Origin: an alpha proteobacterium SCGC AAA028-C07
Lineage (GTDB): Bacteria > Pseudomonadota > Alphaproteobacteria > Pelagibacterales > Pelagibacteraceae
Assembly: GCA_000419465.1 (NCBI GenBank)
Contig: ATTB01000001.1
Coordinates: forward strand, 62,001 to 126,000
Reading direction: 5' to 3'
DNA length: 64,000 nt
Part shown: positions 1 through 64,000 of the stretch, one piece after another
How positions within the stretch are numbered: position 1 is the stretch's first letter
Layout of the letters: each line of letters begins with the position of its first letter
Made by a program: the position numbers and the translations under genes
The notes under the pieces: generated by a model
The model's input: the letters and a program-made list of their open reading frames with translations, nothing else
Told to the model about the DNA's origin: nothing
The model's database searches: none

Positions 1-2
1 GA

Positions 3-89
3 AGATATAGACAGGATTTGATCAATGGTATTTTTGATCAAGAATGTTATTTAGTTTTAAATAATTTGCAAAATTCATTTAATAGTTGA
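3..89 (+). CDS. 3' end of an unidentified gene (partial)
   Basis: An open frame enters from the left edge and ends at a TGA at 87-89, giving about 28 C-terminal residues that finish ...LVLNNLQNSFNS. The opposite strand is broken by stops here, so a + strand gene end is the simplest reading. The stretch is too short to assign a family. Its stop codon lies inside the -35 region of the rnpB promoter, which fits the tight packing of the rest of the window. It could also be chance open sequence in AT-rich DNA. Confidence 0.35.
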   Translation, partial: RYRQDLINGIFDQECYLVLNNLQNSFNS

Positions 90-114
90 ATTTTAATTTT
101 GCCCAATATATAAT
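86..114 (+). promoter_or_regulatory. rnpB promoter
   Basis: A -35 TTGAAT (86-91) and a perfect -10 TATAAT (109-114) are separated by exactly 17 bp. The predicted start, seven bases after the -10, is about 121, which is where the first paired strand of RNase P RNA helix P1 begins. This is one of the best sigma-70 type promoters in the window. Confidence 0.8.
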
Positions 115-120
115 TATAAC

Positions 121-484
121 TGCCAGTTAGTTGAATGGTAGCTTTGATATTTTCAAAGAGGAAAGTCTGGGCTCCACAAGATAACAGTGCCAGCTAATAG
201 CTGGCGAGGGTGACCTCAGGGATAGTGCCACAGAAAATAAACCGCCTTATCAAGGCAAGGGTGAAAAGGTGTGGTAAGAGCACACCGGGTTTTTGGTAAC
301 AAAAACCGCATGGAAAACCCCACTGGGAGCAAGACCAAATAGAAGCAACATGATTTAAATTTATTTAAATCTAGCCTAATCTTGGGTGAGTTGTTTGGGT
401 TGGTTGCTCGAGTCTATTGGCGACAATAGACCTAGATAAATTACCGTTTTCAATGACAGAACCCAGCTTACAGACTAACTGGCA
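121..484 (+). ncRNA. rnpB: RNase P RNA (bacterial class A)
   Basis: This is the catalytic RNA of RNase P, which trims the 5' leader from precursor tRNAs. The conserved 5' core GAGGAAAGTCTGGGCTCC starts near 158, and the 3' conserved segment with AGAACCCAGCTTACAGACT is near 457-475. The two ends pair to form helix P1: GCCAGTTAG at 122-130 with CTAACTGGC at 475-483, a perfect 9-bp match that defines both ends. Its length of about 364 nt is normal for the class. A strong promoter lies just upstream, and I see no obvious GC-rich terminator after it. rnpB lies close to mraZ in other alphaproteobacteria as far as I recall, so the placement is not surprising. Confidence 0.95.
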
Positions 485-547
485 ATTAAATAATCTTTCT
501 TAAATTTTTATCTAATTATTTTAATTGATATTTACTAATTTTTTTTA

Positions 548-562
548 GAACAAAATAAGAAC
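548..562. promoter_or_regulatory. candidate LexA (SOS) box, GAAC-N7-GAAC
   Basis: GAACAAAATAAGAAC matches the direct-repeat LexA motif described for alphaproteobacteria (GTTC-N7-GTTC or its complement GAAC-N7-GAAC) in all eight fixed bases. It lies about 40 bp upstream of the putative -35 of the mraZ-ftsZ promoter. By my rough base-composition estimate about one such match is expected by chance in 64 kb of this DNA, so position rather than the match carries the weight. No lexA gene is in the window. Confidence 0.4.
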
Positions 563-602
563 AAAAATATTAAATTAATTATACTTTAAAAGCACTTCTC
601 CA

Positions 603-631
603 TTGACTTACTATTATATACCATGTTATCC
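603..631 (+). promoter_or_regulatory. putative mraZ operon promoter
   Basis: A -35 like TTGACT lies at 603-608; the same hexamer occurs in the gcvT and metF promoters of this window. At 17-bp spacing the -10 would be TTATCC (626-631), which is weak. An alternative -10 is TATTAT at 612-617, with no good partner. The MraZ-type repeats (620-644) overlap the -10 or start region in either case. Confidence 0.4.
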
Positions 632-644
632 CATGATAACCCAT
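620..644. promoter_or_regulatory. MraZ operator: three 10-bp-phased repeats
   Basis: ACCAT (620-624), CCCAT (630-634) and CCCAT (640-644) recur at an exact 10-bp period; on the other strand they read ATGGG/ATGGT. In E. coli MraZ binds TGGG direct repeats separated by 5 bp, which is the same period. The site lies 60 bp upstream of mraZ itself and over its promoter, so it most likely mediates autorepression of mraZ and control of the downstream ftsZ and wall genes. Confidence 0.7.
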
Positions 645-704
645 AAATGATAAATATTAACTATATTAGTAATAAATTTATTGGAAATTTTTTTTTAAAA
701 AAAA

Positions 705-1145
705 ATGTTTATATCAACGTTCGAAAACAAGTTAGACAAGAAAGGCAGAGTGTCAGTGCCAGCTAGCTTTAGATCTCATTTGTCATCATTAGGATACAAT
801 AGCGTTGTTTGTTACCCTTCATTTACAAATTCATCAATTGAATTTTGCCCTCAAAGTAGAATTGAAAAATTAAGCGATAGCATAGACAGTCTTAGTCCCT
901 TTGAAGAAAATAGAGACACATTTGCAACATCGATACTTGCAGACAGCTTTCAATTAAATTTTGACTCTGATGGAAGAGTAGTTCTTCCAAAAAAACTTTT
1001 AGATCATTCTGGAATTAAAGAAACAGTAGTTTTTGTAGGACAAGGAAAAACATTTCAAATGTGGGAACCTCAAAAGTTCTCAAAATTTAGAGAAGAAGCA
1101 AGAAAAAAAGCTAAGACATTAAGATCATATTTAAAATGGTCTTAA
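705..1145 (+). CDS. mraZ: transcriptional regulator MraZ
   Basis: MraZ is a ring-forming DNA-binding protein of the SpoVT-AbrB fold that controls the division and wall cluster. The 146 residues hold two copies of the half-domain, each with the family DxxxR signature: D11-K-K-G-R15 and D87-S-D-G-R91. The length is usual for the family. Translation starts at the ATG at 705 after a long A/T run with no Shine-Dalgarno sequence. It is the first gene of the cluster, 35 bp ahead of ftsZ, and has phased operator repeats upstream at 620-644, which supports autoregulation. Confidence 0.95.
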   Translation: MFISTFENKLDKKGRVSVPASFRSHLSSLGYNSVVCYPSFTNSSIEFCPQSRIEKLSDSIDSLSPFEENRDTFATSILADSFQLNFDSDGRVVLPKKLLDHSGIKETVVFVGQGKTFQMWEPQKFSKFREEARKKAKTLRSYLKWS

Positions 1146-1179
1146 TGAATATTAATAAATAACAATAAAGGGAAAACAA

Positions 1180-2637
1180 ATGACAATAAAAATAAACGTA
1201 CCAGAATTAAGAGAATTAAAACCTAGAATAGTTGTTCTAGGAGTAGGAGGAGCAGGCGGTAACGCTATTAACAACATGATAGACTGTGGAGTTCAGGGTG
1301 TTGAATTCGTTGCAGCAAATACTGACGCGCAAGCTTTAAAGCACAATAAAGCTTCATGCAAAATGCAACTTGGAACTAATTTAACTAGAGGACTTGGAGC
1401 TGGAGCAAAATCCGATATCGGACAAGCAGCAGCAGAAGAATCGTTAAATGAATTAATAAATCTTTTGCAAGGTGCCAACATGGTTTTCATTACTGCTGGG
1501 ATGGGCGGTGGAACAGGAACAGGCGCTGCACCAGTAATTGCTAGAGCAGCTAAAGATTTAAATTTATTAACAGTAGCAGTGGTAACAAAGCCTTTTATTT
1601 TTGAAGGTCCCGGAAGATTAAAAGCCGCTGAAAGAGGTTTGGAAGAATTAAAAAAATATGTTGATACTAGCATTATAATTCCTAATCAAAATTTATTTAA
1701 AGTTGCTAACGAAAAAACTACTTTCCCTCAGGCATTTAAAATGGCCGATAATGTTTTAATGCAAGGCGTTAGAGGAATAACAGATTTAATTGTTAAGCCA
1801 GGTCTTATAAATCTAGATTTTGCTGATATTGAAACAGTAATGAAGGGTATGGGCAAAGCTATGATGGGAACTGGAGAGGCAGAGGGAGATAAGAGAGCAG
1901 TAATGTCTGCAGAAGCAGCTTTAGCCAACCCTTTAATTGATGATTATTCATTAAAAGGAGCGAGAGGTCTTCTTATTAATATTACTGGTGGTAACGATAT
2001 TACTTTATTTGAAGTAGACGAGGCCGCTAACAAAATAAGAGCAGAAGTTGATCCTTCAGCAGAAATTTTAGTAGGCTCTACTTTCGAAGATGCGTTAGAT
2101 GGAAAAATGAGAGTGTCAATTGTTGCAACGGGCTTAGGTGGAGAAGCAGCCATTAACAATAAGCCGGTAGTTAGTATGATGAGACATATTAATAATAGAA
2201 ACAACGGATACAGCACGGTTTATAATAAATCGCAGCAATCATTTGTTCCAAATTATGTAACTCAAGCAGCTCCTCAAGCAATGACTAATGGGGCGACAGC
2301 TCTTGATATGTATCAAGAAACTTCGCATGTTGCTGAGATAAATAATCAAGCATTGAATCATATGAATGTTCAAGAGCAAGCCGTAAGTTCTAATACTGCT
2401 CAAGAACAGAATATTTCTTCTCAGAATTTAAGCGTATTAAATGAAAAAGAAAATACGCAAATAGTTGAAGAGGTTACATCTTTTCCAAAACTATTTTCTG
2501 AAGATGAAAATTTAAAAAGTATTTCTAATGATAAAGAAGGTTCTTCTCAATTCTTTAAAGATTTAGGACATGATCTTACAGACGCAGAAAAAGCAGATTT
2601 AGAAATTCCTGCTTTTTTAAGACGTCAAACTAATTAG
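1180..2637 (+). CDS. ftsZ: cell division protein FtsZ
   Basis: FtsZ is the tubulin-like GTPase that forms the Z ring and recruits the divisome. The tubulin signature GGGTGTG is at residues 109-115, and the T7 synergy loop N211-L-D-F-A-D216 keeps the residues needed for GTP hydrolysis in the neighbouring subunit. A low-complexity Gln/Asn/Ser-rich linker covers about residues 330-460, followed by the conserved C-terminal peptide [12 protein letters not shown] that binds FtsA and other membrane tethers. At 485 residues the length is normal for alphaproteobacteria. A weak ribosome site (AAGGGA near 1168) precedes the ATG. Its place between mraZ and rsmH is unusual: in the common order ftsZ follows ftsA, and here ftsA is followed directly by lpxC. 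Confidence 0.98.
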
Positions 2638-2663
2638 AGAATAATTAAAGATAAAATTTCCCC

Positions 2664-3686
2664 ATGTCACTGGAATTTAAACACATTCCAGTGATGTCGG
2701 AAGATATCGATAGGATATTAACTCCTTATAAATCTGGCTTATATATTGATTGTACTTTTGGCGGCGGTAGCATCACAAGAAAAATATTATCTAAAAAAAA
2801 TACAAAAGTAATTTCTATCGATCGAGATAATTTTGTTGAATCATTTTCAAAAGAAATAGGCAAAGAATATAAAAATAGGTTCGAATTTGTTATTGATAGA
2901 TTCAGTAATTTAGAAAATATTTTAAAAGAAAGAAATCTACAAAAAATCCCTGTTGCAATAATTTTCGATCTTGGGCTTTCTTCTTTTCAGATTGATAATC
3001 CTGAGAGAGGCTTTTCTTATAGACAAGATGGATTGTTAAAAATGACCATGGGAAAAAATAATGTTACAGCGCATGATATTATTAATAAACTTGAACAAAA
3101 AGATTTAAGAAATATTTTTAATTTATTCGGAGAAGATAAAGATTCTGGATTAATTGCAAAACTAATTGTGCAAAAAAGACAAGATAAAGAAATAAACTCA
3201 ACGCAAGAATTAGCAGATATTATTTTAAGAGCTAAAAGATATAAAAATAGTAAATACAATAAAGTAGATGCTTGTGCTAAAATTTTTCAAGCAATCAGAA
3301 TGGTTGTTAACCAAGAATTAACAGAACTTTATGAAGGCTTAACTTCTGCGATAAAAAATTTATCTATAGATGGAAAGATTGTTGTTATTACTTTTCACTC
3401 TTTAGAGGATAAAATTGTTAAAAAAATATTTGATATTTTTTCAAATAAAAGAAAAGGAACGTCACGGTATTTGCCCGAAAATAATGAAAATGGTAATTTT
3501 AATATATTAGAAATTAAAAATAGAAAACCGATTATTGCATCTGAGAAAGAAATAAAAAATAATAACAGAGCAAGATCCGCAAAACTAAGATGTGCAACTA
3601 AAATTAAAGATCATTCTTTTGAATTTAAAAGATCATATTTAAATCTTGAAAAGTATTTTCAATTAGAAGAGGTTATGCATGCGTAA
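2664..3686 (+). CDS. rsmH: 16S rRNA (cytosine-1402-N4)-methyltransferase RsmH
   Basis: RsmH (MraW) methylates N4 of C1402 in the 16S rRNA decoding site using S-adenosylmethionine. The N-terminus HIPVM and the SAM-binding loop DCTFGGGS (about residues 29-36) are diagnostic, as is FHSLEDK near residue 245. The usual DGPLDMRMD motif is altered to DGLLKMTMG, so the aspartate and arginine are not kept; I read this as lineage drift rather than loss of function because the rest of the fold is intact at a normal 340 residues. It follows ftsZ by 26 bp and overlaps ftsL by 8 bp. Confidence 0.95.
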   Translation: MSLEFKHIPVMSEDIDRILTPYKSGLYIDCTFGGGSITRKILSKKNTKVISIDRDNFVESFSKEIGKEYKNRFEFVIDRFSNLENILKERNLQKIPVAIIFDLGLSSFQIDNPERGFSYRQDGLLKMTMGKNNVTAHDIINKLEQKDLRNIFNLFGEDKDSGLIAKLIVQKRQDKEINSTQELADIILRAKRYKNSKYNKVDACAKIFQAIRMVVNQELTELYEGLTSAIKNLSIDGKIVVITFHSLEDKIVKKIFDIFSNKRKGTSRYLPENNENGNFNILEIKNRKPIIASEKEIKNNNRARSAKLRCATKIKDHSFEFKRSYLNLEKYFQLEEVMHA

Positions 3687-3948
3687 AAAAATATCAATAG
3701 TAGCATTTGTCGTTATCTTTGGAACAATATGTGTGTCTTATATTAAGAACAAAACTCGTGATCTTGAAAAGGAAATATTAAAATTAAAGCAAGAACAAAC
3801 GGATTTAGTTGAAAAATTAAAGAATGAAAAGTTAGAAAATAATTATCTATCAGCTCCAGAAAGAGTAAAAAAACTAGCAAAACTGCACTTATCTCCTGAC
3901 TATATCGAGATGGATAAAACTAATTTTAAATACTTAAATGAAAAATAA
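3679..3948 (+). CDS. ftsL: FtsL-like divisome protein
   Basis: This is a small bitopic membrane protein of 89 residues. It has a short basic N-terminus, one membrane segment at about residues 6-20 and a charged coiled-coil stretch (about 25-58) rich in Lys, Glu and Leu. A C-terminal part, APERVKKLAKLHL, resembles the end of FtsL. FtsL joins FtsB and FtsQ to activate the FtsW-FtsI synthase. FtsL sequences diverge quickly, so the call rests on topology, size and the classic position between rsmH and ftsI. It overlaps rsmH by 8 bp and ftsI by 11 bp. Confidence 0.8.
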   Translation: MRKKISIVAFVVIFGTICVSYIKNKTRDLEKEILKLKQEQTDLVEKLKNEKLENNYLSAPERVKKLAKLHLSPDYIEMDKTNFKYLNEK

Positions 3949-5644
3949 ATTAGATAATAATAAACAAAAAAGTTTTTATTTTCAGAATTTTATTAATGAG
4001 GATAATAAAAATAATATAAATAGCAGTTATTCCTTATTTAATTCTAGAGCAAATTTTGTATTTAAAATTTTTTTCTTTGTATTTTTAATAATTTTATTAA
4101 AACTCTTATATTTAGGCATTAACAAAAGTAATGAGATTAATTTTGATGATTTTATTACTGACAAAGATTACAACGAAAGAAGAGATATCATTGATAGGGC
4201 TAGTTTATTAGTAGCGAAAAATATCGATATTTATGATCTTGTTCTAAGAGTTGATAAGACAAATAATTTACCTCAACTTTTGATTAAATTAAAATCTCAA
4301 TTTCCAGGATTAAATACAAACGAAATTCAAAAAGAAAGTGCAGATAAAAAAAGATTAGTTCTTAAAAAAAAACTTGATCATATTGAATATAAAAAAGCGA
4401 TTATGTTAGGAGAGCCTGCGATAGAATTAAGCAGAAGACAGGTTAGAATTTATCCTCAGAGAAATTTATTTAGCCATGTACTAGGTCAAACAGATGAAGA
4501 CAACAAGGGAATCTCGGGCGTTGAAAATCATTTTAACAATCAAATTTTAAATGCAAAATTTTCTAACAGTTCTTTTCAAATAACACTAGATACTGTGATA
4601 CAGTCGCAAGTAAGGGATGCCTTAGAAAACGCAATTTTAGACTATTCAGCAAAAGGCGCGGCTTCACTTCTTATGAATGTTAATTCTGGAGAAATAATAT
4701 CATTGGTCTCTTTGCCTGATTTTGACATTAATAGACGCACATTAGTAAACGATGAGAAATTTTTAAATAAAATTACTCTTGGTGTTTATGAATTAGGCTC
4801 TGTATTTAAAGCCATAACAATTGCCAATGCTTTAGAATTAAAACTTATTGATGAGAACACTTTATTTAAAAATTTAGAAAAACAAGTATATAATTGCGGC
4901 ACTTCTCAGCCAATCAATGAACATGATAAAAATTTAAAAAGAGATCTCACCACTACAGAAATTTTAGTAAAATCATCGAATATAGGAACAGTAAAAATAA
5001 TAGAAAAAATTGGAATTGAGAATTATAAAAATTTTTTAACAAAGCTAGGAGTATTTGAAAAGACATCTATTGAACTTCCAGAAAAAGGTAAATCTCTGCC
5101 CATGAAATGGGATAATTGTACTTTAGCGACAGCTTCTTATGGTCATGGAATTAGTACTACGCCAATTCAATTAGCTTCGGCTTATGCATCATTGGTAAAT
5201 GGTGGATATAAAATTTATCCAACTCTAGTAAAACAAAATCAGAATACAAAAAAAGAAAGAGTTATTAGCGAAGAAACAAGTAAAAAAATGGTTAAAATGC
5301 TCAGAAAAGTCGTCGACAAAGATGACCCTATGCAAGGAACTGCAAAAAGAGCTGATGTTAATGGCTATTCGGTGATAGGAAAAACAGGAACCGCAGTTAA
5401 AGTTTCCAAAACATCTAAAGGCTACTCTAAAGATGTTATGACTGTTTTTGTTTCGGCATATCCCGAGGAAAAGCCAGAGTATTTATTGTTGGTTATGATT
5501 GATGAGCCAAAAGCTATTCCCAGCAAAGGTTTTTATAAATCAGATTCAGGATGGAATGCTGTTCCTACCGCTGGGACTATTATAAAAAGAATTGGACCTA
5601 TTTTAGCTTCGAAGAATTATAATATTGCGCTTAATGTTAAGTAA
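3938..5644 (+). CDS. ftsI: septal peptidoglycan transpeptidase FtsI (PBP3)
   Basis: FtsI crosslinks septal peptidoglycan in the periplasm together with FtsW. After a cytoplasmic head there is one membrane segment (about residues 41-62), then the dimerisation domain and a transpeptidase domain. All three penicillin-binding motifs are present: S288-V-F-K291 with the nucleophile, S346-S-N348, and K482-T-G484. The length of 568 residues fits class B PBPs. The start overlaps ftsL by 11 bp and the end overlaps murE, so the genes are very likely translated from one message. Confidence 0.96.
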   Translation: MKNKLDNNKQKSFYFQNFINEDNKNNINSSYSLFNSRANFVFKIFFFVFLIILLKLLYLGINKSNEINFDDFITDKDYNERRDIIDRASLLVAKNIDIYDLVLRVDKTNNLPQLLIKLKSQFPGLNTNEIQKESADKKRLVLKKKLDHIEYKKAIMLGEPAIELSRRQVRIYPQRNLFSHVLGQTDEDNKGISGVENHFNNQILNAKFSNSSFQITLDTVIQSQVRDALENAILDYSAKGAASLLMNVNSGEIISLVSLPDFDINRRTLVNDEKFLNKITLGVYELGSVFKAITIANALELKLIDENTLFKNLEKQVYNCGTSQPINEHDKNLKRDLTTTEILVKSSNIGTVKIIEKIGIENYKNFLTKLGVFEKTSIELPEKGKSLPMKWDNCTLATASYGHGISTTPIQLASAYASLVNGGYKIYPTLVKQNQNTKKERVISEETSKKMVKMLRKVVDKDDPMQGTAKRADVNGYSVIGKTGTAVKVSKTSKGYSKDVMTVFVSAYPEEKPEYLLLVMIDEPKAIPSKGFYKSDSGWNAVPTAGTIIKRIGPILASKNYNIALNVK

Positions 5645-7034
5645 AAAAATTAAATTTTTAAAATATAAAAATAGAAACTTTTCTATAAATTCAAAAAAAG
5701 TAAAAAAAAACGATATTTTTTTTGCAATGGAAGGTTCTAAACAGTCGGGAAATCTATATTCATCAGAAGCCTTATCAAAAGGTGCTTACAAAGTCGTTAC
5801 AAGTAAAAATACAAAAAATAAAAATTATTTAATAGTAAAAAACGTTAATAAATTTTTAGCGGAAGTATGCTCTGCAAAATATAAAGAAAAACCGAAGAAC
5901 ATAATCGCAGTTACAGGAACAAATGGAAAATCGTCAGTGGCTAATTTTTATTTTCAGATTTTAAAAAATCTTAAAATAAATTCAGCAGCTATTGGCACGC
6001 TTGGTATTTTTTATAAAAATAAAGTTAAAAGAACAAATCTTACAACCCCAGATATTATTACAATTCATAAAGAATTAAATTTTTTAAAAAAGAATAAAGT
6101 TGATAACGTATGTTTAGAGGCTTCTAGTCATGGACTTCATCAAAATAGATTAGATTGTATTAATTTTACAGCAGGAATTTTTACAAATTTTACACAGGAT
6201 CATTTAGACTACCATAAAAATTTAAAAAAGTATTTACAAGCTAAGCTTTCTCTTTTTAGTTCATTATTGAAAAAAAATTCTTTTGCTGTCTTGGACACAG
6301 ATATCCCTGAATTTTCTATAATTAATAAAATTTGTAAGAAAAGAAAAATAAAAATTCTATCTTTCGGATCTAGAGGAAATACAATTAAATTAATTTCTCA
6401 TTACTATTTTGGGAAGAAACAAATAATAAAAATTAATTTTTTAAATAAAATATATAATATTAAACTTGATTTGATAGGAGACTTTCAAATTAAAAATGTA
6501 CTTGCGGCAATTTTAGCTTCTTATTTATCTGTAAAAAATCCAGATCAAATCATTAACACATTATCAAAAATAAAATCTGCGACTGGGCGAATGCAGTATG
6601 TGGGCAATAAAAAAAAATCTGCTGTAGTAGTCGATTACGCTCACACTCCAGATGCTTTAAAAAAGAGTCTTCAAACATTAGCAAAGCAGTTTAATAAAAA
6701 AGTCGATGTTGTATTTGGATGTGGAGGGGATCGAGATAAAGGAAAAAGATATAAAATGGGCGATATAGCAGATCAATTCGCGTCTAAAATATATTTAACA
6801 AATGACAATCCTCGATCTGAAAATCCAATTTCTATTATCAAACAAATTAAAAAAGGATGTTCGAGATCGAAGATTATATTAGATAGAAAAATGGCAATTA
6901 AATCAGCCATTAACAATCTTAATACTGACAGTATTTTATTGATTGCCGGAAAAGGACATGAAAATTATCAGATTATAAACAATCAAAAGAAATATTTTTC
7001 TGATCAGAAAGTATCTAAATTTTTTTTAAAATAA
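5634..7034 (+). CDS. murE: UDP-MurNAc-tripeptide synthetase MurE
   Basis: MurE is the cytoplasmic ligase that adds meso-diaminopimelate to UDP-MurNAc-L-Ala-D-Glu. The ATP loop TGTNGKSS lies at about residues 95-102. The motif D391-N-P-R394 is the one that recognises meso-diaminopimelate, so the wall should be of the DAP type. I chose the ATG at 5634 (466 residues) over an upstream TTG at 5625; the ATG gives an 11-bp overlap with ftsI and a normal N-terminus. The long runs of Lys and Asn reflect the AT-rich genome. Confidence 0.95.
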   Translation: MLSKKIKFLKYKNRNFSINSKKVKKNDIFFAMEGSKQSGNLYSSEALSKGAYKVVTSKNTKNKNYLIVKNVNKFLAEVCSAKYKEKPKNIIAVTGTNGKSSVANFYFQILKNLKINSAAIGTLGIFYKNKVKRTNLTTPDIITIHKELNFLKKNKVDNVCLEASSHGLHQNRLDCINFTAGIFTNFTQDHLDYHKNLKKYLQAKLSLFSSLLKKNSFAVLDTDIPEFSIINKICKKRKIKILSFGSRGNTIKLISHYYFGKKQIIKINFLNKIYNIKLDLIGDFQIKNVLAAILASYLSVKNPDQIINTLSKIKSATGRMQYVGNKKKSAVVVDYAHTPDALKKSLQTLAKQFNKKVDVVFGCGGDRDKGKRYKMGDIADQFASKIYLTNDNPRSENPISIIKQIKKGCSRSKIILDRKMAIKSAINNLNTDSILLIAGKGHENYQIINNQKKYFSDQKVSKFFLK

Positions 7035-7035
7035 A

Positions 7036-8382
7036 ATGACAACAAAACTTTATTTAGGCGAAGAACTTAATGCGGTTTTTAATTCAAATATAAATAATAA
7101 GTCATTTTTTAATAAAGTTGCAATAGATAGTAGAGAAGTCAAAAATAGAGCAATTTTTTTTGCAATCAAAGGAGATAATAACGATGGTCATCGATATGTT
7201 AAAAAAGTAATAAAAAATAAAAATAATTTAGCGGTCATAAGTAAAAAATTTAAAAATAAAAGATTAATAAGAATACAAAATACTTTAGAAGGTTTAAGAA
7301 ATTTAGCATCCTACGCGCGACAGAGAAGCAAAGCTAAGATTATAGCTATAACTGGCAGCTGTGGAAAAACTTCGTTAAAAAATTTATTAAATATTTCATT
7401 AAGCAAATTTGGAAAGACACACAGTTCACCGAAATCTTTTAACAATCATTTTGGGACACCTTACTCTTTAGCAAATTTAAATTCTGATAATAAATTTGGT
7501 ATTTTTGAATTGGGCATGAGTTCAAAAGGTGAAATTGATAATCTTGTTAATTTAGTAAAACCAAATATTGCAATAATAACTAACATTGGTCCTGCACATT
7601 TAGAAAATTTTCAAAACATTTATGGTATTTGCAAAGCAAAAGCAGAGATTATGAATGGTATTCAACAAAATGGAGTTATTATTTTAAATAGAGATGACAA
7701 ATTTTTTAATTCTTTAAAAAGAATTGCAAATAATAAAAATATTTCAATATTAACTTTTGGTTTTTCAAAATCAGATATTCAGATTAGAAAAAATTCAGCA
7801 AAAGTATCTTTTAAAATAAAGAATAAAATATTTAATTTTAAAATAAAAAATTTTAATAAGTCTTACTTGTACAATGTGGCTGCTACATTATGTGTTCATT
7901 ATTTTTTAAATCATAATTTAAAATTTTTAAAAAATAATTTTATTAATTTTAAAATTACTGAAGGAAGAGGAAATGAAAAAAACATTAAAATAAAGAATAA
8001 AAAAATTATTTTAATTAACGATAGTTATAACTCCAATCCAATGTCTCTTAATGAAGCCATCGATAATTTTTCATTAAGAAAAAAAGATAATCAAAGAAAA
8101 GTTTTAATTATGGGTGATATGTTAGAGCTTGGTAAAAGATCTAAATATTATCATCAACAAGCAGCAAAAATATTAAATAAAACTAATATAGACAAAGTTT
8201 ATTGTATTGGTTCGGAAGTTAGGCATACTTATCAAAAGCTAAATCTTAGTAAAAGAGGGATGTTAGTTAAAAACATTAGTTTTCTTAAAGAAAATATTTT
8301 CAATCTTTTAGAGAATAATGATATTTTATTAGTCAAATCATCAAATAGAATTGGTTTGTTTAATTTTTTTAAGAAATTTTAA
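7036..8382 (+). CDS. murF: UDP-MurNAc-tripeptide-D-Ala-D-Ala ligase MurF
   Basis: MurF adds the D-Ala-D-Ala dipeptide to complete the UDP-MurNAc-pentapeptide. The N-terminal substrate domain carries a VAIDSREV stretch (about residues 28-35), and the ATP loop TGSCGKTS is at 106-113. The Mur central-domain motifs [11 protein letters not shown] and [10 protein letters not shown] and the C-terminal [10 protein letters not shown] all match MurF. The start is 1 bp after the murE stop, with no independent promoter. The D-Ala-D-Ala partner enzyme Ddl is encoded further down the same cluster. Confidence 0.94.
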
Positions 8383-8384
8383 TA

Positions 8385-9473
8385 ATGCTATATTTTTTTT
8401 TTAAATATTTTTCCTCAGAAATTAATGCTTTTAATGTTTTTAAATATATTACCTTCAGAACTGGAATATCAGTTGCTACTTCCTTAGCTTTTGTACTCTT
8501 AGTTGGAGAGAGCTTAATTGCTAAGTTAAAATCATTTCAAAAACATGGTCAACCCATTCGAAATGACGGTCCTTTATCTCATATTATAAAAAAATCAGGA
8601 ACTCCTACTATGGGAGGATTAATAATTATTTTAAGTATTTTATTTTCAACTTTGTTATGGGCCGATCTTACAAATAAATATATTTTGATATTAATTTTTT
8701 GTTTATTAAGTTTTGGAACAATAGGTTTTATTGATGACTATATAAAAGTTGTAAAAAATAATTCTAAAGGAATTAGTGCAAAATTAAAATTATTTTTGCA
8801 AATTTTAAGCGGTATAATTGTTATATATTTGATAATTTTGAATACTGAAGCAGAGCTTAATTATAAAGTTTATTTCCCATTGTTTAAGAATTTCATCTTA
8901 AATTTTGGAATCTTTTACTTTATATTTGGTTTAGCAGTTATTGTTGGATCATCTAACGCTGTTAATTTAACAGACGGTCTTGATGGACTTGCGATTGTTC
9001 CGGTTATTCTAGTCGCTCTAACTTTTGCATTTATAGCTTATGTCTCAGGTAACATTATTTTTTCAAAATATCTTCAGTTGGCTTATATAAAAAATACAGG
9101 GGAAATTTGTATTTTTTTAGGGGCAATGATAGGCGCGGGCTTAGGATTTTTATGGTTTAATGCTCCACCAGCTAAAGTTTTTATGGGAGACACTGGCTCC
9201 TTATCTCTGGGCGCAGCACTTGGAGCCATTGGAATTATAACTAAGCATGAAATAGTATTAGCGATAGTTGGAGGTCTTTTTGTCCTGGAGGCTTTGTCAG
9301 TTATCATACAAGTTGCATCTTTTAAATTAACAGGAAAAAGAGTTTTTCAAATGGCACCCTTGCATCATCATTTTGAAAAAAAGGGTTGGAGCGAGTCTAC
9401 AGTTGTAGTTAGATTTTGGATTATAGCTATAGTTTTTGCTTTAGTAGGTCTTGCATCTCTTAAATTAAGATAA
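8385..9473 (+). CDS. mraY: phospho-MurNAc-pentapeptide transferase MraY
   Basis: MraY moves phospho-MurNAc-pentapeptide onto undecaprenyl phosphate at the inner face of the membrane, giving lipid I. The protein has about ten membrane helices over 362 residues. The family aspartate motifs are present: [13 protein letters not shown] near residue 118, [10 protein letters not shown] near 194, and VFMGDTGSL near 268. The histidine motif [11 protein letters not shown] is near 325. The gene starts 2 bp after murF and shares the A of its TAATG junction with murD. Confidence 0.97.
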
Positions 9474-10774
9474 TGCTCTCACTAGAACAGTGTAGCCAAA
9501 AAAAATTTTTAGTTTTTGGACTTGGTATTAGTGGTAATGCAACTTTGACTCAGTTAAAAAAAAATAAAGCAAACATTGAATGCTGGGATGATAGCAAACA
9601 ACTAAGGGAAAAATTTAAGAATAGATATCGAGTAAATAAAGATTGGTTTAAGAGTAGTTACGATTTTATAGTTATATCACCAGGAATTAACATCTATTCA
9701 CATTCAAAAAAATCTTTTTTTCAGAAAAATACAAATAAAATTATTACTGACTTAGATTTATTTTGTAGTTCTATTAAAGATCAAAAAGTTATTTTGGTAA
9801 CTGGCACTAATGGTAAATCTACCATGTGTAAATTAATTTACGATTTGTTAAAAAATTCAAAAAAGAAAGTCTATATTGGGGGGAATTATGGAACTCCTGT
9901 ATTAAATTTACCATATAAAGAAAAATCCGCAATTTTTGTACTCGAATTGTCATCTTATCAACTCGACTATTCTTTGCGTTTAACAAGTTCAGTTTCGATT
10001 TTATTGAATGTTAGCCCAGATCATATTGAAAGACACAAAAGTTTTGAAAAATATATTTTAGCAAAGCTTAAAATTTTTAAAGGATTAACACAGACAGGCA
10101 AAGGTTTTTTAGATTTAAGTAACGATAAGCAATCTAAAATATTTAAAGTTTTAAAATCTGAAAAATACAATCAAAGAAATATTCAATTAATTAAAAAAAA
10201 TATTCATCATCATATTAAAGATAGTTTAATTAGCGCGGCACTAAAAGGATCTCATTTTAGTAACTGTCTTTATATTGCATTGCAAATCGCAAAATTATTT
10301 AACATTTCAAAAAAAGTTTATTTAAAAACAATTAAAGATTTTAGTGGGCTTTCCCATAGACAAGAAATTATCAAAATAAAAAATAATTTAACTTTTGTAA
10401 ATGATTCTAAAGCGACAAATTTTGCATCAACCGAAGTTGCTTTAAATAATTATAAAAATATTCACTGGATTGTAGGTGGTATTGCAAAAGAAAAAGACAA
10501 GATAACTATTAAAAAGTTTAAGAGATCTATATTGAAAGCTTATATTATTGGAAAAAATATAAATTTTTTTCTAAAAAAAATTAAAAATACTATTAAATAT
10601 AATGCTAGCCACTCTCTTAAGAATGCATTGTTATCAGCTGTAAGCGAGACAAAAAAGAATCCGAATTTAAAGCAAGTTATATTATTAAGTCCTTCTGCCG
10701 CATCTTTTGACCAGTATAAAAATTTTGAACATCGGGGCAATACTTTCAAGCAGTTAGTAAAAAAGTATTCATGA
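9473..10774 (+). CDS. murD: UDP-MurNAc-L-alanine:D-glutamate ligase MurD
   Basis: MurD adds D-glutamate to UDP-MurNAc-L-Ala in the cytoplasm. A Rossmann-like N-terminus (FGLGISGNAT, residues 15-24) binds the UDP part, and the ATP loop GTNGKST is at 111-117. Further Mur ligase motifs are ELSSYQLD, NVSPDHIERH and the C-terminal FVNDSKATN. The length of 433 residues is typical. It is coupled to mraY through TAATG and to ftsW through a 4-bp ATGA overlap. Confidence 0.95.
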   Translation: MLSLEQCSQKKFLVFGLGISGNATLTQLKKNKANIECWDDSKQLREKFKNRYRVNKDWFKSSYDFIVISPGINIYSHSKKSFFQKNTNKIITDLDLFCSSIKDQKVILVTGTNGKSTMCKLIYDLLKNSKKKVYIGGNYGTPVLNLPYKEKSAIFVLELSSYQLDYSLRLTSSVSILLNVSPDHIERHKSFEKYILAKLKIFKGLTQTGKGFLDLSNDKQSKIFKVLKSEKYNQRNIQLIKKNIHHHIKDSLISAALKGSHFSNCLYIALQIAKLFNISKKVYLKTIKDFSGLSHRQEIIKIKNNLTFVNDSKATNFASTEVALNNYKNIHWIVGGIAKEKDKITIKKFKRSILKAYIIGKNINFFLKKIKNTIKYNASHSLKNALLSAVSETKKNPNLKQVILLSPSAASFDQYKNFEHRGNTFKQLVKKYS

Positions 10775-11895
10775 TTAACTTTGGAAGAACTAACACTAAT
10801 CAACTCGCTCTTTGGTGGAGGAATATTGATAAACTACTATTTATTCTGGTAATTTCCTTAATGCTTTTAGGAATATTTTTTGCTTATTCTTCTACTTCCA
10901 GTGTTGCTTCAGAAAAAATTTACAAAACAGATTATCTTTTAATAGCAAAACACATCTTATTTGCTTTTTTTAGTTTCTTAATTTTAACCTCTTTGTCTTT
11001 ATTAGAAGCAAAGCAAATAGAAAAATATTGTATTTTAGGTTTCATTATTACCTCTTTTTTATTATTGTCTGTTCTAATATTTGGAGTTGAAGTTAAAGGT
11101 TCTAAAAGATGGATAAATTTAATTTTTTTTAGATTTCAGCCAATTGAAATTTACAAACCTTTTTTTATTTTGTTATGTTCTTTAATTATTTCTAATTCAA
11201 AAATTGGAGATCTTAAATTAAGAATTTTTTTTAGTTTCTGTGTATTATTTTTTTCCTTATTATTATTACTTAATCAACCAGACGTAGGTCAAAGTTTGTT
11301 AATTTTTTCAGTTTGGTTAATTTTGATATTTGTTTCTGGAGTTAGTATTGTTCTTCTTATTTCTTTGGGATCGGCTATTTTTATTGGAATAGCGTCAGTA
11401 ATATTATTATTTAGCGAAAGATTTTCTTATATTTTTAGAAGATTGAAAACTTTTATCGACCCCAATAAAGGCGATAATTTGCAAACACAAAAAGCACTAG
11501 AGGCAATTAAACAAGGTGGATTTACAGGAAGAGGAATAGGCGAGGGAATATTAAAAGAAAGAGTTCCTGAAGCTCATACAGATTTTGTTTTGGCTGTTAT
11601 AGGCGAAGAATTTGGTATTTTAATGATATTAATAATTTTTTTAATAATAACTTTTATTTTTTTAAGAGTTTATTCTCAATGTAATACTGAAAATAATCTT
11701 TTTAGAAAATTAGTATTAATAGGATTGTCCTGCTTAATTTATTTGCAATCTATTATTAACTTGGGAGTTACATTGAATATACTTCCAAATAAAGGAATGA
11801 CCTTTCCTTTCATAAGCTATGGAGGCTCATCTATGATTGGCTCTGGAATAATATTTGGAATATTACTTTGTTTTACTAAAAGAAAATTATCTTAA
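10771..11895 (+). CDS. ftsW: septal lipid II glycosyltransferase FtsW
   Basis: FtsW is the SEDS-family polymerase that joins lipid II units into septal glycan, working with FtsI. The 374-residue protein has about ten membrane helices. SEDS motifs are clear: KGSKRWI near residue 108, NQPDVGQS near 168, the loop EAHTDFVLAVIGEEFG near 268, and the C-terminal GMTFPFISYGGSS near 345. The order murD-ftsW-murG is the usual one and supports ftsW rather than rodA. The coupling is by 4-bp and 1-bp overlaps on either side. Confidence 0.95.
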   Translation: MINFGRTNTNQLALWWRNIDKLLFILVISLMLLGIFFAYSSTSSVASEKIYKTDYLLIAKHILFAFFSFLILTSLSLLEAKQIEKYCILGFIITSFLLLSVLIFGVEVKGSKRWINLIFFRFQPIEIYKPFFILLCSLIISNSKIGDLKLRIFFSFCVLFFSLLLLLNQPDVGQSLLIFSVWLILIFVSGVSIVLLISLGSAIFIGIASVILLFSERFSYIFRRLKTFIDPNKGDNLQTQKALEAIKQGGFTGRGIGEGILKERVPEAHTDFVLAVIGEEFGILMILIIFLIITFIFLRVYSQCNTENNLFRKLVLIGLSCLIYLQSIINLGVTLNILPNKGMTFPFISYGGSSMIGSGIIFGILLCFTKRKLS

Positions 11896-12974
11896 TGAAA
11901 AAAATTTTAATTTGTACCGGCGGTACTGGGGGCCATATATTTCCAGCTATATCACTTGCTGAATATCTAGAAAAAAAAAATTTTAATGTAGATTTTATTA
12001 CTGATTATAGAGCTAAAAAATTTATTAATAACATTAATAAAAAAAAAATTAATTTTATCAATATACAAACGCCCACAGGAAAAAAAGGGTTAGGATTAAT
12101 TTATTCTATATTTTTAATATTTATTTCATTTTTATATTCAATTTTTTTTCTTTTATTAAAGAAGCCACAGTTGATTATTGGTTCAGGGGGCTACGTTTCT
12201 TTTTCAATTTTATTAGCAGCAAGATTATTAAAAAAAAAGTTTGTTATTTACGAAACAAACTCCGTAGTCGGAAGGGTTAATAAATTTTTTTTAAATAGTT
12301 CGACAAAAATATTTACTGGATACCCATTAAAAAATTTAAATATTAGTAATGATAAAGTTACTTTTGTTGGTCAACTAATTAGAGAGCAAATTTATTTAGC
12401 AAAGGAAAATAATTATTTTAAAAAGGATGATAATTTTGATTTTACTTTGCTTATTATTGGCGGCAGCCAAGGTGCGGAAATTTTTAGTAAAACGTTACCG
12501 CAGTCGTTAAATAAATTATTTAATTTAAATAAAAAAATAAGAATTTTTCATCAAGTTGGAAATAAAGAACAAGAATTAAAAATAGATTTTTCTTATAAAA
12601 ATAATCCTAATGTTACTATTTTTAATTTTGAACCAAATATTGAAAAATATATGATGTTATCAGATTTGGTCATTACAAGAGCTGGTTCCTCAACATTATC
12701 AGAGCTAGCTTTATTGCAGATACCATTTATAGCAGTCCCCTTTAAAGACTCTCTAGACAATCATCAATTTTATAATGCAGATTACTTTTTAAGAATAAAT
12801 GCTTGCTGGCTTATTGATCAACAAGATCTAAACAGCGAAAAATTATTTGATTTAGTCAAAGAATTGATGCTGAGCAAGGAAAAGTTACTTGAAAAAAAGA
12901 GCAAATTAAAAGAATTAACCAAAACAGATGTTAATGAAATTTTTGAAAAAGAAATTAATAAAATTCTATCATGA
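11895..12974 (+). CDS. murG: lipid II synthase MurG
   Basis: MurG is a membrane-associated GT-B glycosyltransferase that transfers GlcNAc from UDP-GlcNAc to lipid I. The N-terminal glycine loop CTGGTGGHIFPA is at residues 7-18. A membrane-contact and second glycine loop follows (IIGSGGYVSF near 92), then the UDP-GlcNAc loop IIGGSQGAEIF near 186 and the C-terminal TRAGSSTLSELALLQIPFI. The length of 359 residues is normal. The start codon overlaps the ftsW stop as TAATG. Confidence 0.96.
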   Translation: MKKILICTGGTGGHIFPAISLAEYLEKKNFNVDFITDYRAKKFINNINKKKINFINIQTPTGKKGLGLIYSIFLIFISFLYSIFFLLLKKPQLIIGSGGYVSFSILLAARLLKKKFVIYETNSVVGRVNKFFLNSSTKIFTGYPLKNLNISNDKVTFVGQLIREQIYLAKENNYFKKDDNFDFTLLIIGGSQGAEIFSKTLPQSLNKLFNLNKKIRIFHQVGNKEQELKIDFSYKNNPNVTIFNFEPNIEKYMMLSDLVITRAGSSTLSELALLQIPFIAVPFKDSLDNHQFYNADYFLRINACWLIDQQDLNSEKLFDLVKELMLSKEKLLEKKSKLKELTKTDVNEIFEKEINKILS

Positions 12975-14377
12975 CTTTTAAAATTACGACTAATGACCAA
13001 GTTCATTTTATTGGTATAGGAGGAATAGGCATGAGCGGTATAGCCGAAATCATGCATAATATTGGATTTAAAGTTCAGGGTAGCGATCCATCAAGAAATA
13101 ATAAAAATATAAAAAGATTACAAAAACTTGGATTAAAAGTTTTCTTTAATCATGCAAAAAAAAATGTAGGAAATTCCAAACTAGTCGTATTTTCATCTGC
13201 AATTAGCAAAGATAATCCAGAGTTAAGAGAGGCAAAAAGAAAAAAAATACCAGTTATTCAGAGAGTAGAGATGCTTTCTGAAATTGTTAAGTTAAAAAAA
13301 AACATAGTCATTAGCGGAGCTCATGGAAAAACAACAATTACATCATTGATATCAACAATTTTATCTAAAGCAAAATTAGATCCAATGATTATTAATGGTG
13401 GAATATTAAACTCAATTAATTCAAATGCATTGTTTGGAAAAGGAGATTGGGCGGTTGTTGAAGCAGATGAATCTGATGGCAGTTTTTTAAAAATACCCAT
13501 TACTTATTCTGTAGTTAGTAATATTGATAAAGAACATTTAGATTATTATAAAAATTTTAATAATTTATATAAGAGTTTTGAAACTTTTATAAATAAAACA
13601 CCTTTAATTGGTAAATCATTTGTTTGTACTGATGATAAATTTTTAAAAAAGATTTTAAGAAAAAAAAATAAGTCTAATATTATTACTTATGGTTTTGAAA
13701 GAGGATCAGATCTCCACCCTTACAATGTAAAGAATTCAGGGAAGATGATGGTTTTTAACATATCTGTAAAACTTAATAACAAAGTTGAACATATTAAAAA
13801 TGTTGAGTTAAATTTATTAGGCAGACATAATGTTCTTAATGCAACCGCTGCAATTGGAGTTGCTAAAAGCTTAGGTATTAAAAACAATACTATCAAAGCA
13901 ACTTTAAAAAATTTTTTGGGAGTGCAAAGAAGATTAACTAAAATAACTAATTTTAGAGGAAGTGAAATTTACGATGATTACGCTCATCATCCAACAGAAA
14001 TTATCTCAGTTTTAAATGCTATTAAATCTGGTTTTAAGGAAAAAAAAATCGTAACGGTATTTCAGCCCCATAGATACTCAAGAGTAGCCTCATTAAAAAA
14101 AGAATTCGCAAATGCATTTAAGGATAGTGATTTAGTTGTTTTATGTCCTATTTATGCAGCAAGCGAGAAACCAATAAAAAATATTAATCATTATGAATTG
14201 GCTAAGCTAATCAATAAGAATTCAAAAAAAGATGTTATATGTATTGAAAATCAATTTGATTTAGAAAGATTTATAAAACGTCATACCTATGGAAATGAAG
14301 TTATAGTTTGCATGGGGGCCGGGAGTATTAGTAGTTGGATTAGAGAAATCGCTGTTAATTTAAAAAATGAGCATTAA
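12971..14377 (+). CDS. murC: UDP-MurNAc:L-alanine ligase MurC
   Basis: MurC adds the first amino acid, L-alanine, to UDP-MurNAc. The N-terminal UDP-binding loop FIGIGGIGMSGIAEI lies at about residues 13-27, and the ATP loop SGAHGKTT is near 115. VEADESDGSF and the HHPTEI motif (near residue 340) are MurC hallmarks. The length is 468 residues. The start overlaps the murG end by 4 bp (ATGA), and the end overlaps murB by 11 bp. Confidence 0.96.
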   Translation: MTFKITTNDQVHFIGIGGIGMSGIAEIMHNIGFKVQGSDPSRNNKNIKRLQKLGLKVFFNHAKKNVGNSKLVVFSSAISKDNPELREAKRKKIPVIQRVEMLSEIVKLKKNIVISGAHGKTTITSLISTILSKAKLDPMIINGGILNSINSNALFGKGDWAVVEADESDGSFLKIPITYSVVSNIDKEHLDYYKNFNNLYKSFETFINKTPLIGKSFVCTDDKFLKKILRKKNKSNIITYGFERGSDLHPYNVKNSGKMMVFNISVKLNNKVEHIKNVELNLLGRHNVLNATAAIGVAKSLGIKNNTIKATLKNFLGVQRRLTKITNFRGSEIYDDYAHHPTEIISVLNAIKSGFKEKKIVTVFQPHRYSRVASLKKEFANAFKDSDLVVLCPIYAASEKPIKNINHYELAKLINKNSKKDVICIENQFDLERFIKRHTYGNEVIVCMGAGSISSWIREIAVNLKNEH

Positions 14378-15275
14378 TTTTTATTCAGAACTTAAAAAAA
14401 ATCTATATGGAGAGCTGAGAGAAAATTTTGATTTATCCAAATCTAATTGGCTTGGAATTGGAGGAAAAGCAAATTTTTTTTTTAAGCCGAAAGATTTAAA
14501 AGATTTACAAATATTTTTAAGAAATAATAATAAGCATTTTCCAATTATTGTAATTGGTTCTGGTTCAAATTTATTAATTAGAGATAAAGGGTTTGATGGA
14601 GTGGTTATTAAATTTGGGAAAGATTTTGATTATATAAAAATTAATAACGACATTATAAATTGTGGACCTGCAACGCCAAAATCAATTTTAGCAGAATATG
14701 CGGCCAATAATAATTTAACTGGTTTTGAATTTCTATATTGTATTCCAGGAACGATTGCTGGTGGAGTAGTCATGAATTCAGGCTGTTATGGTGGCGATAT
14801 ATCCAAAGTGGTGTTGAGCGTTACAGTTATCGATATGAATGGTGAAATTAAGATCATTAGTAATAAAGATATTAATTTTTCATATCGACATAGTTCACTT
14901 ACTAAAAATCAAATTATTACCAATATTGAAATGAAAGGATCTTTTCTCGAAAAACAAAAAATATTAGAAATTATGAAAAATTTAAAAAATAAAAAAGATT
15001 CTGAGCAGCCACAGAAAATTAAAACAGGCGGTAGTACTTTTAAAAATCCAAAGAATTCAGAAAAAAAAGCTTGGCAATTGATAAAAGAGTCTGGTTGCGC
15101 GGATTTAAGAGTTGGCGGAATTAAATTATCTAATTTACATTGTAATTTTTTAGAGAATTTAGATAAAGCAAGCTCACAAGATGCTGAAAATTTAATTGAA
15201 AAAATAAAAAAAGAAGTTTTTAAAAAGACTAATGTAAATTTAGAGCTAGAATTAGAAGTTGTAGGAAAAAAATGA
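14367..15275 (+). CDS. murB: UDP-N-acetylenolpyruvoylglucosamine reductase MurB
   Basis: MurB reduces the enolpyruvyl group of UDP-GlcNAc-enolpyruvate to give UDP-MurNAc, using FAD and NADPH. FAD-binding motifs are visible: VIGSGSNLLIRD near residue 65 and IPGTIAGGVVMNSGCYGGD near 128. The catalytic-serine segment GGSTFKNP is near 220, and SYRHSSL near 173 also fits. The length of 302 residues matches the shorter MurB type. It overlaps murC by 11 bp and ddl by 4 bp. Confidence 0.95.
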   Translation: MSINFYSELKKNLYGELRENFDLSKSNWLGIGGKANFFFKPKDLKDLQIFLRNNNKHFPIIVIGSGSNLLIRDKGFDGVVIKFGKDFDYIKINNDIINCGPATPKSILAEYAANNNLTGFEFLYCIPGTIAGGVVMNSGCYGGDISKVVLSVTVIDMNGEIKIISNKDINFSYRHSSLTKNQIITNIEMKGSFLEKQKILEIMKNLKNKKDSEQPQKIKTGGSTFKNPKNSEKKAWQLIKESGCADLRVGGIKLSNLHCNFLENLDKASSQDAENLIEKIKKEVFKKTNVNLELELEVVGKK

Positions 15276-16192
15276 ACAAAGAAAAAGTTACAGTTTTAAT
15301 GGGTGGGATTTCTGCCGAAAGAGATGTCAGCTTAGATAGCGGTAAAGCCTGTGCAAAAGCTCTTTCAGAAATTGGTTTTGATGTGACAAGTTTAGATGCA
15401 AAAGATGATTTTATTGAAAAGTTAATTAAGAATAAACCTGATAAAGTTTTTAATGCTTTACATGGAAGATTTGGAGAAGATGGTTCTATTCAGGGATTAT
15501 TAGAACATTTAAAAATACCCTACACTCATTCTGGAATTTTATCTTCAGCAATTGCAATGGATAAATTAACATCAAAAAAAATTTTTAAAGAAGCCAAAAT
15601 TAGTTCGCCCGAGTATCAAGTAATTAAAACTGTGGAAGATTTTCAAAGTTCAAAAATTGGATACCCTTGCGTAGTTAAACCAAACAATGAAGGATCAAGT
15701 GTAGGTGTTTATATTTTTAATGAACCAAAGAAATCTGATGAAGACACAATTGTCACCCTATTAAAAAAATATAATTTTTTAATTCTAGAAAAATATATTC
15801 CAGGAAGAGAAATACAGGTTGCGGTTATGGGATCAAAAGCTTTAGGTGGAATAGAAATTGTGCCGACAAGATCCTTTTATGATTATGAAGCCAAATATTC
15901 AGCTAATGCTAAAACAAAACATATTATTCCTATTAAAATAAATGAAACTGACTATAAAAAAATTTTAGATATGGCTTTACAGGCACATAATATTTTAGGC
16001 TGCAGAGGAGTAACGAGGTCTGATTTTAGATATAATGAATCTGACAAAGTTAATAAAATTTATATTCTTGAGGTAAATACCCAGCCAGGTATGACAAGTT
16101 TATCTTTAGTTCCGGAGATTGCAAATTATTACGGCATTTCTTTTAATGAATTAGTTAAATGGATAATTAATGATGCTTCTATTAATAGATGA
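15272..16192 (+). CDS. ddl: D-alanine:D-alanine ligase
   Basis: Ddl joins two D-alanines with ATP to make the dipeptide used by MurF. It is an ATP-grasp enzyme of 306 residues: the N-terminal VLMGGISAERDVSLDSG motif is at 9-25, HGRFGEDGSIQG near 65, the ATP loop VKPNNEGSSVGV near 130, and the C-terminal metal and substrate motif EVNTQPGMTSLSLVP near 270. The position between murB and ftsQ is the classic ddlB location. It overlaps both neighbours by 4 bp. Confidence 0.96.
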   Translation: MNKEKVTVLMGGISAERDVSLDSGKACAKALSEIGFDVTSLDAKDDFIEKLIKNKPDKVFNALHGRFGEDGSIQGLLEHLKIPYTHSGILSSAIAMDKLTSKKIFKEAKISSPEYQVIKTVEDFQSSKIGYPCVVKPNNEGSSVGVYIFNEPKKSDEDTIVTLLKKYNFLILEKYIPGREIQVAVMGSKALGGIEIVPTRSFYDYEAKYSANAKTKHIIPIKINETDYKKILDMALQAHNILGCRGVTRSDFRYNESDKVNKIYILEVNTQPGMTSLSLVPEIANYYGISFNELVKWIINDASINR

Positions 16193-16857
16193 TCAAAACA
16201 AAGAGATATATTTTTCTCGCTTTATTAATTTTTCTCACAACGTTTAATCCAGAGCTACCTTTATTAAAGCTTGGTTTTTTTATTATTAAAACAGTTAATG
16301 TTTCTGGTTCAAAAAATACTGACTTAGAAAAACTCAAAAAACAATTTAACTTCTTAGTTAACACTAGCATTTTAAGTATTGACCATAAAAAAATGAATGA
16401 AGTGGTTTCACAAAATGAATGGATTCATTTTTTAAATATTAATAAAAAATTTCCATCAACATTTAATGTGATGGTAGTTGAGCATGAGCCTTTTGTTTTT
16501 TGGAAAAAAGGCAATAATAATTTAATAATTACCAAAGAATTTACTTTAATAGAAAAATTTAATTCAAATAATTTTTCCAATCAAACTCAAGCAAAAGGCA
16601 ATTTTGATATTGAAGATCTAAGAAGATTATATAAAGCGTTAAATAATAATAATTTTGATTTAGCCAACATTGCTAGCTTTGAATTTATAAATTCGGAAAG
16701 ATGGGATTTATTTTTAAAAGGTAATAAAAAAATTATGCTCGGCAGATATGATTATAATCAACAGATTAACAATCTAAATAAAGTGCTTATTCAGTCCAAA
16801 GATGAAAAATTTACATATGTCGACTTAAGACTTAAGAACAAAATTTTTGTAAAATAG
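16189..16857 (+). CDS. ftsQ: cell division protein FtsQ
   Basis: FtsQ is a bitopic divisome protein that anchors FtsL/FtsB. A short basic N-terminus is followed by a membrane segment at about residues 6-20 and a POTRA-like domain that begins near GFFIIKTVNVSGSKNTDLEK. The beta-rich FtsQ region follows. At 222 residues it is shorter than many homologues, mainly because the cytoplasmic head is almost absent. The sequence is weakly conserved, so the call relies on topology and on the ddl-ftsQ-ftsA order. It starts inside the ddl stop region (4-bp overlap). Confidence 0.85.
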   Translation: MIKTKRYIFLALLIFLTTFNPELPLLKLGFFIIKTVNVSGSKNTDLEKLKKQFNFLVNTSILSIDHKKMNEVVSQNEWIHFLNINKKFPSTFNVMVVEHEPFVFWKKGNNNLIITKEFTLIEKFNSNNFSNQTQAKGNFDIEDLRRLYKALNNNNFDLANIASFEFINSERWDLFLKGNKKIMLGRYDYNQQINNLNKVLIQSKDEKFTYVDLRLKNKIFVK

Positions 16858-16860
16858 ATA

Positions 16861-18093
16861 ATGATTCAAAAAAATGAATTAATTGCATCTATAGATATTG
16901 GCTCTTCAAAAATTAAGTGTCTAATTGTAAAGTTAAAAAATAATAAAATTGAGATTTTAGGAAAATCAATTGTTGCATCAAAAGGTATTACAAAAGGCTT
17001 AGTTACGAATTTTCATGAAGCAAATGTAGCAGTACGTGAGTGTTTAGAAATTTCTGAAAAGCAAGCCGGTATTTCATTAGAAAATATTATTGTAAACGCA
17101 GAGTTTGAAAATATTTCTAGTAACTTATTAACAGAATATAAAAGTGTACATGGCGATCAAATCGAGCATGAAAAAGATATTCAAGGCTTGATACATATTG
17201 CTGTAGATGAAATTGCTAAAAATAATAAAGATAATGCAATTATACACATATTTTCATCTAATTATAAAATTGATAAAAAAATTAATGTTGAAAATCCAGT
17301 TGGATTTAAAGCAAATATTTTTTCAGCTGACATTCATGCAGTTTTAGCGGAACACTCTTCTATTGATAATTTAAAAAATATTATCAATTCTTGCGAATTG
17401 TCAGTTGAGAATTATGTCTTTGGTACTTATGCGTTAGGTTTATCTTTTTTAAATCAAAATGATTTAAACGAAGGAGCCATTTGCATTGATTTTGGGAAAG
17501 ATAAGACAAGTTTCGCTATATTTGAAAATAGCACTCTTTCATATGTAGGTGTTATTCCCTACGGTTCAAATCAGATTTCAAAAGACTTAGCTAAAGTTTT
17601 AGACATTAAAATAGAGATCGCCGAGAGAATTAAAGTTGAGAGCGGAGAATGTATTTTAAATGAGAATACAAAAGATAAGATTGAATATTTACCAGTTCAT
17701 TTGTTCCCAGATGATGATTTTAGAAAAATATCAAAAACAATTGTTAATACTATTATTAATTCTAGAGTTGAAGAAATTTTACAGCTAATTTATAGGAAAA
17801 TTAAAACTTACAATTCAATAGATATAAAAACTAAAAAAATTTATCTTTCCGGCAGAGGATCAAACTTAGTTGGTCTAACAAGTTTAATAAAAAAATACTT
17901 TTCACAAAGAACGGAGCTTGTTTTGCAAATAAAACAAGAAGATGAAAATTTAGTTAATAATTTATCCCAGGATTTTTTAGTTTGTTATGGAATGGTTAAG
18001 AACTATTTTTATGGATTTCCATCGGAAGCTTTGCCAATTAAATTTAAAAATACAGGCTTTTTTTCAAGACTTTTATCTATTTTTCAAAAGTAG
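16861..18093 (+). CDS. ftsA: cell division protein FtsA
   Basis: FtsA is the actin-fold ATPase that ties FtsZ filaments to the membrane. The phosphate-1 motif IASIDIGSSKIKCLIV is at residues 8-23, the phosphate-2 type motif CIDFGKDKTSFAIF near 205, and the adenosine motif YLSGRGSNLVGL near 330. The C-terminal GFFSRLLSIFQK (about 399-410) is an amphipathic helix, the expected membrane-targeting sequence. The length is 410 residues. Normally ftsZ would come next; here lpxC follows after a 65-bp gap and no remnant of ftsZ is seen. Confidence 0.96.
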   Translation: MIQKNELIASIDIGSSKIKCLIVKLKNNKIEILGKSIVASKGITKGLVTNFHEANVAVRECLEISEKQAGISLENIIVNAEFENISSNLLTEYKSVHGDQIEHEKDIQGLIHIAVDEIAKNNKDNAIIHIFSSNYKIDKKINVENPVGFKANIFSADIHAVLAEHSSIDNLKNIINSCELSVENYVFGTYALGLSFLNQNDLNEGAICIDFGKDKTSFAIFENSTLSYVGVIPYGSNQISKDLAKVLDIKIEIAERIKVESGECILNENTKDKIEYLPVHLFPDDDFRKISKTIVNTIINSRVEEILQLIYRKIKTYNSIDIKTKKIYLSGRGSNLVGLTSLIKKYFSQRTELVLQIKQEDENLVNNLSQDFLVCYGMVKNYFYGFPSEALPIKFKNTGFFSRLLSIFQK

Positions 18094-18158
18094 AAATCGT
18101 AACAAAAGGTGATTAGCTATTGTTATGGATTTTACTAAATATCTATTTCATCAAAGAT

Positions 18159-19076
18159 ATGTATCAAAAGACTTTAAAGTCAAAAATCAATTTCAAAGGT
18201 GTGGGTCTACACAGCGGATTAGTTGCTAATCTTGTTGTTAAGCCATCAGCTCCTAATTCGGGAATAACCTTTGTTAGAGTCGATTATAAAGGAAAAGAAA
18301 AAATTATTCAGGCGCATATTAGCAATGCTTTGCCAGCAAAATTGTGCACTACTATTTCTAATAAACATGTTTCAATTTCAACCATCGAACATTTAATGTC
18401 TGCTTTATCAGGAATGAGCATTGATAATGCCATAGTAGAAGTCGATAGCCAAGAATTGCCAATACTAGATGGAAGTTCAAAAGAGTTTGCGGTTGCCATA
18501 CAAGACGTCGGCACTACAGTACAAAGTTCAGAAAAAAAATATATTAAAATTTTAAAAAAAATTATTATTAAAGATAAAGATAAGTCTATTTCAATTGAAC
18601 CAACAAATAAAAATAAATTAGAAATAGATTATGAAATTGATTTTCATGATCGTGTTATTAAAAGACAAAGTAAAAAAATAGATCTAGAGAAAAATGGGTT
18701 TATGGAAGTTCATGACTCTAGAACCTTTTGTTTGCAAAAAGATCTAGAAAATATATTTAAGATGGGACTTGCAAAAGGAGGTTCTTTAGAAAATGCAATC
18801 GTTGTTTCTGAAGACAAAGTTCTAAACCAAGATGGTTTAAGACATAAAGATGAATTTGTAAGACATAAAATTTTAGACTGTATAGGTGACTTATATTTAG
18901 CCGGTTATTCACTTATTGGAAAAGTAAATTGTTATCAAGGCGGTCATGATATGACTCGTAAACTATTAGAAGCTTTAATAAAAAATAAAAATGCGTGGAA
19001 TTTAGCAACTCAAAAAACAAAAAATTTCTCTAGTGTTAGTTCTTATTCACCAAATCAACTTGTAGTGAATTTATAG
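18159..19076 (+). CDS. lpxC: UDP-3-O-acyl-GlcNAc deacetylase LpxC
   Basis: LpxC is the zinc enzyme for the committed step of lipid A synthesis. I chose the ATG at 18159, giving 305 residues and an N-terminus MYQKTLKSKINFKGVGLHSG; a longer frame from a TTG at 18120 adds 13 unconvincing residues. With this start, the zinc ligands are H78 (in STIEHLMSAL), H236 and D240 (in RHKILDCIGD), and the catalytic histidine lies in YQGGHDMTRKLLEAL near 263. These match the E. coli enzyme closely in position. Its location after the division genes is standard. Confidence 0.96.
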   Translation: MYQKTLKSKINFKGVGLHSGLVANLVVKPSAPNSGITFVRVDYKGKEKIIQAHISNALPAKLCTTISNKHVSISTIEHLMSALSGMSIDNAIVEVDSQELPILDGSSKEFAVAIQDVGTTVQSSEKKYIKILKKIIIKDKDKSISIEPTNKNKLEIDYEIDFHDRVIKRQSKKIDLEKNGFMEVHDSRTFCLQKDLENIFKMGLAKGGSLENAIVVSEDKVLNQDGLRHKDEFVRHKILDCIGDLYLAGYSLIGKVNCYQGGHDMTRKLLEALIKNKNAWNLATQKTKNFSSVSSYSPNQLVVNL

Positions 19077-19126
19077 TTTTAGTGGTAAAACTTAATTAAA
19101 AGAAATAATAATTACTTTTAATTTTA

Positions 19127-19951
19127 ATGCTCAGACTAAAAACAATATTCAATATTTTATTAATTTTTTTATTTGTTCTAAGTTGCTCTTCATCAAACGA
19201 TAAACCTTTAGTCGCCCCTCCAAAAGAAAAAGTTAGTCTTCCTAAGTTATGGGGTTTTGCGATGGACGATTTTAATGAAGGTAAAGCAGAAGGAGCAATT
19301 GAAAAATTTAAGATGGTGGAAAAAGATTATTCGTACACAGAATGGGCTCCAAAATCTTTATTAATGATGGCATATGTTTACTATGAAGCAAACCGTTGTG
19401 TAGACACACTTTCTGTACTTGAACGTTATGTAAAATTTTACCCGAATAATCCTGAAAGAGTTTATGTAGAGTATTTAAAAGGTGTTTGTTATTTTGAAGA
19501 AGTAAGTGAATTTTCTAAAGATCAAGAAAAAACTGTTAAAGCAATTACTCAATTTAAATCTTTAATAAATAGTTATCCAAATACAGAATATGCAGACGAT
19601 GCAAAATATAAATTAGATCTGTTGAATGATTTAATGGCCGGAAAAGAAATGTATGTTGCAAGATATTATATGAATAAACAAAAATGGGCAGCAGCAATCA
19701 ATAGATTAAAAATAATTGTAGATAAATATCAAACCACAATTTATATCGAAGAGGCTTTGTATAGACTGGTTGAAATTTATCATAAATTAGGACTGGAAGA
19801 GGATGCTAGTAAAGCTGCGGCAATTTTAGGTTATAATTTTAATTCTAGCGAGTGGTATAAAAAAAGTTATTTATTAGTTTCAACAAATCAGACCACCTTA
19901 CCTAAAAAAGACAAATCTCTTTTAGATGGTTTTAAAAAAATACTTAATTAA
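19127..19951 (+). CDS. bamD: outer-membrane assembly lipoprotein BamD (ComL)
   Basis: BamD is the essential lipoprotein of the BAM complex that inserts beta-barrel proteins. A signal peptide runs through residues 1-19, with a lipobox VLS before C20. The mature part is made of tetratricopeptide-like repeats, visible as repeated tyrosine- and alanine-rich helices (for example AIEKFKMVEKDYSYTEWAPK and AAAINRLKIIVDKYQTT). The length of 274 residues is normal. A short AT-rich inverted repeat (19095-19102 with 19115-19122) precedes the start. In many alphaproteobacteria recN follows; here ligA comes 6 bp later. Confidence 0.92.
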   Translation: MLRLKTIFNILLIFLFVLSCSSSNDKPLVAPPKEKVSLPKLWGFAMDDFNEGKAEGAIEKFKMVEKDYSYTEWAPKSLLMMAYVYYEANRCVDTLSVLERYVKFYPNNPERVYVEYLKGVCYFEEVSEFSKDQEKTVKAITQFKSLINSYPNTEYADDAKYKLDLLNDLMAGKEMYVARYYMNKQKWAAAINRLKIIVDKYQTTIYIEEALYRLVEIYHKLGLEEDASKAAAILGYNFNSSEWYKKSYLLVSTNQTTLPKKDKSLLDGFKKILN

Positions 19952-23699
<3,748 letters not shown>

Positions 23700-23713
<14 letters not shown>

Positions 23714-25946
23714 TACTTTTTTTTATAAATTTATCAATTATCTTTTTTTCACCATATTTTTTAAAACTGATAATAACTTTATTATCTTCAATATGTATTA
23801 CCTTTCCATTGCCAAAATCTTCATGACTTACACTTTCACCAACTTTAAAGATTGTATTATTATTGCTGTAGCTAATTTTATTAAAATTAGTCTTATTCTG
23901 TTTTGCTTGTTTTAATCTTTCCCAACCAGGACTTCTTGACGGCTTGTCGTAGTCAATCTCCTGATTAAAATCAAAATCATTTTTTTGGTATTCTGAAAAA
24001 TGATTTTTCATATTGATATTATCTTTAGGAAGTTCATCAACAAAACGTGAAGGAAGTGTTGGCATCCAGTCTATGTCCCTATCTCTCTTGCCACCATAAA
24101 TTCTTCTATTATTTACAAAAGAGATAAATAATTTCTTTTTTGCTCTAGTAATTGCAACATAAGCAAGTCTTCTTTCCTCCTCAATTGCTTGGTGACCTTT
24201 TTCATCTATTGATTTTTGATTAGGAAACAATCCCTCTTCCCAACCAGGTAAAAAAACTACATCAAACTCAAGTCCTTTAGCCGCATGCATAGTCATTAAA
24301 TTTATTTTTTCACCATTCCAATCTTGATCTATGGAGGTTTGTAATGAGATATTTTCAAGAAAATCTTGAAGGCTACTATAATTTTTCATTGATAATATTA
24401 ATTCTTTTAAGTTTTCTAGTTTGCTGTCAGCTTCCGGTGTCTTTTCATTCATCAGCATTTGAGAGTAGCCAGATTCATCAAGGACTTTTTCCGTTAGTTC
24501 ATAATGACTTATTTCTTTTGATAATTTTCTCCATAACTGAATATCAGTGATAATTTTTTTTAAGCTTAAAATAGTTTTACCAGTGGAGTTTTCTTGTTCG
24601 CAATACGTAAGTGATGCTTGTTCTAAATTAATACTTTTCTCTTTAGCGATTTTATGAATTTCTTTTAGTGTAGCATCTCCAATAGAACGTTTTGGAGTAT
24701 TGATTATTCTTTCAAAGGCAAGATCGTCATTTTCCTGATAAATAATTCTAATATAACAAATAGCATCTTTAATTTCTGCTCGGTCGTAAAATTTTAATCC
24801 TCCGATAACTCTATAAGGTAGATTAATTTTTATAAATCGATCCTCAAACTCTCTTGTTTGAAAAGCAGCTCTAACCAATATGGATATTTGATTGAGTGAA
24901 TATTCTTTTGATAAATTTTTTTCAATTTCATCTGCAACTGCTACTGCTTCATCGTATCCGTTATTGTAGCAATTAACTTCTATCAAATCCCCTTTAGAAT
25001 TTTCAGACCATAGTTTCTTGCCAAGTCTATCCTCGTTATTAGAAATTAAAGAGGAGGCAGTATCTAAAATATTTTGAGTCGATCTATAGTTTTGTTCTAG
25101 TTTAATAACTTTTGTATTAGCGTTTAGTTTATCAAAATTTAAAATATTTTTAACCTCAGCACCACGCCAACTATAGATAGATTGATCGTCATCTCCAACG
25201 CAGCATAAATTATTATTTTTTTTCGATAATAGGTTTAGCCAAATATTTTGAATAAAGTTTGTGTCTTGGTATTCGTCTACTAGAATATATTTAAAATTAT
25301 TATGATATAATTCTAAAATTTCAGGCATAGTTTTAAATATTGTTACGCAATGTAAGATTAAATCTCCAAAATCCACACAGTTCATAATCCTCAATCTTTG
25401 CTGGTAAATTCTATATATTTTTAATGCAGTATCTTTAATGTAGTTTTCATTATTTATTTTAACTTCACTTGGAATAAGACCTTTATTTTTCCAATCATCT
25501 ATAAAAGCAGCAACTAATTTAGGTGGTATTTTTTTTATATCAATGTTTTCTGATTCAATTATATTTTTTATTAGTCTTAACTGATCAAGTGTATCTAAAA
25601 TTGTAAAATTAGATTTTAAACCTACCGCCTCAGCATGACGTCTTAAAATTTTATTACTAATTGAATGAAAAGTTCCAAGCCAAGGCAGAGATGAAGATTG
25701 AGCGCTAAGAATTTTTAATATTCTTTCTCTCATTTCATTTGCAGCTTTATTAGTAAAAGTTACGCAAAGAATTTGACTAGGCCAACACTTTTGAGTCTCA
25801 ATGAGATGAGCAACACGAGTTGTTAAAACTTTAGTCTTGCCAGAACCTGCGCCAGCTAAAATTAACAATGGACCGTCGGCATGAATGACAGCTTCTTTTT
25901 GTTGATTATTGAGGTTTAATAAGTAATTTTGGCTAGTGGAGTTCAT
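23700..25946 (-). CDS. uvrD: UvrD/PcrA-type DNA helicase
   Basis: This superfamily 1A 3'-5' helicase acts in nucleotide excision and mismatch repair and in clearing stalled forks. The Walker A loop GAGSGKT is at residues 32-38. Motif II is DEYQDTN near 228, motif III GDDDQSIYSWRGA near 254, motif IV around EQNYRST, and motif VI VAITRAKKKLF near 600. The C-terminus FKVGESVSHEDFGNGKV matches the Tudor-like domain of PcrA/UvrD that contacts RNA polymerase. The length is 748 residues. Divergent from the AsmA-like gene over a 45-bp gap; I saw no LexA-like box there. Confidence 0.94.
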
Positions 25947-25991
25947 AAAATCAAATAGATCAAGTAGTTAACATAATATATCAAAAATTAA

Positions 25992-27479
25992 ATGATTCTT
26001 AAGAAATTAAAGTTTTTAAAGTTATTAAACACTTTAAACTCTTTTTATAATCATAAAGTTTATAGCAGAGCGATGGTTGCTTTTGCGGGTATATTTTTTA
26101 TTATTTTTTTATCACCATTTTTTGTAGATCTTGATCGATATAAACCTGAGATAGAAAATCAGATTCAGGAGAAATTTTTTATTAAGGTTAAGATTAATGA
26201 AAAGATTACTTACAAACCATTTTTAAGGCCTCATATTGAATTATTTTCAGTAGATATTTTTGAAACTAACAAAAAAGAAGATGTTTATATTGGTAATATT
26301 TACAAAGTTAATCTTCGGATTAATATTTTTGATATAGTTCTTAGAAAGTTTAATATTACCGACGTTGAAGTAGTTGATGGCATTATTGAATTAGAAAACA
26401 ATTACTTTGATAATTTTTTTAAAAATACAGATTCTATTAAAAATCTTAAGGCAATTAAAGTTAAAAACTTAGACTTAAAATATTCTTCACAAAACAATTC
26501 TATTGAGATTAGCGATATTAATAGTGACATTATTTTTGACAAGGGAGATTTAAAAAGATTTGATTTAGCAGGAAATCTTTTTAATTTACCTTTTGTAAGT
26601 ACTTTCCAGGGCGCAAGAAATAGGGATAAAAGCGTTGGTCATTTATCTATAGAGTCTAAAGATCTTAAATTTTATTTTGATGCAGATTTAGCTGATATTA
26701 ATTTTTTAAAAAATGAATTTTTAGGAAATGCAAAAATTAGATTTGCAAATACCCTAAGCACAATTGGATTAAATAATTTAACTTTGCAATTTAGTTTTGA
26801 TTTAAAAGATGAACATGTAGATTTAAAAAATATTTTAGTTAATTCTTTTTTATATAAAGGAGAAGGTTCTGCAAAAATTGATTTTAAACCAAGACTCGCT
26901 TTGGTAAGTGAATTTAATTTTATAGATACAAATTTTAAAAAATTATCCAATGGTAATCTTAAAGATTATCTAGTGCATAATAAATTATTTAATATTCATG
27001 AAGATTTTTATGCTGTCTTTAAATTAAATTTTAAAAACATGGTCACTAATCACAATCTTTTTTCTGATGCTAATGCTGTTATTGTCGTTGAGGGTGGTGA
27101 TGTAAATATTAAGGAATTAAATTTAATTTCCAAATTTAATGATTTATTAAAGATAAATGGTCGTTTTATTACTCAGAATAGAGAAACAATATTTTTTTTT
27201 AATTCACAAATTGATCTAGTAAATATTAAGAACTTTTACAAAAATACTAATGGAGCAAGGGAAAAGATAGCGCTTTTACCAAATGCTAGTTTTTCTGGAA
27301 AAATGAAAGGAGATTTAAATATGAGAAAGGGAAGAGTAGTGGTGAATGAAATCATTGGAAATAGTAATAAAAAATTTAATAAAAATAATCTTAATATTGT
27401 TCAAGAAGAATTTAATCTGCGCTTAAATAAAGATATTTTGAATGTTTTAGATCCAAGAATTTATAGTTTCTTGTTCTAA
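25992..27479 (+). CDS. AsmA-like membrane-anchored protein
   Basis: A 495-residue protein with one N-terminal membrane segment (about residues 28-46) followed by a long beta-rich periplasmic region. The start of that region, [19 protein letters not shown], and the alternating hydrophobic strands with ...[18 protein letters not shown] match the AsmA family. AsmA-like proteins are inner-membrane anchored bridge-like lipid carriers that help supply lipid to the outer membrane. The exact subgroup is unclear. It stands alone on its strand, divergent from uvrD, and its 3' end overlaps fumC by 4 bp. Confidence 0.75.
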
Positions 27480-28864
27480 TTTGGGTGTGTCATTTTTCTT
27501 GGATTAATTAATCGATGGTATTCTTTTTCATCAACTAATCCGCTTTTCAGAGCTTCTTCTTTTAAAGACGTTCCATTCTTGTGTGCTTTTTTTGCAATCA
27601 TAGAAGCATTATCGTAACCAATTTTTGGAGCAAGAGCAGTTACTAGCATCAATGAACTATTTAATAACTGAGAAATTCTTTTTGTATCTGCTTTAAGACC
27701 TTTTAGACAATATTTAACAAAACATTCAATAGAGTCTGATAATAATTCAATTGATTGAATCATGCTGTGACCAATCACTGGTTTAAAAACATTTAATTCA
27801 AAATGTCCGTTTGATGCAGCAATAGTAATTGTTGTATGGTTACCAATGACTCTTGTACAAACCATTGTAACAGCTTCACACTGTGTTGGGTTTACTTTGC
27901 CAGGCATGATTGATGAGCCTGGTTCATTTTCTGGAAGAATAAGCTCCGCATAACCAGCTCTAGGACCTGAGCCAAGAAATCTTATGTCGTTTGAAATTTT
28001 CATCAAAGCAACAGCAAGAGTATTAAATGCACCAGATAAATTAACTATTGGTTCATGACTTGCGAGTGCTTCAAATTTATTTGGAGCAGTTCTAAACGGT
28101 AGTTTAGTAATTTTTTTAATCTCTAATGCAATTTTTTTATCAAAGCCTTTTTTAGTATTAATGCCGGTTCCAACAGCTGTACCCCCTTGAGCCAGGAAAT
28201 ACATTTCTTTTAAAGCTATTTCTATACGTTTGATGCAATTTTTAATTTGCATATGATAGCCAGAAAACTGTTGTCCCAAAGTTAGTGGAGTTGCATCTTG
28301 AAGGTGCGTTCTTCCAATTTTAACTATATTTTTAAATTTAGTTACTTTTACAGCTAATTCTTTTTCCAATAATTTTAAAGAAGGAAGAAGTCTTTCTTTT
28401 ACATCAATAGCGACTGCTATGTGGATGGCACTAGGATAAGTATCATTTGTAGATTGGGATTTATTTACATGATCATTTGGATGCACAGGTTTTTTTGATC
28501 CTATTTTTCCACCTAAAATTTCAATTGCTCGATTAGATATAACTTCATTAACATTCATATTTGTTTGAGTTCCAGAACCTGTCTGCCAAACTTTAAGTGG
28601 AAAATGATTATTAAATTTTCCTTTAATTACCTCATCAGAGGCCTTGATAATTGCTTGAGAAATTTTTTTATCTAAAGATTTGAATTTAAAATTAACAATA
28701 GCAGCGGCTTTTTTAACAATAGCTATAGCTCTTATAATCTCTAGTGGGACTAATATTTTTCCAATTTTAAAGTATTTTAATGAACGTTCTGTTTGAGCTC
28801 CCCAATATTTATCTGCTGGAACTTTGATTTTACCAAAACTATCAGATTCAATTCTTGATGCCAT
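27476..28864 (-). CDS. fumC: class II fumarate hydratase
   Basis: FumC interconverts fumarate and malate in the TCA cycle without an iron-sulfur cluster. The superfamily signature [13 protein letters not shown] is at residues 316-328 and includes the catalytic serine region. The proton-relay histidine H188 sits in [15 protein letters not shown], and [13 protein letters not shown] (98-110) contributes to substrate binding. At 462 residues the length is typical. FumC rather than aspartase is favoured by the first residues and overall match; the two families are close. The 60-bp upstream gap is shared with a divergent SDR gene. Confidence 0.93.
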
Positions 28865-28924
28865 ATCAGTATTATCTTATATCACTAATGATAATTTTTA
28901 ATAGTTGCTAATCAAGTAAAATTT

Positions 28925-29677
28925 ATGAATGTTGTAATTATAGGAGCTACTTTCGGCATAGGTTACGAACTTGGCAAAAAATACTTAGATCAGTGTGATA
29001 ATTTAATTTTATTAGGAAGAACTCAAGAAAAATTACAAAATTTAAAATTAGAATTCAGTTCAAAAAGAACAAAAATATCAACATTTTCTTTAGACGTTAC
29101 AGATAAAGTAAATTCTCAGAGAATTATTAATGAAATTATAAAAGAATTTAAAACTATTGATTTAGCCGTTTATTGCTCTGGTTATTATGAGCCGCATAAT
29201 ACTTTTGATATTAGGTTAGACTTATTTGAAAAAACTTTTGCAGTTAATTTTTTTGGTATGATTAACTGCTTTTCAATTTTGTTACCTCATTTTAAAATAC
29301 AAAAATTTGGTCATCTTGCAGCCATTAGTTCCCTTGCAGGATTAGGTGGGTTGCCAAATTCCTCATCTTATGGACCTTCAAAAGCTGCCATGATTAACTA
29401 TTTTGAGTCTATTAAAATTGATTGCGATAAAAATAATATTTCTTTAAGCATTATTAATCCTGGCTTTGTCAAATCCAGGCTAACAGAAAAAAATACATTT
29501 GATATGCCATTTATTATGGAGGCAGACAAAGCTGCTGAAATTATCTTTGAGGGTCTTCTAGCTAAAAAATACGACATTACTTTTCCAATTCAGATGAAAA
29601 TTATTTTTAAAATTCTACAAATTTTACCACGACCAATTTATTTTTTATTAGTTAGAATTTTAACTAAAAATATTTAA
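28925..29677 (+). CDS. short-chain dehydrogenase/reductase (SDR)
   Basis: A 250-residue oxidoreductase with the classical SDR layout: the cofactor glycine motif G7-A-T-F-G-I-G13, a central serine in ISSLAGLGGLP, and the catalytic Y149-G-P-S-K153. An arginine in LGRTQEKL after the second strand suggests NADP(H) as cofactor. A hydrophobic C-terminus (IYFLLVRILTKN) might touch the membrane. The substrate cannot be read from the sequence. The following ferredoxin gene begins on the very next base, so the two are probably co-expressed. Confidence 0.85.
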   Translation: MNVVIIGATFGIGYELGKKYLDQCDNLILLGRTQEKLQNLKLEFSSKRTKISTFSLDVTDKVNSQRIINEIIKEFKTIDLAVYCSGYYEPHNTFDIRLDLFEKTFAVNFFGMINCFSILLPHFKIQKFGHLAAISSLAGLGGLPNSSSYGPSKAAMINYFESIKIDCDKNNISLSIINPGFVKSRLTEKNTFDMPFIMEADKAAEIIFEGLLAKKYDITFPIQMKIIFKILQILPRPIYFLLVRILTKNI

Positions 29678-29983
29678 ATGTTTTTCGAAAAACATGTCTT
29701 TTGTTGTATTAATAAAAGACCCGACTCCAATCCAAAAGGCTGTTGCAGTTCAAAAAATTCTGAAAAATTGCAAATAGAATTAAAGACAAAGATTAAAGGT
29801 TTAAAACTAAATAAAAAAATTAGAATTAATAAATCTGGTTGCTTAGATAGATGCGAGAAGGGGCCAGTAATGGTTATTTATCCTGAGGGTGTTTGGTACG
29901 CTTTTAAAACCTCAGAGGACATTGATGAGATTTTAAATTCTCATTTATTAAATGACAAGATTGTTGAAAGATTAAAAATATAA
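29678..29983 (+). CDS. thioredoxin-fold (2Fe-2S) ferredoxin
   Basis: A 101-residue protein of the thioredoxin-like 2Fe-2S ferredoxin family. Cysteines occur at 9, 10, 22, 23, 55 and 59; the pattern C9-x12-C22 with C55-x3-C59 fits the cluster ligands of this family, and the context HVFCCINKRP and GCLDRCEKGPVMVIYPEGVWY is characteristic. It would carry electrons in the cytoplasm. It abuts the SDR gene with no gap, but no partner reductase can be named. The gene converges on metZ with only 3 bp between the stops. Confidence 0.88.
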   Translation: MFFEKHVFCCINKRPDSNPKGCCSSKNSEKLQIELKTKIKGLKLNKKIRINKSGCLDRCEKGPVMVIYPEGVWYAFKTSEDIDEILNSHLLNDKIVERLKI

Positions 29984-29986
29984 TTT

Positions 29987-31162
29987 TTATTTTAATGCAG
30001 CCGCAATATCTTTTTTAAGATCAGAAACTGTTTCTAAGCCAATTGAAAGTCTTATTAAATTTTCAGTAATACCAAGCGATAATCTTTCGTTTTCAGTCAA
30101 AATACGATGAGTTGTTGTAGTTGGGTGAGTTACAATAGATTTTGCATCACCTAAATTATTAGAAATATCAAATATTTTTAATTTATTAATAAATTTAAAT
30201 GCATCTTTCTTTTTTCCTTTAATTTTAAAACTTAAAATTGTTCCACCAAGAGTTTGCTGCTTTTTAGCAAGCGAGTATTGAGAAAAATTTCTTAAAAATG
30301 GATAAAATACTTTTTCAATTTTAGAATGCTTATCTAAAAATTGAGCAATTTCTAAAGCAATATTAGACTGCGCCTCTACTCTAATTTTAATAGTTTCTAA
30401 ACCTTTTAGCAAAACCCAAGCATTAAATGGACTAATAGCAGGACCCGTGTGTCTTAAGAAAGGTTTTAAAACATTCTCTTTAAACTTTGTTGAAGATAAT
30501 ATTGCTCCACCCAAAACTCGTCCTTGTCCGTCAATATGTTTTGTTCCAGAGTAAACAATAATATCTGCTCCTAATAAAACTGGTTTTTGCAAAACAGGAC
30601 TTGCAAAAATATTATCAACAACAGTTTTAATTTTATATTTTTTTGCAATATTACAAACTGCTTTAACATCAATTAATTCTAAAAGTGGATTTGAAGGAGT
30701 TTCAAAGAAAAAAATCTTTGTATTTCTTTTAATAGCTTTTCTCCATTCATTTATATTTTTTCCATCTATAAATGTTACTTCAATCCCATATCTAGGCAAA
30801 ATATTTTTGACAATCTCTTTGCAAGATCCAAATAAAGCAGAAGATGAAACCAAATGATCTCCCGCTTTTAATTGACACATTAATGAAAAGAAAACAGCAG
30901 CCATTCCACTTGCTGTTGCAAAACAATCCTCAGAACCATCTAGAAGTGCTAATCTTTTTTCAAATGTTTCAACAGTAGGATTTGAGTATCGAGTATACTG
31001 AAAGCCTTTCTTGGTACCTTTAAAAATAGCTTCGGCTTGCTCGGCGCTATCGTAAACAAATCCTGATGTTAGAAACAACGCTTCAGAGGTCTCATTAAAC
31101 TGACTTCTGTTTAATCCTCCTCGAATTAAATTAGTATTAGTTCCAAGTTTTGTTTTTTTCAT
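29987..31162 (-). CDS. metZ: O-succinylhomoserine sulfhydrylase MetZ
   Basis: MetZ is a PLP enzyme that makes homocysteine directly from an activated homoserine and sulfide. The PLP lysine is K208 in YSGTKHIDGQGRVLGG; the HIDGQGR context is typical of MetZ, while related lyases and MetY differ there. The length of 391 residues fits. It is the third gene of the metF-metE-metZ operon and overlaps metE by 4 bp (ATGA), so homocysteine supply, methyl supply and methyl transfer are expressed together. O-acetylhomoserine cannot be excluded as the substrate. Confidence 0.9.
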   Translation of the reverse strand: MKKTKLGTNTNLIRGGLNRSQFNETSEALFLTSGFVYDSAEQAEAIFKGTKKGFQYTRYSNPTVETFEKRLALLDGSEDCFATASGMAAVFFSLMCQLKAGDHLVSSSALFGSCKEIVKNILPRYGIEVTFIDGKNINEWRKAIKRNTKIFFFETPSNPLLELIDVKAVCNIAKKYKIKTVVDNIFASPVLQKPVLLGADIIVYSGTKHIDGQGRVLGGAILSSTKFKENVLKPFLRHTGPAISPFNAWVLLKGLETIKIRVEAQSNIALEIAQFLDKHSKIEKVFYPFLRNFSQYSLAKKQQTLGGTILSFKIKGKKKDAFKFINKLKIFDISNNLGDAKSIVTHPTTTTHRILTENERLSLGITENLIRLSIGLETVSDLKKDIAAALK

Positions 31163-33438
31163 TTCTCAGTTCTTAATTCCTTCGCCGCTTGCACCATAGT
31201 TTCAAGTGCAGCTATTGTTTCAGGCCAGCCTCTAGTTTTAAGACCGCAATCTGGATTTACCCAAATTCTTTTCTTATCAATTAACTTAGAAGCTTTTTGA
31301 ATAAGCTCTTTCATCTCATTTTTATTAGGAACCCTAGGAGAATGAATGTCATAAACACCAGGTCCTACTTCATTTGGATATTTGAACTTTTCAAATGTTT
31401 TTAATAATTCCATTCTAGATCTTGATGTTTCTATGGAGATAACGTCAGCATCTAAAGCAGCAATCGCATCAATAATATCCTCAAATTCAGCGTAACACAT
31501 ATGAGTGTGAATTTGTGTTTCATCTTTTGCAACAGCAGCAGAAATTTGGAAAGCATTAACAGCCCAATCTAAATATTGCTTCCAATCATTTTTCTTCAAA
31601 GGCAAACCTTCTCTTAAAGCAGGTTCATCAATTTGAATCATTTTAATGCCGTTGCTTTCAAGATCTTCAACTTCATCTCTTATTGCAAAAGCAATTTGTA
31701 ATGCAGTATTCTTTCTTGGTTGATCATCTCTAACAAAAGACCATTGTAAAATTGTTATTGGACCCGTTAGCATTCCTTTAACGATTTTTTTTGTTTGGTC
31801 TTGTGCAAATTTTGACCATTGTACAGTCATAGATTTTGGACGAGAAACATCTCCAAAAATAATTGGAGGTTTTACGCATCGTGAACCATAACTTTGCACC
31901 CAGCCACTAGATGTAAATGTAAATCCTTTAAGCTGTTCACCAAAGTATTCAACCATGTCATTTCTTTCAAACTCACCATGAACAATAACGTCGATATCTA
32001 TTTGCTCTTGTTTTTTAATAGCATCGATTGTTTTTACTTTTAGAAAATCCTCATATTCTTTTAAGCTTAATTCATTTTTTTTAAATTTAGCTCTGGCATT
32101 TCTTACGTCAGAAGTTTGAGGAAAAGATCCAATGGTTGTTGTTGGATATAAAGGTAAGTTAAATACCTTCGTTTGTATTTCAGATCTTTTAACAAAGTTA
32201 GATTTTCTATTTAATATCTGCGTTGTAACATTTTTGGCTCTTTGTTTAACTTTATCATCATGAATTAACTCGGATGTTGCTCTGCTAGTGATATCTTTTT
32301 TATTTTCATCTAAGTAATTTTTGATTTCATCATTACCTTTGTTTAGTGAAATTTTAATATGATTAAGTTCAATAAGTTTTTGCTTAGAAAATGATAGCCA
32401 CTTTCTAATTTTTTCAGGAACTTTAGTCTCTAAACCTAAATCATAAGGTGTATGTAATAATGGACAAGAAGAAGAGATCCATAGGTTTTTAATATTTTTT
32501 GAATACTCTGTTACTTGTTCAATTTTTTTATTAACATCAGATTTCCAAATATTTCTTCCATCAATAATTCCAATAGAAATTGTTTTATTAGTATCCTTTA
32601 AGGAACTTATATTTGAAATCTTTCCTCGTATTAAATCAAAATGAATTCCATCTACATCGCTTTCCAAAATTTCTTTTTCAACTTCCGGATCCAACTTTTC
32701 AAAGTAAGTTGTTAGGATAATTTTAGACGAACCAGCAAATTTCTTTAATTGATTTAAAGTATTTTTGATTAGTTTAGTAAAATCAGCATTTTGATTTTTT
32801 ACTAAAATAGGCTCATCAATTTGAATCCATTCAGCTCCTTTCTTATTTAAACCAGATAAAATTTCAGCATAAACTGGTAGCAAATTATCTAATAAATCAA
32901 TGCTTTTAAAAGATTCATCCGTAGTCTTTCCAAGACTTAAAAAAGTAAGAGGGCCTAGAATGATTGGCTTAGTATTAAAGCCTAATTTTTTTGCTTCATC
33001 AAATTCTTCAAACGGTTTGTTTGAACTTAGTTTGAATTTTTGATTTTTTGAAAATTCTGGCACTAAGTAATGGTAGTTAGTATCGAACCATTTTGTCATT
33101 TCAAGCGCAGGAACATCCAAATCTTTTGTTTGTGAGCCACGTGCCATTGCAAAATAAGTTTTGAAAGAAACTTTATCGTCTTTATGTTTATATCTTTCAG
33201 GAATTGAGCCTACTAAACAAATGGTATCTAGAACTTGATCATAAAAAGAAAAATCATTTGAACAAATATAATCAACCCCATTATCCTTTTGTGTTTGCCA
33301 ATTATTTTTTTTTAAATCACTAGCGCACTTTAATAAATCATTTTCAGAAATTTCAGATTTCCAATATTTTTCTAAAGCATTCTTTAATTCTCTTTTTGGA
33401 CCTATTCTTGGATAGCCAATGCAGTTTATTTTTATCAT
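31159..33438 (-). CDS. metE: cobalamin-independent methionine synthase MetE
   Basis: MetE transfers the methyl group of 5-methyltetrahydrofolate polyglutamate to homocysteine without vitamin B12. The 759-residue protein has the duplicated barrel layout. The zinc ligands are all present at H646, C648, E670 and C731, in THMCYAEF, SIETSRS and NPDCGLKTRGW; these are each five residues beyond the E. coli positions. The start codon shares one base with the metF stop (TAATG). Carrying MetE means methionine can be made without B12. Confidence 0.97.
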   Translation of the reverse strand: MIKINCIGYPRIGPKRELKNALEKYWKSEISENDLLKCASDLKKNNWQTQKDNGVDYICSNDFSFYDQVLDTICLVGSIPERYKHKDDKVSFKTYFAMARGSQTKDLDVPALEMTKWFDTNYHYLVPEFSKNQKFKLSSNKPFEEFDEAKKLGFNTKPIILGPLTFLSLGKTTDESFKSIDLLDNLLPVYAEILSGLNKKGAEWIQIDEPILVKNQNADFTKLIKNTLNQLKKFAGSSKIILTTYFEKLDPEVEKEILESDVDGIHFDLIRGKISNISSLKDTNKTISIGIIDGRNIWKSDVNKKIEQVTEYSKNIKNLWISSSCPLLHTPYDLGLETKVPEKIRKWLSFSKQKLIELNHIKISLNKGNDEIKNYLDENKKDITSRATSELIHDDKVKQRAKNVTTQILNRKSNFVKRSEIQTKVFNLPLYPTTTIGSFPQTSDVRNARAKFKKNELSLKEYEDFLKVKTIDAIKKQEQIDIDVIVHGEFERNDMVEYFGEQLKGFTFTSSGWVQSYGSRCVKPPIIFGDVSRPKSMTVQWSKFAQDQTKKIVKGMLTGPITILQWSFVRDDQPRKNTALQIAFAIRDEVEDLESNGIKMIQIDEPALREGLPLKKNDWKQYLDWAVNAFQISAAVAKDETQIHTHMCYAEFEDIIDAIAALDADVISIETSRSRMELLKTFEKFKYPNEVGPGVYDIHSPRVPNKNEMKELIQKASKLIDKKRIWVNPDCGLKTRGWPETIAALETMVQAAKELRTEK

Positions 33439-34343
33439 TATATATATATCTCCTTTTGTTTAAAAAATTGGTTTACGTTTTGGTTATATTCTTTTTGTAT
33501 CGCTTTTTTTTCGTTTAGAAGATTTTTACAAACCGCATATGTTAATTCATATTTATTTAGTGTGTAAAAATGAAATTCATTAACACCTTCAGCATGCAGT
33601 TTATTTACTAAGTCACAAGCTATATCGATTCCAACAAATTTTTCATCTTCTTTTAAATTAGAGAATTTATCTTCAATCCATTTAGGAATGAACGTTCCAC
33701 ATTTTAAACTAAAATCTTTTACTTTTTTAAAGTTATCAATAGGTAAAATTCCAGGAATAATAGGAGCTTTAATACCAAGCGCAATTGATTTGTCTCTAAA
33801 TCTTAAGAATTTTTCATGATCAAAGAAGAATTGAGTTATGATTTTATCAGCACCTTGATCAACTTTAATTTTTAAATTTTCTAAATCCTCATTTTCATTT
33901 TTAGATTCGGGATGTTTGTCAGGATAACCAGCTACTGCAATTTCAAAATTACCTAATTTTTTTAAACCTCTAACCATGTCAGCAGCATTAATGTAGCCTT
34001 TTTCATGAGGAGTGTATTTTGAATCTTTTTTTCTAACATCACCACGTAAAGCTACGATTTTATTAATTCCATTATTTAACCAATCTAAAGCAATAGTGTT
34101 AATTTCGTCTTTACTCATATCAACACAAGTAAGATGACCCGCAACCGGAGTATTTGAATTCTTTTTTATTTTTTTTACTAAGTAATCGCTCTTATCTCTT
34201 GCACCGCCTCCAGCGCCAAAAGTAACGGATACAAACTTTGGATTAAACGCTTCAAGTTTAACAAAGCTTTCCCATAGACTTGCATCAGCCGTTTGATCTT
34301 TGGCTGGAAAGAACTCAAAACTAATATTCAAATCTTTGTTCAT
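33438..34343 (-). CDS. metF: methylenetetrahydrofolate reductase MetF
   Basis: MetF reduces 5,10-methylene-THF to 5-methyl-THF with FAD and NADH. The barrel motifs are visible: SFEFFPAKD at 8-16, FVSVTFGAGGGARDKS near 38-53, HLTCVDMS near 74, ALRGDVRKK near 99 and QFFFDHEKFLRF near 170. The length of 301 residues is normal. It is the first gene of the operon and has a SAM-II-like aptamer plus terminator in its leader, so SAM should shut off the whole metF-metE-metZ transcript. Confidence 0.95.
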   Translation of the reverse strand: MNKDLNISFEFFPAKDQTADASLWESFVKLEAFNPKFVSVTFGAGGGARDKSDYLVKKIKKNSNTPVAGHLTCVDMSKDEINTIALDWLNNGINKIVALRGDVRKKDSKYTPHEKGYINAADMVRGLKKLGNFEIAVAGYPDKHPESKNENEDLENLKIKVDQGADKIITQFFFDHEKFLRFRDKSIALGIKAPIIPGILPIDNFKKVKDFSLKCGTFIPKWIEDKFSNLKEDEKFVGIDIACDLVNKLHAEGVNEFHFYTLNKYELTYAVCKNLLNEKKAIQKEYNQNVNQFFKQKEIYI

Positions 34344-34381
34344 AATTCATTCTAAACAAAGGTTTTTTAGGAAAATTTTCG

Positions 34382-34409
34382 AAAAAAACCACCAGATAAA
34401 GCGGCGGTT
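34382..34409 (-). terminator. riboswitch-controlled intrinsic terminator before metF
   Basis: Read on the - strand, AACCGCC and GGTGGTT form a 7-bp stem (one G-U pair) followed directly by seven U residues. It lies between the SAM-II-like aptamer and the metF start. Bases in its loop (CGCTTTA) are complementary to TAAAGCG at the 3' end of the aptamer, giving a plausible antiterminator that competes with both. Confidence 0.75.
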
Positions 34410-34420
34410 ATAATTGCATC

Positions 34421-34470
34421 GCTTTAGCTGGATTTATATAGCGCCCGCAATTTGAAATAACTCGGCGCAG
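34421..34470 (-). promoter_or_regulatory. SAM-II-type riboswitch aptamer
   Basis: On the - strand the leader begins GCGCCGAGTTATTTC, continues to ATTGCGGGCGC, and then TATAAATCCAGCTAAAGC. This follows the SAM-II core: a GC-rich helix (GCGCC with GGCGC), a loop with a UUGC element, an A/U-rich strand, and the conserved AGCUAAA that closes the pseudoknot. SAM-V aptamers, also known from SAR11, share this core, so the subclass is open. It sits at the predicted transcription start and ahead of a terminator, as expected for an OFF switch. Confidence 0.8.
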
Positions 34471-34475
34471 GAAAT

Positions 34476-34504
34476 TAGATAACTATATAAAGATAATTAG
34501 TCAA
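34476..34504 (-). promoter_or_regulatory. metF-metE-metZ promoter
   Basis: On the - strand, TTGACT (34504-34499) and TATCTA (34481-34476) are separated by exactly 17 bp. Transcription would start near 34469, at the first base pair of the SAM-II-like aptamer. Confidence 0.75.
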
Positions 34505-34640
34505 TATAGTTCTAAATTTCTCAATAATACCAAATAAAATTTACTATTAGTTTAGTTAATTATTCAACTGTAATAAGTAGATTATCTGAATGTGCTTTGT
34601 TATTTCTGATTTGTAGAATTTTAAGCGCTAAAATTAATTT

Positions 34641-35336
34641 ATGAACAAAACATTTAATCAGCATTTTAGACAAGGATGTATTGTTGGAATGGGAATTCCA
34701 GGAATCAGTTTAGCAGCAAGCTTTTTTGCTTTGGGTGCTCTTTTTAAAAATACAGGACTAAATGCGACACAAAGTTTTCTTTCAACTTTAATTAGTTTTG
34801 CTTTACCAGGACAAGTAGTTATGGCTGAGACACTTATCGTTCATGGAACTTTTTTAAATATTTTTTTGTCGGTTTATCTAACTAATGCAAGATTATACCC
34901 AATGACTATAAATTTAATTCCAGTTATTAGAGAACAAAATAGACCAAGATGGCACTACTATGTAGTTGCGCACTTTATAGCAGTCACAAGCTGGGTTCAT
35001 ATGCTTAACAATTATAAAACAATTGAAAAAGAAAATCGTTTTAGTTTTTTTTTAGGTCTTAGTGCAACACTTTGGATTATGTCGACCATTACAACAGTAA
35101 TTGGTTTTTATACTGCTGGCGTTATTAGTAAAAATATTTTTGTAGCAATTATTTATTTAAACCCGATTTATTTTATGTGTATGATTGTTGCTGGATTAAA
35201 TAAAAACTACATTATTTTAACAGTTATTTTATCAGTAATTTTATCTCCTCTTTTATTTCTAGTAACACCAAGTTGGTCTGTATTAATCGCTGGATTAATT
35301 GCAGGAATAACTTCTTATTTAATTTTTATAAAGTAA
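34641..35336 (+). CDS. azlC: AzlC-family amino-acid exporter, large subunit
   Basis: AzlC (YgaZ/BrnF family) forms a two-component exporter with AzlD. The 231-residue protein has six to eight hydrophobic segments, and the N-terminal FRQGCIVGMGIPGISLAAS matches the family. Known members export branched-chain amino acids, and the YgaZH and BrnFE systems also export methionine. It lies divergent from the SAM-controlled methionine operon and in one operon with azlD and msrA, which favours methionine as a substrate here; that is inference. The region between 34505 and the start shows no clear promoter. Confidence 0.88.
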   Translation: MNKTFNQHFRQGCIVGMGIPGISLAASFFALGALFKNTGLNATQSFLSTLISFALPGQVVMAETLIVHGTFLNIFLSVYLTNARLYPMTINLIPVIREQNRPRWHYYVVAHFIAVTSWVHMLNNYKTIEKENRFSFFLGLSATLWIMSTITTVIGFYTAGVISKNIFVAIIYLNPIYFMCMIVAGLNKNYIILTVILSVILSPLLFLVTPSWSVLIAGLIAGITSYLIFIK

Positions 35337-35339
35337 AAT

Positions 35340-35669
35340 ATGTCAGCAAATTATATTTATGTAGCAATTTTAATCTCAGCAGCTGCAACTTATTTATCTC
35401 GGTTTTTAGGAGTATTGTCTGCAAAATATGTAAATGAAGATGGTAAATTATTTAAGTTTGTTTCTTGCATTTCTTATGGAATTTTAAGTGCATTAATTGC
35501 TAGAATTTTTATTCATCCAGTTGGAGCCTTAGAACAGACATCAACGTTTATAAGAATTTTTGTGGCAGGACTTACTATTGTTGTTCTTTTTCTTTCAAAA
35601 AAGAATGTTTTGTTGTCCTCTTTTTTTGGAATTATCTTATTTGGAATTTTAAATTTTTACATTCATTAA
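35340..35669 (+). CDS. azlD: AzlD-family amino-acid exporter, small subunit
   Basis: A 109-residue membrane protein with about four hydrophobic segments; the pattern AATYLSRFLGVL near the N-terminus is typical of AzlD (YgaH/BrnE). It is the obligate partner of AzlC, whose gene ends 3 bp upstream. The msrA start is 1 bp downstream, so all three are probably one message. Confidence 0.87.
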   Translation: MSANYIYVAILISAAATYLSRFLGVLSAKYVNEDGKLFKFVSCISYGILSALIARIFIHPVGALEQTSTFIRIFVAGLTIVVLFLSKKNVLLSSFFGIILFGILNFYIH

Positions 35670-35670
35670 A

Positions 35671-36243
35671 ATGAAAAAATTATTAATTTCATTTATTATT
35701 TTATTGTTTTCATCAGTTTCTTACACACAAGATAAAAAGTATGCATATTTTGCAGGGGGTTGTTTTTGGTGTATGGAGGCTGCCTTTGAAAAAATTGATG
35801 GGGTTACTGATGTCGTTTCTGGATATAGTGGTGGTACGAAAGAAAATCCCACATATGAAGAAGTTTTAAAAGGTAGAACCGGGCATATTGAAACTGTTAA
35901 AATAACATACGATCCGAAATTAATTTCGTATTTAGAACTTCTTAAAAATTTTTGGATTAATATTGATCCTTATGATGGGAAAGGGCAGTTTTGTGACAAA
36001 GGTAATAGCTATACTTCAGTAATATTTTATCAAAACAATGAAGAAAACAAATTAATTGATCAATCTATTAATGAAATGAAATCGCTAAATAGAAAAAAAA
36101 TTAAAACAGCTTTTGTTGAATTTAAGAATTTTTACCCAGCAGAAGATTATCATCAAAATTATTATAAAGAAAATGCAACGCGTTATTATTCTTATTTACT
36201 TGGTTGCGGAAGACCGGCTCGCTTAAAAGAAATTTGGAAATAG
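35671..36243 (+). CDS. msrA: peptide methionine-S-sulfoxide reductase MsrA, exported
   Basis: MsrA reduces the S form of methionine sulfoxide. The catalytic cysteine is C31 in GGCFWCMEAAF, the signature of the family, and HQNYYKEN lies near the end. Residues 1-19 (MKKLLISFIILLFSSVSYT) look like a cleavable signal peptide, so this copy should act in the periplasm. The length is 190 residues. It is the third gene of the azlC-azlD-msrA operon, while the matching MsrB is encoded nearby on the other strand without a signal peptide. Confidence 0.94.
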   Translation: MKKLLISFIILLFSSVSYTQDKKYAYFAGGCFWCMEAAFEKIDGVTDVVSGYSGGTKENPTYEEVLKGRTGHIETVKITYDPKLISYLELLKNFWINIDPYDGKGQFCDKGNSYTSVIFYQNNEENKLIDQSINEMKSLNRKKIKTAFVEFKNFYPAEDYHQNYYKENATRYYSYLLGCGRPARLKEIWK

Positions 36244-36245
36244 TA

Positions 36246-36641
36246 TTATATAATTTTCCAAGTCCCAGAGGCTGTTGCAACTAAATTTGTTTTCTCAAAT
36301 AATTCAGCAACTACAAAAACTAATGAATTAGTTTTTTTTGATATTCTTACTTTGCCAACTAAAATATCACCCTCTTTTGATGCTGAAATAAATTTTATAT
36401 CTAATGCAATGGTCACACATCTTTTTCTATCGATCATATGATAAGCGGCTGAACCCATGCCGTTATCTAGTATTGCAGCTATATACCCTCCATGACTAAT
36501 GCCACCAGAATTTAAATTATAATTTTTTACTGTTGCACTAAATTCAAAAATGTTCTCTGAGATTTTTTTAAAATCAATTCCACCAATGTGTGTGATAAAC
36601 CCTTTTTTACTAACTTCTGAAGCAAAATTAGAATTGTTCAT
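36246..36641 (-). CDS. PaaI-family hotdog thioesterase
   Basis: A 131-residue single hotdog domain. The segment NSGGISHGGYIAAILDNGMGSAA (about residues 41-63) carries the HGG motif and the acidic residue on the central helix used by acyl-CoA thioesterases of the PaaI group; VTIALDIKFI is the following strand. The substrate is unknown. It begins 1 bp after msrB on the same strand, so it is probably translated from the msrB message. Confidence 0.8.
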   Translation of the reverse strand: MNNSNFASEVSKKGFITHIGGIDFKKISENIFEFSATVKNYNLNSGGISHGGYIAAILDNGMGSAAYHMIDRKRCVTIALDIKFISASKEGDILVGKVRISKKTNSLVFVVAELFEKTNLVATASGTWKII

Positions 36642-36642
36642 A

Positions 36643-37032
36643 TTAACTAATCTTTTCTGGAATAAATTTTAAAACTATTCCATTGTTACAATATCTTTTA
36701 CCAGTAGGTTCTGGGCCATCATCAAATAAATGTCCATGATGACCATCGCATTTTGCACAATGATATTCTGTTCTTGGATAAACTAATTTGAAATCAGTGC
36801 TTGTTCCAAATGCTCCAGGATAACTTTCAAAGAAAGAAGGCCATCCTGTGCCACTATTAAATTTCATTTTTGAATTAAAAAGTTTATTATTGCAGCCAAC
36901 ACAGTAGTAATTTCCCTCTCTTTTTTCCTCATTTAATGCGCTTGTGTAAGCTCTTTCTGTGCCTTCATTTTTAAGCACATCGTATTCTGTCTCTGAAAGA
37001 ATTTTTTTCCACTCCTCTTTACTTTTGGCCAT
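36643..37032 (-). CDS. msrB: peptide methionine-R-sulfoxide reductase MsrB
   Basis: MsrB reduces the R form of methionine sulfoxide. Four zinc cysteines are present as C44-x2-C47 and C92-x2-C95, with the catalytic cysteine C115 in GKRYCNNG. Other family motifs are FNSGTGWPSF and DGHHGHLFDDGPEPTGKRYC. There is no signal peptide, so it should be cytoplasmic. The length of 129 residues is normal. It is upstream of the thioesterase gene and divergent from the TRAP operon across a 194-bp gap. Confidence 0.96.
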   Translation of the reverse strand: MAKSKEEWKKILSETEYDVLKNEGTERAYTSALNEEKREGNYYCVGCNNKLFNSKMKFNSGTGWPSFFESYPGAFGTSTDFKLVYPRTEYHCAKCDGHHGHLFDDGPEPTGKRYCNNGIVLKFIPEKIS

Positions 37033-37189
37033 TTGCCTTTTGCTAATGTTAGTTTAGTTTTTAAAAAATTAATTATTACACTACTGTAAATATTTTTTTT
37101 AAAAAAACTCTTTTATTCATAAACTGATTAGAACAATACAATCTAAAGTAGAATATTACATTTGATCTAGTTTAGCTTTTTTTTTAATC

Positions 37190-37221
37190 TATAATTTAAA
37201 AATATAAACAATTAAAAAGGA
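37190..37221 (+). promoter_or_regulatory. -10 element and ribosome site of the TRAP operon
   Basis: A perfect TATAAT is at 37190-37195, and a Shine-Dalgarno AAAGGA lies at about 37216-37221, a few bases before the ATG at 37227. The best TTGATC (37162-37167) is 22 bp away, too far for a normal -35, so the promoter may need an activator or be an A/T-rich variant. The rest of the 37033-37189 gap is AT-rich with no other clear element. Confidence 0.45.
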
Positions 37222-37226
37222 TTAGC

Positions 37227-38168
37227 ATGTTTAAAAAAATAACTTCAATTTTAGCTGCGCTGCTGTTTACAGTTAGCACTTCTAATTCAGCTGAGTTTAT
37301 AAACATTTTAACTGGTGGTACATCAGGTGTTTATTACCCGCTTGGTTCTGCACTTACAAAAATTTATGGAGACAACATTAAAGGCTCCAAAGTTCAAGTT
37401 CAGGTGACTAAAGCTTCTGTAGAAAATTTAGTTCTTCTTCAAGAAGGAAAAGGCGAAATAGCTTTTGTTCTTGGCGATTCAGCAAAAGATGCTTGGGAAG
37501 GCAAAGAAGATGCGGGCTTTAAAGGTAAACTTGATAAATTAAGAATTATTGGAGCAATTTATCCAAACTATATTCAAGTCGTAGCTTCTAAAGATTCTAA
37601 AATCAAAACTTTAGCAGATCTTAAAGGCAAAGGACTTTCAGTGGGAGCAGCAAAATCTGGAACTGAATTAAACTCTAGAGCTCTTTTCGCAGCCGCTGGA
37701 ATGACTTATAAAGATTTAGGAAAGATTGAATATCTTCCATATCAAGAGTCAGTTGAACTAATTAAAAATAGACAGTTAGATGCTACATTGCAATCAGCTG
37801 GTCTTGGCGTTGCTTCATTAAAAGATCTTGCTAACTCATTAGACATAACAGTTGTTTCTGTTCCAGATGCAGTTGTTAAAAAAATGGGAGCTCCTTTCGT
37901 TTCTGGAAAAATTCCAGCTAACACTTACAAAGGACAAACAGAAGATGTTAATACAGCAGCTGTAGTTAATTATTTAGTTACACGTAAAGATGTTTCAGAC
38001 GCAACAGCTTATCAAATGACAAAGTTGTTTTATGAAAATCTTCCAGCATTAGTAGCGGCACATTCTGCAGCTCAAGCTATTAATGTAAATGATGCGGCTA
38101 AAAATCCGCCATTACCAATTCATCCTGGTGCTATTAAATATTACAAAGAAAAAGGTTTAATTAAGTAA
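37227..38168 (+). CDS. TAXI-family TRAP transporter substrate-binding protein
   Basis: This periplasmic binding protein catches a substrate for the TRAP permease next door. A signal peptide covers about residues 1-22 (ending STSNSA). The mature protein starts EFINILTGGTSGVYYPLGSAL, which is the TAXI-family opening, and VGAAKSGTELNSRALF near residue 140 is also typical. The length of 313 residues fits. Known TAXI proteins bind organic acids or glutamate-like substrates, but the ligand is not readable. A good ribosome site precedes it, and a hairpin follows before the permease gene. Confidence 0.92.
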   Translation: MFKKITSILAALLFTVSTSNSAEFINILTGGTSGVYYPLGSALTKIYGDNIKGSKVQVQVTKASVENLVLLQEGKGEIAFVLGDSAKDAWEGKEDAGFKGKLDKLRIIGAIYPNYIQVVASKDSKIKTLADLKGKGLSVGAAKSGTELNSRALFAAAGMTYKDLGKIEYLPYQESVELIKNRQLDATLQSAGLGVASLKDLANSLDITVVSVPDAVVKKMGAPFVSGKIPANTYKGQTEDVNTAAVVNYLVTRKDVSDATAYQMTKLFYENLPALVAAHSAAQAINVNDAAKNPPLPIHPGAIKYYKEKGLIK

Positions 38169-38181
38169 TATTTAAAGATGA

Positions 38182-38207
38182 AAACTAATTATCTATTTAA
38201 TTAGTTT
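38182..38207 (+). terminator. attenuating hairpin between TRAP genes
   Basis: AAACTAATT (38182-38190) and AATTAGTTT (38199-38207) form a perfect 9-bp stem with an 8-nt loop in the 50-bp gap between the binding-protein and permease genes. There is no U tract. A hairpin in this place commonly allows partial termination or protects the upstream message, giving more binding protein than permease. Confidence 0.45.
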
Positions 38208-38218
38208 AGATTGGGAAA

Positions 38219-40321
38219 GTGAATATAAATCAAAATATTTCAGATAATCCAGCCGAGAAAGACTCGGCTGGATTTTATGATCCTTCTACAGAAAGTTTTC
38301 CAACTTCTTTAGAGGGAAAAGTTTTATTTTATATTGCTATCGCATTTTCTGTATTTCAAGTTATTACCGCAGCTCATTTATTAGATTTACCAAGTCAGAT
38401 CTTAAGAGCAGTGCATGTTGGGTTTTTAGGATTATTAGGATTTCCATTAGTTTGCGCACTAAAAAAACAAAACAGTCTATTTAAAATTCTGTCTTGGGGT
38501 GCTGGAATTTTAAGTCTTGTAATCGCAATCTATCAAACAATTGAATATACGCCGCTTATTACTCGTTATGGAGATTTATTGCCAACGGATATTTTTTTTG
38601 GAGTTATTGCACTTATATTAGTTTTGTCAGCAGCATGGATCGTAATGGGTTATGCGCTTACATTGATTGCATCCATCTTTTTGTCATATTGTTTTTTTGG
38701 AAAATATCTCCCAGGTATATTTCAACATCGTGGTTACGATTTTAGACAAATTATCGAACACATGAGTTATGGAACAGAAGGAATTTATGGAATTCCCATT
38801 TATGTTTCTTGTACATTTGTTTTTTTATTTATTTTATTTGGTTCATTTTTAGAGCGGGCTGGAATGATCAAACTTTTTAATGATGTTGCCTTAGGTCTTT
38901 TTGGGCATACACGAGGAGGTCCAGCTCAAGTTTGTGTTGCCTCATCTGCATTAATGGGAACTATTTCAGGATCAGGAATTGCAAACGTTGTAACCTCAGG
39001 ACAATTCACAATTCCTTTAATGAAGAAATATGGTTATTCACCAGCTTTTGCAGGTGGCGTTGAAGCGACTTCGTCCATGGGAGGTCAGATTATGCCTCCA
39101 GTTATGGGAGCAGTTGCTTTTATTATGGCTGAAACATTAGGGGTTAAATATTTTGAAATTGTAAAAGCTGCAATCATACCAGCGATACTTTATTACCTTT
39201 CATGTTGGTGGATGGTTTACTTGGAAGCTGGAAAAAGAAATTTACTAGGAATGTCAAAAGATGAACTGCCTTCAGTTATAAATGCTTTAAAAAAAGGCTG
39301 GTACTTAATTTTGCCACTTGTCGTATTAGTTTATCTGCTTTTTTCTGGTTACACTCCTTTATATGCAGGAACTATTGGTCTTGCATTTATAGTATTTTTA
39401 ATTCTAGGAGCACCAATTGCAGGAACTTTATCAAAATATAAAAGAGTAATGTTCTGGGTTTTACTTGGTTTGGTTTCCGCTTCATTCTTTGAGATGGGAA
39501 TAAAAGTTATCGTAATTTCAATATCAGTTTTAGTTGCTATTAATTTTGTATTTAAAGGCGGAAGAGAAACATTGCTTTCTTGCAGAGATGCACTTGCAGA
39601 AGGTGGTAAAGCTTCTTTACCAGTTGGAGTTGCTTGTGCAGTTGTGGGGATTGTAATCGGCACTCTTACCTTAACAGGTGCTGCAAATACATTTGGACAG
39701 TTTGTAATTAAAGTGGGTGAAAATAGTTTGTTTTTATCTTTATTGTTAACAATGGTTATTTGTCTTATTCTTGGAATGGGAATTCCTACAATTCCAAATT
39801 ATATTATTACATCTGCAATTGCAGGTCCTGCTCTTTTAAAATTGGGTGTACCCTTAATTATAAGTCATATGTTTGTTTTTTATTTTGGTATCATGGCAGA
39901 TCTAACGCCACCTGTTGCTCTTGCTTGTTTTGCAGCGGCGCCGTTTGCAAAGGAAAGCGGATTTAAAATTTCTTTAGAAGCTGTAAAATTAGCTGTGGCA
40001 GGATTTGTTGTGCCTTTTATGGCGGTGTATAGTCCGGAATTGATGTTACAGGGACTTGAAAATAAAGACATTTTAACAATTATCACTTCTGTTGGTTACA
40101 TCTGCATAAAAGCAGTTATTGCTCTTTTATTTTTAGGAATTGCAGCCGTTGGATATATGAACGCACGATTAAATATTTTTGAGAGAATTATTTGTATGGC
40201 GGTCGCTTTCTTATTGATAGCAGCTATTCCATTAACCGATGAATTAGGTTTTGCGCTTATGTTCTTATTTATTATTTATAGATGGTTTAAATTTAGAAAT
40301 AATAATTCCATTTCAGCATGA
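38219..40321 (+). CDS. TRAP transporter permease, fused 4TM/12TM
   Basis: A 700-residue integral membrane protein that joins the small (4 TM) and large (12 TM, DctM-like) TRAP subunits, as is usual for TAXI-type systems. Family motifs include GGPAQVCVASSALMGTISGSG near residue 238, GGQIMPPVMGAVAF near 290 and GMGIPTIPNYI near 520. It uses the Na+ gradient to import the substrate caught by the binding protein. The start is a GTG at 38219, preceded by GGGAAA; no upstream ATG is in frame. Its end overlaps the DUF1850 gene by 4 bp. Confidence 0.93.
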   Translation: MNINQNISDNPAEKDSAGFYDPSTESFPTSLEGKVLFYIAIAFSVFQVITAAHLLDLPSQILRAVHVGFLGLLGFPLVCALKKQNSLFKILSWGAGILSLVIAIYQTIEYTPLITRYGDLLPTDIFFGVIALILVLSAAWIVMGYALTLIASIFLSYCFFGKYLPGIFQHRGYDFRQIIEHMSYGTEGIYGIPIYVSCTFVFLFILFGSFLERAGMIKLFNDVALGLFGHTRGGPAQVCVASSALMGTISGSGIANVVTSGQFTIPLMKKYGYSPAFAGGVEATSSMGGQIMPPVMGAVAFIMAETLGVKYFEIVKAAIIPAILYYLSCWWMVYLEAGKRNLLGMSKDELPSVINALKKGWYLILPLVVLVYLLFSGYTPLYAGTIGLAFIVFLILGAPIAGTLSKYKRVMFWVLLGLVSASFFEMGIKVIVISISVLVAINFVFKGGRETLLSCRDALAEGGKASLPVGVACAVVGIVIGTLTLTGAANTFGQFVIKVGENSLFLSLLLTMVICLILGMGIPTIPNYIITSAIAGPALLKLGVPLIISHMFVFYFGIMADLTPPVALACFAAAPFAKESGFKISLEAVKLAVAGFVVPFMAVYSPELMLQGLENKDILTIITSVGYICIKAVIALLFLGIAAVGYMNARLNIFERIICMAVAFLLIAAIPLTDELGFALMFLFIIYRWFKFRNNNSISA

Positions 40322-40683
40322 GCCTGTGCGTTCTAACAGGAACTAAAGTTACAACTTTTGCAATTTCATTTTTTACATTAGTATGGACTCATTCCGTTGA
40401 GAAAATTGAATGGCAAGAAGATTGGAAAATTATTAATTCTAAACTTAAAATTGTTGAAGCTAGAGTTAAAGGATCGGGCGCTGGCATGGAGCCACCAGCA
40501 GACTCAAAATTAATTAAGGGTTGGTGGGTTTATAAACCAAAAGTTAGCGCTAAAGATGAATTAATTTTAGCAACATCTGAGACCAGTATTAAAAATTGGA
40601 ACATATGTTTTAATAGCAAGTGTGAAGAACTTCCAAAAAATCAAAATAAACCGTTGAAGTTATATGCTTGCGATAGTAAATAA
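40318..40683 (+). CDS. DUF1850 family protein (TRAP-associated)
   Basis: A 121-residue protein with a hydrophobic N-terminus (about residues 8-22) that may be a signal or anchor. The motifs WTHSVEKIEWQEDW and RVKGSGAGMEPPADS are the hallmarks of DUF1850. Members are repeatedly encoded beside TAXI-type TRAP transporters, but their role is not known. It overlaps the permease gene by 4 bp (ATGA). Two cysteines near the end (in NICFNSKCEEL) and another in YACDSK might form a disulfide if the protein is exported. Confidence 0.85.
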   Translation: MSLCVLTGTKVTTFAISFFTLVWTHSVEKIEWQEDWKIINSKLKIVEARVKGSGAGMEPPADSKLIKGWWVYKPKVSAKDELILATSETSIKNWNICFNSKCEELPKNQNKPLKLYACDSK

Positions 40684-40698
40684 ATCTAAAATTTCTTT

Positions 40699-43362
40699 AT
40701 GAGTAAAATTAACTCTTTTAAGTCTAAAAAAACAATTAAAGTTAATGGAAAAGATTATGTTATTTATAGTTTAACTGAAGCTGAGAAGAATGGACTTAAA
40801 GATATAAGTAAACTTCCAAAGTCTCTAAAAGTTTTATTAGAAAATTTACTTCGATACGAAGACAATAACACAGTAGATAAAAATCAAATTAACGCCATTC
40901 AAAGTTGGTTAAAAACAAAAACTTCAGATACTGAAATTGCATATAGGCCAGCTCGAGTTTTAATGCAGGACTATACAGGAATTCCAGCAGTTGCAGATTT
41001 AGCTGCAATGCGGGATGCAGTTAAAGCAAAAAATAAAGATCCAAAAAACATTAATCCATTATCGCAAGTAGATTTAGTTATCGATCACTCAGTGATGGTT
41101 GATAATTATGCAAATAAAGATTCATTTGACTTAAACGTTGAAAAAGAATTTTCAAGAAATGGTGAAAGATATTCATTTTTAAAATGGGGTCAGCAAGCAT
41201 TTAATAATTTTAAAGTGGTTCCTCCAGGAACAGGAATTTGTCATCAAGTAAATTTAGAATATTTATCAAAAGTAGTTTGGTCTTCAGAAGTAAACGGAGA
41301 GTTAACTGTTTATCCTGATACTTTAGTAGGAACAGATAGTCACACAACAATGGTCAACGGTCTTTCGGTTCTTGGCTGGGGAGTTGGTGGAATTGAAGCT
41401 GAAGCTGTCATGTTAGGGCAGCCTATTTCAATGTTAATTCCAGAAGTTGTTGGGTTTGAAGTTAAAGGAAAATTACCAGAAGGTACAACAGCAACGGATT
41501 TAGTTTTGACAGTTACACAAATGTTAAGAAAAAAAGGAGTAGTTGGAAAATTTGTGGAGTTTTATGGCGAAGGTTTAAAAAATTTATCACTTGCAGACAG
41601 AGCAACCATTGCAAACATGGCACCAGAATATGGAGCGACATGCGGATTTTTCCCAATTGATGAAGAGACGTTAAAATATTTAGAATTTACTGGAAGAGAT
41701 AAAGACTTAATTAAACTTATAGAAATTTATGCGAAAGAGCAGGGACTATGGACAAGCTCAGGCATGGTATTTACGGATACTTTAAGTTTAGATGTAAGTA
41801 CAGTAGTTCCAACAATTGCAGGACCAAAACGTCCACAAGATAAAGTTTTATTAACGGATGCTGCAAAAGATTTTGATAGAAACTTTAAAGAGACAATCAA
41901 AAGAACTGCGTTAAAAGAATATGCGGTTGAAAATGCAAATTATAAATTAAAAGATGGAAATATAGTAATCGCTGCAATTACATCTTGTACAAATACTTCT
42001 AACCCTAGTGTTTTAATTGCTGCAGGACTTCTTGCTAAAAAAGCAATTGAAAAAGGATTGTCCTCAAAACCTTGGGTTAAAACTTCACTAGCTCCTGGTT
42101 CTAAAGTTGTAACAGACTATTTAGAAAAAGCAGGATTAGATACTTATCTTAATCAATTAGGTTTTAATTTAGTAGGTTATGGTTGTACGACTTGTATTGG
42201 AAACTCTGGACCATTGAATGAAAATATTAATAATGCAATTTCAAAAGGCGAATTATACGTAGCATCAATTCTTTCAGGAAATAGAAATTTTGAAGGACGA
42301 GTACATCCGCAAGTTAAAGCAAATTACTTAGCTTCACCTCCACTTGTTGTAGCTTACGCTATTGCAGGTTCGATGACGTTTGATCTTTATAAAGATTCAC
42401 TTGGCAAAGATAAGAGTGGCAAAGATGTATTCTTAAAAGATATTTGGCCTTCTAATAAAGAGATTGCAGATACGATCTTAACTTCAATTACAGCGCAGAT
42501 GTATAGATCTCGTTATGATAACGTATCAGAAGGCCCTGAGAGCTGGCAGAAAATTAAAACAGTAGCTAGTAGCATTTATGATTGGGATGAAAAATCAACT
42601 TATGTAAAACGTCCGCCGTTCTTTGAAAACTTACCTGATAAACCGGAAGGATTTAAAGCAATTAAAAATGCAAGACCTCTTCTTATATTAGCAGATTCAA
42701 TAACAACGGATCATATATCTCCAGCAGGATCTATTCAAAAGTCTGGACCCACAGGTGATTATTTTATGCAGCATCAAGTATTGCAAAAAGACTTTAACTC
42801 TTATGGAGCAAGAAGAGGAAATCATGAAGTTATGATGAGAGGAACATTTGCAAATATCAGAATTAAAAATGAAATGGCACCAGGTACAGAAGGTGGAGTT
42901 ACAATGCTTCATCCTGATAAAAAATTAATGCCAGTTTTTGATGCTTCTATGGAATATCAAAAAAGAAAGGTAGATCTTATTGTAATCGCAGGTAAAGAAT
43001 ATGGAACAGGATCGTCACGTGATTGGGCAGCAAAAGGTACAAAACTTTTAGGAGTTAAAGCTGTTATTGCAGAAAGTTTTGAAAGAATTCATAGATCTAA
43101 TCTAGTTGGCATGGGAATTTTACCTCTTCAATTTAAAGAAGGTTTTTCTAGAAAAACTTTAAATCTAAAAGGATCTGAAATTATAAATATTCTAAATGTT
43201 GAAAAAGGTTTAAAACCTAGAGAAGAAGTAACCGTTGAATTTTTATATGAAGATGGAAGCTCTAAGAAAATCAATGTTCTTTCTAGAATTGATACTGATA
43301 ATGAAATTGAATATTATAAGCATGGTGGTATTCTTCAGTACGTTCTAAGAAACATGGCTTAG
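40699..43362 (+). CDS. acnA: aconitate hydratase A
   Basis: Aconitase isomerises citrate and isocitrate in the TCA cycle. The 4Fe-4S ligands are C430 in TSCTNTSNPS, and C496 and C499 in GCTTCIGNSG. DTLVGTDSHTTMVNGL near residue 210 and EYGTGSSRDWAAKG near 770 match the AcnA/IRP1 class. The length of 887 residues is typical. It begins only 15 bp after the DUF1850 gene, with no room for an ordinary promoter, so it may be read from the TRAP operon. Confidence 0.97.
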   Translation: MSKINSFKSKKTIKVNGKDYVIYSLTEAEKNGLKDISKLPKSLKVLLENLLRYEDNNTVDKNQINAIQSWLKTKTSDTEIAYRPARVLMQDYTGIPAVADLAAMRDAVKAKNKDPKNINPLSQVDLVIDHSVMVDNYANKDSFDLNVEKEFSRNGERYSFLKWGQQAFNNFKVVPPGTGICHQVNLEYLSKVVWSSEVNGELTVYPDTLVGTDSHTTMVNGLSVLGWGVGGIEAEAVMLGQPISMLIPEVVGFEVKGKLPEGTTATDLVLTVTQMLRKKGVVGKFVEFYGEGLKNLSLADRATIANMAPEYGATCGFFPIDEETLKYLEFTGRDKDLIKLIEIYAKEQGLWTSSGMVFTDTLSLDVSTVVPTIAGPKRPQDKVLLTDAAKDFDRNFKETIKRTALKEYAVENANYKLKDGNIVIAAITSCTNTSNPSVLIAAGLLAKKAIEKGLSSKPWVKTSLAPGSKVVTDYLEKAGLDTYLNQLGFNLVGYGCTTCIGNSGPLNENINNAISKGELYVASILSGNRNFEGRVHPQVKANYLASPPLVVAYAIAGSMTFDLYKDSLGKDKSGKDVFLKDIWPSNKEIADTILTSITAQMYRSRYDNVSEGPESWQKIKTVASSIYDWDEKSTYVKRPPFFENLPDKPEGFKAIKNARPLLILADSITTDHISPAGSIQKSGPTGDYFMQHQVLQKDFNSYGARRGNHEVMMRGTFANIRIKNEMAPGTEGGVTMLHPDKKLMPVFDASMEYQKRKVDLIVIAGKEYGTGSSRDWAAKGTKLLGVKAVIAESFERIHRSNLVGMGILPLQFKEGFSRKTLNLKGSEIINILNVEKGLKPREEVTVEFLYEDGSSKKINVLSRIDTDNEIEYYKHGGILQYVLRNMA

Positions 43363-43363
43363 A

Positions 43364-43469
43364 TTATCCACATACACCCTTAAAAGTAGAAAATTTGATT
43401 CAAAATGGAATCAAAAGGGAATCAAAACGAGAACATTTATCAAATATTGCTGTTATTTTATGTGGGTAA
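43364..43469. repeat. intergenic block with DnaA-box-like inverted ends and an 11-bp triple repeat
   Basis: The 108-bp gap between the converging acnA and rhomboid genes is bounded by TTATCCACATA (43364-43374) and its near-complement TATGTGGGTAA (43459-43469, one mismatch). The first contains a perfect DnaA box TTATCCACA. Inside, three 11-bp units GATTCAAAATG, GAATCAAAAGG and GAATCAAAACG run head to tail (43397-43429). The block is much too small and too simple for a normal replication origin. A role in termination or protein binding is possible. Confidence 0.5.
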
Positions 43470-43470
43470 C

Positions 43471-44208
43471 TTAGTCCTGTATCCAGGGGTTTTTTTTCTT
43501 ACCGTCTTTTTCGTTAAGAGCTTTAAAGAATGGTTTCTGAGGAATTAAAAAGTTGCCAAAGAAAAACATCACAGCAGCTCCAAATACAAACCCACCTATA
43601 TGAGCTCCGTAAGCAACTCCACCCTGACCAGAGCTTCCACTCGAGCTAATAAATTGTAGAATAAACCAAAATCCCAAAACGAACATTGCAGGAATTCTCA
43701 CCATTTGAGTAAAAAATCCAAATGGTATTAATACCAAAACTTTATTCCTTGGGTATCTGACCATATAAGCGCCTAGTACTCCGCTAATTGCTCCACTTGC
43801 CCCAACCATTGGGATAGTTGAGTTTACATTTAAATAAACCTGAGTCATTGCAGCTGCAACGCCTGATGCTAAGTAAAATAAAATAAATTTTACTTTTCCA
43901 AGATCATCTTCAATATTGTCAGCAAAAATCCACATATAAAGCATATTTCCTATTAAATGCATAAAACCTCCATGCATAAACATTGACGTAATCAAAGTAA
44001 GATACGGATCAATTTTATTTAGATCGTTTGGTAAAGTTTCGGTACCAAGAAGGGAGGCCGGAATCACTCCATAAGAATAAAATAAACTTCCATTATTAAA
44101 ACCAGGAGAACTTATTTGTATTAAAAAAACTACAACGCAAATTCCTATTATTGTGTAACTTAGTATTGGAGTTGAGAGGGTACTGTTTTCGTCTTTTAAT
44201 GGGATCAC
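43471..44208 (-). CDS. rhomboid-family intramembrane serine protease
   Basis: Rhomboids cut membrane-spanning substrates within the bilayer. The 245-residue protein has about six membrane helices. The nucleophile is S139 in GASGAISGVLGAY, the catalytic histidine is H203 in YGAHIGGFVFG, and the helix-2 motif FMHGGFMHLIGNMLYMW carries the conserved histidine and asparagine. Substrates cannot be predicted. It follows aroC by 3 bp on the same strand, so the two are likely co-transcribed. Confidence 0.92.
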   Translation of the reverse strand: MIPLKDENSTLSTPILSYTIIGICVVVFLIQISSPGFNNGSLFYSYGVIPASLLGTETLPNDLNKIDPYLTLITSMFMHGGFMHLIGNMLYMWIFADNIEDDLGKVKFILFYLASGVAAAMTQVYLNVNSTIPMVGASGAISGVLGAYMVRYPRNKVLVLIPFGFFTQMVRIPAMFVLGFWFILQFISSSGSSGQGGVAYGAHIGGFVFGAAVMFFFGNFLIPQKPFFKALNEKDGKKKNPWIQD

Positions 44209-44211
44209 AAA

Positions 44212-45297
44212 CTAGTTACCGCATTGTGCTCGGTGCATCATCAAATGATCTAGTAGAATGCATGCAAGCATAGCTTCACCAATTGGAACAGCGCGAATTC
44301 CAACACAAGGATCATGTCTGCCACGAACAGAAATTTTTGTATTTTTTCCTTTAGTATCAATAGTGTCACGAGTATTTAAAATTGAAGATGTTGGTTTAAC
44401 TGCAAATGATGCAATAATTTCTTGTCCTGTAGAAATTCCACCTAAAATTCCACCTGCATTATTAGATAAGAATTTTGCTTTACCGCTTTTAGATCTTATT
44501 TCATCAGAATTAGTTTCGCCTGTTAAGCTCGCAGCATTCATTCCAGCGCCAATGTTCACACCTTTAACTGCATTGATACTCATAAGTCCTGCAGCAATAT
44601 CTTGATCAAGCTTTGAATAAATAGGAGCACCCAGTCCAACTGGAACTCCTTTAGCTCTAAGTTCAATAACAGCACCACATGAACTTCCAGCTTTTCTAAT
44701 ATCTAATAAGTATTGCTCCCACACAGGCACAGTTTCTTTATCAGGACAAAAGAAAGGATTTTTTCTAATTTCTTTATCATTCCAAAGATTATGATCAATC
44801 ATCAATGGACCTATTTGCGTAACCCCACCAACGATGGAGAATTTTTTTCCAAGCAATTTATTTAAAACAACTTTAGCAATGGCACCAGCTGCAACTCGCG
44901 AAGCAGTTTCTCTAGCAGATTGCCTTCCGCCACCTCTAAAGTCACGGTTTCCGTACTTCATAAAGTAAGTAAAATCGGCGTGTCCTGGTCTAAATTTATC
45001 TTTAATACTTTCATAATCTCTAGACTTAGTATCCTCATTAAAGATGATCATTGAAATCGGAGTTCCAGTAGTTTTTCCTTGAAACACTCCAGATAATATT
45101 TGCACCTGATCTTTCTCTTTTCTTTGAGTTACGAATTTTGACTGACCAGGTCTTCTTTTGTTTAATTCGATTTGAATGTCTTTTTCAGAAATGACTATAT
45201 TTGGAGGACAACCATCAACTACACAGCCGATTGCCGGACCATGGGATTCTCCCCATGTAGTAAATCTAAATAGCTTTCCAAAAGTATTAAATGACAT
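44212..45297 (-). CDS. aroC: chorismate synthase
   Basis: AroC makes chorismate from 5-enolpyruvylshikimate 3-phosphate with reduced FMN, the last step of the shikimate pathway. Signatures include [23 protein letters not shown] at the N-terminus (about residues 10-32), [29 protein letters not shown] near 105-133, and [19 protein letters not shown] near 325. The length of 361 residues is standard. It is divergent from pdxH across a 33-bp gap, which must hold both promoters. Confidence 0.97.
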
Positions 45298-45330
45298 TAA
45301 ATATATTTTATAGGGTATTTTTAGTTATTT

Positions 45331-45966
45331 ATGAATCAAAAAAAATATAAAACAAACAAACTTGGACTGAATACGTGTTTTCTTGATAAGAAAAATCCAT
45401 TTGAGCTATTCAAGGCATGGATGACTAAAGCAAAAAAAACAGAAATTAATGATCCAAATGCTCTAGCCCTTGCGACAGTGAATCGTAATAAACAACCATC
45501 TGTTCGTATGGTTCTTTTAAAAGGATTAACAAATGCAGAGTTTGTTTTTTATACAAATTTAAAAAGTAAAAAAAGCAGCGAATTAAAAAGCAATCCAAAA
45601 GCTTCCATGTGCTTTCATTGGAAAAGTATAAGAAGACAAATAAGAGTTGATGGAACTATTAAAAAAGTTTCAAATAAAGCTGCTGATCAATATTTTAATA
45701 CAAGACCTTATGGCAGTAGAATTGGCGCATGGGCATCGATACAATCAACTCCTATGGAATCCAAGTTAGATTTAATTAAAAGAATTGAAGAATATAAAAA
45801 AAAGTTTCCAATTCATAAAAAAGTTCCAAGACCCTCTCATTGGTCGGGCTGGGCTCTAAAAGCAAATGAAGTTGAATTTTGGTTGGACGGTGATAATAGA
45901 ATTCATGAAAGACTTAGATATAAAAAATCTGGGTCTAGATGGATAAAAGAAATTTTATACCCTTAA
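45331..45966 (+). CDS. pdxH: pyridoxamine 5'-phosphate oxidase
   Basis: PdxH oxidises pyridoxine or pyridoxamine phosphate to pyridoxal phosphate using FMN. The FMN-binding segment RMVLLKG...FVFYTNLKSKKSSEL (about residues 58-86), the RRQIRVDGT strand and the C-terminal WSGWALKANEVEFWLDG...RIHERLRY are diagnostic. The length of 211 residues fits. PLP made here serves enzymes elsewhere in the window, such as MetZ and GcvP. The SbtA-like gene follows after 14 bp. Confidence 0.95.
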   Translation: MNQKKYKTNKLGLNTCFLDKKNPFELFKAWMTKAKKTEINDPNALALATVNRNKQPSVRMVLLKGLTNAEFVFYTNLKSKKSSELKSNPKASMCFHWKSIRRQIRVDGTIKKVSNKAADQYFNTRPYGSRIGAWASIQSTPMESKLDLIKRIEEYKKKFPIHKKVPRPSHWSGWALKANEVEFWLDGDNRIHERLRYKKSGSRWIKEILYP

Positions 45967-45980
45967 GAATTTATAAATAA

Positions 45981-46922
45981 ATGCAAAATATCCTAGATCC
46001 AGCAATTTTATTTTTTATCTTTGGAGTTTTTGCAGGCGCTGTTAAATCTAATTTAGAAATTCCTCCAGCAATTACAAAATTTTTATCATTATATCTTTTA
46101 ATGGCCCTGGGTTTAAAAGGTGGATTTGCTTTACAAAAATCAGGATTAACAATTGATATAGCAAAAACTTTATCTATTGCTGTTATGCTTGCAATTGTAA
46201 TTCCCATACTTGGATATTATTTTCTAAAAAAAAAATTAAATAGTTATGACGCAGCAGCAATTGCAGCAACGTATGGTTCAGTAAGCGCTGTTACTTTCAT
46301 TACAGCCAGTCAATTTTTAGATCAAAACCAAATTACTTATGGAGGTCATATGGCGGCAGCAATGGCGCTAATGGAATCTCCAGCAATTATTCTTGCTGTT
46401 ATTTTAGCAAGTGCTGCAAAATCTAATAAAAAACATAGTTCTCTAAGTTTGTTACACAAATCTTTTACTGACGGGGCACAATTACTTTTAATCGGGGCAA
46501 TGATTGTAGGTCTTTTTGCTGGTGCTACAGGAGAGAGAATTATGGCGCCTTTCTCAATTGATTTATTTAAGGGGATGCTTGCATTCTTCTTACTAGATAT
46601 GGGACTGATGGTTGCTAAAAATTTTAAACAAGTTTTAAATAAACCTATTTATGTTTTGGTCTACGGAGTATTTGCCCCGCCTATTCATGCGTTATTAGCT
46701 TTATTAATATGCAAGATTGCTGGCGTTGATTTAGGTGAGACAATTCTTTTAATGATTTTATCTGCTAGCGCTTCATACATTGCGGTACCAGCAGCATTAA
46801 AATATGCATTACCACAGGCCAATCCATCGCTTTATTTTGGAATGTCACTAGGATTAACTTTTCCAATAAATATTATAATTGGAATTCCGCTTTACACCTA
46901 TATTGCTAAATTATTTTTTTAG
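45981..46922 (+). CDS. SbtA-like sodium-dependent bicarbonate transporter
   Basis: A 313-residue membrane protein with about ten helices in two inverted halves. The N-terminus LDPAILFFIFGVFAGAVKSNLEIPPAITKFLSLYLLMALGLKGG matches the DUF897/SbtA family, whose cyanobacterial members import bicarbonate with Na+; the second half ASASYIAVPAALKYALPQANPSLYFGMSLGLTFPINI also fits. No SbtB-type PII partner is encoded beside it. In a heterotroph it may feed carboxylases, though another anion is possible. Confidence 0.82.
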   Translation: MQNILDPAILFFIFGVFAGAVKSNLEIPPAITKFLSLYLLMALGLKGGFALQKSGLTIDIAKTLSIAVMLAIVIPILGYYFLKKKLNSYDAAAIAATYGSVSAVTFITASQFLDQNQITYGGHMAAAMALMESPAIILAVILASAAKSNKKHSSLSLLHKSFTDGAQLLLIGAMIVGLFAGATGERIMAPFSIDLFKGMLAFFLLDMGLMVAKNFKQVLNKPIYVLVYGVFAPPIHALLALLICKIAGVDLGETILLMILSASASYIAVPAALKYALPQANPSLYFGMSLGLTFPINIIIGIPLYTYIAKLFF

Positions 46923-46939
46923 AAGATAAAATTTTAAGA

Positions 46940-47704
46940 TTATTTAACTCGGTTATATATTTTATCAAAACCTTTATTTAAATTTTTAAATATTCCGGAT
47001 TTTTTGGCTCTCATTAAAAGTTCTTCGTTAATTCCACCTTTGGTTTGAAATTCTTTAACCATTTTATCTATTGAATAATTAGAATTTTTTATAAGTTCAT
47101 TATTTAACGCTCTAAATAAATGATTTATATATTCTTTTGATTTATTTTGATTGATTCTATTTTTTACAAACCATTTATGAGCAGTATTAAATATTTCAAG
47201 ATATGTTGCCATAAATGAAGTCATTACCCATAATTTTTTATTTTCATTTTCATTACTTGTTGAAATAACTTTTCCAAGTTTGTTAAAAAAGTTTTCAATA
47301 GTTTTATTCTTTGGATATATAATAATAGGTCCAAGATTGTATTTAATCATAGGAAGAGGAGCTATTTTAAATATTTGTTTAGCAGGAAATATTATTTTTT
47401 TAAGTTCTTGGTTATGAATTGTAGACATAAAGTTCAAAACTATGTGATTTTTTTTAAACTTTAATTTTTTTAATATCTGCTTTCCAACTTTTGGAGTGAT
47501 AGAAAGCACAACCCAATTAGATTTATCTAATACATCTTGATTAGATTTTGCAATTTTGATTTTTTTAAATTTATTTCTTAAAGAGTTAGTATTTTGTCTG
47601 TTTTTTGGAGAAAGAATAATCTCTTTAATGTTTATTTTTGTATTAAAAATTCCCTCAATAACTGAAGTTGCTATCTTTCCAACACCAATAAAACCTAATT
47701 TCAT
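46940..47704 (-). CDS. pyrroline-5-carboxylate reductase-like protein
   Basis: A 254-residue protein with an N-terminal NAD(P)-binding Rossmann motif GFIGVGKIATSVIEG (residues 4-18). The ProC-like arrangement continues with IILSPKNRQNTNSLRNKF and VVLSITPKVGKQILKKL. The C-terminal dimerisation helices are present, but the usual ProC end motif (TSPGGTT) appears only as FQTKGGINEELL. It may be a proline synthesis enzyme or a divergent paralogue acting on another imine; I do not assign the symbol. It is divergent from the gcv operon. Confidence 0.7.
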   Translation of the reverse strand: MKLGFIGVGKIATSVIEGIFNTKINIKEIILSPKNRQNTNSLRNKFKKIKIAKSNQDVLDKSNWVVLSITPKVGKQILKKLKFKKNHIVLNFMSTIHNQELKKIIFPAKQIFKIAPLPMIKYNLGPIIIYPKNKTIENFFNKLGKVISTSNENENKKLWVMTSFMATYLEIFNTAHKWFVKNRINQNKSKEYINHLFRALNNELIKNSNYSIDKMVKEFQTKGGINEELLMRAKKSGIFKNLNKGFDKIYNRVK

Positions 47705-47809
47705 ATTTTTAAAAACTTGTTTAAATTAGATATACTACTCTTAGGTGTAATTATATCATTAGTAAAACTTTTGTTTTCCACAGCATTATATTTATTACTA
47801 TGATTCAAA

Positions 47810-47839
47810 TTGACTTTTAACATCGCTTAAAGGCATATT
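47810..47839 (+). promoter_or_regulatory. gcv operon promoter
   Basis: TTGACT (47810-47815) and CATATT (47834-47839) are 18 bp apart and lie just upstream of the glycine riboswitch, so transcription would begin near 47846. The -35 hexamer is identical to those before mraZ and metF. Confidence 0.6.
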
Positions 47840-47845
47840 GGATTC

Positions 47846-48012
47846 GTAGGGAAGAGACCTCTCGTAGGCACCGAAGGAGCAACAGCCCAGGAAACTCTCA
47901 GGTAAAAGGACCTTACAATTATATAACTCTGGAAAGAAAGTTTAAAACTTCACCGACGGAGCAACACTCTCAGGTAAACATACAGATGGGCTGCTTAAAT
48001 TAGGAGTTATAT
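47846..48012 (+). promoter_or_regulatory. tandem glycine riboswitch
   Basis: Two glycine aptamers lie in series. The first (about 47846-47915) has AGAGACC...GGCACCGAAGGAGCAA and ACTCTCAGGTAAAAGGAC. The second (about 47925-47990) has CTGGAAAG, CACCGACGGAGCAA and ACTCTCAGGTAAACATACAGA. These are the conserved core strings of the class. ATATAACTC (47921-47929), at the base of the second aptamer, is perfectly complementary to GAGTTATAT (48004-48012), which overlaps the gcvT Shine-Dalgarno GGAG (48003-48006). Glycine riboswitches on gcvT are generally ON switches that let glycine induce its own breakdown. Confidence 0.93.
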
Positions 48013-48019
48013 AATATTT

Positions 48020-49144
48020 ATGAGTGCGGCTAATACAGAATTAAAACAAACTGGCAAAACCTCGCTATACGAGTTTCATAAAAATTCTGGCGCTAAACTT
48101 GTAAATTTTGCAGGTTATGAAATGCCCATTCAATATCAAGATGGGATTATTCAAGAGCATACACATACAAGAAATTCTATAGGAATTTTTGACGTTTCGC
48201 ACATGGGTCAATTAAAGATAGAATGTAGTAGCAGTATTTTTCCTTATCTTGAAAAAATAATTCCATTAGACTTTTCCGCAATTGAAAATAATCAATCTAA
48301 ATATTCATTTCTACTAAATGACAAAGGTGGAATCGAAGATGATTTAATTGTAACCAAGGTTGATACAGGAATTAAGATAGTACTGAATGCAGCATGCAAA
48401 GATAATGACGCGAAAATTATTAAAGATTCAATAGGCGAGGGTTTTACTGCCGTTCTAAGAGATGATTTGTCGTTAATTGCAATTCAAGGACCCAAAGCAG
48501 TAGATGCTATGGAAAAAATTTTTAAAGATATTTCAAAACTTAATTTTATGTACGGAAATTATTTTGAGTATAATAAGAAAAAAATTTTTATAACAAGATC
48601 AGGGTATACTGGCGAGGATGGTTTTGAAGTTTCTATAAAAAATGAAGATGTTCAAGATTTAACTCAAGATATTATGAGAGTGTCTGATGCAAAACTTATA
48701 GGGCTTGGTGCAAGAGACTCATTAAGATTAGAAGCCGGACTTTGTTTATATGGTCATGATATTGATACCAAAACTACTCCGGTTGAAGGTGCTTTGTCTT
48801 GGGCAATTCCTAAAACAAAAAAAGAAAAAGGTGGATTTTTAGGAGACAAAATAATTTTAGATCAAATTAAAAATAAGCCTAAAAAAATTAGGGTTGGAAT
48901 AAGACCGGAAGGTAAAATTATTGCAAGAGAGGGCACAAGGATTTTCTCAAACGATCAAAAAGAAATAGGACATGTAACTAGTGGAGGTTTCGGCCCAAGC
49001 GTGAACGGACCGATTGCCATGGGATATGTTGATTATGATCAATCAAAAGAGGGTACGAAAGTAATCTTGAAAGTTAGAGAAAATATGGTGCAAGGAGTTG
49101 TTAGCAAACTTCCTTTTTATAAAAAAAGTTACGTAAAAAATTGA
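48020..49144 (+). CDS. gcvT: glycine cleavage system T protein (aminomethyltransferase)
   Basis: GcvT releases ammonia from the aminomethyl-lipoyl group on GcvH and passes the one-carbon unit to tetrahydrofolate. The N-terminal SLYEFHKNSGAKLVNFAGYEMPIQY and the DVSHMGQ motif (about residues 60-66) are typical. RSGYTGEDGFEV near 195, GLGARDSLRLEAGLCLYGHDID near 233 and VTSGGFGPS near 323 are the remaining signatures. The length of 374 residues fits. Its leader holds the tandem glycine riboswitch, and a Shine-Dalgarno GGAG is 13 bp upstream. Confidence 0.96.
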   Translation: MSAANTELKQTGKTSLYEFHKNSGAKLVNFAGYEMPIQYQDGIIQEHTHTRNSIGIFDVSHMGQLKIECSSSIFPYLEKIIPLDFSAIENNQSKYSFLLNDKGGIEDDLIVTKVDTGIKIVLNAACKDNDAKIIKDSIGEGFTAVLRDDLSLIAIQGPKAVDAMEKIFKDISKLNFMYGNYFEYNKKKIFITRSGYTGEDGFEVSIKNEDVQDLTQDIMRVSDAKLIGLGARDSLRLEAGLCLYGHDIDTKTTPVEGALSWAIPKTKKEKGGFLGDKIILDQIKNKPKKIRVGIRPEGKIIAREGTRIFSNDQKEIGHVTSGGFGPSVNGPIAMGYVDYDQSKEGTKVILKVRENMVQGVVSKLPFYKKSYVKN

Positions 49145-49146
49145 AT

Positions 49147-49527
49147 ATGACTGAAAAAAAATACTCAAAGAAACATGAATGGCTGGAAGTAAATGGTAGC
49201 GTTGCAACAGTTGGAATTACAGCGCATGCAGCTTCTCAGTTAGGAGATATTGTATTTGCAGAAGTCCCTGCTGCAGGAAAATCATTTAAAAAAGACGATC
49301 CAGCTGCAGTTGTTGAATCTGTAAAAGCCGCAAGTGATGTTTATTCACCACTTACAGGAGATATCAAAGAGTCCAATCAGGCAATCGTTACAGATCCATC
49401 ACTTGTAAATAAAGATCCAGAAAGTTCAGGTTGGTTTTTTAAAATTACAATAAAAGATCAGAATGAACTTAAAGACTTAATGAACAAGAGTGATTATGAA
49501 AAATATGCAACAGAAAACCCAAATTAA
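49147..49527 (+). CDS. gcvH: glycine cleavage system H protein
   Basis: GcvH carries the lipoyl arm that shuttles the aminomethyl group between GcvP, GcvT and the lipoamide dehydrogenase. The start at ATG 49147 gives 126 residues beginning [15 protein letters not shown]; a TTG at 49141 would add two residues and is less likely. The lipoylated lysine is K60 in [17 protein letters not shown], the exact family context. The gene follows gcvT by 2 bp and touches gcvP at the stop codon. Confidence 0.96.
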
Positions 49528-52388
49528 TGAAAGATCTAACTAATTCTAAAGAATTTATAGGACGTCATATAGGTCCATCAGATGAGCATATCAAAACTAT
49601 GCTTTCTTATTTAAATGTTAAATCATTAGACGAGCTGATTAAAAAAATTGTCCCAGATAGAATTTTAGAAAAAGAAGAGTTAAAATTAGATGATGCTATT
49701 TCAGAAGATAAAGCTCTTAAATTGTTAAAGCAAATTGTTCAAAAGAATAAAATTTATAAAAATTATCTAGGAGCGGGTTATTATGGAACCATCACTCCAA
49801 ATGTCATTTTAAGAAACATTTTAGAGAACCCAGGCTGGTATACTGCTTACACACCTTATCAGCCAGAAGTTGCTCAAGGAAGATTAGAGATGTTATTAAA
49901 TTTCCAGCAAATGATTATTGATCTTACAAAAATGGATATTGCAAATGCATCATTACTTGACGAAGGAACGGCGGCAGCTGAAGCCGTAGGTTTATGTCAA
50001 AGAATTAATCCTGATAATTTAAATAAAATTTTTATTTCTAACAAATGTAATGTCCAAACAATTGATGTTGTCAAAACTAGAGCTGAACCCTTTGGTCTTG
50101 AAATTATTGTAGGAGACAATGATGAGGATCTTACAAAGCTAGATAGTTTGTTGTGTGCAATCGTTCAATATCCAGATTCTCTTGGCAGTATTTATAACTT
50201 AAAAGAAATTATTGATATTATTCATAATAAAAAAGGCAAAGCCATTGTTGTGACTGATTTACTTGCCTTAACATTAATTAAGCCGCCCGGAGAAATGGGT
50301 GCTGATATTGTAGTTGGAAATTCACAAAGATTTGGTGTGCCTATGGGTTACGGCGGACCTCATGCGGCTTTTTTTGCAACAAAAGATGAATTCAAAAGAG
50401 CAATGCCAGGAAGGATTATTGGCGTATCGGTTGATAGAAAAAATAAACAAGCTTTGAGAATGGCTCTGCAAACTCGTGAGCAACATATAAGAAGAGAAAA
50501 GGCAACAAGCAATATTTGCACCGCTCAAGCTTTACTTTCTATTATGGCCGTAGCTTATGGAATTTATCATGGACCGGAAGGTATTAAAAAAATAGCAGAA
50601 CGTACTGCTGGAATTGCAAATTTATTTGCAGAAGCAATTCAAAAAAATAATTTTAAAATAGTTTCTCAAAATTATTTTGATACCGTAACTATATTTACAG
50701 GAGATGAAACAGAGGAATTTTATAAAAAAGCTTTAGCTAAAAAAATTAATATTAGAAAATTAAAAGATTTAATAAGTATTTCATTTGATGAAACTTCAGA
50801 AATTAGTGATCTAAAAGATCTATTCGAAGTATTTGGTATTAATGAAAAAATATCTAAAGAGACTAAAATTGATCAGATTTCAAAAGATTTTTTAAGAACA
50901 TCAAAATATTTAACACACGAAGTGTTTAATTCTTACCATTCTGAAACTGAAATGCTTCGTTACTTAAAGCGTCTAGAAGATAAGGATATTGCATTAAATA
51001 GATCAATGATTGCTTTAGGTTCTTGCACTATGAAATTAAACGCAGTTGCAGAGATGATTCCGGTAACTTGGCCTGAATTTGGAGCGCTTCATCCATTTGC
51101 TCCAGTAGATCAGGCAGAAGGTTATCATTTTATGTTTAATGATTTATCAAAAATGCTTTCTGAAATTACAGGTTTTAGCGGGATTTCCCTTCAACCTAAT
51201 GCAGGGGCTCAAGGAGAATATGCAGGTTTAATGGTTATTAGAAAATATCATTTATCTAGAGGTGAAAAAAATAGAAATGTTTGCCTTATTCCAAGCTCAG
51301 CTCACGGTACAAATCCAGCAAGCGCGCAAATGGCTGGAATGAAAGTTGTGGTTGTCAATTGCGATAAAGATGGCAATGTTGATTTTGAAGATCTTAAAAA
51401 GAAAGCGGCCGAACACTCAAAAGATTTAGCGGCTTTAATGGTAACATACCCATCAACTCATGGAGTGTTCGAAGAACAAATTACTGATATTTGCAAAATT
51501 ATTCATGACAACGGCGGACAGGTTTACATGGATGGAGCAAATCTAAATGCACTTGTTGGAATTGCAAAGCCAGGAAAATTTGGACCTGATGTTTGTCATA
51601 TGAATTTACACAAAACATTTTGCATTCCTCATGGCGGAGGAGGGCCAGGAATGGGTCCTATAGGAGTTAGTAAACATTTAGAGAAATTTTTACCAAACCA
51701 TCAGGTTATAAAACAAAATTCAGGACCAAGCACAGGCATGGGTGCAGTGTCAGCTGCTCCATGGGGAAGCGCTAGTATTCTTCCAATCTCATGGATGTAT
51801 ATAAAAATGATGGGGGCAGAAGGCCTTAAAAAAGCAACGCAAGTTGCAATATTAAGCGCAAACTACATGTCAAAAAAATTATCAGAACAATTTAGCACTT
51901 TGTATAAAGGTAAAAATGGGTTTGTTGCTCATGAGTGTATTATTGATTTAAGATCTATTAAGACAGAGACAGGAATAAGCGAAGAAGATATTGCGAAAAG
52001 ATTAATTGATTATGGTTTTCACGCACCAACTATGTCTTGGCCAGTTGCTGGAACTTTGATGGTTGAGCCTACAGAGAGTGAGAGCTTAAATGAATTAAAT
52101 AGATTTTGTGAAGCATTAATTAATATTAAAAAAGAAATTAATATGGTTAAAAATAAATTATTTGATACGAATGACAATCCACTTAAAAATGCTCCACATA
52201 CATTCCTTGAACTTTCAGCAGATGTTTGGGAGCACAAGTATACAAGGGAACAAGCGGCATTTCCGCTACAGTATTTAAAAGCTAATAAATACTGGTCCCC
52301 AGTTTCAAGAGTAGATAATGTTTATGGAGATAGAAATCTTGTTTGTAGTTGTCCAAGTTTAGAGAGTTATAGAGAGGAAGCTGCCTAG
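49527..52388 (+). CDS. gcvP: glycine dehydrogenase (decarboxylating), P protein
   Basis: GcvP decarboxylates glycine and loads the remaining aminomethyl group onto GcvH. It is the single-chain form of 953 residues, with fused N- and C-terminal halves. The PLP lysine is K696 in [32 protein letters not shown] marks the N-terminus, and [19 protein letters not shown] opens the second half. The start codon shares its A with the gcvH stop. Its TAG stop at 52386-52388 is followed at once, in the same frame, by a small ORF. Confidence 0.97.
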
Positions 52389-52547
52389 TTGAAGCTAGAA
52401 TTGCTTTATAATCCTGGCAATGTGCTTTGCGATTTTCTCAAAATAAAAGATGATCATAAATTTATTTTAAGAGTTTTTGTAAACCTAACTTATTACGGAC
52501 ATATATTAGCAGCGATTTCATTATTTTATGTTAAGGCAACTAGTTAA
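52389..52547 (+). CDS. small hydrophobic protein between gcvP and tspO (unassigned)
   Basis: A 52-codon ORF begins with TTG immediately after the gcvP TAG stop and ends with TAA 2 bp before tspO. The predicted protein opens (M)KLELLYNPGNVLCDFLKIK and has a likely membrane stretch FVNLTYYGHILAAISLFYV near its end. A Shine-Dalgarno-like AGAGAGGAAG (52371-52380) lies 8 bp upstream of the TTG, inside gcvP, so independent initiation by coupling is credible. It is in the gcvP frame, so UAG readthrough is an alternative but weaker explanation. I do not recognise the family. Confidence 0.6.
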   Translation: MKLELLYNPGNVLCDFLKIKDDHKFILRVFVNLTYYGHILAAISLFYVKATS

Positions 52548-52549
52548 TA

Positions 52550-53041
52550 ATGAAAAAAAATAAATCAGAATCTAAAGATTATCTAAGTTTATTTACAATT
52601 GTTGTAGCTACTTTTTTAATAACTTTTCCAGCAGGATTTGTAACAAGAGCAGCATTAGATCCTTGGTATTATAATTTAATAAAACCAGCATTTAATCCAC
52701 CCAATTGGATTTTTGGACCAGTGTGGACACTACTTTACATAATGATGTCAGTTGCAGCTTGGCTTGCTTATAAAAAAAGCAAACATTCAAATAAAATTTT
52801 AACAGTATATTTTGTTCACTTATTAATTAACGCAAGTTGGAGTTATGTATTTTTTTATTATAAGAAAATTTTTCTTGCGAGTTTTATAATCTCAATCATT
52901 ATTTTTTTTATTTTATATTTGATGGTTTTGTATTCTAAGTACAGCAAGCCTTCCGTTTTATTAATGCTTCCTTATTTTGCCTGGTCGACGTTTGCTCTAT
53001 ATTTAAATAGCACAATTTATATTCTTAATTCGACCTATTAA
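52550..53041 (+). CDS. tspO: TspO/MBR family membrane protein
   Basis: TspO is a five-helix membrane protein that binds tetrapyrroles and affects porphyrin, stress or pigment responses in bacteria. The motifs PWYYNLIKPAFNPPNWIFGPVWTLLYIMMSVAAWL (about residues 37-71) and LINASWSYVFFYYKKIFLA are the core signature. The length of 163 residues is usual. An N-terminal stretch of about 13 charged residues precedes the first helix. It is the last gene of the gcv transcript unit and overlaps the converging prenyl synthase gene by 17 bp. Confidence 0.92.
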   Translation: MKKNKSESKDYLSLFTIVVATFLITFPAGFVTRAALDPWYYNLIKPAFNPPNWIFGPVWTLLYIMMSVAAWLAYKKSKHSNKILTVYFVHLLINASWSYVFFYYKKIFLASFIISIIIFFILYLMVLYSKYSKPSVLLMLPYFAWSTFALYLNSTIYILNSTY

Positions 53042-54038
53042 TTAAATAAAAAGATAGCTCTTGAAGTTTTTTTTTAATATCAGAATCTTTAAATATATTT
53101 AAAGAGTCGGATGATACATTTGAAAAATGCTCCGCTCTTTTTTTGCAAATTGTAATCACATCATATTTTTGCATTAATAACAAAACTTTACTTAACTCTT
53201 CCGCAGTTCTTATTTCTTGAGTAAAATATTTTTTTATTTGTTCTCTTTCAGTTTCATTTGATTTTTGGAATAAGATAATTATTGGTAAGGTAATTTTGCC
53301 TTCATAAAAATCATTACCAATATCTTTCCCAAATACTTTAGTAGAATTGTAGTCTAAAATATCATCACTGATTTGAAATACGATACCAAGATTAACTCCA
53401 TATGATTGTAATGCTTTTTTTTCATTATCAGATTTATTTGCAAGACAACCACCCACTTTCATTGCTGCTCCAAATAATGAAGCTGTTTTTTGAGTCACGA
53501 TATTCAAATAAACTTGTTCAGTGATATCTACTTCGTTTTTATGTTGAAGCTGAAGTACTTCACCTTGCGCAATTTCTGCAGATACATTTGATAACAGTTT
53601 TAAAATTTCTAAAGAACCAACATCAACCATAATTTCAAAACATCTACTCAAGAAATAATCACCAACTAAAATAGAAGGTTGATTTCCCCAAATAATATTT
53701 GAAGTTTTTTTACCTCTTCTTACTGAGCTGTTATCGATAACGTCGTCATGTAGTAAAGTTGCGCTATGAATAAGCTCAACACAAGCAGCTAAATGAATAT
53801 TGTGTTCACCCTTGTATTCAGTAATTTTAGAGCTTGCTAAAGTCAGTATAGATCTTAATCTTTTTCCTCCAGAACCTAATTGATATAGTGTCATTTTCCC
53901 AATTAGATCTACCTCGCTTGATAATTTTAATTTAGTAAATTCTTCAACTTTATCTAAATCATTATTAAATATTTCCTTAAGAGAATCGTAAGGAGTTTTT
54001 TTCTGAAATTTTTCTAGTTGTACGATATTATTTTTCAC
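53025..54038 (-). CDS. ispB: all-trans polyprenyl diphosphate synthase
   Basis: This enzyme extends farnesyl diphosphate with isopentenyl units to make the long side chain of a quinone. The first aspartate-rich motif is D98-D-V-I-D102 in LLHDDVIDNSSVRRGK, and the second is D225-D-I-L-D229. GGKRLRS near residue 58 binds isopentenyl diphosphate. The 337-residue length and the small residues before the first motif suggest a long-chain (C40-C50) product, probably for ubiquinone, but chain length is not certain. The gene stands alone, divergent from the S49 peptidase. Confidence 0.9.
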   Translation of the reverse strand: MKNNIVQLEKFQKKTPYDSLKEIFNNDLDKVEEFTKLKLSSEVDLIGKMTLYQLGSGGKRLRSILTLASSKITEYKGEHNIHLAACVELIHSATLLHDDVIDNSSVRRGKKTSNIIWGNQPSILVGDYFLSRCFEIMVDVGSLEILKLLSNVSAEIAQGEVLQLQHKNEVDITEQVYLNIVTQKTASLFGAAMKVGGCLANKSDNEKKALQSYGVNLGIVFQISDDILDYNSTKVFGKDIGNDFYEGKITLPIIILFQKSNETEREQIKKYFTQEIRTAEELSKVLLLMQKYDVITICKKRAEHFSNVSSDSLNIFKDSDIKKKLQELSFYLINRSN

Positions 54039-54128
54039 GAGGCGTTTGTAGCATTAATAAATATAAAGTATTATTAAATTTTTACTCTGGAATACTGATA
54101 ATAAACGTTTAAAAGATATGAAATAAAT

Positions 54129-54941
54129 ATGTTATCTTTTTTTAAATCAAAACCAACAGTTTCTCTAATCAGATTAAATGGAGTTATAGGCAATGTAGGC
54201 AGATTTAGCCAAGGCATGAGCTATGCTAGTCAAAGCGATATTATTAAAAAAGCCTTTGCTTTAAAGAATATTAAAGCAGTAGTGATTTCTATTAATTCAC
54301 CAGGAGGATCGCCAGTTCAGTCCAATCTTTTATATGATCTTATTCGATCCGAAGCTGATGATAAAAAAGTAAAAGTAATTACCTATGCCGAAGATGTGGC
54401 GGCTTCAGGTGGATATATGCTGATGTGCGCAGGAGATGAAATTTATGCAAACGCTAATTCTATTGTTGGATCTATTGGAGTAATTTATTCGGCATTTGGA
54501 TTTCAAGAGTTAATAAAAAAAATTGGTGTGCAAAGAAGAGTGCATACTGCAGGTGAAAGTAAAAGTATTTTAGATCCATTTTTAGAAGAAAAAAAAGAAG
54601 ATGTAGAAAAGTTAAAATCTTTGCAAAAAGATTTGCATGATGAATTTATTAATTTAGTTAAGAAAAGCAGAAAAGATAAATTAAAATCTGAGAATCATTC
54701 AATGTTGTTCTCAGGTGAGTTTTGGTCTGGAAAAAAATCATTACAACTTGGTTTAATTGATGGAGTTGGAACTTTACAAGAAATTTTAAAAGAAAAATTC
54801 GGCAAAGATCTTAAAGTTAAAAAATTTGAAGCAGCGCAAAGTTGGTTAAAAAGAAAACTTTCCTCACAATTACCAGGATCGTATTCAGAAGTTATAAATG
54901 AACTGGAAGTAAGATCGATCTGGAACAAATATGGCTTATAA
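54129..54941 (+). CDS. S49 family serine peptidase (SppA-like)
   Basis: A 270-residue protease of the short SppA/SohB type. A serine-lysine dyad can be placed at S93 in [10 protein letters not shown] and K145 in [12 protein letters not shown], both in the correct family context; [10 protein letters not shown] and [10 protein letters not shown] are the other motifs. SppA proteins degrade leftover signal peptides or act in membrane quality control. I see no signal peptide or membrane helix, so location is uncertain. It starts the run sppA-like, glyQ, glyS, ppdK with a 2-bp gap. Confidence 0.88.
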
Positions 54942-54943
54942 AA

Positions 54944-55873
54944 ATGGCTGCTAAAAAGACATTAAATAAAAAAAAAGTTATAACAAAAAAAAAAGTTGTA
55001 ACTAAAAATAAATCTAAACCACAAGATTTGTCTTTTCAGGAAGTTATATTTAAATTACAAAAATTTTGGTCTGATTATGGTTGTGTTGTGATGCAGCCTT
55101 ACGATATGGAGGTTGGGGCCGGCACTTTTCATCCTGCAACAACATTAAGATCTTTAGGACCTAAACCTTGGAAAGCAGCTTATGTTCAGCCTTCAAGAAG
55201 ACCAACAGATGGTCGTTATGGAGACAATCCAAATAGACTTCAACATTATTATCAATTTCAAGTTTTAATCAAACCATCACCGGAGAATGTTCAGAGTCTT
55301 TATCTTAGAAGCTTAAGTGCACTTGGAATAAATTATAAAGAGCATGATATTCGTTTTGTAGAAGATGATTGGGAAAGTCCAACATTAGGAGCTTCAGGAC
55401 TGGGATGGGAAGTCTGGTGTGATGGAATGGAGATTACTCAATTTACTTACTTTCAACAAATGGCAGGCTTTGAATGTAAACCAGTCTCAGCCGAAATTAC
55501 TTATGGCCTTGAGAGAATTACAATGTTCATTCAAGGAGTAGATAGTGTATTTGACATTAGATGGAATAATGAAGGAGTTAAATATGGAGACGTTTATAAA
55601 CGTAATGAAAAAGAATTTTCAGCATATAATTTTGAATTTGCAAACACAGACAATCTTCTAAAATCATTTGCGATGGCAGAGGGTGAGTGTCAGAATTTAT
55701 TATCAAAAAATTTAGCTCTGCCTGCTTATGATCAGTGTTTAAAAGCCAGCCATATCTTTAATACTTTAGACGCAAGAGGAGTTATATCAGTTACGGAAAG
55801 AGCTGGATTTATTAACAAAATTAGAACTCTTGTTAAGGGCACAGCGGAAGTTTGGTTAAAGAACTCTGACTAA
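54944..55873 (+). CDS. glyQ: glycyl-tRNA synthetase alpha subunit
   Basis: GlyQ is the catalytic subunit of the heterotetrameric glycyl-tRNA synthetase. Class II motifs are evident in [71 protein letters not shown] and [21 protein letters not shown]. The chain has an extra lysine-rich head of about 26 residues ([20 protein letters not shown]...) ahead of the usual start. An in-frame TTG at 55028 would remove it, but the ATG 2 bp after the previous gene is the natural start. It is coupled to glyS through TAATG. Confidence 0.96.
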
Positions 55874-57939
55874 TGTCTGACTTATTATTAGAATTATATT
55901 CTGAAGAAATACCACCTACATTACAAGAAGATGCCAAGAATAATATCACTGCAAATTTTTTATCGTTTTTCGAAAAGTATGATTTTAAAAAAGTTGTAAG
56001 CGAAATTTATTCAACACCAAAAAGATTAATTTTTTATTATAGTAATTTACCAACAAACATTAAAACTGAAGCCAAAGTTTTAAGAGGTCCAAAAGTTGGG
56101 GCGCCAGAGCAGGCTATACAAGGATTTATTAAATCAAATAATTTAGATCCAAAAGATATTTACGAAGAAGAAACAGACAAGGGAAAGTTTATATTTGCAA
56201 AAACGCAAAAAAGAGAAATACCAGTTGTTGAGGAAATTAAGAAAAATATTCCCCATTTTTTAAATGGTCTACAATGGAGAAAAAAAATGCGTTGGGGCAG
56301 TCATGATCTTTCTTGGGGCAGGCCTTTAAAATCAATTTTATGTTTATTTGATAAGCAAACTATTCCATTTAATTTTTTTCATTTAACATCAACAAATATA
56401 ACTTATGTGGATGGTCCATTAGAAGATAAGGCCGTTGTTGTTAAAGATTATAGTCATTTTAAAAAAATATTAACTGATAAAAGAATTACCTTTGATAACG
56501 CAGAAAGAGAAAAATTAATTACTAAAAATATTCAATCATTTCTTAAAAAGAATGATTGTGAATTAGAAATTAATAAAAAACTACTAAAACAAGTTATTAA
56601 TCTTGTAGAAGATCCAATTGTTCTAAAAGGATCATTTTTAAAAGATTTTTTAAAATTACCTGAAGAACTTCTTATTTTAACAATGCAGTATCATCAAAGA
56701 TATTTTCCAATGCGCTCTACTAATAATCATAAATTAATAAATAATTTTATTGTTGTTGCAAATAAAGAAGATATTAAAAATAAAATAATAAAAGGAAATG
56801 AGAGAGTCCTTACTGCTCGTTTGTCAGATGCAAAATTTTTCTGGGAAAAAAATAAAGGCCAAAATTTAGTAAAACAAGTAAGTAAACTTAAAGGAATTAC
56901 TTTTTATCAAAGCCTAGGCTCACTTCATGACAAAACACAAAGAATAAGAGTTTTGGCATCTTTCATTGCAGATATTGTTAATTGTAAAAAAGATGATGCT
57001 GAAATAGCAGCTTCAATTTGCAAAGCAGATTTAGTTTCAGATTTAGTCGGAGAATATCCAGAGCTTCAGGGAGTTCTTGGAAAGTATTTTGCAGTAGAGC
57101 AAGGTTTTAGTTTAGAAATTGCAAATGCAATCTCTGATCATTATTTACCAGTTGGACCAGAAGATAGAGTACCAAAAGAAAAAATTTCGATCGCGATTGC
57201 GCTAGCTGATAAGATTGATAATTTAGTTGGTTTCTTCGGTATCAATGAAAAACCAACAAGTTCAAAAGATCCTTACGCATTAAGAAGATCAGCCCTTGGT
57301 ATTCTTAGAATAGTAATAGAAAATAGAATTTCTATCTCATTAAAAGAATTAATTAATAACTCGAAAAACTCATATCTTACACAAAGAGTGAACATGCAAA
57401 ACCTTAAGTTTACTGAGGAGATTTTAGCTTTTGTGTCAGACCGATTTAAAAACTTACTTAAGGATCAAAAAATTAGACCGGATGTTATTGAATCTGTTTT
57501 ATTCAACAGTAGATCCGATGATTATTATTCTTTGTTTACTAAAATTAAAAATTTAAACAAAGTAGTTAAAAGTGAAGACGGACAAAATGTTATTGCAGTT
57601 TATAAAAGATGTACAAATATTTTAGAGCAATCAAAAAAAGATCTTAAACAAGAATTATTTGGAGATCCCGAGACTGTTTTATTTAAACATAATGAAGAAA
57701 ATTTTTTATTAGAAAAAATAAATGAAATTAGAGAGCATTATACAACTCCTGCACGATTAAGAACTGTAGAGCAGACGATGGGTTTGCTGGCTGGGACAAA
57801 AGGTTTTGTTGATAAGTTTTTTGATAACGTAAAAGTTAATGATGAAAATGAGCAGATCAAAAAGAACAGACTAGAGTTATTATTCCTATTATGTAAAACT
57901 TTTGATAGTTTTGCTGACTTTTCAAAATTTGAGGTTTAG
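55873..57939 (+). CDS. glyS: glycyl-tRNA synthetase beta subunit
   Basis: GlyS binds tRNA-Gly and forms the tetramer with GlyQ. The N-terminus LLLELYSEEIPPTLQEDAK, the GLQWRKKMRWG motif near residue 130, VLTARLSDAKFFWEKN near 310, and DKIDNLVGFFGI plus SSKDPYALRRSALG near 445-475 are family signatures. The C-terminal anticodon-binding helices are present. The length of 688 residues is standard. It shares one base with glyQ and is followed by ppdK after 6 bp. Confidence 0.96.
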   Translation: MSDLLLELYSEEIPPTLQEDAKNNITANFLSFFEKYDFKKVVSEIYSTPKRLIFYYSNLPTNIKTEAKVLRGPKVGAPEQAIQGFIKSNNLDPKDIYEEETDKGKFIFAKTQKREIPVVEEIKKNIPHFLNGLQWRKKMRWGSHDLSWGRPLKSILCLFDKQTIPFNFFHLTSTNITYVDGPLEDKAVVVKDYSHFKKILTDKRITFDNAEREKLITKNIQSFLKKNDCELEINKKLLKQVINLVEDPIVLKGSFLKDFLKLPEELLILTMQYHQRYFPMRSTNNHKLINNFIVVANKEDIKNKIIKGNERVLTARLSDAKFFWEKNKGQNLVKQVSKLKGITFYQSLGSLHDKTQRIRVLASFIADIVNCKKDDAEIAASICKADLVSDLVGEYPELQGVLGKYFAVEQGFSLEIANAISDHYLPVGPEDRVPKEKISIAIALADKIDNLVGFFGINEKPTSSKDPYALRRSALGILRIVIENRISISLKELINNSKNSYLTQRVNMQNLKFTEEILAFVSDRFKNLLKDQKIRPDVIESVLFNSRSDDYYSLFTKIKNLNKVVKSEDGQNVIAVYKRCTNILEQSKKDLKQELFGDPETVLFKHNEENFLLEKINEIREHYTTPARLRTVEQTMGLLAGTKGFVDKFFDNVKVNDENEQIKKNRLELLFLLCKTFDSFADFSKFEV

Positions 57940-57945
57940 AAAAAA

Positions 57946-60612
57946 ATGCCAAAGTGGGTTTATCAGTTTAATAATTCAAACTGCGAAGGAACTGTTTCGC
58001 AAAAACCTCTTCTAGGAGGAAAAGGAGCAAATCTTGCGGAGATGGGTAAATTAGGACTGCCTGTTCCTCCGGGATTTACAATTACAACAGAAGTCTGCAC
58101 TGAGTTTTATAAAAATAATCAAAAATATCCAGACGATCTAAAAATTCAAGTAGAGGATGCCGTAAGAAATATTGAAAAAATTTTAGGAAAAAATTTCGGT
58201 GACGTTAATAATCCTTTATTAGTATCAGTCAGATCAGGCGCAAGAGTTTCGATGCCTGGAATGATGGATACTGTTTTAAATTTAGGACTGAATGACAAAA
58301 CAGTTTTAGGATTAATTAAAAAAACTAATAACGAAACATTTGCTTATGATAGCTACAGACGCTTCATTCAAATGTATAGCAATGTTGTTCTTGAAGTAGA
58401 TCTTCATAATTTTGAGGATTTGCTTGATAATTACAAGTTAACAAAAGGTGTATTGTCAGACACAGAACTTAAAGCTGAAGATTGGAAAACAATTGTTGGT
58501 AATTATAAAGACATTGTAAAAAAAAATACAAAAAAAGATTTTCCTCAAGACTCCCATGAACAATTATGGGGAGCGATAAGCGCTGTATTTCAATCTTGGC
58601 AAAATCAAAGAGCAAAAACATACAGAAGATTAAATAATATTCCTGAGGAGTGGGGCACAGCAGTCAATATTCAATCTATGGTGTTTGGTAACATGGGCAA
58701 CGATTGTGCAACGGGTGTTGCATTTACAAGAAACCCATCCACAGGAGAAAATAGTTTTTATGGAGAATACTTAATTAATGCTCAAGGCGAAGATGTTGTT
58801 GCAGGAATTCGGACACCAAGAAATATTACTAAAAAAGCAAGAATGGAGTCATCTTCTGAGGATTTGTCATTAGAAGAAACAATGCCAGAAGCATTCGCAG
58901 AACTTACAAAAATTTATAAAAAATTAGAAATTCACTATCGTGATATGCAAGATATTGAATTTACTATTGAGAATAAGAAGCTTTGGATGTTACAGACAAG
59001 ATCAGGAAAAAGAACTGCAAAAGCTTCAATTAAGATTGCAGTAGATATGGTTAGTGAAAAATTAATCACAAAAGACGAAGCGTTACTTAGAATTGATCCA
59101 AAAATTTTAGATACTCTTCTTCATCCAACTTTAGACCCAAAAGCTAAAAAAAATGTAATAGCAAAAGGACTTCCAGCATCTCCAGGGGCTGCAACAGGAA
59201 AGGTTACTTTTAATGCAGATGACGCTGAACAAATGAAAGCAAATAATCAAAATACTATTTTAGTTCGAGTTGAAACATCCCCAGAAGATATTCATGGAAT
59301 GCACGCTGCTGTTGGAATTTTAACTTGCAGAGGAGGAATGACAAGTCATGCCGCCGTTGTTGCAAGAGGTATGGGAAGACCCTGTGTTTCAGGAGCTGGA
59401 AACATAAAAATAGATTATGCGGCTAAGTTTTTCAAAGTAGATAACACTGAAGTTAAAGAAGGGGACATTATAACAATCGATGGCTCAACAGGCGAAGTTA
59501 TGCTTGGAGAAGTTAAGACAATTAATCCAGACATCTCTGGGGATTTTTCTCAGATGATGAAATGGGCGGATGAAGTTAGAACTTTAAAAATTAGAGCAAA
59601 CGCGGAAACCCCATTAGATTCTCGAACCGCAAGAGGATTTGGTGCAGAGGGAATTGGACTTTGCAGAACAGAACATATGTTTTTTGATGAAGAAAGAATT
59701 TTATATGTAAGACAGATGATTCTTTCAAAAACTAAAGTAGATCGTCTAAGAGCTTTAGATAAAATTTTACCTTTTCAAAGAAAAGATTTTGTAGAAATTT
59801 TTACAATTATGAAAGGTCTTCCAGTTACAGTTAGATTACTAGACCCGCCGTTACATGAATTTTTACCGAAAACGGAAAAAGAAATTGAGATTGTTGCAAA
59901 GTCTTTAAAAATTCATTCAAGCGAAATTAAAAATAGAATTAATTATTTACATGAAGAAAATCCCATGTTGGGTCACAGAGGTTGTCGTTTAGCAATTTCT
60001 TTTCCTGAAATTTATGAAATGCAATGTCGGGCAATTTTTGAAGCGTTATATGAATTACAAAAACAAAAAGTTGAAGCAGTAATCCCAGAAATTATGATTC
60101 CACTTGTTGCAACAGAAAGAGAAATTGAAATTTTAAGAGGATTGGTTGATCGCATTGCGCAAGAAGTTCAAAAAAATAATAATTTTAAAGTAGATTATTT
60201 AGTAGGTACCATGATTGAGCTTCCAAGAGCTGCTCTTAATGCAAAAAATATTGCAAAACATGCAGACTTTTTTAGTTTTGGAACAAATGATTTAACACAG
60301 ACAACACTTGGTATATCAAGGGACGACTCTGGTAAATTTTTAGATGACTATGTTGAAAATAAAATATTTAAAATTGATCCATTTGTAAGCATTGATCAAG
60401 ATGGAGTGGGTGAGCTTATAAAACTTGCATGTTCACGAGGACTTGAAGCAAAAAAAAATATCAAACTTGGAATTTGTGGTGAGCATGGTGGAGATCCAGA
60501 TTCTATAGATTTTTGTCATAGAGCTGGATTACATTATGTATCTTGTTCGCCATACAGAGTTCCAATTGCAAGATTGTCTGCTGCGCAAGCAAGCATAAGG
60601 TCAAAAAAATAA
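57946..60612 (+). CDS. ppdK: pyruvate, phosphate dikinase
   Basis: PPDK interconverts pyruvate, ATP and phosphate with phosphoenolpyruvate, AMP and pyrophosphate, so it can feed gluconeogenesis or use pyrophosphate. The N-terminal ATP-grasp domain has LLGGKGANLAEMGKLGLPVPPGFTI and SVRSGARVSMPGMMDTVLNLG. The phosphohistidine is H468 in GGMTSHAAVVARGMGRPCV. The C-terminal PEP/pyruvate barrel ends with KLGICGEHGGDPDSIDFC near residue 845. The length of 888 residues is typical. The glyS-ppdK neighbourhood is common in alphaproteobacteria. Confidence 0.97.
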   Translation: MPKWVYQFNNSNCEGTVSQKPLLGGKGANLAEMGKLGLPVPPGFTITTEVCTEFYKNNQKYPDDLKIQVEDAVRNIEKILGKNFGDVNNPLLVSVRSGARVSMPGMMDTVLNLGLNDKTVLGLIKKTNNETFAYDSYRRFIQMYSNVVLEVDLHNFEDLLDNYKLTKGVLSDTELKAEDWKTIVGNYKDIVKKNTKKDFPQDSHEQLWGAISAVFQSWQNQRAKTYRRLNNIPEEWGTAVNIQSMVFGNMGNDCATGVAFTRNPSTGENSFYGEYLINAQGEDVVAGIRTPRNITKKARMESSSEDLSLEETMPEAFAELTKIYKKLEIHYRDMQDIEFTIENKKLWMLQTRSGKRTAKASIKIAVDMVSEKLITKDEALLRIDPKILDTLLHPTLDPKAKKNVIAKGLPASPGAATGKVTFNADDAEQMKANNQNTILVRVETSPEDIHGMHAAVGILTCRGGMTSHAAVVARGMGRPCVSGAGNIKIDYAAKFFKVDNTEVKEGDIITIDGSTGEVMLGEVKTINPDISGDFSQMMKWADEVRTLKIRANAETPLDSRTARGFGAEGIGLCRTEHMFFDEERILYVRQMILSKTKVDRLRALDKILPFQRKDFVEIFTIMKGLPVTVRLLDPPLHEFLPKTEKEIEIVAKSLKIHSSEIKNRINYLHEENPMLGHRGCRLAISFPEIYEMQCRAIFEALYELQKQKVEAVIPEIMIPLVATEREIEILRGLVDRIAQEVQKNNNFKVDYLVGTMIELPRAALNAKNIAKHADFFSFGTNDLTQTTLGISRDDSGKFLDDYVENKIFKIDPFVSIDQDGVGELIKLACSRGLEAKKNIKLGICGEHGGDPDSIDFCHRAGLHYVSCSPYRVPIARLSAAQASIRSKK

Positions 60613-60825
60613 AAAACTACTCTAAGTGAATTAAAGATAAATTTTTAGCTCTATAAAACCACTTGCAGAATGTGGGTAAGTTTTTTATTAAAAAATCGTT
60701 GATTTAATTGGGTTTTTGAGATTCCTTATTTAGAATGTAGTCTTTTCCTTGTCAAAAAAACATTTACAGGAAAGCCTAAATTAAATAGTTTCGCCGCTAA
60801 TTAACTTAACAATAAGTAAAAACAA

Positions 60826-61080
60826 ATGAAAACTATACTAGCAACAATCGTAAGTATGTTCTTATTCGTATCTTTTGCAAATGCTCAAGCTAAATCTTGC
60901 GCTGATTTAATCAAAGGTTACGATGCAGCAGTAAAAACAGCAAAATTAGATGCAGCAGCTACTAAAAAAGCTGGTGATCTAAGAAAAGCAGCTGGTGATG
61001 CACTAGCAGCTAAAAAAGAAGCTGATTGCGTTAAATCAATCAACGCCGCTTCTGCTGTTCTAGCTCCGGCTAAGAAGTAA
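60826..61080 (+). CDS. small secreted Ala/Lys-rich protein (unassigned)
   Basis: An 84-residue protein with a clear signal peptide of about 21 residues (MKTILATIVSMFLFVSFANA). The mature part is about 63 residues, mostly Ala, Lys, Asp and Leu in a helix-prone pattern. It holds one cysteine just after the signal (SCADLIKGYDAAVK) and one near the end (KEADCVKSINAASA), which could form a disulfide in the periplasm. I do not recognise the family. It has its own 213-bp upstream gap and a strong hairpin just after its stop, so it is probably a separate transcript. Confidence 0.75.
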   Translation: MKTILATIVSMFLFVSFANAQAKSCADLIKGYDAAVKTAKLDAAATKKAGDLRKAAGDALAAKKEADCVKSINAASAVLAPAKK

Positions 61081-61087
61081 GCATTTT

Positions 61088-61124
61088 TTTTTAAAGTGCT
61101 AACTAAAAGTTAGCACTTTAAAAA
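61088..61124. terminator. 17-bp perfect stem-loop after the small secreted protein
   Basis: TTTTTAAAGTGCTAACT (61088-61104) pairs perfectly with AGTTAGCACTTTAAAAA (61108-61124), leaving a 3-nt AAA loop. It lies 7 bp after the stop codon. No U tract follows on either strand, apart from U/C-rich TCTCTCTCCTCT on +. It may act as a terminator, as a 3' stabilising structure for the short message, or both. It is the longest perfect hairpin I noticed in the window. Confidence 0.65.
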
Positions 61125-61239
61125 TCTCTCTCCTCTAAAATTACTCAAAATACAAGCGTCTCTAACTTACTTACAAAAATAGTAAATTATTTTATTTTAA
61201 TTGATAGTTTATTTTTTAGAATTGATATAAATTTTAGCA

Positions 61240-62493
61240 ATGTTTGACATTCCAATTCAATTTATAGCTTCATTTATATTTGCTATTGCAATTGTACACA
61301 CATTTTCAGTAAAATTTTTTAAGAGTTTAGCCCACAAATATTCCAAACATGAAAAAATATTACATATGCTTGGAGAGGTGGAGATTGTATTTGGCTTTTG
61401 GGCAATAATTCTTGTTTTATTTTTTTTTATTTCATCTGGCAAAAATGACGTAGTTAATTATTTAAACAACCAAAGTTATGTTGAGCCATTATTTGTTTTT
61501 GTAATTATGGTTATCGCTGCCAGCAAACCAATATTAGATTTTTCTTTAACATGCGTTAAACAAATTTCAAAATTATTACCTATAAACCATTCTCTGCGAC
61601 TTTTTTTTGTATCAATGACATTTGTGCCTCTTCTAGGTTCTTTTATTACCGAACCTGCCGCAATGACTTTAGCGGCATTAATTCTTAAAGAGCATTTTTA
61701 TTCAAAGAATATTTCTAATAAATTTAAATATGGAATTATCGGAACACTGTTTGTAAATGTTAGTATAGGAGGCGCAATGACTCCCTTTGCTGCACCACCC
61801 ATATTAATGGTTGCAGCTAAATGGAATTGGGATTTAATGTTTATGCTGACCACATTTGGATGGAGAACTGCCCTTGCTGTCTTTACTAATAGTTTAATTT
61901 TGACAATAATATTTAGAAAAGAGTTAATTAAAATTAAAAATTTAAATATAAAAGAAAATAATACTCCTTTTTTTATTTTATTTATTCATTTAATTCTATT
62001 AGTTGGCGTTATTGTTTTTGTTCATGATTTAATTATTTTTTTAGGAATTTTTATAATTTTTCTTGGAATAGCTTCTTCTTACGATCGGTTTCAGAATAAA
62101 CTAATTTTAAAAGAGGCTTTTTTAGTTTCTCTATTTTTAGCTGGCTTAGTAATTTTAGGGGGCCTACAAAAATGGTGGTTACAACCCTTGTTAAATAAAC
62201 TAAGTCCAGATCAAATTTATTATGCAGCAGTTGCTTTGACTGCAATAACAGATAACGCTGCTCTTACTTACCTTGGCTCTTTAGTCGACGGCCTTTCAGA
62301 TCAATTTAAGTATGCATTGGCTGCAGGAGCAATAACTGGTGGAGGATTAACGGTTATTGCAAACGCTCCTAATCCAGCAGGTTACTCGATTTTAAGTAAA
62401 AATTTTTATGGAAATACTATTAGCCCTTTGTATTTATTTTTAGCTGCATTCGGGCCGACTATAATTGCGATTATTTGTTATAAAATTATATAA
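61240..62493 (+). CDS. putative Na+/H+ antiporter (DUF1504 family)
   Basis: A 417-residue membrane protein with about eleven helices. The stretch FVPLLGSFITEPAAMTLAALIL...SNKFKYGIIGTLFVNVSIGGAMTPFAAPPILMVA (about residues 128-188) and the end part AALTAITDNAALTYLGSLVDGLSDQFKYALAAGAITGGGLTVIANAPNPAG match the putative Na+/H+ antiporter family within the ion transporter superfamily. The transported ions are inferred from the family only. Its 3' end overlaps the converging TauE-like gene by 8 bp. Confidence 0.8.
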   Translation: MFDIPIQFIASFIFAIAIVHTFSVKFFKSLAHKYSKHEKILHMLGEVEIVFGFWAIILVLFFFISSGKNDVVNYLNNQSYVEPLFVFVIMVIAASKPILDFSLTCVKQISKLLPINHSLRLFFVSMTFVPLLGSFITEPAAMTLAALILKEHFYSKNISNKFKYGIIGTLFVNVSIGGAMTPFAAPPILMVAAKWNWDLMFMLTTFGWRTALAVFTNSLILTIIFRKELIKIKNLNIKENNTPFFILFIHLILLVGVIVFVHDLIIFLGIFIIFLGIASSYDRFQNKLILKEAFLVSLFLAGLVILGGLQKWWLQPLLNKLSPDQIYYAAVALTAITDNAALTYLGSLVDGLSDQFKYALAAGAITGGGLTVIANAPNPAGYSILSKNFYGNTISPLYLFLAAFGPTIIAIICYKII

Positions 62494-63328
62494 AGAGAGT
62501 AATAATTTTTTTAATACTTAATATTATAGTAAGACAGCCAACAAACGTTAAAATCATTTTAATACTCATTCTTGAAGTGGCTTTTGCAGCATAAGGAGCT
62601 ATTAAAAAACCACCAATTATAAGCCCGGCTAATGCTTCCCAGTCTGTAATTTTAACAAAAAATAAAAAAGTAGTTGCTGATGCTAAATTAATAAAAAACT
62701 CAGAAGCATTAACAGTTCCAATAACTTTTTTTGGTAACATTTTTCCACCCAACAAACTTGTTGTGACAACAGGACCCCAGCCACCACCACCAGCACCATC
62801 CACAAATCCACCTGTTACTGCAAGAGGAATAACAACTGAATTCTTTTGTTTGAATTGTAATTTGATCTTTGTATAAGCCTTTGCAATTATAAATATTCCC
62901 ATAAATAATAAATAAATAGAAATTACGATTGATAAATAAGGAATTTTAACTTTAGTTATTATTAAAGCTCCAAGAATAGAGCCAATGATTCCAGGTATTA
63001 GAAGTTTTTTAAATAATTTAGTGTCAACATTCCCAATTTTCCAGTGATTTAATCCAGAGGATCCCGAGACAAAAATTTCAGCTATATGAATGTAGGCAAC
63101 TGCTTTAACAGGTGAAATTCCATAACCTAATAAAAAAGCTATACCTGTCACTCCATAAGCCATTCCCAAGCTGCCATCAATTAATGCGGCGATCGATCCA
63201 AATAATAAAGCCCAAAAAAATAAATCACTATTAAAAGGAGTTGCATCAGTTCCACGATAATAGGTTAACATTGTTATTGCAGAGATAACTAATAGGCCAA
63301 ATAAAATTCGAAATACTTTATCGCTCAT
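62486..63328 (-). CDS. TauE/SafE (TSUP) family permease
   Basis: A 280-residue membrane protein with about eight helices. The duplicated glycine-rich motif appears as GSIAALIDGSLGMAYGVTGIAFLLGYGISPVKAVAY and VTGGFVDGAGGGGWGPVVTTSLLGGKMLPKKVIGTVNASEF, which defines the TauE/SafE family. Members move sulfite, sulfonates or other organosulfur and organic anions, often as exporters. The substrate is not readable here. It is divergent from the MFS gene over a 45-bp gap. Confidence 0.88.
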   Translation of the reverse strand: MSDKVFRILFGLLVISAITMLTYYRGTDATPFNSDLFFWALLFGSIAALIDGSLGMAYGVTGIAFLLGYGISPVKAVAYIHIAEIFVSGSSGLNHWKIGNVDTKLFKKLLIPGIIGSILGALIITKVKIPYLSIVISIYLLFMGIFIIAKAYTKIKLQFKQKNSVVIPLAVTGGFVDGAGGGGWGPVVTTSLLGGKMLPKKVIGTVNASEFFINLASATTFLFFVKITDWEALAGLIIGGFLIAPYAAKATSRMSIKMILTFVGCLTIILSIKKIITLFI

Positions 63329-63373
63329 TATATAAATTTATTATTTTCCAAATAATGTTATTAGTTAATTAGT

Positions 63374-64000
63374 ATGTTTCAAGTATTAGATAAATTTAGG
63401 CAGCCAATATTTGTGTTAATTGCAGGTTCAATTCTACTTGCGCTTGCATTTGGAATTAGACACTCTTTTGGAATTTTTTTAATTCCTGTTAGCGAAAAAA
63501 ATTTATGGGGCAGAGAAGTGTTTGCAATGGGTCTTGCTTTTCAAAATTTAATGTGGGGAATTTGGCAGCCTTTTACCGGTAGAATTTCTGACAAGATAGG
63601 AGCTGGCGTTGTCGTAGTTGTTGGAAGCATTCTTTATTCTCTAGGTTTGTTTTTAATGGGATTTCTTACAACTAAAACAGGATTTGTCATTGCTTCGGGC
63701 ATTTTAGGAATTGGAATATCAGGAGTTACATTTCCAATCTTTGGAGCAATAAGCAGATCTGTAACACCAGAAAAAAGAAGTGTTTCAATTGGAATTGCAA
63801 TGTCGAGCGCATCCCTTGGACAATTTATAATGTTACCCGCATCGTTAGTATTATTACAAAGCTTTGGACCAGCTTTAGCCTTTGGTATTTTATCTGTGCT
63901 TACACTTATAATGTTAGTTCTTGCAGTTCCTATGTTTGAAAAACCAATTCAACAGACAGCTAGTCAAGATTTGTCATTAAAAGAAATATTAACAGAAGCC
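63374..64000 (+). CDS. MFS transporter (5' part, cut by window end)
   Basis: An open frame starts at ATG 63374 and runs 209 codons to the edge without a stop. The protein begins MFQVLDKFRQPIFVLIAG and has at least five membrane segments. The loop between helices 2 and 3 reads GIWQPFTGRISDKIGAGV, the MFS signature, and FGAISRSVTPEKRS follows later. This is the N-terminal half of a 12-helix major facilitator. The substrate is unknown. Confidence 0.88.
   Translation, partial: MFQVLDKFRQPIFVLIAGSILLALAFGIRHSFGIFLIPVSEKNLWGREVFAMGLAFQNLMWGIWQPFTGRISDKIGAGVVVVVGSILYSLGLFLMGFLTTKTGFVIASGILGIGISGVTFPIFGAISRSVTPEKRSVSIGIAMSSASLGQFIMLPASLVLLQSFGPALAFGILSVLTLIMLVLAVPMFEKPIQQTASQDLSLKEILTEA

Follow-up and report, generated by a model that had tools for sequence, protein, structure and literature searches.

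CydX and KdpF exemplify small single-pass proteins that serve larger membrane proteins as accessory subunits or regulators. TspO is a five-helix membrane protein. Its standing as a tetrapyrrole-binding protein is established, as set out in the available text of two papers (PMC4926414, PMC13185565). The available portion of a review of TspO partners (PMC8243069) contains neither of the terms 'small protein' and 'operon'. A search of open-licence literature returned no paper describing the gene reported here; it returned one paper on Pelagibacter small proteins or sORFs, which in its available part is about HIMB5 intergenic regions.

Here, we describe a small gene that lies between gcvP and tspO in a 64,000-nucleotide stretch of DNA (the window) and compare it with its relatives. 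The comparison makes it near certain that the small frame is a real, strongly conserved protein-coding gene under purifying selection. There is an even chance, in our estimation, that it encodes a lineage-specific single-pass membrane microprotein that is co-translated with TspO and works with it. The comparison gives good evidence for the gene and little for its function.

Locus architecture

In the window, the TTG start codon (52389) of the small gene directly follows the gcvP TAG (52386-52388) in the same frame, and the tspO ATG (52550) begins after a 2-bp gap beyond the small-gene TAA (Table 1). A preliminary description of this DNA had reported a 52-codon TTG frame in just this position, and its coordinates, frame and length are confirmed. 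The Shine-Dalgarno-like stretch that it placed 8 bp upstream of the TTG is likewise present, as AGGAAG. Because this stretch doubles as coding sequence for the GcvP C-terminus (EEAA), taken alone it speaks only weakly for a ribosome site. An AGGAAG-like motif is retained in one locus that lacks gcvTHP (L009/L031) and is weak or absent in some others.

Table 1. Features of the small-gene locus, in window coordinates
Feature	Position	Strand	Basis or product
Tandem glycine riboswitch, 5' of gcvT	47835..47989	+	RF03166, 81.1 bits, E 5.5e-16; gathering score 110 not reached
gcvT (presumed name)	48020..49144	+	ORF; matching gene order in relatives
gcvH (presumed name)	49141..49527	+	ORF; matching gene order in relatives
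gcvP, glycine dehydrogenase, 953 aa	49527..52388	+	PF02347 + PF21478 (Pfam)
AGGAAG, Shine-Dalgarno-like, 8 nt 5' of small-gene TTG	52375..52380	+	sequence
Small gene, 52 aa, TTG start, TAA stop (52545-52547)	52389..52547	+	probable single-pass membrane protein
tspO (TspO/MBR family), 163 aa, 2 bp 3' of small gene	52550..53041	+	PF03073 E 8.5e-39

The names gcvH and gcvT are presumed from gene order. At the other end of the locus, tspO (+) and a polyprenyl-synthase-like gene (-) overlap at their 3' ends by 17 bp (53025-53041). Some 10 kb of AT-rich window DNA contains 52 frames of at least 30 aa, including spurious ones of 47-78 aa. The length of the small gene is within chance for such DNA, and the case for it therefore rests on comparison.

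Sequence relatives of the small protein

When 101 related genomes were searched at the protein level, 24 gave a match. Twenty-three of these are strong (E <= 2.3e-19) and are confined to four SAR11 genera, g1, g7, g9 and g12 (Fonsibacter and HIMB114-like); the names 'subclade III' and 'IIIa/IIIb' are used within SAR11. The window itself belongs to the Fonsibacter group of SAR11, near-identical loci coming from Candidatus Fonsibacter, HIMB114 and other Pelagibacteraceae or Pelagibacterales. The 24th match (G025, E 0.006) was taken as chance. An order-wide profile scan found strong matches in 15 of 397 genomes, all from the same four genera, and weak matches in five g4 genomes (E 0.0016-0.0087), which were rejected as chance. 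Beyond g1 and g9, scans of the class and the phylum gave weak matches only, in 13 of 289 genomes (E 0.0037-0.1) and 3 of 299 genomes (E 0.0017-0.0061), respectively. The weak profile matches in other genera, in the class and in the phylum were all regarded as chance, since they cover short stretches and many have internal stops, as read for a part of them.

Alignment of the 23 sequences contains 17 invariant columns among the 52 window positions: E4, Y7, N8, P9, G10, N11, C14, L17, D22, H23, F25, I26, R28, F30, N32, Y35 and G37. Cys14 and His23 are thus invariant, and His38 is nearly so. Residues 4-38 are nearly fixed as a whole; mean entropy is 0.56 over residues 1-20, 0.30 over 21-38 and 1.50 over 39-52, such that conservation peaks at residues 21-38 and drops sharply after 39. 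Helical periodicity in this conservation was not found above shuffles (p 0.33-0.52).

Selection acts on one reading frame. Paired with the window sequence, its seven closest Fonsibacter relatives give dN/dS values of 0.03-0.07, L013 gives 0.20, and farther relatives give 0.05-0.18 where dS is unsaturated. Nine Fonsibacter sequences yield a pN/pS of 0.12 for the small-gene frame; the five alternative frames yield 0.83, 2.83, 1.55, 0.33 and 3.11. The 23 sequences hold no stop in the small-gene frame and 83-118 in each other frame. The start falls at column 1 in 22 of the 23 loci (TTG 10, ATG 8, GTG 4), and the remaining locus (L015) has an in-frame ATG three codons before that column. The marks of a genuine small gene, namely purifying selection in one frame, absence of stops and a conserved start, are all found here. 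Conservation in 23 of 101 relatives, a pN/pS of 0.12 and the lack of stops (n=23) together place the small gene beyond chance. The preliminary description had called for a search of relatives and a selection check, with loss of the amino acid sequence or pervasive frameshifts and stops counting against the gene; that pattern is absent.

Predicted fold and family searches

The AlphaFold model (15 sequences; pLDDT 89.4, pTM 0.63) contains helices at residues 4-7, 9-17 and 21-51. A confident lone helix of this kind is not proof of membrane insertion. The best 19-mer hydropathy is 1.45 in the window protein, which is borderline, and spans 1.36-1.98 among three further members, so that these values are borderline to moderate. 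The membrane helix named as likely in the preliminary description is plausible, although the hydropathy of the window protein is marginal. On balance, insertion of the small protein in the membrane is likely. The conservation pattern would fit a functional part, made up of a cytoplasmic or surface segment and the helix's first half, with a plain membrane anchor behind it.

Family searches gave no assignment. No Pfam family, PF03073 included, matched the 52-aa window protein at E <= 1; over the 23 members, nothing fell below E 0.029, and the matches at that level were of plant or nitrilase type. NCBIfam and PHROGs gave nothing convincing, a sequence-profile search of the PDB gave no match, and Foldseek against the PDB gave none at E <= 10. 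In viral contigs, 17 pattern matches were found and 0 were confirmed. With 52 aa, one long helix and no match to the TspO/MBR profile (PF03073), the small protein is not itself a TspO.

Independence from gcvP

Among the 16 loci where the small gene adjoins gcvP, it lies in the gcvP frame in five and in another frame in 11. At the out-of-frame loci, the small-gene start most often overlaps the gcvP stop (TAATG or TAGTG).

Ten g1 (Fonsibacter) genomes carry the small gene, and gcvP is adjacent in three of them (G000, G002, G004). In the other seven (G001, G003, G007, G008, G009, G010, G011), gcvTHP is missing at the locus and proC lies directly upstream; the loci with this loss are L026, L027, L029, L030, L031, L035 and L013. 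The GcvP C-terminal domain was not found in six of these seven genomes. In the seventh (G010), a GcvP match with 56% identity to the window GcvP lies on a short contig (L153, G010:C23), which looks like contamination from another phylum, its other genes being foreign to SAR11 by eye. Several of the gcv-less genomes are incomplete; G003 is 96% and G008 94% complete, and in every case the deletion can be recognised from synteny.

The deletions left traces. A riboswitch remnant lies upstream of the small gene in six of the seven gcv-less intergenic regions aligned (scores 38-115, versus shuffle maxima of 31-34); L013, from G003, scores 23, not above its own shuffles. A scan of 10 loci returned no glycine riboswitch at E <= 1. 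The remnant at L031 is longer than, and unlike, the single scar common to five other gcv-less loci, so at least two gcv deletions appear to have occurred at this locus, and probably three counting G003. The small gene and tspO were spared in every one. A possible gcvP tail in L031 did not score above the 95th percentile of its shuffles and was not counted.

In a tree of tspO and the polyprenyl synthase, the window and G002, which both carry gcv, branch from within a set of gcv-less genomes (supports 85-98); this suggests either many gcv losses or regain by recombination. The existence of gcv-bearing g1 genomes agrees with the first LD12 isolate, LSUCC0530, in which the glycine cleavage pathway is retained according to the available text of its source (PMC6018831).

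Linkage to tspO

Directly 3' of the small gene, tspO is found in 22 of 23 loci, the 23rd (L012) being a contig end. Measured from the small-gene stop to the closest probable start of tspO, the spacing is -4 to +5 nt. The proposal in the preliminary description that the small protein belongs to a gcv-tspO unit is thus supported in part: the tie is to tspO, and the gene stays after gcvTHP is lost.

TspO itself is more widely distributed, scoring above cut-off in 49 of 101 genomes. Of the tspO-bearing genomes in g1, g7, g9 and g12, 22 of 23 have the small gene; in other genera, a convincing relative was found in 0 of 26, and in the 22 of those 26 whose region upstream of tspO was read, no such small gene is present. 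The upstream neighbours of tspO in these genera differ, and are mostly a short-chain-dehydrogenase-like gene (named by eye). Descent of the small gene from one that separates gcvP and tspO in other genera of SAR11 was also considered and rejected; an unfiltered profile search of 1280 frames from 18 loci of those genera yielded short frames alone, none of them better than E 0.12.

At loci L146-L152, from other SAR11 genera, gcvP and tspO flank a gene cluster that does not occur at the window site. By eye, its genes look like those for FAD amine oxidase, DUF1365, cyclopropane synthase, lipoprotein and short-chain dehydrogenase. Read in this way, the cluster resembles the singlet-oxygen/furan fatty acid cluster of Rhodobacter.

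The one exception within the four genera is G006 (Fonsibacter), where the gcvP TAG is followed at once by a TTG-started tspO, without the small gene. In the gcvP tree (midpoint root), G006 joins the other g1 sequences (support 100) and falls within a g1, g7, g9 and g12 group (support 74). Because of this placement, loss of the small gene in G006 is the preferred reading, being simpler than separate gains. Comparison of TspO columns that are fixed in gene-bearing genomes and changed in G006 gave four scattered substitutions, mostly common to outgroups.

Discussion

The gene's independence from gcvP, its adjacency to tspO, its lineage restriction and its selection as a protein can be read directly from the aligned sequences. 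We propose that the small gene is co-transcribed and translationally coupled with tspO. Its product would be a 52-residue single-pass inner-membrane protein made together with TspO, and could work with TspO as an accessory subunit or regulator. It would do so through its near-invariant N-terminal half (residues 4-38), placed at the surface of the membrane. Where gcv is present, the two genes lie at the end of the riboswitch-headed gcvTHP operon; where it has been deleted, they persist alone. Co-expression with tspO is very likely. Functional partnership, to which gene position points, is tentative, with chances that may fall somewhat short of even.

Partnership with TspO is only slightly more likely than a separate function in the membrane. 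The product may be a real membrane microprotein with its own function, sharing an operon with tspO in a compact genome, and we give this an appreciable probability, clearly below even. All coding evidence fits it equally. Most SAR11 TspO proteins have no such companion, and G006 retains tspO but lacks the gene; since a convincing relative is also absent from the 26 tspO-bearing genomes of other genera, TspO can do without the small protein. In streamlined genomes, adjacency of the two genes may be accidental. However, tspO is the one constant neighbour in all four genera and through no fewer than two, and probably three, separate gcv deletions, and the two genes overlap or nearly overlap at stop and start, which argues against an unrelated function.

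Two further explanations are much less probable. Membership, beyond the reach of sequence search, in a known small-subunit family would be compatible with a protein of about 50 residues, which offers little search power, and with the fast divergence of small membrane subunits; this is nevertheless improbable, given that Pfam (23 members), NCBIfam, PHROGs, the PDB profile search and Foldseek gave nothing convincing, and the class and phylum scans weak matches only (13/289 and 3/299 genomes). A leader peptide or coupling frame that controls tspO expression, its peptide unimportant in itself or an arrest peptide, would account for the tight coupling to tspO, but amino acids rather than bases are conserved, and a nearly fixed stretch at residues 4-38 with a variable C-terminus is the reverse of the arrest-peptide pattern; we regard it as very improbable. 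Finally, a chance frame or former gcvP extension, the latter raised in the preliminary description as a stop codon once separating or extending gcvP, has a negligible probability: the gene does directly follow the gcvP stop in frame in the window, but it neither keeps the gcvP frame (another frame in 11 of 16 gcvP-adjacent loci) nor depends on gcvP, whose loss it survives, and it is under strong protein-level selection.

If the small protein is a TspO partner, it would offer a way to approach what TspO does in bacteria, a matter still under dispute. A more specific form of the partnership, in which the small protein is a new lineage-specific TspO subunit that influences the binding of tetrapyrroles, or signalling, in subclade III of SAR11, its Cys14, His23 and His38 touching the ligand, is unlikely; if true, TspO would be a two-component complex in these bacteria. 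The gene adds a conserved small protein, unmodelled until now, to the inventory of bacteria that are among the most abundant in fresh and coastal waters. Repeated gcv loss that spares the small gene and tspO, together with one genome in which the small gene alone is absent, constitutes a natural experiment on its role.

Set beside CydX and KdpF, the small protein differs in having no sequence relation found to them, in the putative nature of its partnership with TspO, and in that much of its conservation precedes the hydrophobic stretch. Its constant downstream neighbour belongs to the TspO/MBR family (PF03073), which is widespread in the SAR11 family searched (49/101 genomes). In size and layout there is a likeness: like proteins of the CydX and KdpF kind, the small protein has about 50 residues and one predicted long helix, and its gene adjoins and couples with that of a multi-pass membrane protein, here TspO.
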